64,000 nt of DNA from contig NZ_CP036261.1 in NCBI RefSeq assembly GCF_007741475.1, forward strand, positions 4,899,798 through 4,963,797. Reading direction: 5' to 3'. Under the pieces are notes generated by a model. It ran no database searches. It saw only the letters and a program-made list of their open reading frames with translations, and was not told where the DNA came from. This document shows, piece by piece, positions 1-64,000 of this stretch. The DNA comes from Rosistilla ulvae (GTDB lineage: Bacteria; Planctomycetota; Planctomycetia; Pirellulales; Pirellulaceae). How positions within the stretch are numbered: the stretch's first letter is position 1; the number at the start of each line of letters is the position of its first letter. The position numbers and the translations under genes are program-made.

Positions 1-244
1 CCGACAGCATGATCCGCACCGTGTCTGGGGTCACCTTGCGGACGTGGGTCAGCAGTTCCGCCCCGTTCATTTTAGGCATCCGCATATCGGACACGACGAC
101 CGCAAACGGATTCTCGGGATCTAACAATTCCATCGCTTCATGGGGACCGTTGGCCGTTTGGTAATCGAGCACCCCGTCGAATTGGCGCGCGATACTGTTC
201 AACACTTTCTGATTATCATCGACGAACAGGACTCGATAGGTCAT
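1..244 (-). CDS. Response regulator receiver domain, 3' end beyond window
   Basis: The reverse strand from the ATG at 244 reads MTYRVLFVDDNQKVL and then VVSDMRMPKMNGAELL, a CheY-like receiver with the acidic pair (DD), the phospho-acceptor aspartate in SDMRMP and a following VRIMLSG segment. The reading frame is still open at base 1, so any output domain lies outside the window. It begins only a few bases past the stop of the receiver-HDOD gene at 249-1436, which is transcribed towards it, so the two are probably one operon. The domain call is secure; the output function cannot be known from here. Confidence 0.85.
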   Translation of the reverse strand, partial: MTYRVLFVDDNQKVLNSIARQFDGVLDYQTANGPHEAMELLDPENPFAVVVSDMRMPKMNGAELLTHVRKVTPDTVRIMLS

Positions 245-248
245 TGCA

Positions 249-1436
249 TTATTCCTTGTCAGTGACGGCACTACGCCAAGCATTCAATCTTCCTGGTAGG
301 CCTAACTTCGCAAGCAAGGCTTCACATTGTTCGGTCTCTGCATCGGACCACGGATCGAAAGATTCGTGCGCGATACAATCGGCAGCACAGACAACCGCAG
401 CGGTGGTCGGGTGATCGGTGCGACATTCCGCGGGGCGGCGGTGGTGCGCCACCGCTTGAACGATCTCATGAGGAAGCCCCCACAACCCCAGCAAATACCC
501 ACCGAGGTTGTCATCTGCTACCTCGCTGATCTGCGGTTTAGGTTGCCAAAAATGGCGACCGCCAGAGTTCGATCCGGCGCCGACCAACGCGGGCTGCGAA
601 TCGACATGGCTGACCGAAACCAGTCGGCCGATATCGTGCAACAACCCGGCGGTATACGATTCCCGCTGGCATTGCAAATTCAATCCCTCCAGCCGGGCGA
701 TCTGACAACCGATTCGCGCCACTCGCTGGGCGTGGTCGACGTATTGCTCGAAACAAAACCCCGCGATCTGTGGAATTTCAATAGGCGTCAAATACTCCAA
801 CATCGAGACCAACGCTTGCATCGCTTCGATCCCGATCGCTCGAGCCGCTTGCGTCGCACTGAACTCGCTCCCATTGTTTCCGAACATCGCCGAATTCGCT
901 AACTGCAACGTCTTCGCAGTCAAACCTGGATCGCAAGCGAGCAATCCGCCAACCTTTTGTATCGAACCATGCTTCGAATTCACCTCTGCCACAATCCGTT
1001 CCAACATGCCTGGCGTGCTGGGCAGAGAAGAAATCTCGCCAACCATTCGATGCGCTTGGCGACTGCCGTATGTCGATCGAATCGAATCGGTCCGAGCCAG
1101 CACATCGCGGAGCGTTTGCGCATCACATGGTTTGGATAGGAATTGATGCATCGGCAACACGGCGCGGTACATCGTGTCGCGATCGGCCTGCCCCGACAAA
1201 ATAACCCGGGACGTTTCCGGATGGTGACGACGGACATGATCCAACAACTCCGCTCCATCCATCCCTGGCATCCGCATGTCCGTCACTAAAATATCAACGC
1301 ACGCCCCCTGCAACGCGTCGATCGCCTCGCGACCGCTCGGTGCGGTTCGAAAGTCCCAATCGACGTCGGCACAGTCCAGCATGCGACTGATCGCCCGCAG
1401 GATCTGCGGCTCGTCGTCCACAAACATCACTCGCAT
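249..1436 (-). CDS. Response regulator with HDOD output domain
   Basis: This 395-residue protein has an N-terminal receiver (FVDDEPQIL; phospho-acceptor in VTDMRMPGMDGAEL; SGQ; lysine in FLSKP at about residue 102). It is followed by an HDOD domain from about residue 135 (SSLPSTPGMLERI; LLACDPGLTAKTLQLANSA; AGLLHDIGRL). HDOD proteins are related to HD phosphohydrolases but often lack the full metal site; they are known as signalling and cyclic-di-GMP-linked regulators. Here an HD-like pair is visible in LLHDIG. It lies directly upstream of a second receiver gene, suggesting a phosphorelay or co-regulated pair. No histidine kinase is visible in the window. Confidence 0.9.
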   Translation of the reverse strand: MRVMFVDDEPQILRAISRMLDCADVDWDFRTAPSGREAIDALQGACVDILVTDMRMPGMDGAELLDHVRRHHPETSRVILSGQADRDTMYRAVLPMHQFLSKPCDAQTLRDVLARTDSIRSTYGSRQAHRMVGEISSLPSTPGMLERIVAEVNSKHGSIQKVGGLLACDPGLTAKTLQLANSAMFGNNGSEFSATQAARAIGIEAMQALVSMLEYLTPIEIPQIAGFCFEQYVDHAQRVARIGCQIARLEGLNLQCQRESYTAGLLHDIGRLVSVSHVDSQPALVGAGSNSGGRHFWQPKPQISEVADDNLGGYLLGLWGLPHEIVQAVAHHRRPAECRTDHPTTAAVVCAADCIAHESFDPWSDAETEQCEALLAKLGLPGRLNAWRSAVTDKE

Positions 1437-2085
1437 CGTTTGCCCCTAAAATCGGTTCCCGTTCATCTCTTTGCTATGGATCGCCGCCCAGCCGCCCCTG
1501 GACATTGCTTCACTGTTTCTAAACGTTCTGTTGCCGCCGACGTGCCGAACGACTCGTGCCCCAAAAAACAACGGCTGCCCCAGCAGAACCTATTGCGATT
1601 CGTGGCCTTCTAGACGCGATGCGCTGGCAATCGAGAATCGACGGATCATCCGGATGAGAAATCATGCTAAGCTGGGTGGTCGGCGAAATCCGCCCTCTGA
1701 ACGCCCAACCTATTCACACGATGAACTCCAACGCAGACCGGGGTTCGCCCCCGGGCTGTCCAATCGACACTTGCCCACTCGAACTGCCCAAACATCGGCT
1801 CTAGCAGTAACACACCCAAGCATAGAACACCTATACTTGCATCAACTTTGCTTTCCAGGAAGATTTTTCAGAATCGCGGGCAATCCGATCGACGCCATCT
1901 GCGGCGTGGGGACCAGCCCTGCGGATTGAATCGATTATCTCGAAGGCCCACCCTCCGCGAGCGATAAAGAGACACTTGGCGGATCGGTGGAGGTAGGCAC
2001 AGCCGAAACGAGCGCGGGCTGCGGTGAAGACCGACGCCCCTTGGAACCCATTGGGATGAAGAAAAAGGGGCGCGGTAAGGCGGGA
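1437..2085. other. Intergenic, no feature recognised
   Basis: About 650 bases lie between the response-regulator operon and the end of rph. Open frames here (for example 1471-1929 on the plus strand) have no recognisable domain and no good ribosome binding site. No tRNA-like fold, strong hairpin or repeat shared with the rest of the window was seen. Part of it must hold the promoter for the minus-strand HDOD gene. Confidence 0.5.
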
Positions 2086-2790
2086 CTATTTTTGCAACGC
2101 TTGCTTTTGCAGCGAGACCAATTGATCGATCCCTTGTTTTCCCGACGCCAACAACTGCGTCAGTTGGTCGTTATCGAAGGTCGCCTCTTCGCCGGTCCCC
2201 TGCAGTTCAACAAATCGCCCGGCACCTGTCATCACGATGTTCATGTCGACATCGGCAGCGGAATCCAGGCGGTAATCGAGGTCCAGGTAGACCGTGTTGT
2301 CGATCACGCCGGAGCTGATCGCCGCGACGTAATCGCGGATCGGGCCATCGCCGATTTGCGAACCAGGCAGGGCCGATTCGACGGCATCGACCAACGCGAT
2401 GAATCCGCCGGTGATCGACGCGGTTCGCGTACCACCATCGGCTTGCAGGACATCGCAATCGATGTTCACCGCCAGTTCGCCGAGCGCTTCGAGGTCGACG
2501 ACAGCTCGCAGGCTGCGGCCGATCAGTCGTTGGATCTCGGTCGTCCGCCCGTCGACTTTGCCACCCCGATCGCGTTGCTTACGCGAGGAGGTGCTGTGAG
2601 GCAACATGTTGTATTCGGCAGTCACCCAGCCCTTGCCCGATCCTTCGCGCCACTTCGGCAGCGATGTCGAGACCGACGCGGTGCACAGCACCACCGTTTC
2701 ACCACAGCGATACAAGACGCTCCCGGGGGACGACTTTAAGTAATGGCGTTCGATCGAAACTTCGCGGATTTGGTTTGCGGGGCGATCCAT
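2086..2790 (-). CDS. rph: Ribonuclease PH
   Basis: RNase PH is a phosphorolytic 3'-5' exoribonuclease that trims tRNA 3' ends. The 234-residue product starts MDRPANQIREVSIERHYLK and has the family core: GSVLYRCGETVVLCTASV, the conserved segment GRTTEIQRLIGRSLRAVVD with its phosphate-binding arginines, and DCDVLQADGGTRTASITGG with the catalytic-site aspartate. The frame is open further upstream to 2943, but the ATG at 2790 matches the usual 235-240 residue length and the typical N-terminus, so the longer start is rejected. It lies 185 bases downstream of the sulfite reductase start region on the same strand. Confidence 0.95.
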   Translation of the reverse strand: MDRPANQIREVSIERHYLKSSPGSVLYRCGETVVLCTASVSTSLPKWREGSGKGWVTAEYNMLPHSTSSRKQRDRGGKVDGRTTEIQRLIGRSLRAVVDLEALGELAVNIDCDVLQADGGTRTASITGGFIALVDAVESALPGSQIGDGPIRDYVAAISSGVIDNTVYLDLDYRLDSAADVDMNIVMTGAGRFVELQGTGEEATFDNDQLTQLLASGKQGIDQLVSLQKQALQK

Positions 2791-2975
2791 GTCGGGCGGT
2801 CCAGAAGCAGGGGCGGAAAAAGGAGAAACAGAAGCTGGGAGTGCGATGCCGGCGTTGGCGCTACCGACTGCCAAAAGCGAGATCGGATGATCGGGCTGCG
2901 GAATTGAAAAACCCAACGTATCCGCGGCGGACACGTTGGGCAATGTGGTTCATCGAGAGGGCAAGGCGCTCGCGT

Positions 2976-4679
2976 TTAAGCGGGCGTCGAGCACAACTTC
3001 TCGAGCTCATCTTTACCGACGCGGGCGCAGAAGTCGCCGAGCGTTTCGCTCTCTTGTCGGTAGTTCTTGTACGCGGTGAAGACGCTGACCAAAGTCGATG
3101 GGACTTCTTCGGTAGGGACCAAATCGCGGAAGATGAAGTTCAATCGGTTCCCCAACAACGCACCTCCCACAAACACGGTGTACTTACCTTTCGCTTTACC
3201 GACCAATCCGATGTCGGCGTTATACGGGCGAGCACATCCGTTAGGGCATCCGGTCATTCGGATCGTGAAGGCGTCTTTGTCGAGTCCCAGTTTGGCCAAT
3301 GGAGCTTCGAGTTCGTCGATCATTTGTGGCAAAGCTCGTTCGCTTTCGGTGATCGACAAACCACAAGTCGGCAGACCGACACAGGCCATCGACCAGCGGC
3401 GAACCGTGCTGACCTCTTCGGAAACCGGAATGCCGTGCTTCTTGAGGATCTCGGTCAGCTTCGGTTTGTCTTCGGGAGCGATGTCGCAGAGGATCGCGCT
3501 CTGATGCGAAGTCAAACGAATTTCGGGCTTCAGTTCGCTGCAGATTTCGCGGAAGCAAGCCTTCCATTGGCGTTCGGGGCCGTCGGACAGACGGCCGTTT
3601 TCGACGTTCAGGCCATAGGACCACGTGCCATCGCCTTGGTCTTGCCAGCCGATGTGATCGTCGAAGCCGTGAACATCGTCTTCGGTGCAATCGTCCAATG
3701 GAGCGCCGAGATGCTTCTCGACAGCGTCGCGGAATTTTTCGATTCCCCACTCGGCGATCAAGTACTTCAGACGAGCGACCTTGCGGTCGGCCCGGTTGCC
3801 GTTGTCGCGTTGGACGATCACAACAGCTTCGGCGACCTTCAGGACATCTTCGGCTTTGACAAATGCCATCCGTTTTCCCAACGCCGGGAAGGTCTTCGCT
3901 GCCGATGGGGTTGTGCCCATGCCGCCACCGACGGTGAAGTTGTATCCGATCACCTTGCCATCGCGAACGACAGCGATCATCCCCAGATCCTGGGTATAGA
4001 CGTCGATACAGTTGTCCTCGGGCAGTGCGATCCCGATCTTGAACTTCCGCGGTAGATAGGTCTTGCCGTAGATCGGTTCGACTTCTTCGGGCGACTTCTC
4101 GTCCTGCAGCATCTGTTTCTCGCCCGTTTCATCGTCGACCAACCAGCATTGGCGGTAAGAGATCGTGCGTGGTGCCAAGTGCATCGCCAGGTCCATCGCG
4201 GTCGACTGGATCTGATCGTGGATGCTGTCGCTGCGTTTGGCTGGGCAACACATCACGTTACGATTGACGTCGCCGCAAGCAGCAAGAGTCGACAGACCAC
4301 ACTCGTTGATTCGCGCAATCGTTGTCTTCAGATCGGTTTTCGGGACGCCGTGCAACTGAATCGCCTGACGCGTGGTCAGCTTCATCGTCGAATTGCCGAA
4401 TTCGTCACAGAGATCCAAGTGAGCGAGGAATTGTTCCGAAGTGAGCACGCCCGACGGGATGCGGGTGCGAATCATGAACGAATAGGTTTTCCCGCCCGGC
4501 GATTTGCGGGAATCGCGATCGTCCTGTTGGTACGTGCCGTGGAACTTCAACAACTGCAAATCGCCTTTGCCAAAGTGATCGGTGTCCGCTTGCAGTTCGT
4601 CGGGGATCGTGCCGCGAAGATAACGTGATTCGTCCTTAAAACCTTCGACGGGGCTCAGCTTGGGAGCATCGGTGGACAT
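2976..4679 (-). CDS. Assimilatory sulfite reductase, siroheme/4Fe-4S subunit (ferredoxin- or NADPH-dependent)
   Basis: This 567-residue protein has the two-fold repeat of the sulfite/nitrite reductase family. The N-terminal half has KFHGTYQQDDRD and FMIRTRIPSG, typical of the CysI/Sir sulfite branch. The cluster ligands are Cys433 and Cys439 (CVGLPTC) and Cys478 and Cys482 (CPNGC), which hold the siroheme-linked 4Fe-4S cluster. It reduces sulfite to sulfide for cysteine synthesis. No flavoprotein partner (CysJ) is nearby, so the electron donor may be ferredoxin. The upstream gap holds a strong palindrome at 4746-4764 that may control it. Nitrite reductase is the main alternative, less likely given the QDDRD motif. 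Confidence 0.9.
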   Translation of the reverse strand: MSTDAPKLSPVEGFKDESRYLRGTIPDELQADTDHFGKGDLQLLKFHGTYQQDDRDSRKSPGGKTYSFMIRTRIPSGVLTSEQFLAHLDLCDEFGNSTMKLTTRQAIQLHGVPKTDLKTTIARINECGLSTLAACGDVNRNVMCCPAKRSDSIHDQIQSTAMDLAMHLAPRTISYRQCWLVDDETGEKQMLQDEKSPEEVEPIYGKTYLPRKFKIGIALPEDNCIDVYTQDLGMIAVVRDGKVIGYNFTVGGGMGTTPSAAKTFPALGKRMAFVKAEDVLKVAEAVVIVQRDNGNRADRKVARLKYLIAEWGIEKFRDAVEKHLGAPLDDCTEDDVHGFDDHIGWQDQGDGTWSYGLNVENGRLSDGPERQWKACFREICSELKPEIRLTSHQSAILCDIAPEDKPKLTEILKKHGIPVSEEVSTVRRWSMACVGLPTCGLSITESERALPQMIDELEAPLAKLGLDKDAFTIRMTGCPNGCARPYNADIGLVGKAKGKYTVFVGGALLGNRLNFIFRDLVPTEEVPSTLVSVFTAYKNYRQESETLGDFCARVGKDELEKLCSTPA

Positions 4680-4745
4680 TGAGCGGAGATCCTTAATAAC
4701 AGTTCATTGCATGCCAAAAGTGGCAGCGATTTCAGATTGAGTTCA

Positions 4746-4764
4746 AAGTGACACTGTGTCACTT
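4746..4764. promoter_or_regulatory. Perfect 9+1+9 inverted repeat, candidate operator
   Basis: The sequence AAGTGACACTGTGTCACTT is a perfect inverted repeat with a one-base centre, followed at once by another half site (GTGTCA at 4765-4770). It lies about 70 bases upstream of the sulfite reductase ATG, in an AT-rich gap, and 140 or more bases upstream of folD on the other strand. Position and symmetry suggest a dimeric repressor or activator site for sulfur assimilation; the binding protein is unknown. Confidence 0.6.
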
Positions 4765-4969
4765 GTGTCAACTATAACGATTTAGACATTTTTTGACCAC
4801 GCCGGTTCGCAGCCCCACCGTTGGCGGAGAAGGATCTCGATAGTGTAGTAGACGATCGTGCGTCGCATCCTTTAAGCTGCCACTGCGTACCCGCAGCCCC
4901 TTTGATTTGCTGGGCGCTGAGGGCCTGCAGCCCTTCCAATCATCCATTTTTTCGAGCGAGCAAACTCCC

Positions 4970-5854
4970 GTGACAGCAAGAATTCTCGATGGCAAAGCAA
5001 TCGCTGCGGAGATTCGCGGCGAGACGGCTCAACAGACCGCAGACTGGATCGCCAAGGGCGGAAAGCAGCCCTGTCTGGCCGCCGTCTTGGTTGGATCAGA
5101 CCCCGCTAGCGAGGTCTATGTTCGGAACAAGCAGCGGGCGTGTGAGCGAGCCGGTATCGACAGCCAATTGCATCGCTTGGATGCGTCGACGTCGCAGGCC
5201 GAACTGATTGCGGTGGTCGAGCGTTTGAACAACGATCCCCACGTCGATGGAATCCTTGTCCAGTTGCCGCTGCCGGCTGGGTTGGACGAGCGCGAAGTTC
5301 TCGACGTCGTCGCCCCGATGAAAGATGTCGACGCCTTCAGTCCCGAAAATGTCGGTTTGCTGGTCCAAGGACGCCCTCGATTTTTGCCCTGCACACCGCA
5401 CGGCGTCGTGCAGTTGCTGAAGCGTTGCGAGATTCCAGTTCCCGGCAAACATGTCGTCGTGATCGGTCGCAGCGATATCGTCGGCAAACCGATGGCGCTG
5501 CTGTTGGCCGCTCGCGACGGAAGCTGTGGCCCCGAAGCAGCCAATGCAACAGTGACGATCGCCCATTCGCAGAGCGATGATTTGGAAGGAATCGTCCGCA
5601 GTGGCGATATCATCGTCGCTGCCGTCGGCCGACCTGAAATGGTTCGCGGATCGTGGCTCAAGCCCGGCGCGGTCGTGATCGATGTCGGCATCAATCGCGT
5701 CGGCGATCGCTTAGTCGGTGACGTCCACTTTGAAGAAGCGAGTGCCGTCGCCAGCGCAATCACTCCGGTTCCCGGTGGCGTCGGTCCGCTGACGATCGCG
5801 ATGTTGTTGCAAAACACGTTGATGGCCGCAAAACTGAAAACCGGCGAAGCGTGA
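4970..5854 (+). CDS. folD: Bifunctional methylenetetrahydrofolate dehydrogenase / methenyltetrahydrofolate cyclohydrolase
   Basis: FolD interconverts 5,10-methylene- and 10-formyl-tetrahydrofolate using NADP. The 294-residue product has the catalytic segment SEVYVRNKQRACERAGI with its lysine, the signature DGILVQLPLPAG, KDVDAFSPENVG, the Rossmann motif VVVIGRSDIVGKPMA and the closing signature PVPGGVGPLTIAMLL. The GTG at 4970 gives VTARILDGKAIAAEI, the normal FolD beginning, with a GAG-rich stretch a suitable distance upstream. An in-frame start at 4907 adds 21 residues of no family character and is rejected. It is transcribed divergently from the sulfite reductase. Confidence 0.95.
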   Translation: MTARILDGKAIAAEIRGETAQQTADWIAKGGKQPCLAAVLVGSDPASEVYVRNKQRACERAGIDSQLHRLDASTSQAELIAVVERLNNDPHVDGILVQLPLPAGLDEREVLDVVAPMKDVDAFSPENVGLLVQGRPRFLPCTPHGVVQLLKRCEIPVPGKHVVVIGRSDIVGKPMALLLAARDGSCGPEAANATVTIAHSQSDDLEGIVRSGDIIVAAVGRPEMVRGSWLKPGAVVIDVGINRVGDRLVGDVHFEEASAVASAITPVPGGVGPLTIAMLLQNTLMAAKLKTGEA

Positions 5855-5915
5855 GCTCGCGAAACGAGCAGCCGCGGAAACGCCCGAATTGAAACCCAGG
5901 GAACTTGGTCGAGCG

Positions 5916-6323
5916 ATGTATTTTGAAGATCCGATGCCCTTCGATTGCCAGTGTGGTCATCGAGGACATTACCCGATCAGCGAACTGGTCTCGCTGAACT
6001 CTCAGTGCACCGCCTGCGGATTTTCCCTGAAATCGCTGGGCCGTTCGATCCAGCAGACGCTGAACGTTTCGCACGCGTGCAGCAAGATCGCTGTCATCGC
6101 CGTCGAATTAGAGCTGCAATGGATGGTCGAATTCGACGATCCCGAGTTGGAACAACTCCGCACCGTCGCTGACTTTGCCGGCTTGTTGGCCGCCAAGGCT
6201 GCGGAGCTTTCGCCCGCCGAAGCTCTCGACGTCGTGCTGGATAAGCTCGCGGCTCACGAAGCCGATGGCGGCGAATCGATCTCCGCCGAATCACGACTCC
6301 GCGAGCTGTTTCGCGTCTGCTAG
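5916..6323 (+). CDS. Small zinc-ribbon-like protein of unknown function
   Basis: From the ATG at 5916 the product is 135 residues. Its N-terminus has a CxC...CxxC pattern (C11, C13, C31, C34) within DCQCGHRGHY and CTACGFS, which looks like a small zinc ribbon. The rest is acidic and helical without a known motif. An AGGGAA lies about 12 bases upstream; a TTG at 5889 would add nine residues. The gene follows folD by about 60 bases, so it may be co-transcribed, and it ends one base before the converging FKBP gene. No function can be assigned. Confidence 0.65.
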   Translation: MYFEDPMPFDCQCGHRGHYPISELVSLNSQCTACGFSLKSLGRSIQQTLNVSHACSKIAVIAVELELQWMVEFDDPELEQLRTVADFAGLLAAKAAELSPAEALDVVLDKLAAHEADGGESISAESRLRELFRVC

Positions 6324-6324
6324 A

Positions 6325-6801
6325 TCAATTGATTTTGATCAGTTCGACGATGAAGTGCAGCGTCGCACCGCCGGGAATTGTTCCGCCGGCTCCCGCTTCG
6401 CCGTAGCCCAGGTGCGAAGGAATTGTCAATTCGATCATTCCTCCTTCGTCGACCAACTGCAGACCCTCGGTCCATCCGGGAACAACTTGATCCAAGCGGA
6501 AGGTTGCCGGGGCGCCGCGCTTGTAGGAGCTATCGAAGATCGTTTGGTCGTCCAGCCAGCCTCGGTAGTGGACTGTCACTTCGTCGGTTGTGACCGGCTT
6601 CGCTCCGTCGCCAGCACGCAAGATCCGATACTTCAGACCGCTTTCGGTTTTCGTGAAATCGGTGGGGGCATCGGGATCGCGCGGCCCCGGCCCTACAGAG
6701 CTACCAGCGCCAGCGCAGGAGACGCAGGCCAAGATCATGGCGGCACAGGCCAAAGTGAGCGGGGCTTGTGAGAATTGCAGTCGGGTTGTTTGGTGATTCA
6801 T
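6325..6801 (-). CDS. FKBP-type peptidyl-prolyl cis-trans isomerase, probable lipoprotein
   Basis: This 158-residue protein has an N-terminal hydrophobic segment with possible lipobox cysteines (MILACVSC), a short Pro/Gly linker, and one FKBP domain from about residue 50: GLKYRILRAGDG, VTVHYRGWLDDQTIFDSSY, FRLDQVVPGWTEGLQLV and the signature IPSHLGYGEAGAGGTIPGGA. This is the usual layout of periplasmic FkpA/Mip-type foldases. The ATG at 6801 is preferred to a TTG six bases upstream. It converges with the zinc-ribbon gene with a one-base gap, so the two transcripts must overlap. Confidence 0.9.
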   Translation of the reverse strand: MNHQTTRLQFSQAPLTLACAAMILACVSCAGAGSSVGPGPRDPDAPTDFTKTESGLKYRILRAGDGAKPVTTDEVTVHYRGWLDDQTIFDSSYKRGAPATFRLDQVVPGWTEGLQLVDEGGMIELTIPSHLGYGEAGAGGTIPGGATLHFIVELIKIN

Positions 6802-6898
6802 CAGCAATTTGCAAGGTTTTAATAGTTAGGGTGTATCGAGTCGCAAGTTCCGCCGCCGATTTGGCAAATCCAATGGCTCAAGTTCAGCGGCGAGCCCT

Positions 6899-8302
6899 TT
6901 ATTCAGACTCGATTGTCTCGTTCTTTTTCCTCGGGCGAAAGTCGTCTTCGGTAGGCTCCGGCGGCAGCGGGCGACTGTCGCCGCTGCGAACCTGCAACGC
7001 GGTGCGTCGAATCTCACCCAAGGTCTTCCGCGGCATGCGGCAATGAACCGTGATCACCTCCGATGTCATCTCGCGCGACAACACCTCTCCCTTGGCACTT
7101 AGATAAGCTTGCAGTTTGCCATTGGCTGGATCGATGTCAACGTGCAAATCCAAAAATTCACGACTGAGGGCGTCGCCGACCGCCAGCGAGAGTTCTTTTA
7201 ATCCGATCCCTGCCTTGGCGCTACAAGTCAGTGCATTGGGATACCGATCGACGATCCGCTCCAGCAGCTGTCGCGATTCGATCGCATCGATTTTGTTCAG
7301 AACCAGCAGCGTATCTTTTTCTTCGATGCCGATCTCTTCGAGCACCTTGTAGACAGCGTGGATTTGATCCAGCACCGCCGGGTTGCTGGCATCGGCTACG
7401 TGCAACAACAACTCCGCCTGCCGGGCCTCTTCCAGCGTCGCCTTAAAACTGGCGATCAAGCGGTGAGGCAGATCGCGGATGAATCCTACCGTATCGCTCA
7501 ACAAAACCGGGCCCCAGCCGATCAGTTGCCAGCGTCGGGTTCGCGTATCGAGCGTCGCAAACAATTTGTCGGCCGCTTCGACATCCGCTCCCGTCAACGC
7601 ATTCATTAACGTGCTCTTGCCGGCGTTGGTGTAACCGACCAACGAAACCGTGGCGTTGTCGCTGCGGGCGGCTACCTGACGCTCGCGCCGACGTTCGACC
7701 TTCTGCAGCGATTCCCGCAGTTCATGGATCCGGGTTTCGACCAATCGGCGGTCGACCTCCAATTGAGTTTCACCCGGGCCACGCATGCCGACGCCCATCG
7801 ATTGACGCGACAGGTGAGTCCACATCCGTTTCAGCCGCGGCAGCGAATATTCCAGCTGAGCCAATTCGACCGACAGTCGAGCTTCATAGGTCTGGGCATT
7901 GGAGGCGAAGATATCCAAGATCAACTCGGTTCGGTCGATCACTTTGGTATGCAGCGCTTGCTCGAGGTTGCGTGTCTGACCTGGATACAGATCGTTGTCG
8001 AAGATCACCACGTCGGCTTCAAATTGGTCGATCAACCCTTTGAGTTCGTTGACCTTTCCCTTTCCGATGAACGTCTTCTGGTCGGGCTTCTCGCGTCGCT
8101 GCACGATTCCACCGACGACTTCGGTTCCGGCCGTGGTGGCCAAGCCCGTCAGCTCGGCCAGCGGATCGACCTCCGATTTGTGGGCAGGCAGTAGCAGACG
8201 GACCAGCACACTCCGTTCGCTGGCTAAACTTTCAATTCGTTGCTCGTCTCGCACGTGTTGTTTGTATCCTTCAAGGAATGGTGATGGGGGCGGCACTCGC
8301 AT
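6899..8302 (-). CDS. hflX: GTPase HflX
   Basis: HflX is a ribosome-associated GTPase that splits stalled ribosomes after heat stress. The 467-residue product shows the N-terminal HflX domain (TKVIDRTELILDIFA; GMRGPGETQLEVDRR), then the G domain: GYTNAGKST (G1), a TLDTRTRRW switch region, SDTVGFIRDLP (G3) and NKID (G4). The typical glycine-rich GMRGPGETQ motif is intact. The gene stands between the FKBP gene and a SASA esterase on the same strand. A long palindromic repeat (8395-8456) separates it from the esterase, so it probably has its own promoter. Confidence 0.95.
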   Translation of the reverse strand: MRVPPPSPFLEGYKQHVRDEQRIESLASERSVLVRLLLPAHKSEVDPLAELTGLATTAGTEVVGGIVQRREKPDQKTFIGKGKVNELKGLIDQFEADVVIFDNDLYPGQTRNLEQALHTKVIDRTELILDIFASNAQTYEARLSVELAQLEYSLPRLKRMWTHLSRQSMGVGMRGPGETQLEVDRRLVETRIHELRESLQKVERRRERQVAARSDNATVSLVGYTNAGKSTLMNALTGADVEAADKLFATLDTRTRRWQLIGWGPVLLSDTVGFIRDLPHRLIASFKATLEEARQAELLLHVADASNPAVLDQIHAVYKVLEEIGIEEKDTLLVLNKIDAIESRQLLERIVDRYPNALTCSAKAGIGLKELSLAVGDALSREFLDLHVDIDPANGKLQAYLSAKGEVLSREMTSEVITVHCRMPRKTLGEIRRTALQVRSGDSRPLPPEPTEDDFRPRKKNETIESE

Positions 8303-8394
8303 CCCATCTTTCAGTGTAACGCAAGCTGTGAACGATCACCGCTTGCCGATCTTCGCCCCGCAGGGCTGTTCCGTATTTTTTCCAGTTTCAGGTA

Positions 8395-8456
8395 TCAGCC
8401 GCCACGCGTTAGCGTCTGGTTCTCCACGCAACCGGACGCGAACGCGTGGCGGCTGA
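8395..8456. repeat. Palindromic intergenic repeat, family 2 copy 1
   Basis: Two 27-base arms (8395-8421 and 8430-8456) are inverted copies with two mismatches, around an 8-base loop. Each arm carries ACGCGTTAGCGTC or its complement. The same core recurs at 43190-43240 and 59499-59550, all in intergenic gaps, so this is a dispersed REP-like family. It lies between the esterase and hflX genes and could also act as a transcript-end hairpin. Confidence 0.85.
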
Positions 8457-8556
8457 TGCACTCTCGGGCGCACCCAATACGACTTGCCTATCATCACCGA
8501 CGGTTCGGTGTCGATCGGGCAGCCGAGTTGGAGTGCATCTCGCGCCGCGGCGGTTT

Positions 8557-9435
8557 CTATTTTACTTGCAAGCCTTGGTATGCCTTGTAGTAACGATGCC
8601 CGAATTCACGCATCGATGCGGCGTCGAAGTGGACGTTGTCGCTTTTCGGCGTCAGCCCATCGCTGGGCACAAAGGCGGTGAAGGGGACCGATTCGGGCAG
8701 ACCTCGATGCGCAGCATCGACCAATCGCTTCGAATCGCTCCATGGCCGATCGGGAAACTGGCCGAGTTGTCCAGCCAGGAAGGGAACCTCAGGAGCTTGC
8801 AGGTCGGCGCGGAATCGAGCGATCAGATCGTGAAGTTTTTCCTGGTAGCCCGGTGCGGATGATTTTCCCGCATCCGATTCTCCCTGGTGCCACATGATTC
8901 CTTTTAAGGTTCCCGCTGGGAGCGCCAGTTGCGTTCGCGCTTGGCAATCGTCCCACGGATGCGACTTTGTCTGTTTGTGGAACCCGCCCGGTTTCCAGAC
9001 GTTGATCGACGATCCGCCGACGGCGCAAGGGATCAGGCCGACGGTGACGCCGGGGTGATCGGCGGCGTAGTCCAACGCAAAGGTCTTCCCGAGCCCAACG
9101 CCCGCAATTCCTGGCTTATCAAAATGCAGCGGGTCTTTGGCCGGAACCCATTGGTTGGCTTTGTCGAACATCAACACTCGCGGGTCCGTCTTTTGGTCCT
9201 CAGCGGTTACCTTGCCTCGCCCGGCCATGTTCGATTGTCCGACCAGCAGGAACAGATGGAACTGCTGTGGATCTTTGGGGACAACAGCCGCGGGGGACGC
9301 CTTGTCCGATGCGGGATCTTCGCCTAATGAAGGAGCCGCGCTCGTCAGAAGACAGCAGAGTCCAAGGGCAAGTGTTGAGAAGAGTCGACGCGGCAGAGGC
9401 GTTCCGGTGAGCGGGGTGGGGATGATTGAAGTCAC
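8557..9435 (-). CDS. Secreted SASA-family (sialate O-acetylesterase-like) esterase
   Basis: This 292-residue protein begins with a signal peptide (RRLFSTLALGLCCLLTSAAPSLG) and continues with an SGNH-type esterase domain. The nucleophile is Ser68 in LLVGQSNMAGRGK; the middle block is MWHQGESDA; the acid/base pair is in SDNVHFD. This family (DUF303/SASA) removes acetyl groups from sialic acids, xylan and other glycans. The start used is a GTG at 9435; no better ATG precedes the signal peptide. It probably acts in the periplasm or outside the cell, in line with the other glycan-handling genes of the window. Confidence 0.85.
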   Translation of the reverse strand: MTSIIPTPLTGTPLPRRLFSTLALGLCCLLTSAAPSLGEDPASDKASPAAVVPKDPQQFHLFLLVGQSNMAGRGKVTAEDQKTDPRVLMFDKANQWVPAKDPLHFDKPGIAGVGLGKTFALDYAADHPGVTVGLIPCAVGGSSINVWKPGGFHKQTKSHPWDDCQARTQLALPAGTLKGIMWHQGESDAGKSSAPGYQEKLHDLIARFRADLQAPEVPFLAGQLGQFPDRPWSDSKRLVDAAHRGLPESVPFTAFVPSDGLTPKSDNVHFDAASMREFGHRYYKAYQGLQVK

Positions 9436-9495
9436 GAGCGCTGGAGTTCCTGTGAGTAGACGGGCTGGAAGGCGGGGACATTGTTTAGAGACAAG

Positions 9496-10002
9496 TTAGT
9501 TTGATTGACGCAAGTCGAGTTCCAAGATCGCAACGTCCAATTCGCGGTCGAACTTGTCTCCGACACCATGCATGATACCAACATCGCGGAACCCAAACCT
9601 GTGATGCAACGCGAGACTGGCTTGATTGGAGGCTTCGACTTTCGACAGCAGCACGCGGTGTCCGATCCGATGGGCTCGGTCGATCAGCGCGGCAAACAGT
9701 GCTTTCCCGACGCCCTGGCCGCGAAAAGGCTCACCGATCCAGACCGACACTTCGCTGGTGCGGTGGTATCCGCCGGCGGTCAGCGACCAGGGAGAAAGCG
9801 AGGCCCAGCCCATCAACGCCGCCGCCGGGTCTTCCGCTGCCAAGACGGGAAACGCGTCGGCGGTGTGCAGTTGCCACCACGCTTGCTGTTGCGCGGGCGA
9901 CAGCGGATCCAATTTGAAGGTGTTGACGCCGGTAAGGATTTCGTGATTCAAAATCTCGAAGATGGCATCCAAATCCGATTGGACCGCATCGCGAATGAGC
10001 AT
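9496..10002 (-). CDS. GNAT family N-acetyltransferase (phosphinothricin acetyltransferase-like)
   Basis: The 168-residue product starts MLIRDAVQSDLDAIFEILN, the standard GNAT opening. It carries the acetyl-CoA pyrophosphate loop in EPFRGQGVGKALFAAL and the downstream SNQASLALHHRFGFRDVG segment. The Pat/PPT branch has the same TFKLDPLSP and EVSVWI layout, so the substrate may be a small amine or amino-acid analogue. A TTG at 10032 would add ten residues; the ATG is preferred. The hairpin at 10027-10053 sits immediately upstream. Confidence 0.85.
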   Translation of the reverse strand: MLIRDAVQSDLDAIFEILNHEILTGVNTFKLDPLSPAQQQAWWQLHTADAFPVLAAEDPAAALMGWASLSPWSLTAGGYHRTSEVSVWIGEPFRGQGVGKALFAALIDRAHRIGHRVLLSKVEASNQASLALHHRFGFRDVGIMHGVGDKFDRELDVAILELDLRQSN

Positions 10003-10026
10003 GGTGAGCTTGCCGTGAAAACCTCC

Positions 10027-10053
10027 GAACAACGAAACTGCAGTTCGTTGTTC
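10027..10053. terminator. Intergenic hairpin between DUF1559 gene and GNAT gene
   Basis: The arms GAACAACGAA and TTCGTTGTTC pair perfectly over ten bases around a 7-base loop. It lies just after the stop of the DUF1559 gene in the transcribed direction. There is no long T tract, so intrinsic termination is possible but not certain. Confidence 0.5.
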
Positions 10054-10061
10054 GTCTCAAA

Positions 10062-11681
10062 TTAAAACGGCTCGACCACTTCGAGACCACCGCGAGTCAG
10101 CAATTTGTACCACAGCACGGGATCGATTTCCAAAGCCACAAATCGGACCGATCCATCGAGCATTGCAACGTGAAAGCCGCCGGGATGATGGCCTCCCAAA
10201 CCGCCAAGCGGATCGTTGGCGTCGTAGGTCCAATCCTCTGGGGCGGTCCAATCGACAGCCAACTCAGGCGAAGTCTCCACAAACATCACGGTGTTGCTGG
10301 TTCCATCGATGATGTCGCGGAAGCGGAGCGGATTATCGGACAACATCGACAGCCCTTTGCCCAGCGGGACTTGGTAGGCTGTTTTGCCAGGAACCTGAGG
10401 GCCGCTAGGGCAAGCAAACAAGGCGGGCATTCGCTCGGCCAAGGGGAGATTGTGCGGACTGTTCCATGGCTCGTCGAGCCGGAATTGCGAATACAATTCG
10501 TTCTGTTCCAGATACGGCAGCAACGCCACGCGCCAGCTGAGCAGCGGTTTCCCCTGTTTGTCGACGATGTTCGAAGGCAGCTTTTTATGCGTGTCGTGAT
10601 AATTGTGAACCGCTAACGCAAGCTGCTTCAGATTGTTTGAACAGGACATTCGCCGGGCCGCTTCGCGAGCCGCTTGGACCGCGGGCAGCAGCAGCCCGAC
10701 CAGCATGCCAGCCGATGCGACGTCGACCTGAATGTCGGAGGTGTTGATCACGATACTGCGGCCCTTGGCTTTGGGGCGGATCATGTCGAACAGCGTGTTG
10801 GTCAGGCGGACACCATAAGCTCGCATCGAATCGGCCACCGGGCCCTCTTCATTCAACAGTTGTGGAATCGATTGCAGTAGCGTATCGCGACCGTATAGAC
10901 GCGTCCGCTCGATCACCAATTCCATCTCTTCGGCCGAAACATCGTCGCTGGCGTTGAGTGTCATGTCGCCGGCGAAACCTGTTTCAGCTGCATAACGCAG
11001 TTCGATCGAATCGAGCAGCTCGGGCAATCGGCTCAAATCTTGCAGCTCTTCGGGTGCTTGCAGCAACGCCTGATTCACAAATCCCGACAAGACCGGCCGG
11101 ATCGGTTCGACCACGATCAGCGCCTGAGCCTGTCCGTTGTCGACGGTCTGGCTGACCAGATGCCCCAGCGGGCCGCCGGTGATCCGATCCGACAACATCT
11201 GCGTGACGAAATATTCGGTACCAAAGATCAATTGCGTTGGACTGATTTGATGCAGGACGGCGTTGGGGGGCGAGTTGGGGATCGTATAAAAAGTCTTTCC
11301 ATCGACGTCGCGTTTGTTCTCGCGGTCGATCACATTCGGATTCAGGCTTTCGATCGCGATCGGTTTGTCGAGCGTCGCCACGACACCAAACTCAGGACCG
11401 CCAGGGCCCGGCATGCCAATTACAAGACGAACCGTCAGTACATCGATCGGGTCGATCCCGACGTAGTGTATGCCGGCCGCCGATGCGACTTCGATCGGTG
11501 CCAACCGCATCGCGGGATCTTGCAGGATCGCTCGCGGATGGATCTGGATCATCGCGATCGCTTCGCCTGGAATGAACTCTTTGGACATCCGGCCATCGCT
11601 GGCGGGTTGTGCGACGGCGATTGAACCGAGGCCGGATAGCAAACAAAATTGAAAGAAGATCGAAAACGCAGCACGATTCAT
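10062..11681 (-). CDS. DUF1559 domain protein with a large N-terminal domain
   Basis: From the ATG at 11681 this is a 539-residue secreted protein with a signal peptide (FFQFCLLSGLGSIAVA). About 300 residues of unrecognised sequence follow. Then a pilin-like helix, LVGLLLPAVQAAREAARR, and the DUF1559 block (SCSNNLKQLALAVHNYHDTHKKLPSN; FRDIIDGTSNTVMFVE; GGFHVAMLDGSVRF) appear. Ordinary planctomycete DUF1559 proteins start with a type IV prepilin leader directly before that helix; here the helix is internal. DUF1559 is typical of planctomycetes and verrucomicrobia and has no settled function. It is downstream of the 809-residue lipoprotein gene on the same strand. Confidence 0.85.
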   Translation of the reverse strand: MNRAAFSIFFQFCLLSGLGSIAVAQPASDGRMSKEFIPGEAIAMIQIHPRAILQDPAMRLAPIEVASAAGIHYVGIDPIDVLTVRLVIGMPGPGGPEFGVVATLDKPIAIESLNPNVIDRENKRDVDGKTFYTIPNSPPNAVLHQISPTQLIFGTEYFVTQMLSDRITGGPLGHLVSQTVDNGQAQALIVVEPIRPVLSGFVNQALLQAPEELQDLSRLPELLDSIELRYAAETGFAGDMTLNASDDVSAEEMELVIERTRLYGRDTLLQSIPQLLNEEGPVADSMRAYGVRLTNTLFDMIRPKAKGRSIVINTSDIQVDVASAGMLVGLLLPAVQAAREAARRMSCSNNLKQLALAVHNYHDTHKKLPSNIVDKQGKPLLSWRVALLPYLEQNELYSQFRLDEPWNSPHNLPLAERMPALFACPSGPQVPGKTAYQVPLGKGLSMLSDNPLRFRDIIDGTSNTVMFVETSPELAVDWTAPEDWTYDANDPLGGLGGHHPGGFHVAMLDGSVRFVALEIDPVLWYKLLTRGGLEVVEPF

Positions 11682-11754
11682 CACATCCGCCTCGGCGTGA
11701 AAGGGTTTCAGAAAGAGGAGAAGAAGCGGTTATAAACGATCCCAAACGCGATTA

Positions 11755-14184
11755 CTACGGTTTCGCGGGCTCGCCAAAATCTTCCCCTAGCACCTGCACT
11801 TCGGGACGCATTCGCACGTCGCGCCGCGCCGCGGGAAGCGACGGATAACGAAGCGTTGCAACGACCACGGTTTCCGCCTGCACCTGGGATGCCTGTGGCG
11901 ATATCTCACAGCCCGACATACCACCAGCGATCCGTCCGATCAACCGCACTTCGCCTACCGGAAACTGCGTTTCACTTAAGACGAGCCGCATCAGTTGCTG
12001 CGATTCCTCGGGGACATCAGCCCCCAAAGCGACAGCACCAGAGATCGATTGAAATTTCAGTTCCACCGACTCGCCAGCCACCAGCGGTCCCAACGGCGCC
12101 GATTCCAGATCGCCCTGATCGCTGCGACGGACGACGGTGACGTCCTCCAGCTGCCAGATCGTGTCGTTCCGCAAGGTCGCTTGATCCTCATCCAGCGAGA
12201 TCGCTCCGCCCAACGCAACCATCTGTTCGGTATGCAGCAATTGCGTCTTGTTCGAAGGCACGTTGATCCCCTGCACCTGGACGCCTGCACTAAATCCCGA
12301 CCGAAAGCGAATCTGTTGTCCTGCGTCGGATCGCGTGCCACCGCTCATCGAGACCGGCGCCAACAGAGCTTCCCGGGTATCGAAATTCGCTTCATACGTT
12401 GTGCTCAGCGAGTTATACAACGCAAGATACCGGGTCAAATGCCCGCGATCATGTCCCCCTTGGATTTCCAACAGCGCGATCTCGCTGCGACTGCGGGCGA
12501 ACCCGATGTCCAATTGCGCCTGGCGCGCGATCCAAATCGCACCACCAGCAGCGATCACGGGAACCGCGATCCAAGCCCACTCCAGCCGGCCCAACAGACG
12601 GAAGATCGTGTAATTCAATGGCACCAAAATCGCCAGATACCAGATCAAACTGTTGGCGACAAAACGAGCCGGTGGAATCGAAATCCCCGCTGCTTGCTGC
12701 AAGTGGTCCCGAGCGACTGTCGAGACGCCGCTTTTTTCGTTCCAGGCACCGATGCCACCAAGCACATGCGGATCAAACCGTTCGCTGATCCAAGTCGTTT
12801 TTGTAGGTCGAGTCGTTCGTGAGCCCTCGATCGCGGCAGCCGTGTCGCTCAATAGACTCAGATCGCGGCTGAGTATCCGCAGGCCCGAGACCAATTGCGG
12901 ATTGCGGGTTTGCTTTTCCAGATCGTCGGCAAAAACCGTCTGCACCCCAAAATCCAACGGCCGGAAATCGCGCGGTGGACGGCGCAACAATGCTCCATTG
13001 TAAAACCCCGACGCGGCAGTCCATTTCCGCAACCAACCCGACGTCAGATCGAATCTTGTAATCACGACGTTTCCCCGACCGCTGTTCCTTTCGACCACCA
13101 GATCGTTGGTTCCAGCAACTTCACGGGCCCCGTCTCGCTTCGCGCCGCCAGCCCCCGGCATCGAATCGACCGCCGTCAATTGGTCGATCACCGCAGGCGT
13201 GGTGTCGGCGACCGTGGAGCGTTCGGAATCGACAGGCACCTGCCAGGTCTTCAGCAACGGCGCGAGCTCCGATCCGCTCAATTCGCTGCTGCCGGACGCT
13301 TCGATCGGCAACAGCGTCTGCAGTGGCGTGCCGCGAAAACTGGCTGCCGAGGCGGGCCCATTCACGATCACACGTCCGCCCCACGCGACCCAGTCGAGCA
13401 AGGCTTGCTGTTGATCGGCGGTCAGCGTTTCCGGACTCAGATCGTCCCACAACACATACGCGATCGAGGTCCATTGCAAAACGCTGTCCGGAACCGGGAT
13501 CACGCCGTCGGTGTCTGGGGCGACCATTCGATAGTGAACGTTTTGCTCGCTATCGGACAGGTCATCCGATCGCATCCGTTGCCAGTCGTCATCACCGAGA
13601 TAAGAAAATTCGGCCGGACGCGATGTCAGCACCACGAAGTAATACTGATAGGCTGGCATTGTATTGACTCGCGACTGCATGCCTTCCAACATCGCCCCCT
13701 GGCGGGAAACAAACGAACTCTGCAGCACGCTGCCGCGTTGTGCCTCGCCGGAATGAGGCGGCATGTACAGCCGCAAATCGAATCGTTTCTGCTGCCCTTT
13801 GGCAAGAGCTGCCGGACGCGAGAAGACCAAACTGTAATCGGTGTTGCCAACGGGCAACGGTCTCCTGTCGGCAGCCAGCGGTTCGATGTCAAGCACTCCG
13901 CGGTGATCCTGACGTGTCGCTTTAAGATCCTGGTACGCTGCCGTCCAATGCGCGGGCTTGACGTAGCTGAGGGGCGAATCTGCGTGGCCTGGCATCGTCC
14001 GCATGATACCGACAGCGATCTCGGGTTCGGCCGGATTCTCCTGTGGGTCGAGATCGTCGGTGCGCCGACAACCGTCACAACCGACGATGGGAAGAAAACA
14101 CAGCAACAACAACCAGAATCGGAGTGCGGAACAGGTCAGTAGACGACACTGACCATGCGACTGGCGCGGTATGATGATCGACAA
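11755..14184 (-). CDS. Large membrane lipoprotein of unknown function
   Basis: This 809-residue protein has an N-terminal lipoprotein signal (LLLLCFLPIVGC). At about residues 225-310 a segment (YVLWDDLSPETLTADQQQALLDWVAWGGRVIVNGP) resembles the glutamine-amidotransferase-like fold seen in BatA-type and related planctomycete proteins. Near residue 500 there are two or three membrane spans (NSLIWYLAILVPLNYTIF; AWIAVPVIAAGGAIWIA), followed by a beta-rich tail. It sits in a run of minus-strand genes with a vWA protein, a small L7/L12-like protein and a DUF1559 protein. That context suggests an envelope complex, but no function is known. Confidence 0.7.
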   Translation of the reverse strand: MSIIIPRQSHGQCRLLTCSALRFWLLLLCFLPIVGCDGCRRTDDLDPQENPAEPEIAVGIMRTMPGHADSPLSYVKPAHWTAAYQDLKATRQDHRGVLDIEPLAADRRPLPVGNTDYSLVFSRPAALAKGQQKRFDLRLYMPPHSGEAQRGSVLQSSFVSRQGAMLEGMQSRVNTMPAYQYYFVVLTSRPAEFSYLGDDDWQRMRSDDLSDSEQNVHYRMVAPDTDGVIPVPDSVLQWTSIAYVLWDDLSPETLTADQQQALLDWVAWGGRVIVNGPASAASFRGTPLQTLLPIEASGSSELSGSELAPLLKTWQVPVDSERSTVADTTPAVIDQLTAVDSMPGAGGAKRDGAREVAGTNDLVVERNSGRGNVVITRFDLTSGWLRKWTAASGFYNGALLRRPPRDFRPLDFGVQTVFADDLEKQTRNPQLVSGLRILSRDLSLLSDTAAAIEGSRTTRPTKTTWISERFDPHVLGGIGAWNEKSGVSTVARDHLQQAAGISIPPARFVANSLIWYLAILVPLNYTIFRLLGRLEWAWIAVPVIAAGGAIWIARQAQLDIGFARSRSEIALLEIQGGHDRGHLTRYLALYNSLSTTYEANFDTREALLAPVSMSGGTRSDAGQQIRFRSGFSAGVQVQGINVPSNKTQLLHTEQMVALGGAISLDEDQATLRNDTIWQLEDVTVVRRSDQGDLESAPLGPLVAGESVELKFQSISGAVALGADVPEESQQLMRLVLSETQFPVGEVRLIGRIAGGMSGCEISPQASQVQAETVVVATLRYPSLPAARRDVRMRPEVQVLGEDFGEPAKP

Positions 14185-14238
14185 ATGGGAATCCTCGTCG
14201 CAGCGGACGGCGCGTTTGGACGCAAGGTCGAGAACGAC

Positions 14239-14568
14239 CTACCAGCCCATCACCATGTTCGATTCGATGACCTTCCGCGCGGCATCCAGATCGGTCCCGG
14301 TTTGATTCATGTACAACCGGATCGCATGCACTTTGTCACCCGACGATTTTGCCAAACAATCGCGGGCCGTCACACAGGGATCCAATGTCGTCGTGGTGGT
14401 CAGCCCGAGGGCTCCCTTGGAAATCACCCAACTGTCACGAGGCCGTTTGGTCATGCGAATCACCGCATCGGTCGGGTAGGCATCGTCCACCACGGCCTGC
14501 GCCGCATCCTCATCCGCTGCCCACGTAATGATGATGTGGGCATTGGTTTCAATTTCAAACAACGGCAT
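14239..14568 (-). CDS. Small protein with an L7/L12 C-terminal-domain-like ending
   Basis: The 109-residue product starts MPLFEIETNAHIIITWA at 14568, with GGAGA about eight bases upstream; this decides against the longer open frame to 14652. The C-terminus KVHAIRLYMNQTGTDLDAARKVIE closely follows the pattern of the ribosomal protein L7/L12 C-terminal helix pair (K-x-AI-x-x-x-R-x-x-TG-x-x-L-x-x-A-K-x-x-VE). The N-terminal part is unrecognised. It lies 54 bases upstream of the 809-residue lipoprotein on the same strand. Whether it binds translation factors is unknown. Confidence 0.65.
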   Translation of the reverse strand: MPLFEIETNAHIIITWAADEDAAQAVVDDAYPTDAVIRMTKRPRDSWVISKGALGLTTTTTLDPCVTARDCLAKSSGDKVHAIRLYMNQTGTDLDAARKVIESNMVMGW

Positions 14569-14798
14569 CAAACTTGTCTCCGGGAACCATCGACCGACCA
14601 AACCAGCGGGAAGTAATGTCCCATGATATCGCGGCCTGGGCATCGAGTGCAATCAACCTGCACCCAAGCGGTAAACAACTTCAGCGAATCCTCGCGGCAA
14701 ATCACTTGGCCAGGACAACGGCTGATTCGGCCCCCAAGACCGCAGCGGCGCAAACGTCATCCGATGGGTGGGATACCGGGCAGCACACGCCGCCACCG

Positions 14799-16721
14799 CT
14801 ACAGTTTCGGCACTGGGCTGGGATTCTTCACGTCGACGATCGGCGTGTGATAATCGGCCCGCAAATCGACACCAAACCCGCGTGCTAGCTCCCATTTCGC
14901 CCGCGCCGCCCAAGGCGAACCGGGATGCGTCGAAACGACTTCGTTAAACAACACCTTAGCCCGATCGATATACGGCTTGGCGTCTTCGGTGCGAACCTTG
15001 CTGTTGGTATAGATATCCCAATGCACAAAGACCTTGCCCCCCTTCATTCGCGGGGCCGTCTTCGGATTCTTCAGGAACTCTTCCAACGCGACACCGTATT
15101 CGTACACCCGCGCTTGGTAGGCGATCAATTGAGCAAGAATGATATCGTAGTTGGCTTGCCAACGCGGATCGGCTTCTTGTTCGCGGAGCTTCTTGCCCTC
15201 GAGCAACGTCTTTTCCGCTTTGGCCATGTACTGCAGATGCATCTTCGCTTTTGCCTGCTCCTGCCGCACTTGCTGAACAAATTCGGCCGGTTTGGTCGAG
15301 AATTCGACGCGCAATTCGACAGCCTGCTGAGCCCCTTTCTGGTGCGGATTCAAATCTTGAATCACCTGCCAGATCAGCGTCCGCAGCGGGAACTGTTTGC
15401 GATCCGAAAACGCTTCGACCCGCGCTCGCAGATCGGGGCGATAGGGACGCAAAGCGTCTAGTTCGTATCGTTCCTTCTGCGTCCCAACGAGATTCGTTTC
15501 GACACTGGGCAACATAAAGAAGACACCGTTGGTTTCACGCGCCATCCGAGACTGTTCGTACGGGCCAAACCCGCTGCTGAATGCGTCGTACCGACGTCGG
15601 AAACCATTGGTTTGCAATTGTTCCGGAAAGGCGGTCTCGGGGCCGCGATCAACCTGCAACCAGTGAGTCCGTTTGGTTTGCGGGTGATTCCATCGGATGT
15701 AGGCATATGGATAACCAAAGACCGCTTCGCGGCCGAGCACAAAGATTTTGCACTTGGCTGCCTTGGCGACTTCGATCGCCTTTTCCATGTAGACGTCGTT
15801 ATTGCCCGAATCACCACTCTCATCGGTAACCAAGATCAACGCCATCTGGCGACCGCGGCGGGCCAGATCGCGATAGGTCGTGATCGCCGTTCCGACCGCG
15901 GCACACATCATTTCCTTCCCGCTCTGATCGACCGGCACTGCATCGATCGCTTGCCTCACTTTGTTGCGATCGCTTGTCGGTTTGTGCTGGGTATGATCGA
16001 TAAACCGCTCGCCATAACTGGTCACCGCGGTCAACAGCGCATCGCTGCCCGAGCCAACACGATCGTCGAGTCCCAGTTGTTCGTAGACGTTGTCGATACG
16101 ATCGCGGATCTCTTTTTGATCGTCTTTCATACTGCCCGATTGATCGAAACACCAAATGGCCAAGACGGGCCCCTTGTCGATCATCCAGATCAATTCTTGA
16201 GAGATCCGATCGATCGCTTGTTGATAGCTGTCGACGATATCGCGAGCTTCCCCTTTGACTTCGCCGTCGGGAACCGCAGCGATCAACGACATGCTGTTGG
16301 GCATCGCCACGGTGGGGGCGTCGATCGATATTTTCGAGGTGTTCGCCTTGGCAACCAAAGTCTGGTCCAGAGCCGGTTTACTGACGGCAGCAGGCGTGTT
16401 GCTAGTCATTCCCATCGCGGGGGCGGCGGTGAACAAAGCAACGTTTTCGGGTTGAACGATTTCGACTTCGGGCTCCAATTCGATCTCGACGGGCGGATCT
16501 TCGACCGTCGGCGTGGGGACAACCAAGATCTGAGAGATCACTTTGACCGGATCCTCGAAGGTGATCAGAGCCAGCGACAGCAAGATCACCATGTGAACCA
16601 AAGTCGAAACGCCGGTGGCCCCGAAACCGTGCAGCATGCCGCGAAACCCAGAAGCCACCGGCAAGCTATCGGTTCCGTCGGACGCCGGCGTAGCCGCGCT
16701 GAACTGCTGGGTATTTTCCAT
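14799..16721 (-). CDS. Membrane-anchored von Willebrand factor type A domain protein
   Basis: From the ATG at 16721 (GAGG about nine bases upstream) the product is 640 residues. A single membrane span (TLVHMVILLSLALITF, about residues 38-55) is followed by an acidic/proline stretch rich in PPVEIELEPEVE, a TonB-like linker. The vWA domain begins near residue 180, with the MIDAS motif DQSGSM and LVTDESGD. The C-terminal third contains helical, charged repeats ending in an HPGSPWAARAKWELARG segment like a TPR. vWA domains bind metals and protein partners. The partner is not evident, but it precedes the L7/L12-like and lipoprotein genes. Confidence 0.8.
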   Translation of the reverse strand: MENTQQFSAATPASDGTDSLPVASGFRGMLHGFGATGVSTLVHMVILLSLALITFEDPVKVISQILVVPTPTVEDPPVEIELEPEVEIVQPENVALFTAAPAMGMTSNTPAAVSKPALDQTLVAKANTSKISIDAPTVAMPNSMSLIAAVPDGEVKGEARDIVDSYQQAIDRISQELIWMIDKGPVLAIWCFDQSGSMKDDQKEIRDRIDNVYEQLGLDDRVGSGSDALLTAVTSYGERFIDHTQHKPTSDRNKVRQAIDAVPVDQSGKEMMCAAVGTAITTYRDLARRGRQMALILVTDESGDSGNNDVYMEKAIEVAKAAKCKIFVLGREAVFGYPYAYIRWNHPQTKRTHWLQVDRGPETAFPEQLQTNGFRRRYDAFSSGFGPYEQSRMARETNGVFFMLPSVETNLVGTQKERYELDALRPYRPDLRARVEAFSDRKQFPLRTLIWQVIQDLNPHQKGAQQAVELRVEFSTKPAEFVQQVRQEQAKAKMHLQYMAKAEKTLLEGKKLREQEADPRWQANYDIILAQLIAYQARVYEYGVALEEFLKNPKTAPRMKGGKVFVHWDIYTNSKVRTEDAKPYIDRAKVLFNEVVSTHPGSPWAARAKWELARGFGVDLRADYHTPIVDVKNPSPVPKL

Positions 16722-17187
16722 CGCCAATGCCTCGGTTATATAAGCTGCGGAACAGGTATCGCGTCGATCGATTGCGTCGACTCGAAAGTGCAAATCGACG
16801 CCCCTCCGATTGTAGCAGAACTTAACCGGCGATGAACAATCTCTTCACCTGGATCCCCTAGAAAACTCGCTGTGCATCGATACCGCACTGAACTGGCGGC
16901 CATCTTCCTCTGGACAGAACCGCCACACCACAAGACCACCTCCGCTTAGAGAGGCAAACTGGGGCAAGATTGCGGCGCAGCGAAATTAGGCAGCGACATC
17001 TCGCCCTACGGCAACGACCTGCCAACATCACAAGGAAACGCCCACAGTCACGTGTCGACGCTCTACCCGTTGCGACTTGCAAAATGGATTTGCCTCGGAC
17101 GAATTGACGCGCGCCTAGCCCGACGTTTTGAAACATGCGAGAATACAGAAGAACTGGAGTTCCTAACCTGCACTGAGGCGTGAAGCG
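16722..17187. other. Intergenic divergent promoter region
   Basis: This 466-base gap separates the minus-strand vWA gene from the plus-strand universal stress protein, so it must hold both promoters. No clear operator, hairpin, RNA gene or credible ORF was seen. Confidence 0.5.
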
Positions 17188-18096
17188 ATGCGTGTATTAC
17201 TGGCAACCGACCGATCGGAGTCTTCGGATTCGGCGACCGACTACTTAGAACATTTGCAATTTGTCGAACCGATGGCACTCAACGCGATAAGCTGCGTTCC
17301 GGTAACTGCATCGGTTGGTTTTTCTGGCCTTCCGCCGGTCGTCCAATCGGTGATGCAGGAAGAGGAATCATTGCTTCGCGAGCACTTGGGTTCGGTCTGT
17401 CGACGATTCGAGAATCGCGCCGAATCGACCGAACAGAACCTGGTCGTCGGACCTCCAGGCTATGAAATCCGCAGCGAGGCGGACAAATGGAACGCAGATC
17501 TGATCGTGATGGGAGCGCTCGGAAAATCGATGATGGAGCGGGTCGTGCTCGGCAGCGTTTCCGATTTCGTCGCCACCCACACATCCAGCAGCGTGCTGGT
17601 CGTTCGCCCACCGAAACCGGAACTTGCCGAAGAACCGCCGCGGCGAATCATGATCGCATTGGATGGATCCGAAGACGACAAACAATTGGTTGAATTCCTA
17701 CAATCAATCCGCTGGCCAACCAACGCGGAACTTCATCTGGTGCATGTCATCGAAGACCTAACGCTGTATCGCCAGGACTTGATCGAACACATGGATCAGC
17801 ACTGGAAACAGGAACGCGAGACCAGCGAACAACATGCCCACGAGATCCAGAAGACCACCGAAGGGGCGGTCGCTTCGTCCAAGACCGCTGTTATCGTCAA
17901 CGCGCACGTTGGTGAAGCGTTGGTCCAATATGCCGATCGACACCAATGCGATCTCATAATCGTCGGCGATCACCATCGCAACTTCTTGAATCGCATGTTG
18001 TTGGGCAGTGTTTCTCGTTTCGTGCTGCGATACGCCCACTGCAGCGTTGCGATCGCTCGCCAAAAACCGACGCCCGAACCAACGCCATCCAGCTAG
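17188..18096 (+). CDS. Tandem universal stress protein (two UspA domains)
   Basis: This 302-residue protein contains two UspA domains. The first (1-145) starts MRVLLATDRSESS and ends with the ATP-binding pattern GALGKSMMERVVLGSVS. The second (about 150-290) starts RRIMIALDGSED and has GDHHRNFLNRMLLGSVS, where the usual second glycine is replaced, so its nucleotide binding may be weaker. Such tandem proteins respond to energy or oxidative stress in many bacteria. GAGG lies 11 bases upstream of the ATG. The gene stands alone and ends at a strong terminator shared with the converging helicase gene. Confidence 0.9.
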   Translation: MRVLLATDRSESSDSATDYLEHLQFVEPMALNAISCVPVTASVGFSGLPPVVQSVMQEEESLLREHLGSVCRRFENRAESTEQNLVVGPPGYEIRSEADKWNADLIVMGALGKSMMERVVLGSVSDFVATHTSSSVLVVRPPKPELAEEPPRRIMIALDGSEDDKQLVEFLQSIRWPTNAELHLVHVIEDLTLYRQDLIEHMDQHWKQERETSEQHAHEIQKTTEGAVASSKTAVIVNAHVGEALVQYADRHQCDLIIVGDHHRNFLNRMLLGSVSRFVLRYAHCSVAIARQKPTPEPTPSS

Positions 18097-18213
18097 CGAT
18101 TCAAATTCGCGTCTCGCGCTTCGAACCTCCGCATCCGCAAGCCGCATGTAGACCGCGCCCACCTCTCTCGACCGGCGCGATATGATTCGCTTGGGCCGAT
18201 ACGGGGAAACAAA

Positions 18214-18250
18214 AAAAGGACGCGTCGGCCCATCGCCGTCGCGTCCTTTT
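18214..18250. terminator. Bidirectional intrinsic terminator
   Basis: The arms AAAAGGACGCG (18214-18224) and CGCGTCCTTTT (18240-18250) pair perfectly over 11 bases. The stem ends in A/T tracts on both sides, so it can terminate both the plus-strand usp transcript and the minus-strand helicase transcript that ends at 18286. Confidence 0.85.
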
Positions 18251-18285
18251 CGATTCAATTCATGATAGATGCGCTGGGGTGGGGC

Positions 18286-20955
18286 TTACGCCCGTTCTTT
18301 GCGTTTCTTGCCTTTACCGGCGCCAAACGACTTACCACCTTGCCCCTTGGAAAAACCGGGCTTGCCGCCACCGGCAAAACCCTGACCATTGCGTTTCCCC
18401 TTAAACTTGCCCTTACCAAACTCTTTGCGTGGGCCGCGGTTGCCTTCAAATCCGCCTTCGCTTTCCAAACGCAGACGCAATTGTTTTCCCGAGACCCAAG
18501 TGTTGGCCAACGTGTGGTAGATATCGCTGGGCATCCCTTCGGGCAGATCGATCGTGCTGTAACGATCGTTGATCTGGATCGGGCCGATGCAATCGCCCGC
18601 GATTCCCGCTTCATTGGCGACCGCGCCGACAATGTTGCCCGGTTTTACACCATCCTGCCAACCGACCTGAATGCGATAGCGAGTCATGCCTGGTTCGGGC
18701 TCGCCCAACTGACGCCCTGGGCGACTGTTGCGACGCGGACGATCGGAGCGATCGAACGAACCTTCGTCAAAACGATCGCGGTGCCCCCGTTCCTCACCAC
18801 GGCTAGCACGTTCCTTCTTGGGACGATCCTTGGCCAAGAACGGACGCCCTTGCTGTGCCAATTGAGCCAACGCCGCGGCGATCAGCTCCATCGGTTTGTT
18901 GGTTTCTTCGGCATATTCGGTCAACAAGTCTCGGAACATCGTCAGGTCTTGATCGCCGATCATCGCCGTGATGCGTTCCTTGAATCGCTTGACACGCACC
19001 GCGTTGATATCCTTGGAGCTAGGCAAATCGATAATTTCGATCTGCTGCTTTGTCGCTCGCTCGATCACTCGCAACTTGCTGCGCTGGTTGCCAGACAGAA
19101 AGATGATCGCTTCGCCGCTGCGGCCCGCTCGCCCGGTCCGGCCGATACGGTGCACATACGATTCGCTGTCGTGAGGCAGATCAAAGTTGAAGACGTGGCT
19201 GATCCGTGGAACATCCAATCCGCGTGCCGCGACATCGGTTGCAACCAAGATATCCAACTTGCCCGATTTCAGCTGATCGATCGTCCGCTCACGCACCTTC
19301 TGAGGCATGTCGCCATTGATTGGCGACGCCGCCAGCCCCTGACGTGTCAATTCTTCGGCGACCGTGATCGTCGCATCGCGTGTTTTCGTAAAGACGATCA
19401 CACCGTCGGTCTCATCGACCTCCAAGATGCGAGTCAAGGCGTCGACCTTGTCGCGTTGAGCAACAAAGACAGCACGCTGCCGAATCGAATCGGCGGTCAT
19501 CGTCTTCTTCTTGATCGTGATCGTCGCGGGATCATTCAGGTAACGGTCGGCGATCATGCGAATTGGAGTTGGCATGGTTGCCGAGAACAACGCGATCTGC
19601 CGTTCTGCCGGAGCATGCTTGAGGACAAATTCCACGTCCTCCAAGAACCCCATGTTCAACATTTCGTCGGCTTCGTCCAACACCAAACACCGGATCCCAT
19701 CCAGCTTCAACGTGCCGCGGTTGATGTGATCGATTACACGGCCTGGCGTACCAACCACAACCTGCACTCCCCGACGCAACTGTCGCAACTGGGGCTCGTA
19801 ATCCTGGCCGCCATAGATTGCACAGACGCCGAAGCCCCGAATGCACGAACCATAAGTTGAAAACGACTTGGCTACCTGAATCGCCAATTCGCGAGTCGGT
19901 GCCAATACCAGTACCTGCGGGGTGGGCGAGCGCAAATCGACCTGCGAAAGGATCGGCAACGCAAACGCGGCGGTCTTGCCGGTGCCGGTCTGCGATTGTG
20001 CCAACAGATCGCGACCCTGCAACATATGAGGAATGATCTGGGCCTGTACCGGCGTCGGCTTGTCATATCCCGACAACGCCACTGCCTCCTGAACCTCGGC
20101 ACTCAGCTCGAGATCAGCAAACATTGGATCGCGCGGCTTCTCTGGCTCTGCAACCGGCACGGGCTTGCCATTGTCCGATTGTGGCTTGCCATTTTTTGAT
20201 TCGGGCTTTCCGTGGGCCGCAACTTCTTTAGCCGCAACTTCTTTAGCCGCAACTTCTTTAGCCGCAACTTCTTCAGCCACAACTTCTTTAGCCACAACTT
20301 CTTTAGCCGCAACTTCTTCAGCCACAACTTCTTCAGCCACAACTTCTTCAGCCACAACTTCTTCAGCCACAACTTCTTCAGCCACAACTTCTTTAGCCGC
20401 AACTTCTTCAGCCACAACTTCTTCAGCCACAACTTCTTCAGCCACAACTTCTTCAGCCACAACTTCTTCAGCCACAACTTCTTCAGCCACGACTTCTTCA
20501 GCCACGACTTCTTCAGCCACGACTTCTTCAGCCACGACTTCTTCAGCCACGACTTCTTCAGCCACAACTTCTTCAGCCACGACTTCTTCAGCCACGACTT
20601 CTTCAGCCACGACTTCTTCAGCCACGACTTCTTCAGCCACGACTTCTTCAGCCGCAACTTCTTCAGCTACGACTTCTTCAGCTACAGCAGTTTCAGGCAA
20701 GCAAACCGACTCGATGGACTCACCGTTGGCTTCGGAGAGAGTGGCTGGATCGAGCGTTTGGCCATCATAGGCTAGCGATTCAACAGCGACCGAATCGGTG
20801 ATCGGTTGGGAGTATTGAGCCAACAGAAGTTCGACGGCAGGATCGATTGGCGTCGAAGCTTCGTAGACAAAAGTGTCGTTAAATGCAGCGTTTGCTTCGT
20901 CGTACGAAGCTTGGTTTTGGTCTTGATTGTTTTCAGATTGCATAGATTCAGACAT
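18286..20955 (-). CDS. DEAD-box RNA helicase (DeaD/CsdA-like) with long acidic repeat N-terminus
   Basis: This 889-residue protein has a normal helicase core from about residue 275: Q-motif region GYDKPTPVQAQIIP, motif I AQSQTGTGKT, motif II LDEADEM, motif III SATMP, motif V ATDVAARGLD and motif VI HRIGRTGRAGR. A DbpA-like RNA-binding domain follows (RYRIQVGWQDGVKPGNIVGAV), then a basic Gly/Lys-rich tail. The first 250 residues are unusual: 31 tandem five-residue units of the VVAEE type, encoded by a 15-bp repeat, giving a very acidic region, then a KNGKP-rich linker. DeaD proteins act in ribosome assembly and cold adaptation. The unusual N-terminus has no counterpart in standard DeaD. Confidence 0.9.
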   Translation of the reverse strand: MSESMQSENNQDQNQASYDEANAAFNDTFVYEASTPIDPAVELLLAQYSQPITDSVAVESLAYDGQTLDPATLSEANGESIESVCLPETAVAEEVVAEEVAAEEVVAEEVVAEEVVAEEVVAEEVVAEEVVAEEVVAEEVVAEEVVAEEVVAEEVVAEEVVAEEVVAEEVVAEEVVAEEVVAEEVAAKEVVAEEVVAEEVVAEEVVAEEVVAEEVAAKEVVAKEVVAEEVAAKEVAAKEVAAKEVAAHGKPESKNGKPQSDNGKPVPVAEPEKPRDPMFADLELSAEVQEAVALSGYDKPTPVQAQIIPHMLQGRDLLAQSQTGTGKTAAFALPILSQVDLRSPTPQVLVLAPTRELAIQVAKSFSTYGSCIRGFGVCAIYGGQDYEPQLRQLRRGVQVVVGTPGRVIDHINRGTLKLDGIRCLVLDEADEMLNMGFLEDVEFVLKHAPAERQIALFSATMPTPIRMIADRYLNDPATITIKKKTMTADSIRQRAVFVAQRDKVDALTRILEVDETDGVIVFTKTRDATITVAEELTRQGLAASPINGDMPQKVRERTIDQLKSGKLDILVATDVAARGLDVPRISHVFNFDLPHDSESYVHRIGRTGRAGRSGEAIIFLSGNQRSKLRVIERATKQQIEIIDLPSSKDINAVRVKRFKERITAMIGDQDLTMFRDLLTEYAEETNKPMELIAAALAQLAQQGRPFLAKDRPKKERASRGEERGHRDRFDEGSFDRSDRPRRNSRPGRQLGEPEPGMTRYRIQVGWQDGVKPGNIVGAVANEAGIAGDCIGPIQINDRYSTIDLPEGMPSDIYHTLANTWVSGKQLRLRLESEGGFEGNRGPRKEFGKGKFKGKRNGQGFAGGGKPGFSKGQGGKSFGAGKGKKRKERA
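20221..20685. repeat. 31 copies of a 15-bp tandem repeat inside the DEAD-box helicase gene
   Basis: The plus-strand unit is AACTTCTTCAGCCAC with variants such as AACTTCTTTAGCCGC. Exactly 31 units span these bases (465 nt). On the coding strand each unit encodes five residues (VVAEE, or AAKEV-type near the distal end). Because the unit is a multiple of three, several frames on both strands stay open, producing spurious ORFs. The near identity of the central units points to recent expansion, so copy number probably varies between strains. Confidence 0.95.
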
Positions 20956-21380
20956 AAGGCTTCCATAGAGGGATCGGATCCTGCCGGATTGGAGTGAATT
21001 TGGGCAGGAATCAGTTGTCGCAACGGAGTCGGGTTAGACGTAAGCGACACTGCTTCACCTTCGATGGAGCGATCGATACAGAAGTTGACTAAAGATCGCC
21101 AATGGCTGCGGGTTAGACCCATCATGCCGGTGCTTGGCGCGTCATACAATCTGTCATCGCAAATGCTGCCGGAACCAAATGAAATGGCTTGGGCTGCTTG
21201 ATGGAAGACCTCGTCGCTAATCGAGCCGCGATAGGAATACCATGATCGTTGGCATCCGCGGGGGTCAACGTCTACTTTCGCTTGACCCATCAAAGCCGTG
21301 CAGTTCTTTGAGGCTCGATGTTGGCAGGCAGTTTACCGCACGACGGCAAAACGCGATAGGAGTAAAATTGCCAGGATCGC
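20956..21380. other. Intergenic 5' region of the helicase gene
   Basis: About 425 bases lie between the NtrC gene end (21381) and the helicase start (20955) on the minus strand. Cold-shock DEAD-box genes often have a long 5' leader; the length would allow one, but no defined structure was recognised. ORF 20772-21293 is not credible. Confidence 0.45.
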
Positions 21381-22826
21381 TCAAGAGGTAGAATCGGATT
21401 CCGTTGCCTGGTCCTCTTTTCCGCGATATTGATCCAACCGGCGATATAGGGTCCGCGCACCGATCTCCAACACCCGCGCCGCCTCTTCGCGATTGCCGCC
21501 GGTCAATTTCAGCGTTTCCTCGATCGCCCAACGCTCGATCTCGGCCAGCGGTTTGCCCAGCAAATTCATATCGCCGCTCAATTGCCCCGAGACCGCCTGC
21601 TCATCGATATCCGCCAATTCGGGGGGCAGGTCATCCAAATCCAGGACCTCATCGGTATCTAAGACGACCATCGTATCGACAAAATTTCGCAACTCGCGGA
21701 CGTTCCCCGGCCAGTCGTAGGCGAAGAACCGCTTCGTCACCGCTGGGGAGAAACTAGCGGCCGGTTTGCCGTGACGCTTGAGGAATTGCTTGCGAAAATG
21801 ATCCATCAACGGAATGATGTCGTCGCGTCGCTCGCGGAGCGGCGGAATCCGCACGGTAACAACTTTCAACCGGAAATAGAGATCGCTGCGGAACGTTCCC
21901 GCGTCGACCATCTCGTCCAACGGGCGATTGGTCGCACTGACCAAACGGACGTTCACCTTGATCGGTTTATTGTCGCCAACCCGCGTAATCCGGTGCTCCT
22001 CTAAAACTCGCAACAGCTTGATCTGCGTGCTCATCGGCATATCGCCGACTTCGTCCAAGAAGAGCGAACCGCCGTTGGCGTATTCAAACGCCCCCACGCG
22101 ATCGCCGATCGCATCGGTGAACGATCCTTTGACATGCCCGAACAATTCGCTTTCGACCAAGTTCTCCGCGATCGCCCCTGTGTTAAGCGCCACGATCCGC
22201 TTCGCCTTGCGAGGGCTATTTTGATGGATCGCTTGCGCGACCAACTCCTTGCCCGTCCCATTCTCTCCCGTGATCAAGACAGTCGCATCGGTCGGCGCGA
22301 TCCGCTTCAAGCGATCGATCACCGCTTGCATCTCCGCACTTGCAAAAATGATCCCTTCGTACCCGAACTTTTCGTCCAACCGTTGATGCAGTTCGGTGTT
22401 CTTCCGCCGCAGGCTGATCGCTTCGACAGCCTTTGCCGTGATCGCCCGCAGGCGACTGGGCGTGATCGGCTTTTCCAAGAAGTTAAACGCCCCTTGCTGC
22501 ATCGCTTCGACAGCCGTCGGAACCGTCGCATGTCCGGTGACCATCACGACTTCGCATTCGGGCAAACGCTTGCGCGTCAACCGTAGGATCTCCATCCCGT
22601 CGATGTCGTTCATCACCATGTCGGTGATCACGATATCGAAGTGCTCCGATTCGATAAGCTTCGACCCCTCGGGGCCGCTGACAGCCACCTGACATCGGTA
22701 CCCCACCTTTTCGAGGCTCTCGGTCATCGCCCGCGCATGGGCGCGGTCGTTGTCGACAACTAAAACCGACAAATTGTCGATCAGTTCTGAAAAATTATCG
22801 TTCGTGGCAGCGGAAGATTCATTCAT
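21381..22826 (-). CDS. NtrC-family response regulator (receiver-AAA+-Fis)
   Basis: From the ATG at 22826 the product is 481 residues. It has a receiver (LVVDNDRAHARAM; phospho-acceptor in ITDMVMNDIDGMEI; lysine in FLEKP), a sigma-54-type AAA+ domain (Walker A GENGTGKE, Walker B GGSLFLDEVGDM, arginine finger area FRSDLYFRL) and a Fis-type helix-turn-helix (NREEAARVLEIGARTLYRRL). The sigma-54 contact loop, normally GAFTGA, reads GSFTDA here, so normal sigma-54 activation is doubtful. No partner kinase is visible. An in-frame start at 22895 adds 23 residues and is less likely. Confidence 0.9.
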   Translation of the reverse strand: MNESSAATNDNFSELIDNLSVLVVDNDRAHARAMTESLEKVGYRCQVAVSGPEGSKLIESEHFDIVITDMVMNDIDGMEILRLTRKRLPECEVVMVTGHATVPTAVEAMQQGAFNFLEKPITPSRLRAITAKAVEAISLRRKNTELHQRLDEKFGYEGIIFASAEMQAVIDRLKRIAPTDATVLITGENGTGKELVAQAIHQNSPRKAKRIVALNTGAIAENLVESELFGHVKGSFTDAIGDRVGAFEYANGGSLFLDEVGDMPMSTQIKLLRVLEEHRITRVGDNKPIKVNVRLVSATNRPLDEMVDAGTFRSDLYFRLKVVTVRIPPLRERRDDIIPLMDHFRKQFLKRHGKPAASFSPAVTKRFFAYDWPGNVRELRNFVDTMVVLDTDEVLDLDDLPPELADIDEQAVSGQLSGDMNLLGKPLAEIERWAIEETLKLTGGNREEAARVLEIGARTLYRRLDQYRGKEDQATESDSTS

Positions 22827-23093
22827 TCCGGCAATGATAACACGCTCTTGGATTTCGAGGAACTCGACCTCCCCACCAACAGATTCTCCCCGCACGAGAG
22901 AACACTAAACGGCAGAATCCGCCGGGTAACGGCAGCCCGTTTCACGCTGCACAACCACACCAGCGGCAACTGCCGCGCCGCAAGCATGGATCGAATCAAA
23001 ACGGGAACAGGCGTCCCAAACGAGGGGACCGTAATCGAAGACAGAAACCTGCATGGAAATTTAACTTTATTGCCATTTTTCCTGTCGCAACCG

Positions 23094-23121
23094 TTGACAG
23101 TCCGAGAGCCCTATTTAGAAT
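23094..23121 (+). promoter_or_regulatory. Sigma-70-like promoter of the candidate small RNA
   Basis: A perfect -35 box TTGACA (23094-23099) is followed after 16 bases by TAGAAT (23116-23121), a five-of-six match to the -10 consensus. Transcription would start near 23128 and run into the hairpins of the small RNA. Confidence 0.65.
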
Positions 23122-23127
23122 GAAGGC

Positions 23128-23235
23128 ATCAAAACAACACAAGCTTAACAAAGAGCTTTCCGGTGAGATTACTGCCCCGTTCTCACCGGATTTAGGCCCG
23201 CTCGGGTACCTGCCCCGCCTGAGCGGGCGTTTTTA
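23128..23235 (+). ncRNA. Candidate small RNA with two hairpins and intrinsic terminator
   Basis: Downstream of a strong sigma-70-like promoter the transcript would be about 107 nt. It contains a first hairpin with nine-base arms CCGGTGAGA and TCTCACCGG (23160-23168 and 23181-23189) and a second with arms GCCCGCTC and GAGCGGGC (23196-23203 and 23221-23228), followed by a run of five Ts (23230-23234). No ribosome binding site is present. A 42-codon frame at 23120-23248 overlaps the -10 box, so it is unlikely to be translated from this promoter. No known RNA family was recognised. Confidence 0.6.
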
Positions 23236-23310
23236 TGCGCCGACATAAATTTGATCGGCCCTCTCCGCGACCTGCATTCGATCGCGACTGCCCATCTCAC
23301 GGTTCGGTTG

Positions 23311-24117
23311 TTACGAGTTGTCGATCAACCCGAAAAACCGACAGCCTTCTAAGACGCCGCTTGTCGCCTTCTGATCCGTGACGACCAGCCGGTCGGTCCA
23401 CCCCGATTCTCGATGAGCCGAACGCGTCGCTTCGACAACGCTTGCATCGGCATTCCCCACGACGATCGCGCGGTAACCGGCCGTCAATGCAGCCAAGTCG
23501 TTTCCCGAATCTCCGGCAAAGATCAGCTCGGTTTCACTGCGGCCCACATGCTCCGCCCACCATCGCAGCGCGAACGCCTTGGAAGTTCCTTTCGGCAACA
23601 AATCGATCAACCCATCCCCGTTAAACGGATCGACACTGGTGATCATCGAAAACGGTAGCTCGCCGATCCGATCTGCTATCTGTTGGGCGAGGGCCGACAA
23701 ATCCGCTTGATCGGCGTAGTAGCTGAGCTTAAAACGCCCCTGCTTCTCAGGCTCTTGCAACCGCAAGCCGGCGATCGATTGCAACGTCTGCCGAACGGTT
23801 TCCAGCGGGATCCCATCGGACAGATTCTCCAGACACGATTCATATCCTTCAACCGACACAAATCGCCCCGAGCCAAGCGACTGGCAGATCGTGCTGCCGA
23901 CATCGCAAATGATCCAGTCGGGAGCGGGGAGATCAAAATCAGCGATCGCTTGCTGCGCCGACTGCAGATGCCGCCCGGTGACGAAGACCAACGTGGCGTC
24001 GGTCGAAGCAAAGTGCTGCCGCAATCGCAACAGGTCGCGGCGGTTTCCCTCGCAATCGTCCAAGGGGATCAACGTTCCATCGAGATCGGTAGCCAAGACG
24101 GTTGGCGGCGTGTGCAT
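23311..24117 (-). CDS. Sucrose-phosphate phosphatase-like HAD hydrolase
   Basis: This 268-residue HAD-IIB phosphatase has the catalytic aspartates in TDLDGTL (D11, D13), the second motif VFVTGRHL, the lysine segment GRFKLSYY and the terminal GDSGNDLAAL. The C2-cap layout and size match bacterial sucrose-6F-phosphate phosphatases (SPP). It is the third gene of a minus-strand operon after SPS and amylosucrase, which supports the SPP role: it would remove phosphate from sucrose-6F-phosphate made by SPS. Mannosylglycerate phosphatase is the main alternative, less likely in this context. Confidence 0.85.
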   Translation of the reverse strand: MHTPPTVLATDLDGTLIPLDDCEGNRRDLLRLRQHFASTDATLVFVTGRHLQSAQQAIADFDLPAPDWIICDVGSTICQSLGSGRFVSVEGYESCLENLSDGIPLETVRQTLQSIAGLRLQEPEKQGRFKLSYYADQADLSALAQQIADRIGELPFSMITSVDPFNGDGLIDLLPKGTSKAFALRWWAEHVGRSETELIFAGDSGNDLAALTAGYRAIVVGNADASVVEATRSAHRESGWTDRLVVTDQKATSGVLEGCRFFGLIDNS

Positions 24118-24168
24118 GCTCTTTCCTGGTGCGAAGTTGATTTTCAGCGAACGATGTGGCGAACGGAA

Positions 24169-26175
24169 TCAGATCCGTTGCATCCACATGATTTGATACG
24201 ATTCCATCTCGTGCGGCTCGCTGGATGCTATCGTGTCGCCGGAGATCACATCTTCAAAAAACCGCCCCAGCCCCGCGGTCCGCAACAAATTGCCGGCGAT
24301 CGTTTGCGGATACTCGCTGAAGTTGGCGATCACGATCAAGCGATGGGCTTCATGCATCCGCACAAAACACAAAACATGCGGGTTCCCCAGATCGACCAAC
24401 TTCATCTGCTGGCCAGCCAGCGCGGGAAGCGATTGCCGCAGCGCGATTAAACGCTGCAACGACAAGAAGATCCGCGACCGAATCGATCCGTTGCCCGAAG
24501 CGATGTGATCATCCAATTCGTCCAAATAATGCCATTGCATTTTTGGGCGATGGATCCAACGCGTATCGCCAGCTTTGGCGGGATCTTTGACGAAATCATA
24601 ATCGTTCAACATCCCCCACTCTTCCCCCAGATACAGCAGCGGAATCCCGCCGATACTGAGCGTGATCCCTTGCAATAACAGCATCCGCCGAATCGCAAGC
24701 TCCTTCAGTTCTTCGGAATCCTCCTCGATCGCTTGCTCCAATCCGGCCAACGAGGCCATCGTTCCCGAGATCCGCATGTCCCCGGTCTGCAGGTTCTCCT
24801 GGAACGGCACACCGCGAGCGAAGGAACCTTCGAACTGCCCCGTGTAAAACCGGTTCAGAAAATTTCGATGATCAAACCCGTTGATACCGACCGCCGCGGC
24901 ATCGGCATCGTCGAACGTCCAACCGATGTCGTCATGGCAGCGCAAATAATTCACCCACGCGGTACGCGGTGGCAATTGATGCCGGTGGCTTAACGACCGC
25001 GACAACAGCCCGACGTTGCGCGTGGCCAGCGACTCCCAAAGCAACGCCATCAAGGTTGGGTTGTACGAAACCTGACATTCCCGCTCGCCGATGTATTTCA
25101 CGACGTCATCGGGATGCACGATCGCTTCGGATTTAAACAACATGCCCGGCGTCGCAATGCTCGACAGCCGATTGAACGCCTGGATCAACATGTGCGCTTC
25201 GGGTAGGTTCTCGCACCCGGTCCCCATCTGTTTCCAGATGAACGCGACCGCGTCGAGTCGCAACATATCGACACCGGTGTTGGCGATAAAAAACATCTCT
25301 TCGAGCATCGCCCGAAAGACCGCCGGATTGCTGTAATTCAGATCCCACTGAAAGCTATTAAACGTCGTCCACACCCATTGCTGCATGCCGTCGTGCCAGG
25401 TGAAGTTCCCGCGGCGGACCGTCGGAAAGATCTCTCGCAACGTCCGTTCGTACTGGTCGGGAATCTCGCGATCGGGATAGATGTGGTAGTAGCGTTGAAA
25501 CTCCGGATCGCCAGCCTGAGCCTGCAGCGCCCATTGGTGATCCTCGGAGGTGTGGTTGAACACAAAATCCAACACCAACACGATTCCCGCCGCCCGCAAT
25601 TCGTCGGCCAGCAGACGCAAATCCTCCACCGTCCCCAACCGCGGATCGACGCTGCGATAATTGCTGATCGCATACCCACCGTCGTTGTCGCCTGGCCGCA
25701 CAGCAAACAGCGGCATCAGGTGCAGGTAGGTCAGGCCCAACTCCTTGAAGTAACCGATGTATTGGCGAAGCTTGCCCAGATTCTCACTGAACAAATCGAC
25801 ATACAACGCCCCGCCAACAACCTTTTGCGACGAGAACCAATCGGGCTCGTTGATCCGATGATGATCCTGCTCGCGGAGCACCGGCGAGCGTGCCGCCCAC
25901 GCTTCCGCCGCGGTCAGCAGGATCTGTTCTAGATGATAGAAAAAATCATAACGCGAGCCATACAGATGCATCAACAAAGCGAACAACGGACGCCAATGTT
26001 CCGTTAACCGCAGTTCGAATTCATGCACATCGGCCGGTTCGACTTGCAATCGTTCCCAAGCCGCATCCAACGCCGGGCGCAAACGCTTCAGCGATAGATC
26101 CGCTTCGAATTGGTAAGGCGCATTGGCAGACTTTCGTCCAGGCGAATTTGCTCCGTTAGGATTCGATACGATCAT
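24169..26175 (-). CDS. Amylosucrase (GH13)
   Basis: This 668-residue protein has the amylosucrase N-terminal helical domain and a GH13 barrel. Diagnostic segments are [14 protein letters not shown] and [16 protein letters not shown], which follow the Neisseria enzyme nearly residue for residue, with nucleophile D308, acid/base E350 ([11 protein letters not shown]) and the HDD block ([11 protein letters not shown]414-D416). Amylosucrase uses sucrose to make alpha-1,4-glucan plus fructose. Its ATG overlaps the end of the SPS gene by 20 bases, so translation is likely coupled. Sucrose synthesis and this enzyme in one operon suggest a sucrose-to-glycogen route or turnover of sucrose. Confidence 0.9.
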
Positions 26176-28378
26176 TCGGGATGACGATGTTCTCTAGGAA
26201 GTTGTAGTACTCGATGCCTTCAAGGATACCGCGTGCGTTCTTCCCTTCCGCGAAATAAATCCGCGGTCGGTTTCGCAAACGCTCCAGTTCGGGGCCATGA
26301 TTCCCCACCACAACACCCAACGTTCGCCCCAACAGCATGCCCGCATCATTGCCCGAATCGCCGGCGACAAGCACATGTTCCGGCGAAAAGCCCCATTTCC
26401 AAAGCAGATGGCGCATCGAAAGGTCGCTGCCGCCGCGAACCGGGATGATGTCTAAATACATCCCCAATGACAGCACAACTTTAGCACGCAAGCCCGCCTC
26501 GCGAAGCCTCTTTTTGATCTCGGTCACCGACGGCGAGGACTCGGGATCGATCTCATAACTGACTTTGTATTCGGATTGGTGGTCATCGGTTTGCCGGTAA
26601 AAACCGGGCAAAGAGTCCAATGCCTTGTGAATTTCTTCCGGCTGCCATGCGTAACCGATCTGCTTCTGCCAGGTTCGATCAGGCGTCAACTTGGGGCCAT
26701 AATGCAATTGGGTCCCGACATCGGTATCCATTAGATCGGGGCGTGGCAACCCCAACTCTTCGATCAACTCCATCGCACTATTCAAATGGCGACCGGTGGC
26801 AATCCCAAACCCAATGTTATCGTGCTGACGAATCACTTCGACCAACTCTTGAAGCGCTTCGTTGTCGCCAGTCAACGAATTATCCAAATCAGTGATCAAC
26901 AACCGATCGAATTCGGGGATTCGGCGGGCACGCGGGCGATGCACCAACGCCGGTTTGGCCGAGTGCTCCAGGATGTCACTTAAATCACGCAAGTAGCGAC
27001 GCGCGTGGTTGCCCCACGAGTAATGCTTTCGCGTGCCTTCGATCCCGGCTTGCGACCATGTATGCCACTGCTCCGGTTCGGTCAGGACACGCAACAGCGC
27101 CTTCTCGATCGCATCGCCATCCATCGGATCGACCAACAGACCGTTTTCACAGTTCGCGATGATATCGCGCGGGCCGCCATCGTTGGTTGCCACGATCGGC
27201 AACCCCGTCGCCCCTGCTTCGAGCAACGTCAAACCAAAAGGCTCCGTCAGCGCCGGATTAATGAACACCCCTTTGCCGACCGTCGCCAATCGGTACAACT
27301 CCGGCACGTCGCAGGGCACATGCGACTTGGGATAGGCGACCTTGCCGTACAGGTCATAGTGATCGATCAAACGCAACACGTTATCGATCACCTGACGTTG
27401 GCCGCGGGGCAGATCGTCGAGATCATCGCGAGTTCCCATCAACATCACAAGGTTCGCAGTCTCTTGCAATTCCTCGCTGCGACCGTACACCTCGACCAAT
27501 TTCTCAAGGTTCTTGCGTTCATCGGGACGCGCCATCGTCAGGATCATCGGTTTGTCCGGATCGCGAAGAAAACGCCCCAGTTCGTCGGCGATTTCCGGCG
27601 ACTGCCAGTCTTCGCCGGGGGGGGAGAATTGCCCCAAATCGACTCCCGGCGGAATCACCTCCATCCGCTCGGGAACATAATGGTGATACAGCGAATACTG
27701 CTGTTCGACCTCTTGGCTGGTGCTGGTGACGACCATCGAAGCGGTCTCCAAGGCCATCTCTTCTGCCTCGGTTCGCAACCCAAATTTATAGCGTCGCTCC
27801 AACGTCTCTTCGCTGGTCTTCCCCAACGACAACCGTTGGCGTTTCACTCGGCCCAGCGAATGCCCGGTAAAGACGAACGGGATATGCAGCAAGCGAGCCA
27901 ATTGCGCCCCAGCCATCCCCGCGTCGGCATAGTGGCCGTGGATGATATCGGGCAATCCATGGCGGCGAAAATGGACCAGCGTCTGGTCGATGAACAATTC
28001 CAGGTAGGGCCACAACCCCTCTTTCTTCAGATAGCGCTTGGGACCAAATGGGATTCGGATCAGTTTGGCGTTATCCGCGATCTGCTCCTCCAACTGGCCG
28101 TAACAGGGGTCGACCTTGGGATCCAAGATCTGGCGTGTCAGCACTTCGACTTCGCGAACATGCGGTTGCGCCGCCAGTTCGCGGGCCAACTCCAAAACGT
28201 ATTTCACTTGTCCGCCGGTATCCGCGTCGCGTCCCAACTCGGAATCCTTGACGCGGATCAGCCCATGTAGGCTGATCAGAGTAATTTTTAGGTGATTCTC
28301 TTTCTCAAGCAGACTCATATCGTCCTGATGCGTGGTTGTGAGTTGAAATTCGTGTCCGGTTTGAATGATTGCAGCCAT
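26156..28378 (-). CDS. Sucrose-phosphate synthase with C-terminal phosphatase-like domain
   Basis: This 740-residue protein has a GT-B glycosyltransferase core of the SPS type ([48 protein letters not shown]; the C-terminal [20 protein letters not shown] with the nucleotide-sugar binding glutamate). It continues with a HAD domain from about residue 490: [10 protein letters not shown] with both catalytic aspartates, FGIATGRHL and [11 protein letters not shown]. Bidomainal SPS proteins often have an inactive phosphatase-like tail, but here the HAD motifs look intact. It makes sucrose-6F-phosphate from UDP-glucose and fructose-6-phosphate. It heads the sucrose operon and overlaps the amylosucrase start by 20 bases. 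Confidence 0.92.
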
Positions 28379-29121
28379 TGCTGTGCTCCGCCCTAAATTT
28401 CAGCGCCAACGTCAATCGGGGCGCTTTCAAAGCGACCGATTCCGACGAGCAGCGAATCCTGTTTCCAAAAGTTCGGTTTGACGACGGCCCCAAAACGTCC
28501 GAACGCCAGCCAACAGTTGACTTGCTTGCAAATCAGCAGCAAGATGCGTGCCAATTTGCCGAACCCCGTGGATTCCGCCGATTGAATCAGGAAATAGATC
28601 GACTTTGGGACAAACAATTCCCTCAAAATTGCTTCGCGTCCAAGATGGTGGTTGTTCAAACAACAATCGGCACCATTATAAACCAATCGATCCAGCCGTG
28701 CGCGTTCTCACCAACGGTGCCGCAGGGCCATGCACATTTTCAAACTGGAGCGGCTCAGAGATTGAAAACCCGACACCTCAGCGAGGCATTCACACGGTGC
28801 CTCGCTGACGCGTCGGGTTATCACGAGAGCCTAAACCCAAACACTGAACGGCCCTCAGCGGTGCCGCCCTCCAACGAGTGAAGAGGCATGGACCAGGGGA
28901 TGAAGTTCGAACCAACAGGGCTCGCCGACACGCGTCGAGAGAGCGCTGCCGCTGTCGCGTCGAGAGAACGACGGAAGCGCGGACACTTTTTTCCGCGACA
29001 AGAATTATCGATTCGGCACGATGCTTGTTTCGCAAGCACACGTCCGCGCGATGTGCCTACCAAACGCCCCTCGTCCGCGACGCAGGCCGCCATCGCATAG
29101 CAGACGCCAATCGTCGACAGC
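28379..29121. other. Intergenic region with one palindromic repeat
   Basis: This 743-base gap between the SPS start and the egtD end holds a palindromic repeat (28767-28819) and otherwise nothing recognised. ORFs such as 28369-28881 have no domain and run through the repeat. The SPS promoter must lie close to 28379 in its AT-rich part. Confidence 0.5.
28767..28819. repeat. Palindromic intergenic repeat, family 3
   Basis: Arms 28767-28788 and 28798-28819 are inverted copies, 22 bases each with few mismatches, around a nine-base loop; the core is GCGAGGCA with AACCCGAC ends. It is a typical short REP-type palindrome. No second copy was spotted in this window. Confidence 0.75.
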
Positions 29122-30108
29122 TCACACCGCGCTAAAATGCATCACGGCAAAATAGGTCGCCGGATCGGTCCAGACTTCATCGACGCTCAATCCAGCCTGG
29201 GCGGCCAACGCCGCAAAGCCGCCGACATCGTACTTGTGCGAATATTCGGTAAGAATCCGTTCACCGCGTTGGAACACGAATGCTGTCTCACCGATCGCAA
29301 CCCTTTGCTCGATACAGCTTTCAATGTAGATCTCGATCCGAGATTGCTGGGCATTGTAGATCGCAACATGTTTGAAATGATCGACCTGAAAATCGGCGTC
29401 CAACTGGCGATTGATGCGATGCAGCAGGTTCAGATTAAACGCTGCTGTCACCCCCAGTTCGTCGTCGTAGGCGTCCAATAGAACCTGCGGATCCTTATCC
29501 AGATCGACCCCGATCAACAAACCGCCATGCGAATCGCATTGACGCGAAATCATGCCCAACAACTGGACCGCCGCGGAGGGCTCCAGATTGCCGATCGTCG
29601 ATCCAGGAAAATAGACGGTGATCGGCGACGATCGATACGCCTCGGGCAATTCAAACCCTTGTGTAAAATCAGCGACGATCGGGTGGATGTCGATATGCGG
29701 GTAATCGGACCTCAGCGTTTCCGCCGTCGACAACAAGTGGTCCTCGGAGATGTCGACAGGAATGTAGGCGATCTGATTTTCCAAATGGTCCAACAGATGC
29801 CGCGTCTTGGTGCTGCTGCCGCTGCCATATTCGACCAAGACCGCACCAGATCCGATACGTTGTCCGATCGCATCGGCGTTGTCGACCATGATCTGCGATT
29901 CGGTCCGCGTCGGATAATAACTGTCGAGCTGACAGATCTGATCGAACAACTGCGATCCACGCTCGTCGTAGAAATATTTACAGTGCAGTTGTTTCTGTTT
30001 TTTTGACAGTCCGGTCAGGACATCTTGCCGAAACTCCGCCTCGTTTTCGTCGGCGGTTGCCGTCCCCAACTTCGACTGCGGCAACGGGGATGGTTTGATT
30101 GGTTGCAT
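29122..30108 (-). CDS. egtD: L-histidine N-alpha-methyltransferase (ergothioneine synthesis)
   Basis: EgtD trimethylates histidine to hercynine using S-adenosylmethionine. The 328-residue product starts MQPIKPSPLPQ at 30108 (the frame is open to 30177 but this ATG fits the family). It has the EgtD/DUF2260 signatures: KYFYDERGSQLFDQICQLDSYYPTRTE, the SAM-binding LVEYGSGSSTKTRHLLDHL, VYFPGSTIGNLEP and LLIGVDLDKDPQVLLDAYDD. EgtB, the usual partner sulfoxide synthase, is not in this window. It might act with an unlinked egtB, or hercynine may be the end product. Confidence 0.88.
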   Translation of the reverse strand: MQPIKPSPLPQSKLGTATADENEAEFRQDVLTGLSKKQKQLHCKYFYDERGSQLFDQICQLDSYYPTRTESQIMVDNADAIGQRIGSGAVLVEYGSGSSTKTRHLLDHLENQIAYIPVDISEDHLLSTAETLRSDYPHIDIHPIVADFTQGFELPEAYRSSPITVYFPGSTIGNLEPSAAVQLLGMISRQCDSHGGLLIGVDLDKDPQVLLDAYDDELGVTAAFNLNLLHRINRQLDADFQVDHFKHVAIYNAQQSRIEIYIESCIEQRVAIGETAFVFQRGERILTEYSHKYDVGGFAALAAQAGLSVDEVWTDPATYFAVMHFSAV

Positions 30109-30283
30109 TGTTCCGTAGGGGCAAAGAGTCCAAACGTCTGTTCGCTGCACAGACACCGACTCGTCAACGTCCGCCAAAGAGCCCTGGATCGAATCGGCGA
30201 TTGAATCCTATCGCTCCGATCGGGCCGGGACAAGCAACGCCCCAAGACGAACCCGCTGCACCCCACGCCATCCCGCGCAAGCG

Positions 30284-30354
30284 AAAAGCTCGAATCGCTT
30301 GCCTCTTGCGATTCTCGGGCAACGAGAATCGCAAGGCATGCGCGTCGAGCTTTT
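30284..30354. repeat. Long imperfect inverted repeat downstream of SGNH gene
   Basis: The outer arms AAAAGCTCGA (30284-30293) and TCGAGCTTTT (30345-30354) pair perfectly. The inner arms TTGCGATTCTCG (30306-30317) and CGAGAATCGCAA (30323-30334) pair perfectly around GGCAA. The intervening bases pair partly. It lies just after the SGNH hydrolase stop on the minus strand, so the A/T-ended stem may terminate that transcript before egtD. Confidence 0.75.
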
Positions 30355-30381
30355 GCATCGATCACTTCGCAACACGTGCGA

Positions 30382-31698
30382 CTAAGGAACGACATCTCCC
30401 AGCACCAGGATCTGCCCAACACGGATGTTGGTCCCTTGGTACTTTGGTTGCTTCAGTTCGGTCTCGGGATCCTTCAACCGAAACGCAACACTCTGCCGAT
30501 CGGGCTGTTCCGAATCGACTTCAACCGTCACGGTGTGAACTTCCGCCGGGTCCAACCCACCAGCAACGGTCAGCGTAGCGATCCGATGGTAGGTGCAGTA
30601 GCTGTCGAATCGCGGCCGCGGTTTAGGCTGCTTCTTGCCGTCGACGGTGATGATGACTTGGCCGCCATCGGGCCCCAGTAGATCGTACAGTTTGGCGGTC
30701 GATCCACGGAACTTGAATGTCAATTTGCTGCCAGGTTGGGTCGCTTCGAACAAGGTTCCCATGCGATTGCCAAATCGCTTGGCCAGCGTAGCATCGGCGG
30801 GCAATTGCTCCCATTGGGGCGAGAGCATTTCCGCAGTGATCGGGACCATTTTCGCAGCTTGCCAATGATCTTCGACAAATGGTGTCTTCAACTTGGCGGC
30901 GTGGTCGATCGGTGCCGACGTCTCGCCGATCAGGCGAACCGCGTCGGCGACCACATCAGCGTAAATCTGATGCCCCTCGTCCAACGGATGGACACCGTCG
31001 CTAGAGAACCGCACAACGCCCGGCTCGGTTGGCTCGGCCGACTTGTAAATCAGCTTGCCCGCCTGCTGCAGTTCGACAACTTTCATCGCAAAGTTGATCG
31101 ATGGGATCCCGTAGTGATCGGCCAACATCTCCATTGCCGAAGCTGCACGTGGGCAAAGTCCCTTTTCCAGATCGCCTTCATAACCGACGCGGTACGTGTA
31201 GACAAAACAGATGTCGGTGCGGGGATTATCGGCCCAGGTCTGACGCACGATTCCCTCCATCGCTTTCCAGATCTGTTCGGGGGCCGCACCACCATCGTTG
31301 ACAGCAAATTCGACGAACAACAGGTCGGGCTTGTGTTGTAGCGCATCGCGACCGACGCGGAACACCCCAAGATCGCTTCCCGTTCCGCCAATCGCAGCGT
31401 GAATCTCTTCGACCTTCGCCTCGGGGAATTCGTCGGCGAACCATTGTCGCGTCTTCACACGCCATCCCGCCGCGGCGGTAATGGAACCGCCAAGGTAGCC
31501 GATTTTTACCGGCTTCCCTTCGCGCAACTTGGCCAACACATTACCCAACCCATCGCGTGGGCGAACCAATTCCGCGGTCACCGCCGCGTATTCGGGCTGT
31601 TCCGCCGCGGCGGATGGCATCGCCGACAGCAGCGTCGACAGACAGACCGCCAACGCGGTGAATCGGTGGATTGAAGTTATCGATTTCGCAAAGCTCAT
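30382..31698 (-). CDS. Secreted SGNH/GDSL-type hydrolase
   Basis: This 438-residue protein begins with a signal peptide ([21 protein letters not shown]). It has an SGNH-like core: block [16 protein letters not shown] with the serine, the asparagine block [10 protein letters not shown], and the catalytic pair in [17 protein letters not shown]. The last 150 residues form a beta-rich domain ([23 protein letters not shown]) like the extra module of some carbohydrate esterases. The substrate is likely an acylated glycan. It follows the beta-helix gene 19 bases away on the same strand, so the pair is probably one operon. Confidence 0.85.
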
Positions 31699-31717
31699 GA
31701 TGTTCCTTTGGAGGTGC

Positions 31718-34021
31718 TTATTTTACAGGTAGGGTGTGGCGATAGTTGTCTTGAAAGAGTCCGATTTTGTCAAACGGAATTTCTTCAAACGATGACAAGG
31801 CTTCGGTTAAACGAGCGTCCTTCAGCCGGGTGAACGATCCGTCCGACAATTCGCTGCCACCGACCTGCACCGGATTTTCGGTGCTTCCGGCGATGTTGGT
31901 GAAACCTTGGATATCCTTCGTCGATGCGATCCCTTTGGCGGCACCGGTGGTATTAACCGCCAAGTTGTCGGCGATATCCAGTTTGTCCAACAACTTCATC
32001 ACGCCGCCGCTAAAACTGCCGACCTGTTTCGAGCAATCGACAAACACGTTGCGGAGAATCGCATTGTGCAGCGGCTGGCGAGGGGAATCGTCCATGATCA
32101 CCGCCAGACTTGGATAGCGATCGCTCCACGGCGGATTGCGATAATTCATCGCTTCAGCTTTCTCTTCCAGATTCCAACCGGCATACTTCGGGTTGTTCCA
32201 CTGCTTCCAAGTCATGCCGCGCGAATCGAGATGCAATCCGATCGGGCAATCGATCACGAGATTATTGACCACGCGATTATCGCGGCCGCCGCCGATCATG
32301 ATCGCTCGACCAGCGCGAACAAAGACGTTCCCTTCGATCGTGTCGCCGCTGTCGCAATCGTCCAGATAGACTCCCATCGTGTTGACGTGCTTCGAATCGC
32401 CACCACCCAGGTCGTGGATGTAGTTGTGTCGCAGGACATTCCCTTGGCTGGTCCAGTCGCGGCCGGTGTAAAACGCCCCCGAATCGCCCGTCTCCATCAC
32501 CACGCGATAGATCTCGTTGCGTTCCATCAAATGCTCGTTGCCACCGTACAAGATCGCGTTATGCGGGGCGTCATGAATCAAGTTATTTCGAACGATCTGT
32601 CCGCATCCCTTCACGCTGATCCCCGCCGCATAGCTGCGTTGAAATTTGCCGTAGTCATGGATGTGGCTGTTGACCACCAAGTTCTTGGCTGGCGTGAGCG
32701 TCTTGCGATCGCCACCGCGGACCGAGATCCCCGCTGTCCCCAGATTGTACAGATCGCAGGATCGGATCGTGTTTTCGGTTCCGTTGATCGAGATGCCACC
32801 ACGCGACACGTTGGCGACCGTGCACCCGGCGAATTCAACCGCGGTTGTCTCTTTCAAAGAGATCCCGTCGGCGATGCCATACTCAAACCGCAAGCCTTCG
32901 ATCTTGATGTGGTGTGCGTTTTCCATGCGGACCAACGATTGGGGCAGCGTCGCCAACACGATCGATGACGATGACGCCGTCTCCGCCGGATAGTAGTACA
33001 ACTGGCGACCCTTGCGATCCAAATACCATTCGCCCGGGGCGTCCAACTCCTCTAAGACGTTGAAGGCGAAGAAGCGGCGTTTCGATCCGCCCCAGGTGCC
33101 GGCCATGATTCCATAGTTGTGCGGTGCCGCCAGTCGGATCACTTGTTTTTCCGCATCGTACGCGCCGATACGAATCACTTCGTCGGACCAGTCGTGCGTC
33201 CAGAACCCCAACAGCCAAACGCCTTCGTCCAGGTTCCAGCGCGTCGGCCGTGGGTCCCTAAATTCAAAAGCCCCCGGTCGCGCTTTACGCCGCGCCGGAT
33301 CCTCCGAATCGGGATCGGCCAACCCCGAATCGATCGCCTTGGAAAAATCTGCCCAGCCCTCGTTTTCGGCGTCCAAATTGGGCCAACGGGCGAGCGTCAT
33401 CGGCTGTTCATCGACATACAACCACGGTCCGCCAGGCGTTCCGCGAAACGACGTTTTCCATTGAGAGATCTCTTTAGGAAACATCGACGTTAAATCGGCG
33501 ACGCGCACCTTATCGCGGACACTCTCGTCCAAACGTTCCCGAATCTCGGGATCCGACACCGCGACAAAACTGTCCGAAGGGATCGTCAGCCCACCGCTGA
33601 TCAGTGCGGTTCCGGGCTGGATCGCGCGATAGACGACCGGTGCGGCGGCGCTGCCACTGTCCTCGGCGGTCAATTTAAACGAATGCTCGATCCGATAGGT
33701 CCCTGGCCCGACCAGAACGTTCACTGCTTGGTCGGGTTTCAGTTGTCCCGATTTCCGCGCTGCACGAATCCGGTCGCGAGCTTCGGTAAGCGATTTAAAC
33801 GGCTTCGCCTGACTGCCGTTGCCTCCGGGCTGTGCATTGGCGGCGACATGTAGATCGATCGCCCACCCTTGCGCCGGGGAGAACAGCAGCGCGACCCAGC
33901 CGAACATCAGACCGAGGGCCCAACGCCGCGTCGTATCCCCAACAAATGGGCAATCGACGAGAAGAGAGGCAGCAAAAAGATAACTTGATTTTTTTGAAAA
34001 CTTCCGAGTTGCTAAAAACAT
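31718..34021 (-). CDS. Secreted right-handed beta-helix protein (pectate-lyase-like)
   Basis: From the ATG at 34021 the product is 767 residues with a signal region ending near SPAQGWA. It has a DUF1565-like start ([30 protein letters not shown]) and then a long series of parallel beta-helix rungs ([38 protein letters not shown] and similar). Such folds occur in polysaccharide lyases and glycan epimerases. The catalytic site is not evident, so the substrate is unknown. The SGNH esterase lies 19 bases downstream, a common esterase/lyase pairing for one polysaccharide. An earlier in-frame start at 34162 is less likely. Confidence 0.8.
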
Positions 34022-34678
34022 CTTGTGCTTGGTGAGAGGAATGGAAAGTTGGGGGTATTTTGAAGCGATTTGCAGGAACGCACCGCTAGCTGTCGGCAGG
34101 AACACTTTTGGGGACCCCATCTCGGGACGCCAAGAATTCGCAAACGGTATCGTTCGCCCCAATGGTGGTGCGGAAAATTGCAGCGGCCGTTTTCGCCATC
34201 AGCCAGCTCAAGCCAACCTCTACTGCAATGCGTGAGAAATCGCTCGGGATTCGAACGAAAACGCAGCAGCCGACAGGGCGTTCCGGCAAGTTACCTATCA
34301 TAACACGATGCCCTCGGATCGCCCCACGGCTGGCGCTAAAACGGCGACGATTTACCGTTAGAGGGATCTTAGGTATTGAACGAGTCCATAGAATTGCCGC
34401 GACCAGGCTCGTTGCAACGCTTGCTATCGTCGGGGTGGATCGATGACAGGCTTGAACCTTTTTGCGGTTCTTTACGTCTCTGAATGGAACAGGCATTCAT
34501 GCGTCCCCCCCAACCGACCACGTCGTTGCCGCTTGGCTACCGCGCTCCGACAGCGACCGATGCGCAAGACTTTGCTCGACCGCTATAATTCGGTATGAAA
34601 GACGACCTGTATTGAACAGGCGATCGTGCGACCGGACCTGCAATTCGTCACCGCCCTCCACCCAGATGAGCCTTCCGC
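34022..34678. other. Intergenic divergent region, nothing recognised
   Basis: This 657-base gap separates the minus-strand beta-helix gene from the plus-strand kinase gene. Small open frames on both strands (such as 34108-34446) show no domains and no clear ribosome binding site. No repeat or hairpin shared with the rest of the window was found. Confidence 0.5.
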
Positions 34679-36340
34679 ATGGCTAGCGTATCTGAATCGA
34701 TTCATGTCGCGCAAACGCTCGACGGCCCTGTCGAAACGGTCTCGAAACCCAAGGTCGCTCTCCAACCTGCCCCTCAATTGGTGACGGGCAGCGGTGTCGG
34801 CCTGAGCGCTGAGACCGAGGCGGTGCTAACCGATCGGTTGCGTGCCGCCGGGCTGATCATGTTCGCTGGGTTGGCGATTTTCCTGGTTCGTCGTCTTTTC
34901 GCAATCAACACGATCGACACCCCACTGGAATGGGTTGCGTTGGGAATGCACGCGATCGCGACGGCGATCTGCGGAACGATTGGTTTCAGATTGTGCATGA
35001 AATGCCCCAAAGCCTTGGCACATGGCCGCCTAATCGAATTGCTGCTGTTCGGTTCGACCGCACTCTATTTTCTGGTGCTGGGTTATGCGTTTTTGCTGCA
35101 CGGGGCACGAAACGGTTTCATCGCTCCCATCGCGCCGATGTGGATCATTTTGATCTTCACGTATGCGTTGCTGATTCCCAACACGTGGCAACGGGCCGCG
35201 ATCGTCAACAGCATCTTTGCCACGATGGGCTTTGGCACCTGGTTCTACGTCTACCAAACCTGCCCCTTCTTCCATGCATTGACCGCAGGAAACCCGGAGA
35301 TCCGCCCCGGCACGCTGGAGGTCGGGTTGATCCTTGGCATCGCCGCGATCACAGCGACGTGGGGCGTCTATACGATCGGTCGGCTGCGCCGCCAAGCGTT
35401 CGAAGCGCGGCAACTGGGGCAATACCGGCTAAAGCAAATGTTAGGATCTGGCGGAATGGGAGAGGTCTACTTGGCCGAGCACATGATGCTCAAGCGACCT
35501 TGCGCTATCAAACTGATCCGTCCTGAAAAAGCGGGCGATCAATTGGCGATCGAACGCTTTGAACGCGAGGTGCAACTGACCGCCCGGCTGACCCATTGGA
35601 ACACCGTCGAGATCTTTGACTACGGTCACGCCGCCGACGGAACGTTTTATTACGTAATGGAGTACCTGCCCGGACTGACGATGGAGCAGGTGGTCAAGAT
35701 GCACGGGCCGATGCCCGCGTCGCGAATCGCGTTCCTGTTGAGCCAGGTATGCGATGCGTTGGTCGAAGCCCATGGCGAATCGTTGGTACATCGCGATGTC
35801 AAACCGGCGAACATCTTCGTCGCGCATCGCGGAGGCGTTTCGGACGTCGCGAAACTGCTCGACTTTGGCTTGGTCAAACCGATGACAACCGCCAGCGACA
35901 GCATGGACCTGACTCGCGACGGTACGGTGACCGGTTCGCCGCTGTACCTCTCTCCCGAACAAGCCTTGGGGGACACGCCGGACCATCGATCGGATATCTA
36001 TTCGCTTGGCGCGGTCGCCTATTTTCTGTTGACGGGGCAACCGCCATTCCAAGGTGGCACGCCGATGAAAATCTTGCTGGCCCAAGCGAACCAACAACCG
36101 GTCCCGCCGTCGGAAATTGTCGACGACGTGCCACCGGACCTGGAAGAGATCATCCTGCGATGCCTGCAAAAGGATCGCGGCGACCGCTTTGAGAACGTGC
36201 AAGAATTGGGCGACGCGCTGCGGCAGTGCAGTGTTGGTGAGACGTGGGACCGCGACCAGGCCAAGCGTTGGTGGCAATGCAACGGATGTCCCGACAAAAA
36301 GAAACTCGACGACGATGTCCTGAATTTGGTTTGCGTCTGA
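34679..36340 (+). CDS. Membrane Ser/Thr protein kinase with N-terminal six-TM region
   Basis: This 553-residue protein has about six hydrophobic spans in residues 57-234 followed by a Hanks-type kinase domain from residue 249. The glycine loop is GSGGMGEVY, the lysine is in CAIKLIRPE, the catalytic loop is HRDVKPAN, then LDFGLVK and SPLYLSPEQALGD. The usual bacterial layout puts the kinase first and one TM after it; here it is the reverse. The tail ends with a CxxC pair (WWQCNGCPDKKK). It could sense envelope or small-molecule signals through its membrane part. It stands alone between two minus-strand blocks. Confidence 0.88.
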   Translation: MASVSESIHVAQTLDGPVETVSKPKVALQPAPQLVTGSGVGLSAETEAVLTDRLRAAGLIMFAGLAIFLVRRLFAINTIDTPLEWVALGMHAIATAICGTIGFRLCMKCPKALAHGRLIELLLFGSTALYFLVLGYAFLLHGARNGFIAPIAPMWIILIFTYALLIPNTWQRAAIVNSIFATMGFGTWFYVYQTCPFFHALTAGNPEIRPGTLEVGLILGIAAITATWGVYTIGRLRRQAFEARQLGQYRLKQMLGSGGMGEVYLAEHMMLKRPCAIKLIRPEKAGDQLAIERFEREVQLTARLTHWNTVEIFDYGHAADGTFYYVMEYLPGLTMEQVVKMHGPMPASRIAFLLSQVCDALVEAHGESLVHRDVKPANIFVAHRGGVSDVAKLLDFGLVKPMTTASDSMDLTRDGTVTGSPLYLSPEQALGDTPDHRSDIYSLGAVAYFLLTGQPPFQGGTPMKILLAQANQQPVPPSEIVDDVPPDLEEIILRCLQKDRGDRFENVQELGDALRQCSVGETWDRDQAKRWWQCNGCPDKKKLDDDVLNLVCV

Positions 36341-36389
36341 AGCCGGTCGCGTTGACGGCGGAGCATTGACGGACGATCGAACGTTTCGT

Positions 36390-37553
36390 CTATCGATTCG
36401 GTGCGGCGACGGTCACACTGGCGACCCACTGCGCAACCGTTTCGTTGGCCTGCCGAATTCCCGCGATCGCCAACGCGTCGGGGCGTTCTTGGGCATCGAG
36501 CAAACCGCGGCGTAACAATTTCCCGGGCAGATAGCCGCCGCACAAATGATACCCGATCACTTGAGGGATCGCAGTGAGCATCCGAACGGTCTGCGCGTAA
36601 CCACCCCCATCGTGAAAGCGATCCGCTTGCGGTGGCCACTGGCCGTCGTGAGGCGTGCGATCGACGGCGTGATCCGCGACGAGAATCGGGCGGTCGAATA
36701 GTTCTGCCATCCGAGCCAACTGTCGATGAACGTTGCTCGCATCGCCGCTGCAATTGACGCTCAAGACATCGACGTGAGGAAGCGCAGCGCGCACGACTGT
36801 CGCCGACAGCGAACGACTTGCGTCATAGCGATCGCCCAAAATTAAGTGATGCGGATCGTAGCGGCGGATGGCCGAGCGAACGGTTTGATAATAGGCAGTC
36901 GCTTGCGCTGCAAGTTCGTTGGCTGCGGGAAATCGCCGACGATTCCAATCGGGACGCTCTGCCGACCAATAACCGATCAACAGAGGATCGTCCCGACGGG
37001 GCGCACAATGCTTGCGAGCAATCCGATCGCACCAACGGGCAAACGCTTCGCTGCGGTAATCGCTCGGCGGCGAATGCCCAGTCGCTGGATCGGGCTCGTC
37101 GAAAGGGACAAGATCGGCGTACGGCATCCCCAAAGCTCGCTGTTCGCCAATCGACAGACTGCGGCCGTAACGACGCCGGCCGTTTTCGATGGCAACCGGT
37201 TCGGCACTGTAACCGACGGTATTAAATCCCCAATCCAACAGATTCTTCCGCACGCTTTGGGCCAACCAACGCTGCACATCGCCCGCATAACGCTTCTGCA
37301 AGATGCGGGGAGCACCGCCGCGATCCAAACCGAGCGGATCGATATGATTCAGCCCAAGCGAAAACTGAGATCGACCATCGGGCTGCACGAACCACCAACG
37401 CTGATCGCGCCGATCGACGGTGAAGAATCCGCGTGGATCGGGCTGCGTTGTTTTAACCTCAGCCTCTGCAGCGATGCCAGCGATCGGCAGCCCCAAAGCC
37501 AACGCGACAGCCAACGGACGCCGAACGAAGTCGCGACGATTCAGAACGCTCAT
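36390..37553 (-). CDS. Tat-exported agarase/GH-A-like protein of unknown substrate
   Basis: The 387-residue product begins MSVLNRRDFVRRPLAVALALGLPIAGIAA, a twin-arginine signal. It continues with GFFTVDRRDQRWWFVQPDGRSQFSLGLNHIDP, which resembles the start of agarase-like GH-A proteins, and later LLIGYWSAERPDWNRR and HVDVLSVNCSG, barrel-type strands. No pair of catalytic glutamates can be assigned with confidence. It may be a glycoside hydrolase of the agarase-like group or a pseudo-enzyme. It follows the RND transporter on the same strand with a 126-base gap. Confidence 0.65.
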   Translation of the reverse strand: MSVLNRRDFVRRPLAVALALGLPIAGIAAEAEVKTTQPDPRGFFTVDRRDQRWWFVQPDGRSQFSLGLNHIDPLGLDRGGAPRILQKRYAGDVQRWLAQSVRKNLLDWGFNTVGYSAEPVAIENGRRRYGRSLSIGEQRALGMPYADLVPFDEPDPATGHSPPSDYRSEAFARWCDRIARKHCAPRRDDPLLIGYWSAERPDWNRRRFPAANELAAQATAYYQTVRSAIRRYDPHHLILGDRYDASRSLSATVVRAALPHVDVLSVNCSGDASNVHRQLARMAELFDRPILVADHAVDRTPHDGQWPPQADRFHDGGGYAQTVRMLTAIPQVIGYHLCGGYLPGKLLRRGLLDAQERPDALAIAGIRQANETVAQWVASVTVAAPNR

Positions 37554-37678
37554 GCCAGGTGAACACCTTGCGATTGGGAACGACGTCTGGGGAGCTCCCA
37601 AGCGATCCCCGCGTCCTCCCATTCTACTTCCACGCCACGCGACTTCGAGCCTTCTGCAGACAACGTCAGCCGAATGGC

Positions 37679-40600
37679 TTACGAAACGGTATCGCCACGA
37701 GACTTTATCGCACTGGCGTTCTGGCGGCTGGAGACATGAGGCGTATCGATTCGATCCGCGCCGTTGCGACCAGCGCCTGCCGCCGGCGAACTGTTTTCGT
37801 CTTCGTCCCCCTGCGTTTCATCGGACGATGGAATGGGATCGTGGGGATTAACGCCTTGGGCGAACGCGATGAGATCTTCATCCCGAGGGCGGAACAATTT
37901 TCCCAACGGACTGACCAAAATCGCGGGCAGGAAAACCAGATCTCCCACCAACGCAGCGACCAACAACAGAAGCATCATGATCCCAAAGCTTTGCGTCGGC
38001 GTGAACGAACTCAAAGCAAACACGAACAGCCCCAGCCCCCCCAAGACCGTCGTCTGCGTCATGGCGGGACCGACGCGGCGATAGGCTTCCATCACCGATT
38101 CCCGGCGAGTCATGCCCTGTGCCAAGCCCTGTCGGAACCACTCCAAAAAGTGGATCGTATCGTCGACTGCAACGCCCATCGCGACGCTGGCGGTCATCAT
38201 CTTGCCAAGATCCACAATCGAACCGGTATGCCCCAGGAAACCGAAGATCACGATCACGGGGAACAGATTCGGCAGCATCGAGACCGCCCCCGCGCCGATC
38301 CCGTAGAGGATGTTCGCGGGCTTCAGTTTTCCGAACCACGAACCTGGATTCAACAGCCCCGACATCACGATGCCGATCAACACAAACGCCAGGAATGTGC
38401 TTTCGACCAGACTGAACAAAAGGGTCCGCTGCGCCTTGTAAACCAAGGGGACAATGCCCGTGTAAACGACCTGCAACGGACCGGCGTTTTCGACGTCGGG
38501 GACCCCTTCGCGAAGGCTCGGCGCGCTGACGACCCATTGGACCGGACGCGCATCGACAACCGCGGGGGCATGTTCGTTGATGAATTCGACATCGAAATCG
38601 GCCTGGTCTTCAGCGATGACGACACAATCGGCTTTGGCAAAGTTTCGGGCCCAAACTTCCAGCTTGTTGGGACTGTCCTTCACCTTCTCCGGCGCGATCC
38701 AGACGACCTTTCGAATCTTACTTTCGTTGTGCAGCAGATCGTCTAGCGTCTTTTCAAAAATCAAACGTTGGTCGACCGCAGAGGTTTCGCTGCCGTCGTC
38801 CCGCAGGTCCGATTCATCATCGCTAGCCAACACATTTTCCCACGCTTGTTCGTCGGGGCGGTCGGCCCCCACGACAAACACGATCCCTTTATGTTCGTCG
38901 CCCAAACTCTCGAGCACCGATTCACGGAAGCGATAAGCTTGTAGGACCGGTTCGACCGCATCGCGGAGATTGCCGACAAATTGACCGTAATCGACGTCGC
39001 TGAGGGCACCGACTCGCAAACTGATTCGCCACAGCTCGCTATCCTTCCACGGCCCGTTGCGTTCGTGCTGAACGTAATCGCTGCCCAACAATTGAGTCTG
39101 GGCCGAAGCCAACGCGCTGTTAAACGCCAACCGCGTCGCATTGGTTGGCGAATTGGTTGGCTTGGGTAATTCGGGCATCAACGTCACGGCAGACATCGCA
39201 TTTCCAACGACCCCGGTGCCATGTTCGCCAAACGCACTCTCGACAGCGCGTTGGATATGATCGACAGCCTGCAAACGTTCCAACTGAGATAGCGCCGTCG
39301 GTTCGGCCGGGTGCGCGTCGGTATCCAGTTCGCGCTGCATTCCAGGAGGCACGCGCAACACCAACTCCATTGGAACCAGTTTTCCGAAATGGCTCTCGAT
39401 CCATCCATAATCGCGAATGATTCGCGACTCGCTTCCAAACAACTTCAACAACTGGACCGAGGTCTCAATTTTAGAAAGCCCCATCGCGGCACCAACGACC
39501 AACAACATGCAGGCGACACCAACGATCCGGAAGTGAGCGGTAACCCATCGCCCCACGGCAAGCCAAATTCGCGTCAACAAATCGGGATCGTTCTCCCCGC
39601 GGCGTTTCGTCGGTCGCGGCTTCTTCTCTGCCGCCGGTTCGGGGCGGAAGATATGTAGCGCTGCGGGAAGGTAGGCAAACAATAGAACCAAGGTGGCAAC
39701 GACACCGATGGCTGAGTAAAAGCCGAACTTTTTGATCGGAATAATGTTGCTCGTGTTGAGGCTCAACAGACCGATCGCGGTTGTGATCGCGGCCAGCGTG
39801 CAGGGCATGAAGGCATGCGAGACAGCTCGTTCGGCAGCCCCTTCGACACCTCGCGCGGCGGTCTCTTCGCGATAGTAGTTGATGATATGGATCGCACCGG
39901 AGAGCCCCAAGATGTAGACCAACGATGGCATGCTCATCAGGATCGCGTCGATCTGTTCACCCGTCATCTGGACGAACGCCAAACTGCTGACCGCCGCCAA
40001 CACGCCGACGACAAAGATCATCGATGTGATCTTAAAACTGCGGAAGGCCAGCATCGACAAGGACAGACCGATCAAGACGCAGTATCCGATCAAACGAATC
40101 AACGTGATCTGTCCCTCTTCATCGATCGAAACGTTATCGACCGGTGGACCTCCCATCCGCATCGCCGGTTCGACCAGCGAGGCGTGTCGTTCGGCATAAT
40201 TGAACGGTGGCGGTACCGCCGATGGCGCAGCGGCAGCGTTGATGCCACTCTCCTCAGCCAGTTGCAACAACCGGCCGCGCGGCCCACCCAGCAAGCCGCG
40301 ACCGACGACGTAGGGCAAATTGTCCAATGCGACCGGGGTCAACGTGACCAACACACAGCTCTGCCGCGGCGGCGGTTGGACTCCCATCGCGTCAAAAATG
40401 TCATACCAATGCTGGTCGCGAACGTCGGTCGGCGCGTTTTTCAGCTTGCTCAATTCGCCGCCAAAATGTTCGTCCACGATCTGCTTGATCGTCGTTGAAC
40501 AGGTGTATTCCCATTGCTCGGGAAGCGAAGCCGCAGGGACCTGATCGGCAAATGCTTCGGCGGTCCATTCAAAATCGATCGGCACCGCGGGGGCGAACAG

Positions 40601-41389
40601 CGTTCCGGTCAAACGCTTCTCGGCCAACCGCTCTGCGATCACCTTCTTATCGTCCTTATTGATCGCCGCGACGGGCCACAAGGGACCATTCTCTTGCGCC
40701 AATTGCTCTGCGATCTCTGGACCGGTTTGGATCGTGCGAAACAACGCCGCCGTCAACAGATGCGGATCGTTGTAGTAGGGGTTCAGTTTGTCGGAATCGG
40801 GCTGTCCGGCCGTCTCGCCAAAAGAAGCGATAAATTGCCCCTCGACCGTCCCCCCACGAAGAAGCTTGCGGACCGAACGGATCAGCGCCGGCAACGGCCC
40901 CTCTTTTCCAGCCCACCGAAACAACCGGCCATCGGGCGTGATGTAGTACAGCGTCCCATCGGGGCTGTTGAGCCATTTTTCATTTCGGCCGCCCCAATTG
41001 GTCTGGAAGTCGTTGGGAGCCAACAACTGCAACTCTTCGGCAAGCTTCCGCGCCCGCTGCCAGTCCGGTGGGGCATCGCTCGGTTCAGCCCCTTCGGCTT
41101 CGCTGCGCAGCTTCTCGGTCAGCAGTTTCAGTTTTTGATCGTCGGCATCGCAGCCCGGCCAGGTCGCGATTACAAACCGTTCGCCCGAAAAATAATCGCC
41201 GAACCACTCCAGTTCCGTCGTCTCGGGGAAGTCCGATGGCAGCCAATCCTTGACGTTGTTGTTATTGCTCTGCAGGCTTTGCCGCGCTCCGCGAATTCCA
41301 ATGGGAGCGAGGAAACAAACCACCAACAAAATCAGCAACGCATTGTTGATACCAAAAATCGAGCGGCGGGCTAGGAACGTTGGTTTCAT
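37679..41389 (-). CDS. RND/MMPL-family transporter with sterol-sensing-like membrane domains
   Basis: This 1236-residue protein has the RND layout: one N-terminal TM (NNALLILLVVCFLAPIGI), a large soluble loop, five to six TMs at about 435-590 (LIGYCVLIGLSLSMLAF; LVYILGLSGAIHIINYYREE), a central TM (FRIVGVACMLLVVGAAMGL), a second loop, and a second TM group (STFLAFVLIGIVMSGLL; VAVDDTIHFLEWFRQG) ending with a cytoplasmic tail. Related proteins export lipids, hopanoids or hydrophobic toxins by proton motive force. No membrane-fusion partner is present, so it may act alone. The substrate is unknown. Confidence 0.85.
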   Translation of the reverse strand: MKPTFLARRSIFGINNALLILLVVCFLAPIGIRGARQSLQSNNNNVKDWLPSDFPETTELEWFGDYFSGERFVIATWPGCDADDQKLKLLTEKLRSEAEGAEPSDAPPDWQRARKLAEELQLLAPNDFQTNWGGRNEKWLNSPDGTLYYITPDGRLFRWAGKEGPLPALIRSVRKLLRGGTVEGQFIASFGETAGQPDSDKLNPYYNDPHLLTAALFRTIQTGPEIAEQLAQENGPLWPVAAINKDDKKVIAERLAEKRLTGTLFAPAVPIDFEWTAEAFADQVPAASLPEQWEYTCSTTIKQIVDEHFGGELSKLKNAPTDVRDQHWYDIFDAMGVQPPPRQSCVLVTLTPVALDNLPYVVGRGLLGGPRGRLLQLAEESGINAAAAPSAVPPPFNYAERHASLVEPAMRMGGPPVDNVSIDEEGQITLIRLIGYCVLIGLSLSMLAFRSFKITSMIFVVGVLAAVSSLAFVQMTGEQIDAILMSMPSLVYILGLSGAIHIINYYREETAARGVEGAAERAVSHAFMPCTLAAITTAIGLLSLNTSNIIPIKKFGFYSAIGVVATLVLLFAYLPAALHIFRPEPAAEKKPRPTKRRGENDPDLLTRIWLAVGRWVTAHFRIVGVACMLLVVGAAMGLSKIETSVQLLKLFGSESRIIRDYGWIESHFGKLVPMELVLRVPPGMQRELDTDAHPAEPTALSQLERLQAVDHIQRAVESAFGEHGTGVVGNAMSAVTLMPELPKPTNSPTNATRLAFNSALASAQTQLLGSDYVQHERNGPWKDSELWRISLRVGALSDVDYGQFVGNLRDAVEPVLQAYRFRESVLESLGDEHKGIVFVVGADRPDEQAWENVLASDDESDLRDDGSETSAVDQRLIFEKTLDDLLHNESKIRKVVWIAPEKVKDSPNKLEVWARNFAKADCVVIAEDQADFDVEFINEHAPAVVDARPVQWVVSAPSLREGVPDVENAGPLQVVYTGIVPLVYKAQRTLLFSLVESTFLAFVLIGIVMSGLLNPGSWFGKLKPANILYGIGAGAVSMLPNLFPVIVIFGFLGHTGSIVDLGKMMTASVAMGVAVDDTIHFLEWFRQGLAQGMTRRESVMEAYRRVGPAMTQTTVLGGLGLFVFALSSFTPTQSFGIMMLLLLVAALVGDLVFLPAILVSPLGKLFRPRDEDLIAFAQGVNPHDPIPSSDETQGDEDENSSPAAGAGRNGADRIDTPHVSSRQNASAIKSRGDTVS

Positions 41390-41644
41390 GAACAGATATT
41401 CAGTAGAAACGGCAAGAGATCTCGGTCGAGCCGTTGGCCGTGCCCTCGATGAGATCGTTTGGTAACGCGCAATAATTAAACGCTACGAGATTAGTAGCAT
41501 CGGGCAATTCGATCCATGCCAATTGCGTTACAGCGGAGTTCCGCCGACGCAAAATCGCGGAGCTTCCGGAGAGCATCAAACGCCAATCGATCGCTACCGC
41601 CCCCCTTCAACGGCAAGCATTGTACGCGATCGAAGCTTTAAACG

Positions 41645-42778
41645 TCAGGTGGCGACCGTTTTGCTGGACGACGAGCGTCCTCCCGCTCTACGCCACAATT
41701 CACAGATCTCGCCCAACAAACTGGTTCGAATCGTCTCTCGATACGGAGAATTGGCGGGCAATCCTTCCATCAATCGCCGGTGCGCTTCGGGTGCATCGTG
41801 ATAAGGCAAGCTAGGGAAGAGATGATGCAAGGCGTGGTATCTTGTTCCGATGGGCCCCCACAATTCGGTAATCCAAGGGCGATGGGGATAATTCACCGTG
41901 TCGAGCAGCTGTTCTTCAAAGCTCATCACCCGGCCATCTCCCGTCCAGCGATGCGCTCCCAGCGTGCGGACCGCGTTGAGCGTCAACACCGCGACGCCCG
42001 TCAGATAGCCCCAGAACCACATGGGGCTGACCAGTTGTCCGGTCATGATCCAATCGCCAAACGTGAACCAAAGCAACCAGACGAAACAAAATGCCTCCTG
42101 GCGAACGACCAACCGCATCAATTCGGGCGACCCGTCGCGACGCTCATAAAAAGGATCGACGACGATCGTCGAAGCATGCCGATGGACCCAACGCCTAGCG
42201 GGCGGATAGACCCAACAGATTGGACTGACCACGAGAAAGCGGAGATAGGCAAGGATTGGTATCAACAGATTGTGGAGTAGAAATGCGACCAGATACCACC
42301 GCGACATGTGGGTTAACGGAAAATACTCACCATCCTCGTGGGTTCCGTAGCTCTTGCGTCGATGGTGATCCAAATGTGGCAGATAGACAAACGATGGGAT
42401 CAGAAACGGCACGCCACAAAGAGAGTTCCACACCGGACGGAAGTAGGGCAGTTTGTCTCCGAAGTGCGCCAGTTCGTGGATGAACATGGCGCAACGCATA
42501 TACAAAATGACACAAACCGGGAACAGAATCGCCTGGACCAAATAGGCACGACTCGGATCCTCCGGCAGGATCTCGTGCATATACCGCATCGTCATAAATA
42601 ACGTGTGGGCAATTAAGATACAGGGCAAAAAATCAAGCCAATAAAGAATCGGCTTGGGCCGTCCCAGATCGCGTATTAAACGATGCCCTTCGGAGAACTT
42701 GAAGCTTGCCCCCTCCGTTTTGTTCCCCGTCGAATTGGCATCCAATACATCTTGTCGTGGAATCGAAGAAGTTGACAT
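41645..42778 (-). CDS. Membrane fatty acid desaturase
   Basis: From the ATG at 42778 (a GTG at 42787 adds three residues) this is a 377-residue desaturase with three histidine boxes: HELAHFG, HLDHHRR and HALHHLFP, together with several membrane spans (YWLDFLPCILIAHTLF; LVQAILFPVCVILYM; FLLHNLLIPILAYL). These iron-binding boxes mark the acyl-lipid/acyl-CoA desaturase superfamily. It inserts double bonds into acyl chains or modifies related lipids; regiospecificity cannot be read. Upstream lies a cluster of palindromic repeats, and no operon partner is apparent. Confidence 0.88.
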   Translation of the reverse strand: MSTSSIPRQDVLDANSTGNKTEGASFKFSEGHRLIRDLGRPKPILYWLDFLPCILIAHTLFMTMRYMHEILPEDPSRAYLVQAILFPVCVILYMRCAMFIHELAHFGDKLPYFRPVWNSLCGVPFLIPSFVYLPHLDHHRRKSYGTHEDGEYFPLTHMSRWYLVAFLLHNLLIPILAYLRFLVVSPICWVYPPARRWVHRHASTIVVDPFYERRDGSPELMRLVVRQEAFCFVWLLWFTFGDWIMTGQLVSPMWFWGYLTGVAVLTLNAVRTLGAHRWTGDGRVMSFEEQLLDTVNYPHRPWITELWGPIGTRYHALHHLFPSLPYHDAPEAHRRLMEGLPANSPYRETIRTSLLGEICELWRRAGGRSSSSKTVAT

Positions 42779-43076
42779 CGTCGGCACTCAACACAACCTA
42801 ATCAGTGGCTAATAACTTCCATTTCGACCTGATTGTAGTTATCTGAACGGAAAAGTGCACCCAATCTAACTATTCGCTGCAAATTAGTTACAGCCGACGA
42901 CAGTTCTTACGGTGAGAGAGGTTGCAAACCTGTCGTCCCACGCCAAAACAACTGCAAATACGTCCAGTGATTTTTACTTATACATCGACCGCGATGGTTG
43001 ATGTCGACCGCAGATAGGGTCAGACAGGGCTAATCAGTGTTTGTGCTTAGCCAAATTCCCCGCCACGCGCTAGCAG

Positions 43077-43188
43077 CTTGTCGGTTTAATCAGCCGTTTG
43101 GGCGTTAGCCCCGGTTCCGCTGCCACTAAACCGGGGCTAACGCCCAAACGGCTAATGCAAGGAAGCGCGTTGTGACTAAACCGACAAG
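43077..43188. mobile_element. 112-bp palindromic MITE-like element, family 1 copy A
   Basis: The element has terminal inverted repeats CTTGTCGGTTTA and its complement, and internal perfect 25-base arms (43092-43116 and 43129-43153), so it can fold into one long hairpin. It is flanked by GCTAGCA on both sides (43069-43075 and 43190-43196), a likely 7-bp target duplication. A second copy of the same 112-base length lies at 60347-60458. It encodes nothing and would need a transposase in trans. It interrupts a family-2 repeat. Confidence 0.8.
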
Positions 43189-43189
43189 A

Positions 43190-43240
43190 GCTAGCACGGC
43201 GTTTCCCAAGGGAACCGGACGCTTAACGCGTGCCGGCTGA
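43190..43240. repeat. Family-2 palindromic repeat copy, right part
   Basis: Read on the minus strand this 51-base block aligns with 59499-59550 over nearly its whole length (shared core CAGCCGGCACGCGTTAA), and its outer part matches the arm of the 8395-8456 palindrome. The matching left arm (CCGCCACGCGCTAGC, 43060-43074) lies on the other side of the inserted family-1 element. Confidence 0.75.
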
Positions 43241-43275
43241 TTCGTCAAACCAAAACAGTGATTTGCCCTGCCGGG

Positions 43276-43785
43276 TCACTCCGCAGGCTTTGGCTGCGGA
43301 GTTGTCTCCGGTGCGGTGCCTGGCGTTGCCTGGGTATCCGAAGCCTCGGTTTTCTCGATCACTCCAAACATGTGTCCACCATTCTCATCATGCGACCACG
43401 TGCCGGCGTAGCGTCCCTTGGATATGACGATCTTCGCAGAGAATGTTCCCATTGCTGGAATGGTAAAATCATCTAACGAGATCATCGGTGTTTCTCCCGC
43501 CCAAACGATCGGGATCGGCAACGGGACCTCGACATCTTTGTCACCGTATTTGATCCGCGCCGTGATCAAGTAGAGATCTCCGCCGGGAATCTTTTCCACC
43601 TTCTTGAGCGTGTACTCCTCTTTCGGCAGTTTGTCGTTTGGCTTGCCAATCACGGTGAACTGACCGACGAACTTTGAACCGCTTAGATAGGCCGCCAATT
43701 TTTGGTCGCGTTCGACAGATTCTTCGGCAACCAACGAACTGGAGACAACACCACACAAGATCAAGCAGACAAACAGCGTTCTCAT
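43276..43785 (-). CDS. Small secreted protein of unknown function
   Basis: From the ATG at 43785 (GGAGC eight bases upstream) the product is 169 residues, with a signal peptide (LFVCLILCGVVSSSLVAEE), a compact beta-rich body (FVGQFTVIGKPNDKLPKEEYTLKKV; WAGETPMISLDDFTIPAMGTF) and a disordered Thr/Pro tail. No known domain was recognised. It is a separate, plausible secreted lipid- or metabolite-binding-size protein. It precedes the desaturase region and follows the 165-residue unknown gene by 30 bases on the same strand, so these may be one operon. Confidence 0.6.
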   Translation of the reverse strand: MRTLFVCLILCGVVSSSLVAEESVERDQKLAAYLSGSKFVGQFTVIGKPNDKLPKEEYTLKKVEKIPGGDLYLITARIKYGDKDVEVPLPIPIVWAGETPMISLDDFTIPAMGTFSAKIVISKGRYAGTWSHDENGGHMFGVIEKTEASDTQATPGTAPETTPQPKPAE

Positions 43786-43817
43786 CACACGAAGCTCCAG
43801 GAAGTCAAAGACACCGG

Positions 43818-44315
43818 CTACAGGTACATTCCTAAATAGCCTTCGGCAGCGTCACTTTCAGCTTGGATCTGTTCGATCCGCTGTTGAGTTTTGGATAGGT
43901 CGCCAGCTTGAATGTAGCGGTCGAATTCAACCACCAACGCATGACGCACCGATTCGGCCAACCAACGGACCACCGCTTCGTTCAACCAATCGCAAGTCTC
44001 CCCATCGGGCTGCACATCCAAGTGACAGCTCTTGGTCGCCGTGTCGGTCGAATTGGTGAACACGGTCCCTTCAAACTTGAATTGCACCATCCCGCGATTG
44101 ACATCGTTGGTGAAATGGAACGTGCAGCGTGCGTTGTGAAGATAGTAGGTGTTCATCACCCCATGTTCTTGAATCGCTTGCTTGACCCGCAACACAAACG
44201 CTTCAAAGCGCGGCGACGCATCCAACGGAACGTCGACGCGTTGGACCGTTCGCAGCGGCAGACAATCGAATTCAATGTCGACCCAACGCTGCGGTGTTTC
44301 TTGTAAATCATCCAT
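43818..44315 (-). CDS. Cytoplasmic protein of unknown function
   Basis: This 165-residue acidic protein starts MDDLQETPQRWVDIEFDCLPLRTV, has no signal peptide or membrane span and ends AAEGYLGMYL. A central beta-rich stretch (NARCTFHFTNDVNRGMVQFKFEGTVFTN) and a helical C-terminus are visible. No family was recognised. It sits 25 bases after the 643-residue unknown gene and 30 bases before the small secreted protein, all on the minus strand, suggesting a small operon of unknown role. Confidence 0.6.
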   Translation of the reverse strand: MDDLQETPQRWVDIEFDCLPLRTVQRVDVPLDASPRFEAFVLRVKQAIQEHGVMNTYYLHNARCTFHFTNDVNRGMVQFKFEGTVFTNSTDTATKSCHLDVQPDGETCDWLNEAVVRWLAESVRHALVVEFDRYIQAGDLSKTQQRIEQIQAESDAAEGYLGMYL

Positions 44316-44340
44316 GTCGAACCTCCGTAACCTGGCGTTC

Positions 44341-46272
44341 CTAGCGCATCCCCAACGACAACCAACCCTGTTGTGCCGAGAACTCTTGAACGCGAATTCC
44401 GCTTTCGGGCAATTGTTTCACAGGCACCCGAATCGGTTTATCGAGCAATTGCTTTGGCAGCGATCGATCGAACACACGCTCCATCTTCTTGCGAGTCGCA
44501 ATCTGCCCGATCGAAAGCCGTTGGGTGCCGGGGAAATCGATCTCGACTTCCCCCTGACGTTGTAACATATAACCCTGCCCGACAACAAACGTCGGCTCGT
44601 ATTCGGCTCGCACCCGCAGCGGCATCCTCAACGATTGATCCCCTTGTTGAAACCGTGTCCCCCGCAGCCCGATCCAAATCTTCCCCTGCCGCGCTTCGAA
44701 GATGATGGGGCGTGTCCGCGAGAAAGTGATGATCGGCTCTTCCGCCTCTTCTTGATCGGGGTCGTCGGTTGCCGGCGCATCGAACTTCATTTCCGGTGCC
44801 AACGATTTGCCCAACTGTTGCAACTGCGCCCCCGTCATCGTGCGGCCGGCCAAGATCTGGGTCATCACATTGTTGATCAACGATTCATGAATCTGTATCG
44901 ACAGGTCATGCGATCCGCTGATCCAGGGCGGCGGGACTGCCGCAGCCAGATCCTGTTCGCTCTTTTGACGCAGCGTTGCCAGCAGGTATCGGCTTTCAGA
45001 TGACCATGTTCGCGGCGGTTCCTGAACTCCCAAGCGTCCCAACACCGCGACAAGATCGCGGGGGGGAGTCGATTTACCATCTCCCATCGGCGCCCCTTCG
45101 TCGGACTGGCGATCAAAGTTCTTCGCCACACGACGTTCCAACCGACGGCTCCCTTCGGCATTGGAAGCCCCTTTCTTCTCGTTCGCCTTTTTCATCGCAA
45201 TCCGACGCACGATCTTCAGCGGGTGATTGACGCGTTGAATCGTCGATGACAGTTCCGCCGTGGCGATCGCTGGTTCCGACCGAATGCCCGCATCATCGAG
45301 GTTTAGCACCTTGGTCGCCGTGACATGGCCATATCCGATCGCATCGACGGTCACCGGTTTGCGGTAGCCGCGATTCTGACTCGACAGCTGACCTTGAAGA
45401 ATTAATTGAATTTTGGCGACGCCTTCAGATGGCAACAAACGAGTCGTGACCGTGCCGCTGAGCGTCGCCCGGCCACGGATGAACGTCCCCAACAAACATT
45501 CGTTGATCGCTGTCGGCTCGCTGAACGGCCTCGACGCGATCCGCGAGATCAATCCACTTCCCACCCCAACGCGCAGATTGGGATGGTGAAATCGGGCTCG
45601 GATATCGGCGACCAATGCCGCCGCCTGCCTGGTTTCAATCAACAGCCGTGTCAGTTCATCTAACTGATAAAAGGCTTCCGCCTGGGTCGTTTCGTCGGAA
45701 TCTCGCAACGCTTTGGAAACGTCAACCATCTGTGCGCGAACATATTCGATCGACCGCTCTGGATCTCGATGCCTCAGCATCGCGTCAAGCTGCCGGACCG
45801 CCGTTCGCAGCTGCGGAATTTGCGCTCGTTCCAAGCCAGGATAATTGATCGTCAACCGCAGCCGCATATCGCCCAAAACCTTGTCCAATTGGGCCAACGC
45901 CATCATCAATTTCCGCGTTTCATCCCGCGACTTCGCCGGCTGATTGCGTTCCCCCAGTTCGCCGATCGCTTCGGACAGTTCATCCATCTTCAAGTACCCC
46001 AGCCAAGCGGCGGCGTTGGCCCGATCGGTGCCAACATTCAACTCCTGTTGGACCGTGGCGATCGCCGCCTGAACCTCGCTGACAAACTCATCCAACGACG
46101 GAACCCTCGCGACATCCAACTGATCCGCCGCGGCGTCGATCCGGTCGGCAAAGTAGTTCAAGTTGGAAGGGGAAAGCTGAGCGCAACAGCAAGATGCATG
46201 AAGGAGCAGAGCGACAAAAACGACGACGGCGGAGAAGCGGCGATTCCCGCGTGAGCCTTGGTGCGTGATCAA
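44341..46272 (-). CDS. Secreted coiled-coil protein of unknown function
   Basis: This 643-residue protein begins with a basic, then hydrophobic segment (RFSAVVVFVALLLHASCCCAQ), a possible lipoprotein signal with a cysteine run. The next 220 residues are helical and charged (NYFADRIDAAADQLDVARVPSLDEFV; LMMALAQLDKVLGDMRLRLTIN). The C-terminal half is beta-rich with repeats such as SGSHDLSIQIHESLINNVMTQILAG. The start is TTG, the first option before the signal. It may be an outer-surface or periplasmic scaffold. No function can be given. Confidence 0.6.
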   Translation of the reverse strand: MITHQGSRGNRRFSAVVVFVALLLHASCCCAQLSPSNLNYFADRIDAAADQLDVARVPSLDEFVSEVQAAIATVQQELNVGTDRANAAAWLGYLKMDELSEAIGELGERNQPAKSRDETRKLMMALAQLDKVLGDMRLRLTINYPGLERAQIPQLRTAVRQLDAMLRHRDPERSIEYVRAQMVDVSKALRDSDETTQAEAFYQLDELTRLLIETRQAAALVADIRARFHHPNLRVGVGSGLISRIASRPFSEPTAINECLLGTFIRGRATLSGTVTTRLLPSEGVAKIQLILQGQLSSQNRGYRKPVTVDAIGYGHVTATKVLNLDDAGIRSEPAIATAELSSTIQRVNHPLKIVRRIAMKKANEKKGASNAEGSRRLERRVAKNFDRQSDEGAPMGDGKSTPPRDLVAVLGRLGVQEPPRTWSSESRYLLATLRQKSEQDLAAAVPPPWISGSHDLSIQIHESLINNVMTQILAGRTMTGAQLQQLGKSLAPEMKFDAPATDDPDQEEAEEPIITFSRTRPIIFEARQGKIWIGLRGTRFQQGDQSLRMPLRVRAEYEPTFVVGQGYMLQRQGEVEIDFPGTQRLSIGQIATRKKMERVFDRSLPKQLLDKPIRVPVKQLPESGIRVQEFSAQQGWLSLGMR

Positions 46273-46614
46273 TGGTGTTCTTCACAGTTGCTTGGTGTAT
46301 ATCAATGCAGACTTTTACTAGGGTAAGACAGTTGCTCACCGAGTGCAATTCGGCAACCACTAGGTTTTCATGGGGTGTCCAATCGATCGATCTGCGACCT
46401 GAGATGGATACGGTGTCTGGGGGAGTTCTCAAGCTGTCGATTCTAGTTGCCCAATCTATCGACGGCATTGGCTTCTGCCCGCGGGAGCCAATTTTTCGTA
46501 TGCTTTACAGGCCGCTGAGCCAACCGATCCGCATTTCGAATACTGCTGCCGCGGAGTTGGCGATGCCACCGAATCGGATCCTCCAACACCTTGTCAGTCC
46601 AGAGCGTCGATTTC
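46273..46614. other. Intergenic divergent promoter region
   Basis: This 342-base gap lies between the unknown minus-strand gene and the plus-strand dehydrogenase. It must hold both promoters; no operator, hairpin or RNA gene was recognised. Confidence 0.45.
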
Positions 46615-47580
46615 ATGAAAGTCTTTGTTACTCGTCAGATTCCAGCGGCCGGACTCGATCGCATTCGTAACGTTTGCGATTGTGAAGTTTGGCCCGATCG
46701 TTTGCCCCCCTCACGCGACCAATTGCTGGAAAAATCAGCCGGCTGCGACGGGGTGTTGTCGCTATTGAGCGATCGAATCGATGCCGAATTCTTCGATCAC
46801 GTCGGCCCTCAATTGAAGGTCGTCAGCAATTTTGCTGTCGGATACAACAACATCGATGTCGCCGAAGCGGACCGACGCGGGATCGCGGTCGGCAATACCC
46901 CCGGGGTGTTGACCGACGCAACAGCCGATATCGCCGTCGGATTGTTGCTGGCCGCGGCGCGTTGCTTCCGGGAAGGGATCGACAACGTCACCCACGAGCA
47001 ATGGAAAACTTGGGAACCGATGGGCTTCATCGGGCAAGATCTGGTTGGCAAAACGATCGGTATCGTCGGCATGGGGCGGATCGGCGCGGCGGTCGCTCGC
47101 CGGCTGCACTTCGGATGGGGCATGTCGGTGCTATACACCGCTCGTTCCGAGAAACCGGAAATCGACGATCAATTCAATGCTCGCCGCGTCGAATTCTCCA
47201 CGCTGCTAGCCGAAAGCGATTTCGTGTCGATCCATACCGACCTGAATCCGCAAACCGAAAAGCTGTTCGGCGACGAAACGTTCGCACAGATGAAACCGAC
47301 AAGCGTGTTGGTGAATACCGCCCGCGGAGGGATCGTCGATCAACAGGCCCTGCATCGCGCGTTGCAAGCCGGGACGATCTTCGCTGCCGGGTTGGACGTC
47401 ACTGAACCGGAACCGCTTGCCGCCGATAGCCCCCTGCGGTCGATGGGAAATTGTGTGATCCTGCCACACATCGGCAGTGGGACCGTCGCCAGCCGAGACG
47501 CGATGGCCACGATCGCCGCCGACAATCTTCTGGCCGGCCTCAACGGCCAACCGCTACCACACCGCGTCGCCGCAAATTAG
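46615..47580 (+). CDS. D-2-hydroxyacid dehydrogenase (glycerate/glyoxylate reductase-like)
   Basis: The 321-residue product starts MKVFVTRQIPAAGLDRI at 46615 (a start eight codons earlier is rejected). It has the NAD-binding GMGRIGAAVARR, the catalytic arginine in VNTARGGIVDQQAL, the glutamate in AGLDVTEPEPL and the histidine in LPHIGSGTVASRD. These features and length fit the GyaR/GhrB branch, which reduces glyoxylate or hydroxypyruvate to glycolate or glycerate. The gene stands alone and converges with the S41 protease gene. Confidence 0.88.
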   Translation: MKVFVTRQIPAAGLDRIRNVCDCEVWPDRLPPSRDQLLEKSAGCDGVLSLLSDRIDAEFFDHVGPQLKVVSNFAVGYNNIDVAEADRRGIAVGNTPGVLTDATADIAVGLLLAAARCFREGIDNVTHEQWKTWEPMGFIGQDLVGKTIGIVGMGRIGAAVARRLHFGWGMSVLYTARSEKPEIDDQFNARRVEFSTLLAESDFVSIHTDLNPQTEKLFGDETFAQMKPTSVLVNTARGGIVDQQALHRALQAGTIFAAGLDVTEPEPLAADSPLRSMGNCVILPHIGSGTVASRDAMATIAADNLLAGLNGQPLPHRVAAN

Positions 47581-47655
47581 ATCGGAAGCACCGATTTTCG
47601 CAGACGAGATGGGGATTTCTCGGTCGCAGCATTGCGACCAGAACCGAGGCGTAGA

Positions 47656-47729
47656 TCACGAACCCCCGTGGCGCGAGCGAAGGTTTTTGCAAGCGTCGCG
47701 TGACTCCTTCGCGCGCCGCGGGTTCGTGA
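47656..47729. repeat. Imperfect palindromic repeat in convergent gap, family 4
   Basis: Arms 47656-47683 and 47706-47729 are inverted copies with a few extra bases; both carry TCACGAACCC and the GCGCG core followed by AAGG. Such palindromes fit a REP-like family. It lies between two converging genes and may also mark transcript ends. Confidence 0.7.
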
Positions 47730-47739
47730 ACGGTGTCGA

Positions 47740-47764
47740 TCGATCCGGCCGAAAGCCGGATCGA
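47740..47764. terminator. Hairpin between converging genes
   Basis: Arms TCGATCCGGC and GCCGGATCGA (47740-47749 and 47755-47764) pair perfectly around a five-base loop ending in GAAA. It lies close to the S41 protease stop; a clear T tract is missing on either side, so termination is inferred. Confidence 0.55.
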
Positions 47765-47778
47765 ATCACTGCCAAATC

Positions 47779-49437
47779 TTAGGGTTGAGGTCGCAGGCTG
47801 ACGCGGGCATTGCCGCGGACGAATTCGACAGCTTTGTCCAAGACCAAATCGGTCTTGGTCGCTTGTTGGGCGACACCCTGCTGATCGACAACCGGTCGCA
47901 TCGCGATCGTTTGCTCTTCGACAGGAATGTGAGGCGTTACGCCGCTGCCGCTGATCGGACGACCATTGGGCGAGAAGAACTTGGCGGTCGTCAAGCACAG
48001 CCCGGCGTGGGCACTCTTCATGCGGAAGATTCCCTGCACGGTCCCCTTACCATAGGTTCGGCTGCCGACGATCGTACCGCGACCGTGATCGTAGATCGCT
48101 GCCGCGAAAATCTCGCTGGCACTGGCACTGTCCTCGTCGACCAACACGACCAACGGAACACTCCAGGTACCCGATCGGTGTGCGACGTAGTCGAAGTTCT
48201 CGTTGCTGTTGCGACCGCGAGTTTGCACGATCCGCCCGTCGCTCAGGAAACGGTCGGCCAGATCGACTCCCGCCGTCAACAATCCGCCCGGATTTCCACG
48301 CAGATCCAAGATCAACGTCTGCATCCCCTCGCGGTGCAGTTGCCACAGGGCTTGGTCGATATCGCGAATCGTCGTCTTTTGAAAACTGGTCAACCGCAAG
48401 TATCCGATGCCGTCGGTCTTGTCTTGAATGTGGACGTTCTCGACGCTGGGCACTTCGACGCGGCGACGTTGAATTTGCAGCGTTCGTTGCGCCTGCCCGA
48501 TGCTCTCGACAACCACGCTGACATAACTCCCTTCGCTGCCACGCAGCAGATCGGCTGCGTAGTCGGGAGTCACTTTGTTGGTCCAGTTGTCTTCGACAGC
48601 TACGATCGCATCGCCCGCTTTCAGGCCGACCTGTTCGGCCGGTCCGCCAGCGATCACGCTGACGATCCGCAAGCGATCGCTCTCTGCCTTCAATTCGACC
48701 CCCAAGCCGACGAAGTTACCTTCGATGTTGGCAAAGGTTTCGTCGAGTTGATTGCCAGTCAGGAATCGCGAGTAGGGATCCAACGTTGCGACAGCACCAC
48801 AAACGTATTCCCAAACCGTGGCGACTGGCGACAATCCCAAGTGCTGCTTGGCAACGCCAGCGACAAACGAGGCGTTGGCTCGCAGATCGAATCGTGTTCC
48901 CTGCGGCCGATCTTGAACGTAGAATCGCACCGATTGGCGGAAGGCTTCGATCTTGTCAGCCGGTACGTTCGCCAGGTGCCGCTGGACAAACGAAGGTTCG
49001 ATCAAAGCGACTTCTAAGGATGCGGTTCCGTGACGCAAGACTTCGGTCCACGCAGGGGCATCGACATAGTTCCGCTCGAGATTCTTGAGAATCTCGTCGT
49101 ACATGTCCAACACCTGCGGCGAACTCATCGTGTCGACCGAACGCAGAAAACTGGTGTCTTGGTAACGCCGGCGCACATCGAAATGCATCCGGCTGATGGT
49201 CAATCGATCCTTGAACGCCTGTTGATCAGGATATAACCGAACGGCCGCTTCATAATGTCGGATCGCTTCGGGCCATTTGCCCACACGTTCCAAAGCGATG
49301 CCAGCATCATATTGAGCTGAGATCGGATCAACCGCAGTCCGGTTTGACGCAGACTGTGCAGAAGCGATCGATGGGCAAGCCAACAAGCAAGCCAGGATAG
49401 CGAGGGAGGGTCGCCAGCCCGTGTGTTCTCTTAACAT
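47779..49437 (-). CDS. S41-family C-terminal processing protease with PDZ domain
   Basis: From the ATG at 49437 the product is 552 residues with a signal peptide (RPSLAILACLLACPSIASAQ) and a short TPR-like pair (AQYDAGIALERVGKWPEAIRHYEAAVRLYP). A long helical region, a PDZ domain (VSVIAGGPAEQVGLKAGDAIVAV) and the CtpA-type protease domain follow, with the catalytic serine in DEDSASASEIFAAAI and the lysine in SRTYGKGTVQG. Members trim periplasmic or secreted proteins. A start at 49635 would add an extra 66 residues before the signal and is rejected. Confidence 0.9.
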   Translation of the reverse strand: MLREHTGWRPSLAILACLLACPSIASAQSASNRTAVDPISAQYDAGIALERVGKWPEAIRHYEAAVRLYPDQQAFKDRLTISRMHFDVRRRYQDTSFLRSVDTMSSPQVLDMYDEILKNLERNYVDAPAWTEVLRHGTASLEVALIEPSFVQRHLANVPADKIEAFRQSVRFYVQDRPQGTRFDLRANASFVAGVAKQHLGLSPVATVWEYVCGAVATLDPYSRFLTGNQLDETFANIEGNFVGLGVELKAESDRLRIVSVIAGGPAEQVGLKAGDAIVAVEDNWTNKVTPDYAADLLRGSEGSYVSVVVESIGQAQRTLQIQRRRVEVPSVENVHIQDKTDGIGYLRLTSFQKTTIRDIDQALWQLHREGMQTLILDLRGNPGGLLTAGVDLADRFLSDGRIVQTRGRNSNENFDYVAHRSGTWSVPLVVLVDEDSASASEIFAAAIYDHGRGTIVGSRTYGKGTVQGIFRMKSAHAGLCLTTAKFFSPNGRPISGSGVTPHIPVEEQTIAMRPVVDQQGVAQQATKTDLVLDKAVEFVRGNARVSLRPQP

Positions 49438-50152
49438 GTAGATTCCATCGGAGCGCGGGAGGCAGCGGTGGGGAAGGTCACCACTGGTGGCCGCTGGAAC
49501 TGGCATGCAGCTAGCAACCACGAGAATATAGGTCACGCATAGTGCCCGGTCAAAAAAAGTGGAGCAGTTTTGGGAAGAATTAACCGTTGCAAGTGGCATC
49601 AGCTGAATTTGATGATCCGAATGCAACAGTCGCACGGCTCAGGCGACTCTCGCCCGCAGGCGTTTAAGGAGTCGAATGGAGCCAAACTGTTCCGCTTCTT
49701 TCACACGCATCCCGCGAGAAAGAAGGTCGCTCGTTCCAGAGGAGCGAGCAACCGTTGGGCGTCGATCTATTTTTAGGAATCCGTCCCCTTGGGGTCAAGA
49801 AACTTGCTTCGCTATCGCTCCACCGAAGCTGAATATCTTTAGCCATTCCGATCAAAATCGCTATATCCGTCAAACCTTCTCTCCCGGCAGCCCTTTGCCC
49901 GCGGAATTTCCCACACGCGCCGACGCGACACGTCGCTGCAGTTGCACCCTTTCCCCCCGAACTACAGCGAATCTGTCCAAACATGACGGATTGGGTGTTT
50001 GATAGCATCCGATTTTGAGGGGGATAAACGGCAACTTGAGCTTTGAATCGTTCATCGGCACCATGCGTGAACGCCGATATCGCCTACTGGAGTTCTGCGC
50101 GTCGATCGCTGCCCGAGCTGCATTGACCTGTCAAATCCAGGAGGGATCCCCT
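49438..50152. other. Intergenic divergent region
   Basis: About 715 bases separate the S41 protease start from the WD40 gene start. A weak hairpin is visible around 49725-49753 (GCTCG...CGAGC). No recognisable gene or repeat family was seen. The WD40 gene frame is open back to 50015 but the part before 50153 is probably not translated. Confidence 0.45.
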
Positions 50153-51205
50153 GTGCTACATCGCTTTGCTTTAGTTCTATTGTCGCTAGCAATCGCTTGC
50201 TCGGAACTGCCGTATTGCCATGCCATCGAAACGATTCCCAATAATCTTTCGATTCGCTTGCAACCTGTCGCGGGGCGCGATTATCCCCCCGTCATCACAG
50301 CGCTTGCGATCAGCCCCGGTGGCGAATTGCTGGCCGCAGCCGGCGACGATCACGCGATCCGGCTGTTGTCTGGCAACGATTTTTCCGAACAACGGATCAT
50401 CGGTCAGCACAGCGATTGGGTCCGCTCACTCGATTTCTCCCCCGACGGATCGACGTTGCTTTCGGCTGGCAACGACGGCCGAATCCAAGTCTGGCAACGC
50501 GAAAACCACTGGGAAAACCCTCGCGATATCGGCGGTGGACCGGCATTAGCCTGCGTTCGCTTCAACGACACCGGAAAACGGATCGCTGCGGTCGGCTTCG
50601 ACCCACAAATTTTCCTGATGCAAGCCAAGTCGATCCCCGCTGCAAACTTGACCTGCAAGTGCCGCGATCTGCGGACTGCCCTGTTCACCGAGGTCGACGA
50701 CATCCTGGCCGTCGGCGGTCGATCGGGCGAGATGCATTTCATCGACCCCGATACCGGCGCCACACTGGCAGAGATTTCTTTGCACGTCGGACGTTTGCGA
50801 GACAGCACGCTGGTTCGCGGAGCCAACATGATCGTGTCGGTCGGCGAAGACGGCCGCTGTGCGATCGTCGATACCGTGCAAATGAAGATGCTTCGCGAGG
50901 TCACGATCCCAGGTTGCAAGTTGTTGTCGGTCGCTGCGATCGATTCGCAACATGTCGCCGTCGGCGGTTCGGACAACTTGATTCGTGTTCTGAACGTCAA
51001 CAGCGGTGAAGTCACAAAGAAGCTGACCGGTCATCAAGGGACCGTCGCGGTGCTCAAAGCAAACGTCGAGCACTTGATCTCGGGCAGCTACGACACCTCG
51101 ATCCGGTTCTGGCGACTGTCGCAGATCCAACAACACGAGACGGTCGCTGGGATCCCTGGCATGGAATCGACAGACACAACTTCGACATTGGCAACGGAGC
51201 GATAA
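50153..51205 (+). CDS. Secreted WD40-repeat protein
   Basis: A GGAGGG at 50140-50145 lies seven bases before a GTG at 50153, which begins a clear signal peptide (HRFALVLLSLAIACSELPYCHA); this decides the start. The 350-residue product then has about six WD40-like units (VITALAISPGGELLAAAGDDHAIRLL; WVRSLDFSPDGSTLLSAGNDGRIQVW; GTVAVLKANVEHLISGSYDTSIRFW), enough for one propeller. It is probably a periplasmic interaction platform. Its stop is two bases before the GTG of the giant SdrD-B gene, so the two are translationally coupled and may act together. Confidence 0.85.
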   Translation: MLHRFALVLLSLAIACSELPYCHAIETIPNNLSIRLQPVAGRDYPPVITALAISPGGELLAAAGDDHAIRLLSGNDFSEQRIIGQHSDWVRSLDFSPDGSTLLSAGNDGRIQVWQRENHWENPRDIGGGPALACVRFNDTGKRIAAVGFDPQIFLMQAKSIPAANLTCKCRDLRTALFTEVDDILAVGGRSGEMHFIDPDTGATLAEISLHVGRLRDSTLVRGANMIVSVGEDGRCAIVDTVQMKMLREVTIPGCKLLSVAAIDSQHVAVGGSDNLIRVLNVNSGEVTKKLTGHQGTVAVLKANVEHLISGSYDTSIRFWRLSQIQQHETVAGIPGMESTDTTSTLATER

Positions 51206-51207
51206 CG

Positions 51208-54200
51208 GTGTTTCAACGAGCATTTAACATATTCAAGCGACCGAAAACTCAAGCCGTTGACGCCGTCCGACGAATTCGTTCGGTCGAGCGACTCGAAGCG
51301 CGATGCGTGATGGACGCCGCGGCGCTGCCAATCCATGTCGGTCTGGTCTATATCGAAACCGATTACCTGGAAACCAGTTTCGGCGACAATCAGGTCGACG
51401 AGGGGGATGACTCGCATCCCGATCAGTTCCAACTGTCGTTTGTGGGCGGTGCCGATGGGACGTCGTTGACCAAGCTGTCGATCGATCTGGATAAAGATGG
51501 CGATGGCTTGAGCGTTGGCGACGCGATCTTCGACACCAAAGCTGGCGGCCTCGGCAAAGCCGGCTACCACGACTTCAAAGTCGTCAGCCTGTTGTCGGCC
51601 AATCCCGCCGCATCGGTGTCGGCAACCGTTTCCGATGGCGGCATGCTGTTGGAGCTGGAGTTCAACAACTTCCAAGCGGGCGACAAGCTGATCTTCAGCC
51701 TCGATGTCGATGAAATCTTGAAGGTCAGCGATGATGTCGCCATCTTCAACAGTCGCTTGGACGTGATCAAATCGGGGCAGGAGTTCCACGATACGATCCT
51801 CACCGCAAGCTTCGAAGCGCCACACTATTTCGATGTCACCACGTCGGATATCTTCGTAAACGATTACGGTGATCCTCAAGCGATTTACGGTATCGATCTG
51901 CCGCCCGATGCGGGCAACGATGTCCGCAGCCACGCCGACCGGACCGCTGCCGCTTTGGTGACGCTGCAACAAGCGCCCAAACCGATCTCGATCGGCGGTA
52001 CCGTCTATCTGGACAACGATCTGAACCTCGTTCAAAGCGCGTCGGAAAAGGGGATTCCCGGCGTCGAACTGCGGCTGTACATGCTGGATGAAACGAGCGG
52101 TCAGTTCCAGTACACCGGGCATTCGACGCAGACCGATGCCAACGGCGACTACCACTTCGGCACCGATCTCGATCTGATGCCGGGTACCTACCACATCGAA
52201 GAGACGCAGCCGACGGGATTGTTCAGCGTCGGCGCGGTTCCCGGTACCGTCGACAACAGCATTAGCGGAACCGTGCTCAATGCGGATGTCTTGACCGGCA
52301 TCGAGATTCCATTGGGCGATCTGCACGCGGTCGACTACGATTTCGCCGAAGCCGATCCGGCGAAGATCAGCGGTTATGTCTACCGCGACGATAGCGACGA
52401 CGGCATCAAAGATCCGGGCGAAATCGGTCTGGGCGGTGTCACCGTTCGGCTGATCCCCGTCGACACGATCGCTCCCGAAGAGATCGTCGAGACGACCACC
52501 GCCGCCGACGGTTCGTACAGCTTTACCGACCTGGCCCCAGGTCGCTACCGAGTCGTCGAAACCGTGATGCCTCACGATCTGTCCGACGGTTTGGATACCG
52601 CCGGTACCGTCGACGGGATCTTGGTCGGTATCGCGGTCAATCCCGGCGATGAGATCAACGCGATCGATCTACAAGGCGGTTCGGTCGGTATCGATTACAA
52701 CTTCGGCGAACTGCCGCTTGGTTCATTGGCTGGAGCCGTCTACCTGGTCGCTCCCGGCGAAGATTGCTTTGGCCCGCACGACGAAAGCGGCGACATTCCA
52801 CTTGAAGATGTTCGGATCGTCTTAGAGGATTCCGCGGGCAACTTTATCGCCGAGACGCGGACCAATTCACTGGGCGAATATGAATTCGATCGCCTGGTCA
52901 AAGGCAACTACCGAATCATCGAATACACGCCCGTGGGACTGCTCGAAGGCGCCGCACATGTGGGCATGATCGGTGGTCAGATGGTCGGCAGCATCGACGG
53001 CGGCAGCCGGATCACGACGATCACCCTCAGCGCTGGCGGTGAGGGAACGCATTACGATTTCTGCGAAGCCGCCCCCGCCAAAATTTCGGGCTACGTCTAT
53101 CACGATCAATCGAACGACGGAATCCGCGATTCGGGAGAAGAGGCGATCCCTGGAGCTCTTGTCGAACTGATCGATTCGACCGGCGCTGTCGTCGCCTCGC
53201 GGCAGACCGACGCCAACGGATTCTACCAATTCGATAACCTTCTGCCGGGCGAATACACCCTGCGCGAAACGACTCCCGCCGGCTACCTCGACGGTCTCGA
53301 CACAGCCGGAACCGTCGCGGGGTCAACCGTCGGCCGCGCCGACAATCCTGGCGACCGGATCCTCGCAATCAACCTGCGGCAGGGACAGGTCGGTGTCGAA
53401 TACAACTTCGGCGAACTGAAGCCGGGGACGATCTCGGGGCGGATCCATGTCGACACCGATGGCGACTGCGAGATCGATCCCGACGAACTGCGTCTGGAAG
53501 GCGTTGTTGTCGAACTGTACGACGATGCCGGGAATTTCCTGACGCAGACGACGACGAACAGCCAAGGCGAATACGAGTTCATCAACCTCGCGCCGGGCAA
53601 TTACACCGTCGTCGAAATCCAACCCGTCGGATATTACAACGGCGACCAACACGCGGGCACCACCGGCGGCGACGATTCGGTGACCGACCGAATCTCGCAG
53701 ATCCCACTCAGCTCGGGGCAGGACTCGCAGTTCAACGACTTCTGCGAACTGCCACCAGGCACGATCTCCGGTTACGTTCACGTCGATACCGACGGCGATT
53801 GCATCCGCGATCCCGACGAACTGCGTCTGTCGGGCGTCACGATCGAACTGTACGACGAATCCGGTACGCTGATCGCAACGACAACCACCGACACGTTGGG
53901 GCGTTACGAATTCATCGATCTGGCCCCCGGTGAATACACCGTCGTCGAACTGCAACCGGCGGGATATTTTGACGGCGACCAACACGCCGGTACGACTGGC
54001 GGCGACGATTCGGTAGTCAATCGAATTTCGCGGATCCCATTGGCTGCGGGACAGGACAGCGAAGCAAACGACTTCTGCGAACTGCCACCTGGATCGATCT
54101 CCGGATACGTTCACGTCGACACCGATGGCGACTGCGTCCGCGATCCCGACGAACTGCGTCTGTCGGGCGTCACGATCGAACTGTACGACAACAACGGCAC

Positions 54201-56412
54201 GCTGATCACGACGACGACCACCGATGTCAACGGTCGCTACGAATTCACCGACTTGGCTCCCGGCGACTACACCGTCGTCGAACTGCAACCGACCGGGTAT
54301 TACGACGGCGACCAACACGCGGGCACGACTGGCGGCGACGATTCGGTGATCAATCGAATCTCGCAGATTCCGTTGGCAGCTGGACAGGACAGCGAATCGA
54401 ACGACTTCTGCGAACTGCCCCCCGGTACGATCTCTGGCCGCGTGCATGTCGACAGCGACGGCGATTGCGTCCTCGATCCCGAGGAAGAACTGCTTGCGAA
54501 CGTCGAGATGCAGTTGTACGACGCCAATGGCACGTTGATCGCAACCACGCTGACCAACACCAACGGCTTCTACGAATTCACCGACCTCGCGCCGGGCTCC
54601 TACTCGGTGATCCAGGTTCAACCGAACGGTTACTTTGACGGCGATCAGCACGCTGGTACAACCGGCGGCGATGACTCGGGGCTGAACAGCATTGTTTCGA
54701 TCGGTCTGCTGGCCAACCAAAACTCGCTGAACAACGATTTCTGCGAACTGCCACCGGCGGTGATCAGCGGTTATGTCTTCCAGGACGGCGACGTGCGATT
54801 GCTTTCGCAAGTTCCGGAACCGGAGGATTTGCGAGGGATCTCCGACGGTCTTCGGACTGGCGACGATACGCCTTTGGCCGGCGTGACGCTGGAACTTCGC
54901 AACGTCTTGGGGCAAGCGTTCCTCGGCGAGAATGCACTGCCAGGGACCTACGCCGATGGGCCGATTCGCGTCGTTACCGATGCCAACGGCTTCTACGAAT
55001 TCACCGGTCTACGAGCTGGTACGTACCACATCTACCAGATTCAACCCGATGGCTACATCGACGGCTTGGACACCGCGGGCAGCTTGGGCGGTTTCGCCGT
55101 CAACGCCGCCGACGTCCCCGAGGACTCGACAACGACGTTCCAGTTGCAGACGCTGGCGTTGGACAGTGCGACGAATCCGAACAACGATGGAATCATTTTG
55201 ATCGACCTGCCCGTTGGTGGAGCGTCGGTCGAGAACAACTTCAGCGAAGTCTTGATCCGCGAGCAGCCTCCGGTTCCGCCGATCGAATGGGATCCGCCAC
55301 CCGTTGAATTCACTCCGCCGCCGATTGAAACGTTCGCCAACGCCCCGCTGTTGATCAATTTTGCCGACGCGGTGGAGATCAATAATCCGATCTGGGCCAA
55401 CGACGATCCCGGCGTGACGTGGCACTTGAGTGTCATCGATGGTGGCTTCCCACGCGGCGAAACTGCGTTCGAAAGCTCCGGTGGCAAGGTGATCCAAAAC
55501 GCGGGCATCGTGTTGGACACCGCTGCTTGGAGTACCAATCTTCGCGACAAAGGCAACTGGTTGCTGATGGACCGCGATGGGAATGTGTTGTCCGAATCGT
55601 CGGCGATCACGCTCGGCGATGCCGATGCCATCCCGTTGGCTGGTGACTTCAACGGCGACGGCCGCGACGAACTGGCTCTCTTCATCGAGGGGAATTGGTT
55701 CATCGATGTCAACGGAAACGGCAAGTGGGACGGTAACGACCTGTGGGTCAAACTGGGAACCGAGATGGATCGTCCGGTCGTCGGCGACTGGGACGGTGAC
55801 GGCAAAGACGATATCGGAATCTTCGGCCCCGAATGGGATCGCGATCCCGAAGCGATCGTCCGCGATCCCGGTTTGCCCGATCCCGACAACATTCGCCGCC
55901 TGCGCCCCAAGAACCAACCGCCGATGCAGCCCGAAGCGACCGACGGTATCCGCGTCTTGCAGCTTCGCGAACGGGGCCAACTGCGCAGCGACCTGATCGA
56001 TCACGTCTTCCGATATGGCCACAACGCCGATACGCCACTGGTGGGCGATTGGAATGGCGATGGCATCGATACGATCGCTGTGTTCCGCGCCGGGCGTTGG
56101 ATGTTGGACAGCGATGGCGACGGCCGTTGGACCACGCGGGACGAAACCGTTCAGTTTGGTGAACCTGGCGATCTCCCTGTTGTTGGCGATTGGAACGGCG
56201 ACGGAATCGATCAGATCGGCGTTGTCCGTGGCGACACCTGGATCATCGACAGCAATTCCGATCGGCAGATGACCGCCGAAGATCAGCGTTTCGATCAGCC
56301 GCATTCGCCCAACGGCCAGCCCGTGGCAGGCGACTGGGACGGCGATGGCACCAGCGAAGCCGGCACCTACGAAACGCAGACCGATCCGATCGCTGAAGAC
56401 AAAGCGGCGTAA
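51208..56412 (+). CDS. Giant surface protein with nine SdrD-B-like domains and FG-GAP-like C-terminus
   Basis: This 1734-residue protein begins at a GTG with GGAGCG six bases upstream. It has a planctomycete-type start (RSVERLEARCVMDA) without a classical hydrophobic signal, then an N-terminal domain. Nine SdrD-B/Cna-B-like repeats follow, with openings such as SGYVYRDDSDDGIKDPGE and SGYVHVDTDGDCIRDPDE. Three later units start about 333 bp apart and are nearly identical. The C-terminus has FG-GAP/VCBS-like blocks (GDFNGDGRDELALF, GDWDGDGKDDIGIF). Asp-rich loops suggest calcium binding. It is likely an adhesin or surface-structure protein, coupled to the WD40 gene. Confidence 0.88.
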   Translation: MFQRAFNIFKRPKTQAVDAVRRIRSVERLEARCVMDAAALPIHVGLVYIETDYLETSFGDNQVDEGDDSHPDQFQLSFVGGADGTSLTKLSIDLDKDGDGLSVGDAIFDTKAGGLGKAGYHDFKVVSLLSANPAASVSATVSDGGMLLELEFNNFQAGDKLIFSLDVDEILKVSDDVAIFNSRLDVIKSGQEFHDTILTASFEAPHYFDVTTSDIFVNDYGDPQAIYGIDLPPDAGNDVRSHADRTAAALVTLQQAPKPISIGGTVYLDNDLNLVQSASEKGIPGVELRLYMLDETSGQFQYTGHSTQTDANGDYHFGTDLDLMPGTYHIEETQPTGLFSVGAVPGTVDNSISGTVLNADVLTGIEIPLGDLHAVDYDFAEADPAKISGYVYRDDSDDGIKDPGEIGLGGVTVRLIPVDTIAPEEIVETTTAADGSYSFTDLAPGRYRVVETVMPHDLSDGLDTAGTVDGILVGIAVNPGDEINAIDLQGGSVGIDYNFGELPLGSLAGAVYLVAPGEDCFGPHDESGDIPLEDVRIVLEDSAGNFIAETRTNSLGEYEFDRLVKGNYRIIEYTPVGLLEGAAHVGMIGGQMVGSIDGGSRITTITLSAGGEGTHYDFCEAAPAKISGYVYHDQSNDGIRDSGEEAIPGALVELIDSTGAVVASRQTDANGFYQFDNLLPGEYTLRETTPAGYLDGLDTAGTVAGSTVGRADNPGDRILAINLRQGQVGVEYNFGELKPGTISGRIHVDTDGDCEIDPDELRLEGVVVELYDDAGNFLTQTTTNSQGEYEFINLAPGNYTVVEIQPVGYYNGDQHAGTTGGDDSVTDRISQIPLSSGQDSQFNDFCELPPGTISGYVHVDTDGDCIRDPDELRLSGVTIELYDESGTLIATTTTDTLGRYEFIDLAPGEYTVVELQPAGYFDGDQHAGTTGGDDSVVNRISRIPLAAGQDSEANDFCELPPGSISGYVHVDTDGDCVRDPDELRLSGVTIELYDNNGTLITTTTTDVNGRYEFTDLAPGDYTVVELQPTGYYDGDQHAGTTGGDDSVINRISQIPLAAGQDSESNDFCELPPGTISGRVHVDSDGDCVLDPEEELLANVEMQLYDANGTLIATTLTNTNGFYEFTDLAPGSYSVIQVQPNGYFDGDQHAGTTGGDDSGLNSIVSIGLLANQNSLNNDFCELPPAVISGYVFQDGDVRLLSQVPEPEDLRGISDGLRTGDDTPLAGVTLELRNVLGQAFLGENALPGTYADGPIRVVTDANGFYEFTGLRAGTYHIYQIQPDGYIDGLDTAGSLGGFAVNAADVPEDSTTTFQLQTLALDSATNPNNDGIILIDLPVGGASVENNFSEVLIREQPPVPPIEWDPPPVEFTPPPIETFANAPLLINFADAVEINNPIWANDDPGVTWHLSVIDGGFPRGETAFESSGGKVIQNAGIVLDTAAWSTNLRDKGNWLLMDRDGNVLSESSAITLGDADAIPLAGDFNGDGRDELALFIEGNWFIDVNGNGKWDGNDLWVKLGTEMDRPVVGDWDGDGKDDIGIFGPEWDRDPEAIVRDPGLPDPDNIRRLRPKNQPPMQPEATDGIRVLQLRERGQLRSDLIDHVFRYGHNADTPLVGDWNGDGIDTIAVFRAGRWMLDSDGDGRWTTRDETVQFGEPGDLPVVGDWNGDGIDQIGVVRGDTWIIDSNSDRQMTAEDQRFDQPHSPNGQPVAGDWDGDGTSEAGTYETQTDPIAEDKAA

Positions 56413-56438
56413 ACCACGGGACGAAATTGACTGGAGAA

Positions 56439-56462
56439 AGTGTCCGGCGAAAGCCTGACACT
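56439..56462 (+). terminator. Hairpin downstream of the giant surface-protein gene
   Basis: Ten-base arms AGTGTCCGGC and GCCTGACACT (one mismatch) pair around a GAAA tetraloop, 26 bases after the stop. A T-rich end is weak. Confidence 0.55.
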
Positions 56463-56704
56463 TCAACGCCTGGGAGACTGGGCCGCAATCGACGCCATGC
56501 CAAGCGACTCGTTGGAAACCACTGCAAAGTTCACCGAGCGCTAATTGCTTGCCACCGGACACGATGATGTCGGTGGAACGATGGTAAACGCAGATCCCGA
56601 TATCCAAAGCGATCCAGCTGACGAAGCTGCCACCACCGGTTCGCTTCGTCAGCAGCACAGTAGAATCGGAAGCTAGCGTTCTCGACGCCTTGGCGAGCAG
56701 TCGA

Positions 56705-59374
56705 CTAATCCTTTCGCAGCGCGACCAACCAATCTTCGTTGGCGTCCTGGGGAGCAGTTCCCAGGGCGACGTTCGATCCACCTTGGACCGACTTGATCGT
56801 TCCGGCTTGCAAGTCACCGCCAGCGCGTGGGTTGAACCACATCACTTGAAAGTTGCCTTCGACGCCCGACAGATCCAAATCGGAAGTCCCGCCGTTTGCC
56901 AGGTAGACCAGATAGGTATCGCCCGGTTTGGCGAAACAGAATTTGGCGATTCCGTTGTCGTTGTTGCCGACCAATGCGTCCGCGTTTTGCATCTCCCAAA
57001 ACGGAATCCCATGGTCGTGGAAGAACTCGATAGCGATCCGGCAGTAGTCCCAGCTTTGGTCTCGGCTGCGCCAGTCTTCGCACACGATATCGTTTTCATC
57101 GAACTGGTACCCGAAATAATATTCGTTCCCGGCACCGCCAGCCATTAAGGTTCCCCACAGCGTTTGTTTGCGGACCTCGTGCTGGGTGTGAGCCATCTTG
57201 CCGGTGCGGTCGTGGCCATCGAAACCGCGGTACCCGAGATCGGGAGCCTGGGCGTGAGCGGCAGTCCCCGATTCGTCAAATGCAACGACCCACGGTTTGT
57301 CCGCCGCCGCCGATTTGCGAACCCACTTGAGCGTGTCGGCGTGAGTCGCTTTCAAGCTGCTGTTCTGCAGCGACAAACCGGTCAGCTTCGACCGCTCTCC
57401 CAGCAACGCTCCGTAGATTTTGTCGTGCTGGCCAGGATAGGTGTGCAACACGATGTTGTGATCGTACGGATCGAGATCGGCCAGGTAGTCGATCATCGCC
57501 ACCTGCTGAGCGGTGCTCTGCGTGCTCTCCTCACCGATGTTCCAGTTCAACGCTAGATTGTGCCCGAAGCGAGCGACCATTTCGCGGCAATACAGTTTTC
57601 GCTGGATGCCCAAATTTCCGTCGTCCAAGCTCTCGGGAACAAACCCGGCCTTTCCTTTTCCCGTCCAGTGGTCGTCGTTTTCGGTCTCTTGCAACTTGAA
57701 GTGCAAATACATACCGCGAGCGGTGCCGTGATCGAAGACGATTCCCCACTGATCCAGTTTGCTGCAATCGTAATGCAGCTTGTCGTCGCGTTGAATGAAC
57801 GGCCAGACGTTGTCGCCATCGCCACCGGCGTTGTAGGTCAGGAACGAAAACGCGTTGCAGCCTTTGCCCGAAAGATAGTTGATAGCGCCGATCAGCCCGC
57901 GTCCCTTCTGGTCACCCCAAGTCGGATCGCCCGGACGCCAATCGTTGAGATGCGGCGACCAGGTTTTCAGCGGTGCCCGCTTGGCTTTGCCGGCGATCGT
58001 GTTGTCGAAGTCGGCGTAGGCCAACAGCGTTTCGGGCGCGTCGGCTCCCGCTTTCAAGAAGTACTTTTTGGATCCGGCAAACTGCAAGTAGTGCTTGCCG
58101 ACGTATTGCAGGCGTCCCTGAGCTCGCAGGTCGCGTCCCTGTTTGTTGCTGGCGGCAATCTCGAAACTTCCCGAAGCACCATTAAACGGAGCCAGCGGCT
58201 TCGCTTTGGCTCCCTTGTCCAATGCTGCCAGTTCGCCTTGGTCGAATGAAACTAGATAGTTCCACTTGCCGGTTCGGTCGGCAGCAAAATGAGCTCGCCA
58301 AACGTTGCCATCTTCCGCCGACGAATTCGCAGCGTTCCCATCGGCAGCAAAATAGCCCGGCACGGTGTAGCTGTCCCCGTCGGCATGCGTGAACTCGACC
58401 GACATCCGGTAATCGGTAAACGGGTTCGGCGTGTTGTCTTTTTCGTGAGCGTAGGGGCCGCTCAGATCGAGCGTCAGCTTGTGCCATTGCTTCGGTTCGC
58501 CGCTGACCTTAACGCTGCTGTCGCCGTCAGCGCCGCGAGGCATCTGCAGCGGAGCGGTGCTCGACGGCTTGGTGGGACTTGTTCTCTTGACAACCGCTGG
58601 CGCTGCCACTGCGGCGACGAAGGGGAACGGTTTGGGCATCGTTCCCGCATGGACCGCCGACGACGGCCCAACACCCGCGGGACGCGTGAACTCTCGATCG
58701 CGAGTGATCAACCACTTGTCGAATTCGAATCCATCTTCGCGCATCGAAAACTGGATCACATGCTCCCCCGGCTTATCGATATCGAGGAAGATCTTGTGAG
58801 GTTCGCCGCAGTGCTGGGCGTCGGTCCGCTGCTTGCTCTCCCAACGCCATGACCTCTTCCCATCGCACCACTGCAACCGCTGACCGCTCTCAGGCCACTG
58901 ACCATCGATCCCGACATGCAATCCGTTGTCTTCAGTCCCCGTGGAATGGGCGCGTACCCAAACGTAATACCTGCCCGGATTGGCGATCTGAACTTTGTAA
59001 TGCAGCACCGCCATCGCGGCTGCTTGGGGCGAGAAGTTCTCTCCCTTGATCAGTTTGTCGCCGTGGTCGCGACGCGTGTCGGGCAGGATCTCGAGATACG
59101 CACCGCCGCTGGCACCGGCAACGTGAGGCGGATCGCCATCGGGGCCGGCCGACGGCGTCTGATCTGAATGCGTGAGATAAAAGCCGCGGACATCATCGGA
59201 GGTCTGCTGGAAGAAGTGCTCCGCTTCGACAGCCAACATCCCATCGGCTTCGGCAAAAACGACCGTATCGTCGACGATAGGCGACTTGGCAAACGACCGT
59301 TCGCACCTCGCAATGGTGACCAAAATCAGAATCGCAGTGAGCGCGGACCAACGGAACGCCGCAAGACTTTTCAT
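56705..59374 (-). CDS. Secreted DUF5060-type protein with collagen-binding-like C-terminus
   Basis: This 889-residue protein has a signal peptide ([20 protein letters not shown]), a carbohydrate-binding-like N-terminal domain ([32 protein letters not shown]), a DUF5060 immunoglobulin-like domain near residue 290-400 ([41 protein letters not shown]), then a GH-A-like barrel ([17 protein letters not shown]) and a putative collagen-binding C-terminus ([25 protein letters not shown]). DUF5060 proteins are secreted glycoside-hydrolase-related proteins; the substrate is unknown. It stands alone between the giant surface gene and a repeat region. Confidence 0.8.
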
Positions 59375-59725
59375 CTCGAATACTCAAACAGAATGATCGG
59401 ATTAAAAAATAACCGATTCAATCTATCGAACCCAACAGCTCATTGCCAACGAATTAGCGACGTTCAACAGGGCAAATTGCTGTTTCAGCATTGAGGTCTC
59501 AGCCGGCACGCGTTAACGTCCGGTTCCCATGGACCACGCCGCGAATTAGCCCCGCGCCACGGTCTCCTCGCTCGCCATATCGACCGCGCGACGATCGTAG
59601 CCCAACCGCGATCTCAACGTTTGAGTATGCCGAATCAGGCGTCAGCATGACATCTCGCCAGCCCTGGAGACGGGCGAGATACGATCAATGTTCGGCATTG
59701 GTCGACGCCTGGCAACTCGCGAAAC
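59375..59725. other. Intergenic region with one family-2 repeat
   Basis: This 351-base gap contains the family-2 repeat at 59499-59550 and no other recognised feature. The DUF5060 promoter should lie near 59375-59450, which is AT-rich. Confidence 0.5.
59499..59550. repeat. Family-2 repeat copy 3
   Basis: This 52-base block matches the reverse complement of 43190-43240 with few differences, and its first 20 bases match the arm of the 8395-8456 palindrome. It shows that the family is dispersed over the window in gaps only. Confidence 0.8.
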
Positions 59726-60214
59726 CTACACCGACAGAACCGAGCCCATACCGCGGCTGCGACGCCAGGCGCTTAATTGGCCGATGTGCATTCCAAAGTG
59801 AGTCGTCAGAAGGTGTCCCACCATGTCGCCGACTGTCGGCAGATGAGCTTTCAGGATCGGGCTGCTTCGCTCTGCGGCAAGATCTTCATCGCTCGCGTTG
59901 GCGACAGCCATCAAGAAGCGGTCGGCCGATTCATTGAAGAAGGTGACCAGGTCGGCTTTGCTCATCAAGTTGTCGGCCGCTTCGGTCGGTTGGCTGCCAG
60001 GGCCATAGATCGGCATCATCTGCTCGGCTCGCTCGACGGGCAGCCCCATCGTCATCAGCCCGAACTCGTTGCAAAGAGCCAGGTGTCCCAAGATCCAGTT
60101 CGGCGAATTGCCACCGCCGGCCGGCAGGCTCTGAAAGTCGGCGTCGGAGATTCCGTCGACCATCTCGGTCAACACGCCGCGCATCATCGTGAACAACTTC
60201 GCTTCAAGTTCCAT
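59726..60214 (-). CDS. DinB-family protein
   Basis: From the ATG at 60214 the product is 162 residues, typical for the DinB/YfiT four-helix bundle. Candidate metal ligands are the histidines in WILGHLALCNEF and HFGMHIGQLSAWRR, spaced as in DinB_2 proteins. Members include thiol-dependent transferases and hydrolases (for example bacillithiol or mycothiol S-transferases), but many have no known role. The frame extends to 60343, but the ATG at 60214 fits the family best. Confidence 0.75.
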   Translation of the reverse strand: MELEAKLFTMMRGVLTEMVDGISDADFQSLPAGGGNSPNWILGHLALCNEFGLMTMGLPVERAEQMMPIYGPGSQPTEAADNLMSKADLVTFFNESADRFLMAVANASDEDLAAERSSPILKAHLPTVGDMVGHLLTTHFGMHIGQLSAWRRSRGMGSVLSV

Positions 60215-60346
60215 TGGTTTCGTCCTGCAGCCAAATGATGGATTCCAGTAGGTTGCCGTTGAGGCGCAACGGCAAAAGACGCTCTTAATATACGCGTCGA
60301 AGATAGCGCAGCCCATCACACCACTCGTAGCGGAAGTCGTCAACGG

Positions 60347-60458
60347 CCTGTCGATTTAGTCAGCCGTTTGGGCGTTAGCCCCGGTTCAAGCACCGCTAAA
60401 CCGGGGCTAACGCCCAAACGGCTAATTGAAGGAAACTCGTTGTGACTAAACCGACAAG
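60347..60458. mobile_element. 112-bp palindromic MITE-like element, family 1 copy B
   Basis: Same length and nearly the same sequence as 43077-43188, including the inner arms and the right-end inverted repeat CTAAACCGACAAG; the left end has a few substitutions. It is flanked by TCGTCAA at 60337-60343 and 60459-60465, a likely 7-bp direct repeat with three extra bases at the left. It lies between the dinB and deoR genes. Confidence 0.75.
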
Positions 60459-60726
60459 TCGTCAAGACTTTCGGTTTACGGCGGATGCGTCACCTCTCGA
60501 AACTCTCGACGGGGGCCGCTAACTCAGGTCCGCGACGGGGCGAGTTCGGCTGCTTCTTCTCTCATAGGCGTCAAATTTGCCACAGCCTGTCGCAAATTGT
60601 GAAACCTTGGCGATGAACTCGTTTCGTTCGCGATTCGGGCCTGCAAGAAGTCGAGAACGATAGTACGCTATGATAGCAAAACAGGTAAATTAGGCGGATT
60701 CTCTGGTCGGCGGTGATTGATTTCTT

Positions 60727-60737
60727 TCACGTGGTGA
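60727..60737. promoter_or_regulatory. Short palindrome upstream of the deoR-BMC operon
   Basis: TCACGTGGTGA is an 11-base inverted repeat in the probable promoter region, about 55 bases before the DeoR TTG start. The regulator could control its own operon through it. Only position and symmetry support this. Confidence 0.35.
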
Positions 60738-60791
60738 CCATAATCTATCACGCGCAACGAGTTTTCTCGCAGATACCGGAAGAAATCGATC

Positions 60792-61574
60792 TTGTCCAAC
60801 GGCTCTCCCACGGAAGCACGGCGTGAAAATCTGCGGCGGCAGATTCAAGCGACCGGATTTGCGTCGCTGTTGGAATTGGCGGCGGAACTGCAGGTCAGCG
60901 AATCGACGATTCGCCGCGACTTGGACTATTTGGAGGAACTTGGCGAGGCGAGACGAACTCACGGCGGCGTGTTTTGGACCGGGTCACCGACCAACATGCG
61001 ACTGTTCGAAGGTCGCCGAGACAACCGTTGGGAACAGAAGCGAGCGATTGCCCAGGCCGCTAGCCAATTGATCGGCGACAGCGACACGATCATCCTCGAC
61101 GGTGGCAGCACGACTTACGAACTAGCCCGTCTGCTGGTCGGACGACCGCTGCAAGTCGTGACGAATTCGCTGCCCGTTGCCAACCTGTTTGCCAGCAGCG
61201 ACAAGTCGGATTTGGTCCTCGTCGGCGGTTACGTTCACAACCGCACCGGCGTCACTTTGGGGCCGTTCGCAAATACGATGTTAGAAAGTTTGAATGTCCG
61301 CCACGCGGTGATTAGTATCGCCGGGGCGGATGAGCGAGGTTACTACAACAGCAATATGCTTCTTGTCGGAACGGAGAAGGAGATGTTGCGCAGCGCCGAC
61401 GAAACGATCATCGTCGCCGACAGCACCAAATTTGGCCACGCGAGCCTTTCGCGAACCTGCCAATTGGGCGATGTCGCGACGGTCGTGACCGACGACGAAC
61501 TATCGCCCCAGTGGCAACAACGACTGACCGACGCCGGCGTCCAACTGATCATCGCCCCGGCGCTTCATCCATAA
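60792..61574 (+). CDS. DeoR-family transcriptional regulator of the BMC operon
   Basis: This 260-residue regulator starts at a TTG with GGAAGA eight bases upstream. It has a DeoR-type winged helix (SLLELAAELQVSESTIRRDLDYLEE) and the sugar-phosphate-sensing ISOCOT-type domain (DTIILDGGSTTYELARLL; VLVGGYVHNRTGVTLGP; IVADSTKFGHASL). DeoR regulators are usually repressors released by a phosphorylated sugar, which fits BMC loci for fucose or rhamnose breakdown in planctomycetes. It is the first gene of the run continuing with pduL and BMC shell genes, 57 bases upstream of pduL. Confidence 0.88.
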   Translation: MSNGSPTEARRENLRRQIQATGFASLLELAAELQVSESTIRRDLDYLEELGEARRTHGGVFWTGSPTNMRLFEGRRDNRWEQKRAIAQAASQLIGDSDTIILDGGSTTYELARLLVGRPLQVVTNSLPVANLFASSDKSDLVLVGGYVHNRTGVTLGPFANTMLESLNVRHAVISIAGADERGYYNSNMLLVGTEKEMLRSADETIIVADSTKFGHASLSRTCQLGDVATVVTDDELSPQWQQRLTDAGVQLIIAPALHP

Positions 61575-61631
61575 ATCAAGACGACCGTCCCCCACAATCC
61601 GCAGCCCCCACCGACCTGCAACCTACTGCCC

Positions 61632-62351
61632 ATGACACAATCTTTAGACAACGCACAGATCGAAGCCTTGGTTCGCCGCGCCGTTCGCGCGATCGTCAAC
61701 AACGATTCGACATCGGCCGCTCAACCTCCCGGTTGGGTCGATGGCAAACCGAACCTTCGCGTCAGCATCTCGGCGCGGCACGTTCATCTGTCGGATGAAC
61801 ATGTCGAAACGCTGTTTGGCCCAGGCGCAACGCTGACGCCTATGAAGGATCTGTACCAAGACGGCTTCTTCGCCGCGGAACAGACTGTCATGATCATCGG
61901 CCCCAAGAAGCGGATGCTGCCAAGCGTTCGCGTGCTGGGCCCGACGCGTCCCTTCAGCCAAGTCGAACTGGCGTTCACCGATTCGATTTCGCTGGGGTTG
62001 GACATTCCGATCCGTCACAGCGGCGACATCGAAGGCACTCCCGGTTGCGTACTTGTTGGTCCCGCTGGCACGATCCAGTTGGACAAAGGCGTGATCCGCG
62101 CCGCCCGACACGTTCATATGAATCAAAGCGACGCCCAGTATTTTGGCGTCAAAAAGGGTGACTTCATGGATCTGAAGATCACCAGCCCACAGTGCACGAT
62201 CACGATGAGCGACGTGTTGGTTCGCGCCGACGATACCAGCAAGCTGGAAGTTCACATCGACACCGATGAAGGAAACGCTTGCAACCTCGACAGCGCCACC
62301 AAGATCGAATTGATCCCCAGCGGCGGCGGATGTGGCTGCAAGGCTCACTAA
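61632..62351 (+). CDS. pduL: Phosphate acyltransferase PduL (BMC-type)
   Basis: PduL converts acyl-CoA plus phosphate to acyl phosphate and recycles CoA inside microcompartments. The 239-residue product has two PduL repeats with metal-binding His residues at H50 and H52 (ISARHVHLSDEH) and H160 and H162 (RAARHVHMNQSD). Its first 24 residues (NAQIEALVRRAVRAIVNN) form an amphipathic helix like the encapsulation peptides of BMC-targeted enzymes, separated by a Ser/Ala/Pro linker. Position next to shell genes and a kinase gene supports an acetyl- or propionyl-phosphate step inside the compartment. Confidence 0.92.
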   Translation: MTQSLDNAQIEALVRRAVRAIVNNDSTSAAQPPGWVDGKPNLRVSISARHVHLSDEHVETLFGPGATLTPMKDLYQDGFFAAEQTVMIIGPKKRMLPSVRVLGPTRPFSQVELAFTDSISLGLDIPIRHSGDIEGTPGCVLVGPAGTIQLDKGVIRAARHVHMNQSDAQYFGVKKGDFMDLKITSPQCTITMSDVLVRADDTSKLEVHIDTDEGNACNLDSATKIELIPSGGGCGCKAH

Positions 62352-62455
62352 ATTCCGTCCACCCGGTTCGGCGGCACCGCCGTTCCGACAACACCCGATT
62401 TCAACTTTCGAATTTTCGATTTCAAATTCCCTCCCTCCCTCCAGAGACCAATTAG

Positions 62456-62740
62456 ATGGCAAAGATTAACGAAGCGCTCGGTATGATCGAGACGAAGGGT
62501 TTTATCACCATGATGGAAGCGACCGACGCGATGTTGAAATCCGCCAACGTCACTTTCCTCGGTTGGGACAAAGTCGGCAGCGGCTTGGTTACCGCGTTTG
62601 TCACCGGCGATGTTGCCGCAGTGAAAGCCGCAACCGATGCGGGTGCCGCAGCGGGCGGTCGCGTGGGTGAAGTGGTTGCCGTTCAGGTGATCCCACGTCC
62701 ACACGACGACTTGGGCAAGGTTCTCAAGGTTGGTGGCTGA
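62456..62740 (+). CDS. BMC-H microcompartment shell protein 1
   Basis: This 94-residue protein is a canonical BMC-H hexamer subunit: [29 protein letters not shown], then the pore-loop region [21 protein letters not shown] and the C-terminal [21 protein letters not shown]. Six subunits make a flat hexagonal tile with a central pore lined by the GSG loop. It lies 105 bases downstream of pduL. It is the main facet-type shell candidate of the locus. Confidence 0.95.
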
Positions 62741-62830
62741 GCCGTTCGTTTGGGCGACCTCGCCTGACGAGCGTTGCGTCGACCGTTAAGGTCTGCCGCA
62801 CAACTACGCTAACCACCGGACAAGCTTCCC

Positions 62831-63277
62831 ATGGCAAAAAAGAAAACGACTTCGACTCGCACTCCCGCGACCGAATCCAAACCGGCTGGCGGCACTGCTG
62901 CCAAGCAGCCCGCTCGACGAACGACGGCTGCGACGACAAGCACCGCCGTAACCAAAACTGCATCCGCAACCGCTCCTTCACAAAAAACTTTCTTGGAAAA
63001 TAAGATGAATCAAGCACTTGGCCTTGTTGAAACAAAGGGTTTGTTGGCCCTGATCGAAGCTACCGACGCGATGGCCAAAGCGGCAAACGTCGAAATCACC
63101 AAACGCATCGACATCGGTGGTGCGTTCTGCACGACCGTCGTCACCGGCGATGTCGGCAGCGTTCGCGCAGCCGTCGAAGCGGGTGCTGCCGCGGCAGCTC
63201 AAGTCGGCGAATTGGTCGGCAGCCACGTGATCGCTCGCCCCAGCGAAGGCTTGGTCGAAGCGTTCATCAACAAGTAG
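62831..63277 (+). CDS. BMC-H shell protein 2 with a 55-residue N-terminal extension
   Basis: The last 92 residues are a BMC-H domain (MNQALGLVETKGLLALIEATDAM; pore region DIGGAFCTTVVTGDV; VGELVGSHVIARPSEGLVEAF). The first 55 residues are a low-complexity Lys/Thr/Ala-rich extension that a normal BMC-H lacks. The pore sequence GGAF differs from the GSG of shell protein 1, so the two tiles may have different permeability. The extension could face the lumen or cytosol and bind a partner. It starts 90 bases after shell protein 1 and precedes the kinase gene by 84 bases. Confidence 0.92.
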   Translation: MAKKKTTSTRTPATESKPAGGTAAKQPARRTTAATTSTAVTKTASATAPSQKTFLENKMNQALGLVETKGLLALIEATDAMAKAANVEITKRIDIGGAFCTTVVTGDVGSVRAAVEAGAAAAAQVGELVGSHVIARPSEGLVEAFINK

Positions 63278-63361
63278 TCGACCGGCGATCGCTGCCGCGA
63301 CCCGATGACTCCCACCCGTTCCTAACAACCAGTACCCACGACCACGGACGACCCTGTTGCC

Positions 63362-64000
63362 ATGAAGGTTTTAGTCGCAAATCTCGGATCTACGAGTTTC
63401 AAGTATCAGTTGATCGAAATGTCCGATGAAACCACGCTCGCTCGCGGCGCGGTCGATCGGATCGGTTCGCCCGAATCGTCCTGCACGGTCGAAATCGGCG
63501 ACTGGAAAGATCAACGCACGATGTCGGTTCCGCACCACGGAGTCGCTGTCGAAGCCTGCTTGGCACAGTTGACCGATCCCGAACACGGCTGCATCAAATC
63601 GGCCGATGAAGTGGATGCGATTGGGTTCAAGGCGGTACATGGCGGACGGTTCAGCGGCGTCTATCGGATCGACGAAGAAGTATTGGCAGCGATGGAAGAG
63701 ATGCGGGACGTCGCTCCGGCGCACAACCCGCCTTACGTTGCCGCCATGCGACAACTGGCTTTGTCCGGCGGAAACATTCCGTTGATCGCAGCCTTTGAAA
63801 CCGATTTCCACCAAACGACTCCCGACGCCCAGCGTTATTACGCGATCCCAAAACAATGGTCGGATGATTTCCACATCCGTCGCTTTGGGTTCCACGGCAA
63901 CAGTCATCGATACATCGCCATGCGAACGGCGGAATTGATTCCTGGTGCCAGCCGCGTGATCTCGTGTCACTTGGGTGGCAGTAGCAGTTTGTGTGCAATC
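63362..64000 (+). CDS. Acetate kinase-like protein, divergent, 3' end beyond window
   Basis: The visible 213 residues start MKVLVANLGSTSFKYQLIE and show the acetate/propionate kinase fold: VHGG, APAHNPP, FETDFHQTTP, FHGNSH and CHLGGSSSL. Compared with the well-studied Methanosarcina enzyme, Asn7, His123 and His180 positions are kept, but Arg91 appears as Lys (FKAVHGG) and Asp148 as Glu (FETDFHQ), and the usual HLGNG is HLGGS. With PduL it would make ATP and an organic acid from acyl phosphate. The frame is open at base 64000. Confidence 0.85.
   Translation, partial: MKVLVANLGSTSFKYQLIEMSDETTLARGAVDRIGSPESSCTVEIGDWKDQRTMSVPHHGVAVEACLAQLTDPEHGCIKSADEVDAIGFKAVHGGRFSGVYRIDEEVLAAMEEMRDVAPAHNPPYVAAMRQLALSGGNIPLIAAFETDFHQTTPDAQRYYAIPKQWSDDFHIRRFGFHGNSHRYIAMRTAELIPGASRVISCHLGGSSSLCAI

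Follow-up and report, generated by a model that had tools for sequence, protein, structure and literature searches.

A probable PVM-type microcompartment operon in Rosistilla ulvae, with a protein whose ortholog is predicted to resemble ribose-5-phosphate isomerase B

Background

The PVM (Planctomycetes-Verrucomicrobia) type of bacterial microcompartment, a protein-shelled organelle with which planctomycetes safely break down fucose and rhamnose, is defined in PMC4207490, PMC8217296 and PMC11958385. It is an already characterised, common kind, to which the R. ulvae locus described here adds one complete example. The characterised locus of P. limnophila (formerly Planctomyces limnophilus; pvmABDEGHIJKLMNO), a species with available genetic tools, lists 13 genes. 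Two other microcompartment types also make use of an aldolase. SPU (sugar phosphate utilisation) loci carry PduL and RpiB, and produce an aldehyde from a sugar phosphate with an aldolase of the DeoC type, whereas GRM5 uses a class II aldolase in a fucose/rhamnose route, as well as a glycyl radical enzyme.

Results and discussion

Gene content of the operon

The operon starts near the right end of the 64,000-nucleotide stretch of R. ulvae DNA that was analysed (the window), where five of its 12 genes are located (Table 1). Open reading frames and Pfam matches agree with the original observation of a DeoR regulator, PduL, two BMC-H proteins and an acetate kinase-like protein encoded in close succession on one strand, with intergenic gaps of 57–104 bases. 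The kinase also scores above the cut-off of NCBIfam model TIGR00016 (347.4 versus 293.4 bits). Translation of the second BMC-H gene may begin at an internal ATG at 63005, the start point in most readable relatives, rather than at 62831.

Table 1. Operon genes and upstream zone identified within the window
Feature	Position	Strand	Characteristics
Candidate operator/promoter zone before deoR	60714-60753	.	TTTCTTTCA: degenerate TGA.AGAAA half and TCTATCA
DeoR-family regulator (pvmA-like)	60792-61574	+	TTG start; PF00455 (DeoRC) 5.5e-45, PF08220 1.1e-13
PduL phosphotransacylase, encapsulation-peptide-like N-terminal stretch	61632-62351	+	PF06130 (PTAC) 1.3e-71
BMC-H shell protein 1	62456-62740	+	PF00936 1.3e-27
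BMC-H shell protein 2, possible 58-residue basic N-terminal tail	62831-63277	+	PF00936 8.4e-25
Acetate/propionate-family kinase	63362-64000, open at window edge (whole gene L003:3160-4341)	+	PF00871 1.5e-101, full-length

The remaining seven genes lie beyond the window edge, in the order BMC-P, acylating aldehyde dehydrogenase, BMC-P, an uncharacterised protein, BMC-P, class II aldolase (PF00596, 4.2e-49) and lactate/malate dehydrogenase. An aldolase, an aldehyde dehydrogenase, a lactate dehydrogenase and BMC-P proteins had all been predicted there; the three enzymes are encoded within 5.8 kb of the edge, and both BMC-P and aldehyde dehydrogenase genes occur in the approximately 15 kb from which their absence would have spoken against the prediction. 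Shell protein domains are confined to this operon in the entire 7.48 Mb genome, with two matches to PF00936 (E ≤ 0.001), both to the BMC-H proteins, and three to PF03319; BMC-P proteins thus outnumber BMC-H proteins in these genome-wide counts. A match to NF011927 was also found in the operon (612.6 bits; cut-off 403). The aldolase and the dehydrogenase exceed no NCBIfam cut-off, the top model for the aldolase being 3-oxo-tetronate 4-phosphate decarboxylase (138.8 bits, below the cut-off of 250).

Assignment to the PVM type

The locus is very probably a complete PVM-type metabolosome operon that would process L-fuculose-1-phosphate/L-rhamnulose-1-phosphate via L-lactaldehyde; the gene content, the gene order and a PduL residue (see below) are observed, and the reactions are assigned by analogy. 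It combines the class II aldolase that is the signature enzyme of PVM loci, a PduP-type aldehyde dehydrogenase, a PduL with the aromatic residue of the PVM type, a kinase and a lactate/malate dehydrogenase, with deoR as first gene and with the gene order of its relatives. Judged from the described gene content (12 genes here, 13 in P. limnophila), it shares with P. limnophila the leading DeoR, PduL, BMC-H, acetate kinase, BMC-P, aldehyde dehydrogenase, class II aldolase and lactate/malate dehydrogenase. Unlike the P. limnophila locus, it is trailed by a dehydratase gene, and the genome has no matches to RhaA and FucI profiles.

Gene order was compared with the loci of relatives. Matches to the operon BMC-P are common in the taxonomic order and occur in 125 of its 146 genomes. 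The arrangement of all 11 compared genes is conserved in 43 of 57 loci retrieved from relatives, and likewise in 42 of 48 loci of a second set, consisting of named loci with enough flanking sequence; the two sets have eight genomes in common. Among the other six named loci, two have all 11 genes plus an extra match, and four lack only the lactate/malate dehydrogenase.

That the locus belongs to another aldolase microcompartment, SPU or GRM5, is highly improbable. The class II aldolase would fit GRM5, and an ortholog of the uncharacterised protein has a predicted RpiB-like fold, reminiscent of the RpiB of SPU loci. PduL and an aldolase that would form an aldehyde from a sugar phosphate are further features in common with SPU. 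However, neither a DeoC-type aldolase (PF01791) nor a glycyl radical enzyme could be identified among the 12 operon proteins and seven neighbours scanned, Cys is missing from the presumed catalytic position of the RpiB-like protein in all 43 aligned rows (40 genomes), and the gene order is that of PVM loci in relatives.

PduL and putative encapsulation peptides

The PduL protein (NF011652, 247.3 bits; cut-off 209) has a Phe residue at position 79, which aligns with Gln77 of rPduL in the alignment to 5cuo. In the parts of PMC4784909 that deal with this position, most PduL proteins from pvm loci are described as having Tyr or Phe, and an aromatic residue is linked to lactyl-CoA. Helix-like candidate encapsulation stretches could be identified in PduL, in the aldehyde dehydrogenase, at the C-terminus of the aldolase and in the uncharacterised protein. 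Their hydrophobic moments do not differ significantly from those of shuffled sequences (p 0.11–0.24), and the C-terminus of the lactate/malate dehydrogenase, used as a control, behaves similarly (p 0.19).

Proposed pathway and regulation

We propose the following pathway, in which the reactions, the shell assembly and the regulation are modelled on the locus characterised in P. limnophila. Two BMC-H and three BMC-P proteins would build the shell. A rhamnulokinase-like gene could provide the phosphate ester, and the class II aldolase in the lumen would split the 6-deoxyketose-1-phosphate (L-fuculose-1-phosphate or L-rhamnulose-1-phosphate) into dihydroxyacetone phosphate and L-lactaldehyde, which would be retained by the shell. 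The acylating dehydrogenase would convert L-lactaldehyde with NAD to lactyl-CoA, PduL would form lactyl-phosphate with release of CoA, and the kinase would then yield lactate and ATP, while the lactate/malate-family dehydrogenase would regenerate NAD. DeoR is the putative repressor of the 11 downstream genes, and would be released by the sugar or by an early intermediate.

The candidate operator/promoter zone contains a motif that recurs in other loci. TCTnTCA/TCTTTCn was found within 200 bases upstream of deoR in 38 of 65 loci, including that of R. ulvae, compared to an average of 8.2 for first-order shuffles and none of 64 in a coding control, the motif having been selected from the same set of loci that was used for counting.

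The dehydratase downstream of the operon

A gene for an IlvD/Edd dehydratase follows on the same strand, 205 bases after the lactate/malate dehydrogenase gene. In the PDB, it is closest to an IlvD/Edd-family dehydratase and to a galactonate dehydratase (832.6 and 786.4 bits), far ahead of dihydroxy-acid dehydratases of the 6nte kind (242 bits); it also passes the cut-offs of two NCBIfam subfamilies, both named dihydroxy-acid dehydratase. Two more distant copies are present in the genome (36% at C1:2193091 and 31% at C1:7366468).

A different pathway can be envisaged for this lineage, in which the shell and core enzymes would still be PVM-like but the dehydratase would yield a 2-keto-3-deoxy sugar acid, to be cut by the class II aldolase into pyruvate and lactaldehyde, with no need for an isomerase. 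The position of the gene, the PDB scores and the lack of matches to classical isomerase profiles in the genome are in line with this pathway, and the two other copies could serve amino-acid synthesis. Nevertheless, we consider it very unlikely. Besides the subfamily names and the rhamnulokinase-like kinase that R. ulvae has retained, the loci of relatives argue against it: no dehydratase was found in any of 137 PVM loci (57 and 80), of which 94 (44 and 50) extend for 2.3 kb or more past the lactate/malate dehydrogenase gene. The sole close ortholog in the 57 genomes searched (G053, 63%) is on a different contig from the PVM locus of that genome, and its neighbours there seem unrelated on visual inspection. 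The dehydratase was therefore ruled out as a member of the operon, since none of the fetched loci of relatives carries one.

Substrate and feeding route

Fucose and rhamnose are the presumed substrates of the PVM operon, by analogy with the locus that has been characterised in P. limnophila. A rhamnulokinase-like gene is located elsewhere in the R. ulvae genome (TIGR02627, 475.2 bits, below the cut-off of 528), and no match to RhaA (PF06134), Fucose_iso_C (PF02952), TIGR02635 or TIGR02629 could be identified anywhere in this genome. With no isomerase match, one step is missing from the textbook route that would supply the aldolase with its substrate; the presence of isomerase and kinase is, however, not part of the definition of a PVM locus. 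R. ulvae is not exceptional in this respect, as PF06134 is missing in 90 of the 125 genomes with a BMC-P match, and 87 of the 125 have a rhamnulokinase match but no RhaA match (some genomes being incomplete, and the count referring to the RhaA profile, with FucI checked in R. ulvae alone). This suggests that, in many carriers, the first step of fucose/rhamnose use is not accounted for by RhaA.

In six relatives (G022, G039, G041, G067, G123 and G135), a rhamnulokinase-like gene and the PVM BMC-P are less than 12 kb apart; in one of these (G123), a RhaA match lies 1.7 kb from the kinase. Clustering of kinase neighbourhoods covered 41 loci (40 relatives and R. ulvae), 39 of which have a kinase match. 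Recurring families near the kinase include a PAPS reductase-domain protein (22 loci), an Rrf2 regulator (21 loci), a Gfo/Idh/MocA oxidoreductase (19 loci including that of R. ulvae; within 2.5 kb of the kinase match in 16), a Na+/H+ exchanger (10 loci) and smaller groups; no isomerase was found in the six groups scanned with Pfam.

Many secreted glycan proteins encoded in the window had further been suggested as a possible source of such sugars. Few such proteins were found among the 11 non-operon window proteins scanned (34 frames listed), namely one with a GH141-domain match below the cut-off, one GDSL hydrolase and one with DUF5060, GH115_C and collagen-binding domains. In the part scanned, they look less abundant than suggested, and their contribution to sugar supply finds little support.

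As a separate observation, an uncharacterised protein of 432 residues recurs downstream of PVM loci in other families (15 of 58 clustered loci), and has a 59% homologue in R. ulvae (C1:4614938). It has no Pfam match and marginal NCBIfam matches to class I aldolase-like families; its predicted structure, from a 4-row alignment, has a pLDDT of 37.

The uncharacterised protein between the BMC-P genes

The uncharacterised gene is retained between two BMC-P genes in many PVM loci. For an ortholog (L284) of its protein, structure prediction gives a fold like that of ribose-5-phosphate isomerase B (RpiB). The structural model (pLDDT 85.9, pTM 0.62) retrieved ribose- or galactose-phosphate isomerases in all 34 Foldseek matches to the PDB at E ≤ 0.001. 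The fold assignment is derived from this ortholog. The R. ulvae protein itself (201 residues) has no match to PF02502; neither PF02502 nor PF01791 was matched by any of the 12 operon proteins in the Pfam scan. In a profile search against PDB sequences, designed TIM barrels rank first (E 0.0015), above RpiB (E 0.04), and the RpiB reading is therefore based on the structural model and on individual family members that match in Pfam.

In contrast to the RpiB of SPU loci, the PVM protein appears to have lost the catalytic residue. At the alignment column that we take to be the catalytic Cys of RpiB, placed by means of a weak alignment (E 0.07–0.1), Cys occurs in none of the 23 rows of one alignment set and none of the 20 rows of another, and the residue is mostly Thr; the Gly-rich loop is not retained either.

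Three of 20 aligned rows of the PVM protein match PF15953 (PDU_like), which is presumably the PduM family, with a best E-value of 0.0093 that is too weak for homology. The PVM protein would resemble PduM in this match and in a predicted N-terminal targeting helix, and would differ from it in having an RpiB-like domain. In the part of PMC12108088 that concerns PduM, this structural protein of Pdu microcompartments is described as bearing an N-terminal targeting helix. No RpiB-like protein in PVM loci is mentioned in the titles and abstract openings surveyed, though the founding PVM paper may describe one.

A more speculative joint reading, to which we give somewhat less than even chances, is that the protein would be an encapsulated, repurposed RpiB that has kept the fold, lost its Cys and gained a targeting helix, acting as a lumen scaffold or sugar-phosphate binder and reflecting a shared ancestry of the PVM and SPU organelles, and that most carriers would use an as yet unrecognised isomerase. 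A PVM gene without assigned function would thereby gain a testable identity, that of an inactive RpiB equipped with a targeting helix.

Organization of the operon

The locus is a PVM-type (Planctomycetes-Verrucomicrobia microcompartment) operon, a known and common organelle type, and the features tested fit this reading. Frames and a Pfam scan place genes for DeoR, PduL, two BMC-H proteins and acetate kinase on one strand at the positions originally reported, and the BMC-P, aldehyde dehydrogenase, class II aldolase and lactate/malate dehydrogenase (LDH) genes predicted beyond the right window edge are all present in the same orientation (see table). Since BMC-P1 and aldehyde dehydrogenase begin 647 and 1,067 bases past the edge, the lack of such genes within about 15 kb on that side, named beforehand as evidence against a PVM-type operon, can be dismissed. 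The gene content, order and families of the operon are directly observed. At E ≤ 0.001 the whole genome (one contig, 7,475,804 bases) contains two PF00936 and three PF03319 matches, all in the operon. On this contig the window spans G000:C1:4899798-4963797. From the NF011927 match we read the aldehyde dehydrogenase as putatively of the PduP type.

Features of the operon and its flanks. L003 is the stretch across the right window edge; L003 position + 60202 = window position.
Feature	Position	Strand	Match or remark
Motif copy, candidate DeoR site	window, about 60714-60753		
Acetate kinase, whole gene including part beyond edge	L003:3160-4341	+	
BMC-P1	L003:4445-4756	+	PF03319 1.7e-29
Aldehyde dehydrogenase	L003:4865-6313	+	NF011927 612.6 bits (cut-off 403)
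BMC-P2	L003:6371-6634	+	PF03319 2.7e-19
201-residue protein	L003:6659-7264	+	
BMC-P3	L003:7287-7571	+	PF03319 7.4e-17
Class II aldolase	L003:7573-8496	+	PF00596 4.2e-49
Lactate/malate dehydrogenase	L003:8599-9534	+	PF00056 4.7e-33, PF02866 1.2e-29
IlvD/Edd-family dehydratase, after last operon gene	L003:9740-11512	+	5.9 kb past window edge

The P. limnophila cluster is described as pvmABDEGHIJKLMNO, i.e. 13 genes (PMC11958385), whereas the operon studied here has 12. In most PduLs from pvm loci, Gln77 of rPduL is reported to be replaced by Tyr or Phe (PMC4784909). Phe79 of the window PduL occupies this position in an alignment to 5cuo: His48 of that paper corresponds to chain position 16, which places Gln77 at position 45, where the chain does have Gln.

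For the dehydratase that follows the operon, the best PDB relatives are 5oyn, an IlvD/Edd-family dehydratase (832.6 bits), and 7m3k, a galactonate dehydratase (786.4 bits), and the NCBIfam subfamilies it passes are named dihydroxy-acid dehydratase. None of the 137 relatives' loci (57 in one set, 80 in the other) contains it; of these, 44 and 50, respectively, extend 2.3 kb or more past LDH. The gene was therefore rejected as an operon member and taken as a neighbour. One close ortholog (63%) lies on another contig in a relative (G053).

Upstream of the Met at which BMC-H2 starts in most relatives, the frame stays open for 58 residues (window 62831-63004), a Lys/Thr/Ala-rich stretch in which 11 residues are Lys or Arg and 2 are acidic. 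Among 58 loci compared, 8 lack a readable motif; in 7 of the other 50, an in-frame ATG precedes the common start by 20 residues or more (the R. ulvae locus itself, L055, L066, L070, L079, L082 and L095), and the tails look basic except in L095. Judged from sequence, a long form of BMC-H2 with an N-terminal tail is possible, and basic tails could give the shell an extra charged patch.

Conservation of the gene cluster

BMC-P1 has matches in 125 of the 146 genomes of the order (E ≤ 0.001); in five (G023, G047, G056, G074, G111) the best match is weak or partial (above 1e-20), leaving 120. From these genomes 57 loci were fetched; in 43 of them all 11 genes compared, i.e. excluding the 201-residue protein, are collinear on a single strand. 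The other 14 comprise nine without an LDH match (two of them also without DeoR), two without a BMC-P2 match, the divergent L100, L094 (cut by a contig end) and L076 (also cut). Of 419 confirmed relatives, the best 80 (named loci) were compared, and 52 are complete; 48 of these best 80 have enough flank, and of those 42 are complete, LDH alone is missing from four, and the remaining two have an extra match besides the 11 genes. The nearest named loci by BMC-P, again among the best 80 of 419, are from Rhodopirellula, Stieleria, Roseimaritima, Roseiconus, Rubripirellula and similar genera. The two sets overlap by 8 genomes.

L100 (G111:C65:13900-33800) contains BMC-H, three BMC-P-like matches and a 42% aldehyde dehydrogenase; searches there with PduL, aldolase and kinase of the R. 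ulvae operon gave no match, and it is possibly another BMC type. In L076 (G046:C13) an aldolase match (9956-11043) lies directly behind BMC-P1 at the contig end, where relatives have aldehyde dehydrogenase; this reflects either a rearrangement of the locus or a join made in assembly.

The protein between BMC-P2 and BMC-P3

Orthologs of the 201-residue protein were chosen by their position between BMC-P2 and BMC-P3, and 19 of 30 orthologs of fitting length were aligned with it. In these 20 rows the helix-like N-terminus is conserved, a TP motif is invariant and a C-terminal region is shared. PF02502 (LacAB_rpiB) matches 11 of the 20 at E ≤ 1 (best 7.8e-07) and PF15953 (PDU_like) three (best 0.0093), with no match to the R. 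ulvae protein itself in this domain scan; five of seven orthologs scanned from named loci match PF02502, each below the cut-off. In a profile search against PDB sequences, designed TIM barrels ranked first. The structure was predicted for one ortholog (L284; 23-row alignment, pLDDT 85.9, pTM 0.62), and all 34 PDB matches of the model at E ≤ 0.001 are ribose-5-phosphate or galactose-6-phosphate isomerases. The catalytic residue of RpiB is a Cys. Its column was located through a weak alignment to RpiB chains; there the rows of both alignments (23 and 20, with three genomes in common: L048/L248, L066/L261, L067/L257) have Thr, Ser, Ala or Val, and never Cys. The RpiB-like model and the missing Cys make an organelle protein of RpiB fold, non-catalytic or altered, the most likely reading. 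It is weakened by the shorter R. ulvae copy, by the designed TIM barrels of the profile search and by the spacing of BMC-P2 and BMC-P3, which is less than 400 bases in 9 of the 52 loci whose gap could be used; the gene is therefore short or absent there.

Putative regulation

PvmA, a DeoR-family regulator, is described as part of a rhamnose-responsive circuit in P. limnophila (PMC11958385). The 200 bases preceding deoR contain the motif TCTnTCA/TCTTTCn, chosen from shared words in the same locus set, in 38 of 65 loci, including that of R. ulvae, compared with a mean of 8.2 and a maximum of 15 in 200 first-order shuffles. It was found on the reverse strand in 40 of 65 loci, as expected of an inverted repeat, and in 0 of 64 coding controls. 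We infer that DeoR binds there.

A hairpin with arms GGGCGTTAGCCCCGG occurs twice in the window (43100-43145 and 60370-60415), once upstream of the deoR region; four arm matches were observed in the window against 0 expected from shuffles. A single arm is also present in L043 (567-581) and in L268. The hairpin looks like a dispersed REP-like element.

Proposed pathway and substrate supply

From established PVM knowledge, a ketose-1-phosphate would be split into DHAP and lactaldehyde, the latter would be converted through lactyl-CoA and lactyl-phosphate to lactate, and NAD and CoA would be recycled within the shell. The aldolase and the lactate/malate dehydrogenase both fall short of every NCBIfam cut-off, and therefore the sequence does not fix the substrate.

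Three FGGY kinases are encoded in the genome: one passes the xylulokinase cut-off (593.5 vs 380 bits), one is rhamnulokinase-like (475 bits, below the 528-bit cut-off), and the third, behind a GlpD-like frame, reads by eye as glycerol kinase. In this genome no match was obtained with the RhaA profile, the FucI C-domain or either of two RhaI profiles. Within the order, the rhamnulokinase-like kinase has matches in 142 of 146 genomes (E ≤ 1e-60), RhaA in only 49 (E ≤ 0.001). By our tally, which includes incomplete genomes and one BMC-P-negative genome (G142) assigned by elimination, RhaA matches occur in 35 of the 125 BMC-P carriers, which leaves 90 without one; the kinase is present in 87 of these 90, RhaA being the isomerase tested in relatives. 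In six relatives the kinase and the PVM operon are no more than 12 kb apart. One of these, G123, also has a RhaA match 1.7 kb away from the kinase, with a transporter-like frame (by eye) between; this proximity supports L-rhamnulose-1-phosphate as one substrate.

A recurrent neighbour behind the rhamnulokinase-like gene is a Gfo/Idh/MocA oxidoreductase (e.g. L043:7391-8419 beside L043:8501-9991), present in 19 of 41 clustered loci and in 16 of them within 2.5 kb of a kinase match. In other families of the order, PVM operons are repeatedly followed by an uncharacterised protein of 335-432 residues (L065:14400-15698; 15 of 58 loci); remotely like class I aldolases, it has matches in 104 of 146 genomes. 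Its R. ulvae homolog (G000:C1:4614938-4615921; L203:9421-10428) lies about 350 kb from the operon and adjoins a frame resembling, by eye, a PfkB sugar kinase.

Crateriforma sp. HD03, an alga-colonising planctomycete, is reported to grow on rhamnose, fucose and fucoidan (PMC12628686). The proposal that the window itself supplies such glycans has thin support, with three candidates from the 11 of 34 non-operon frames scanned: a beta-helix protein (30382-34120 region) with a match to the GH141 insertion domain GH141_M below the cut-off (25.2 vs 27 bits), the adjoining GDSL hydrolase, and a DUF5060/GH115_C/collagen-binding protein upstream of deoR (56705-59374), all possible plant or algal glycan enzymes. 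What is gained from the analysis of this locus is the probable RpiB-fold assignment and the question of the isomerase step.
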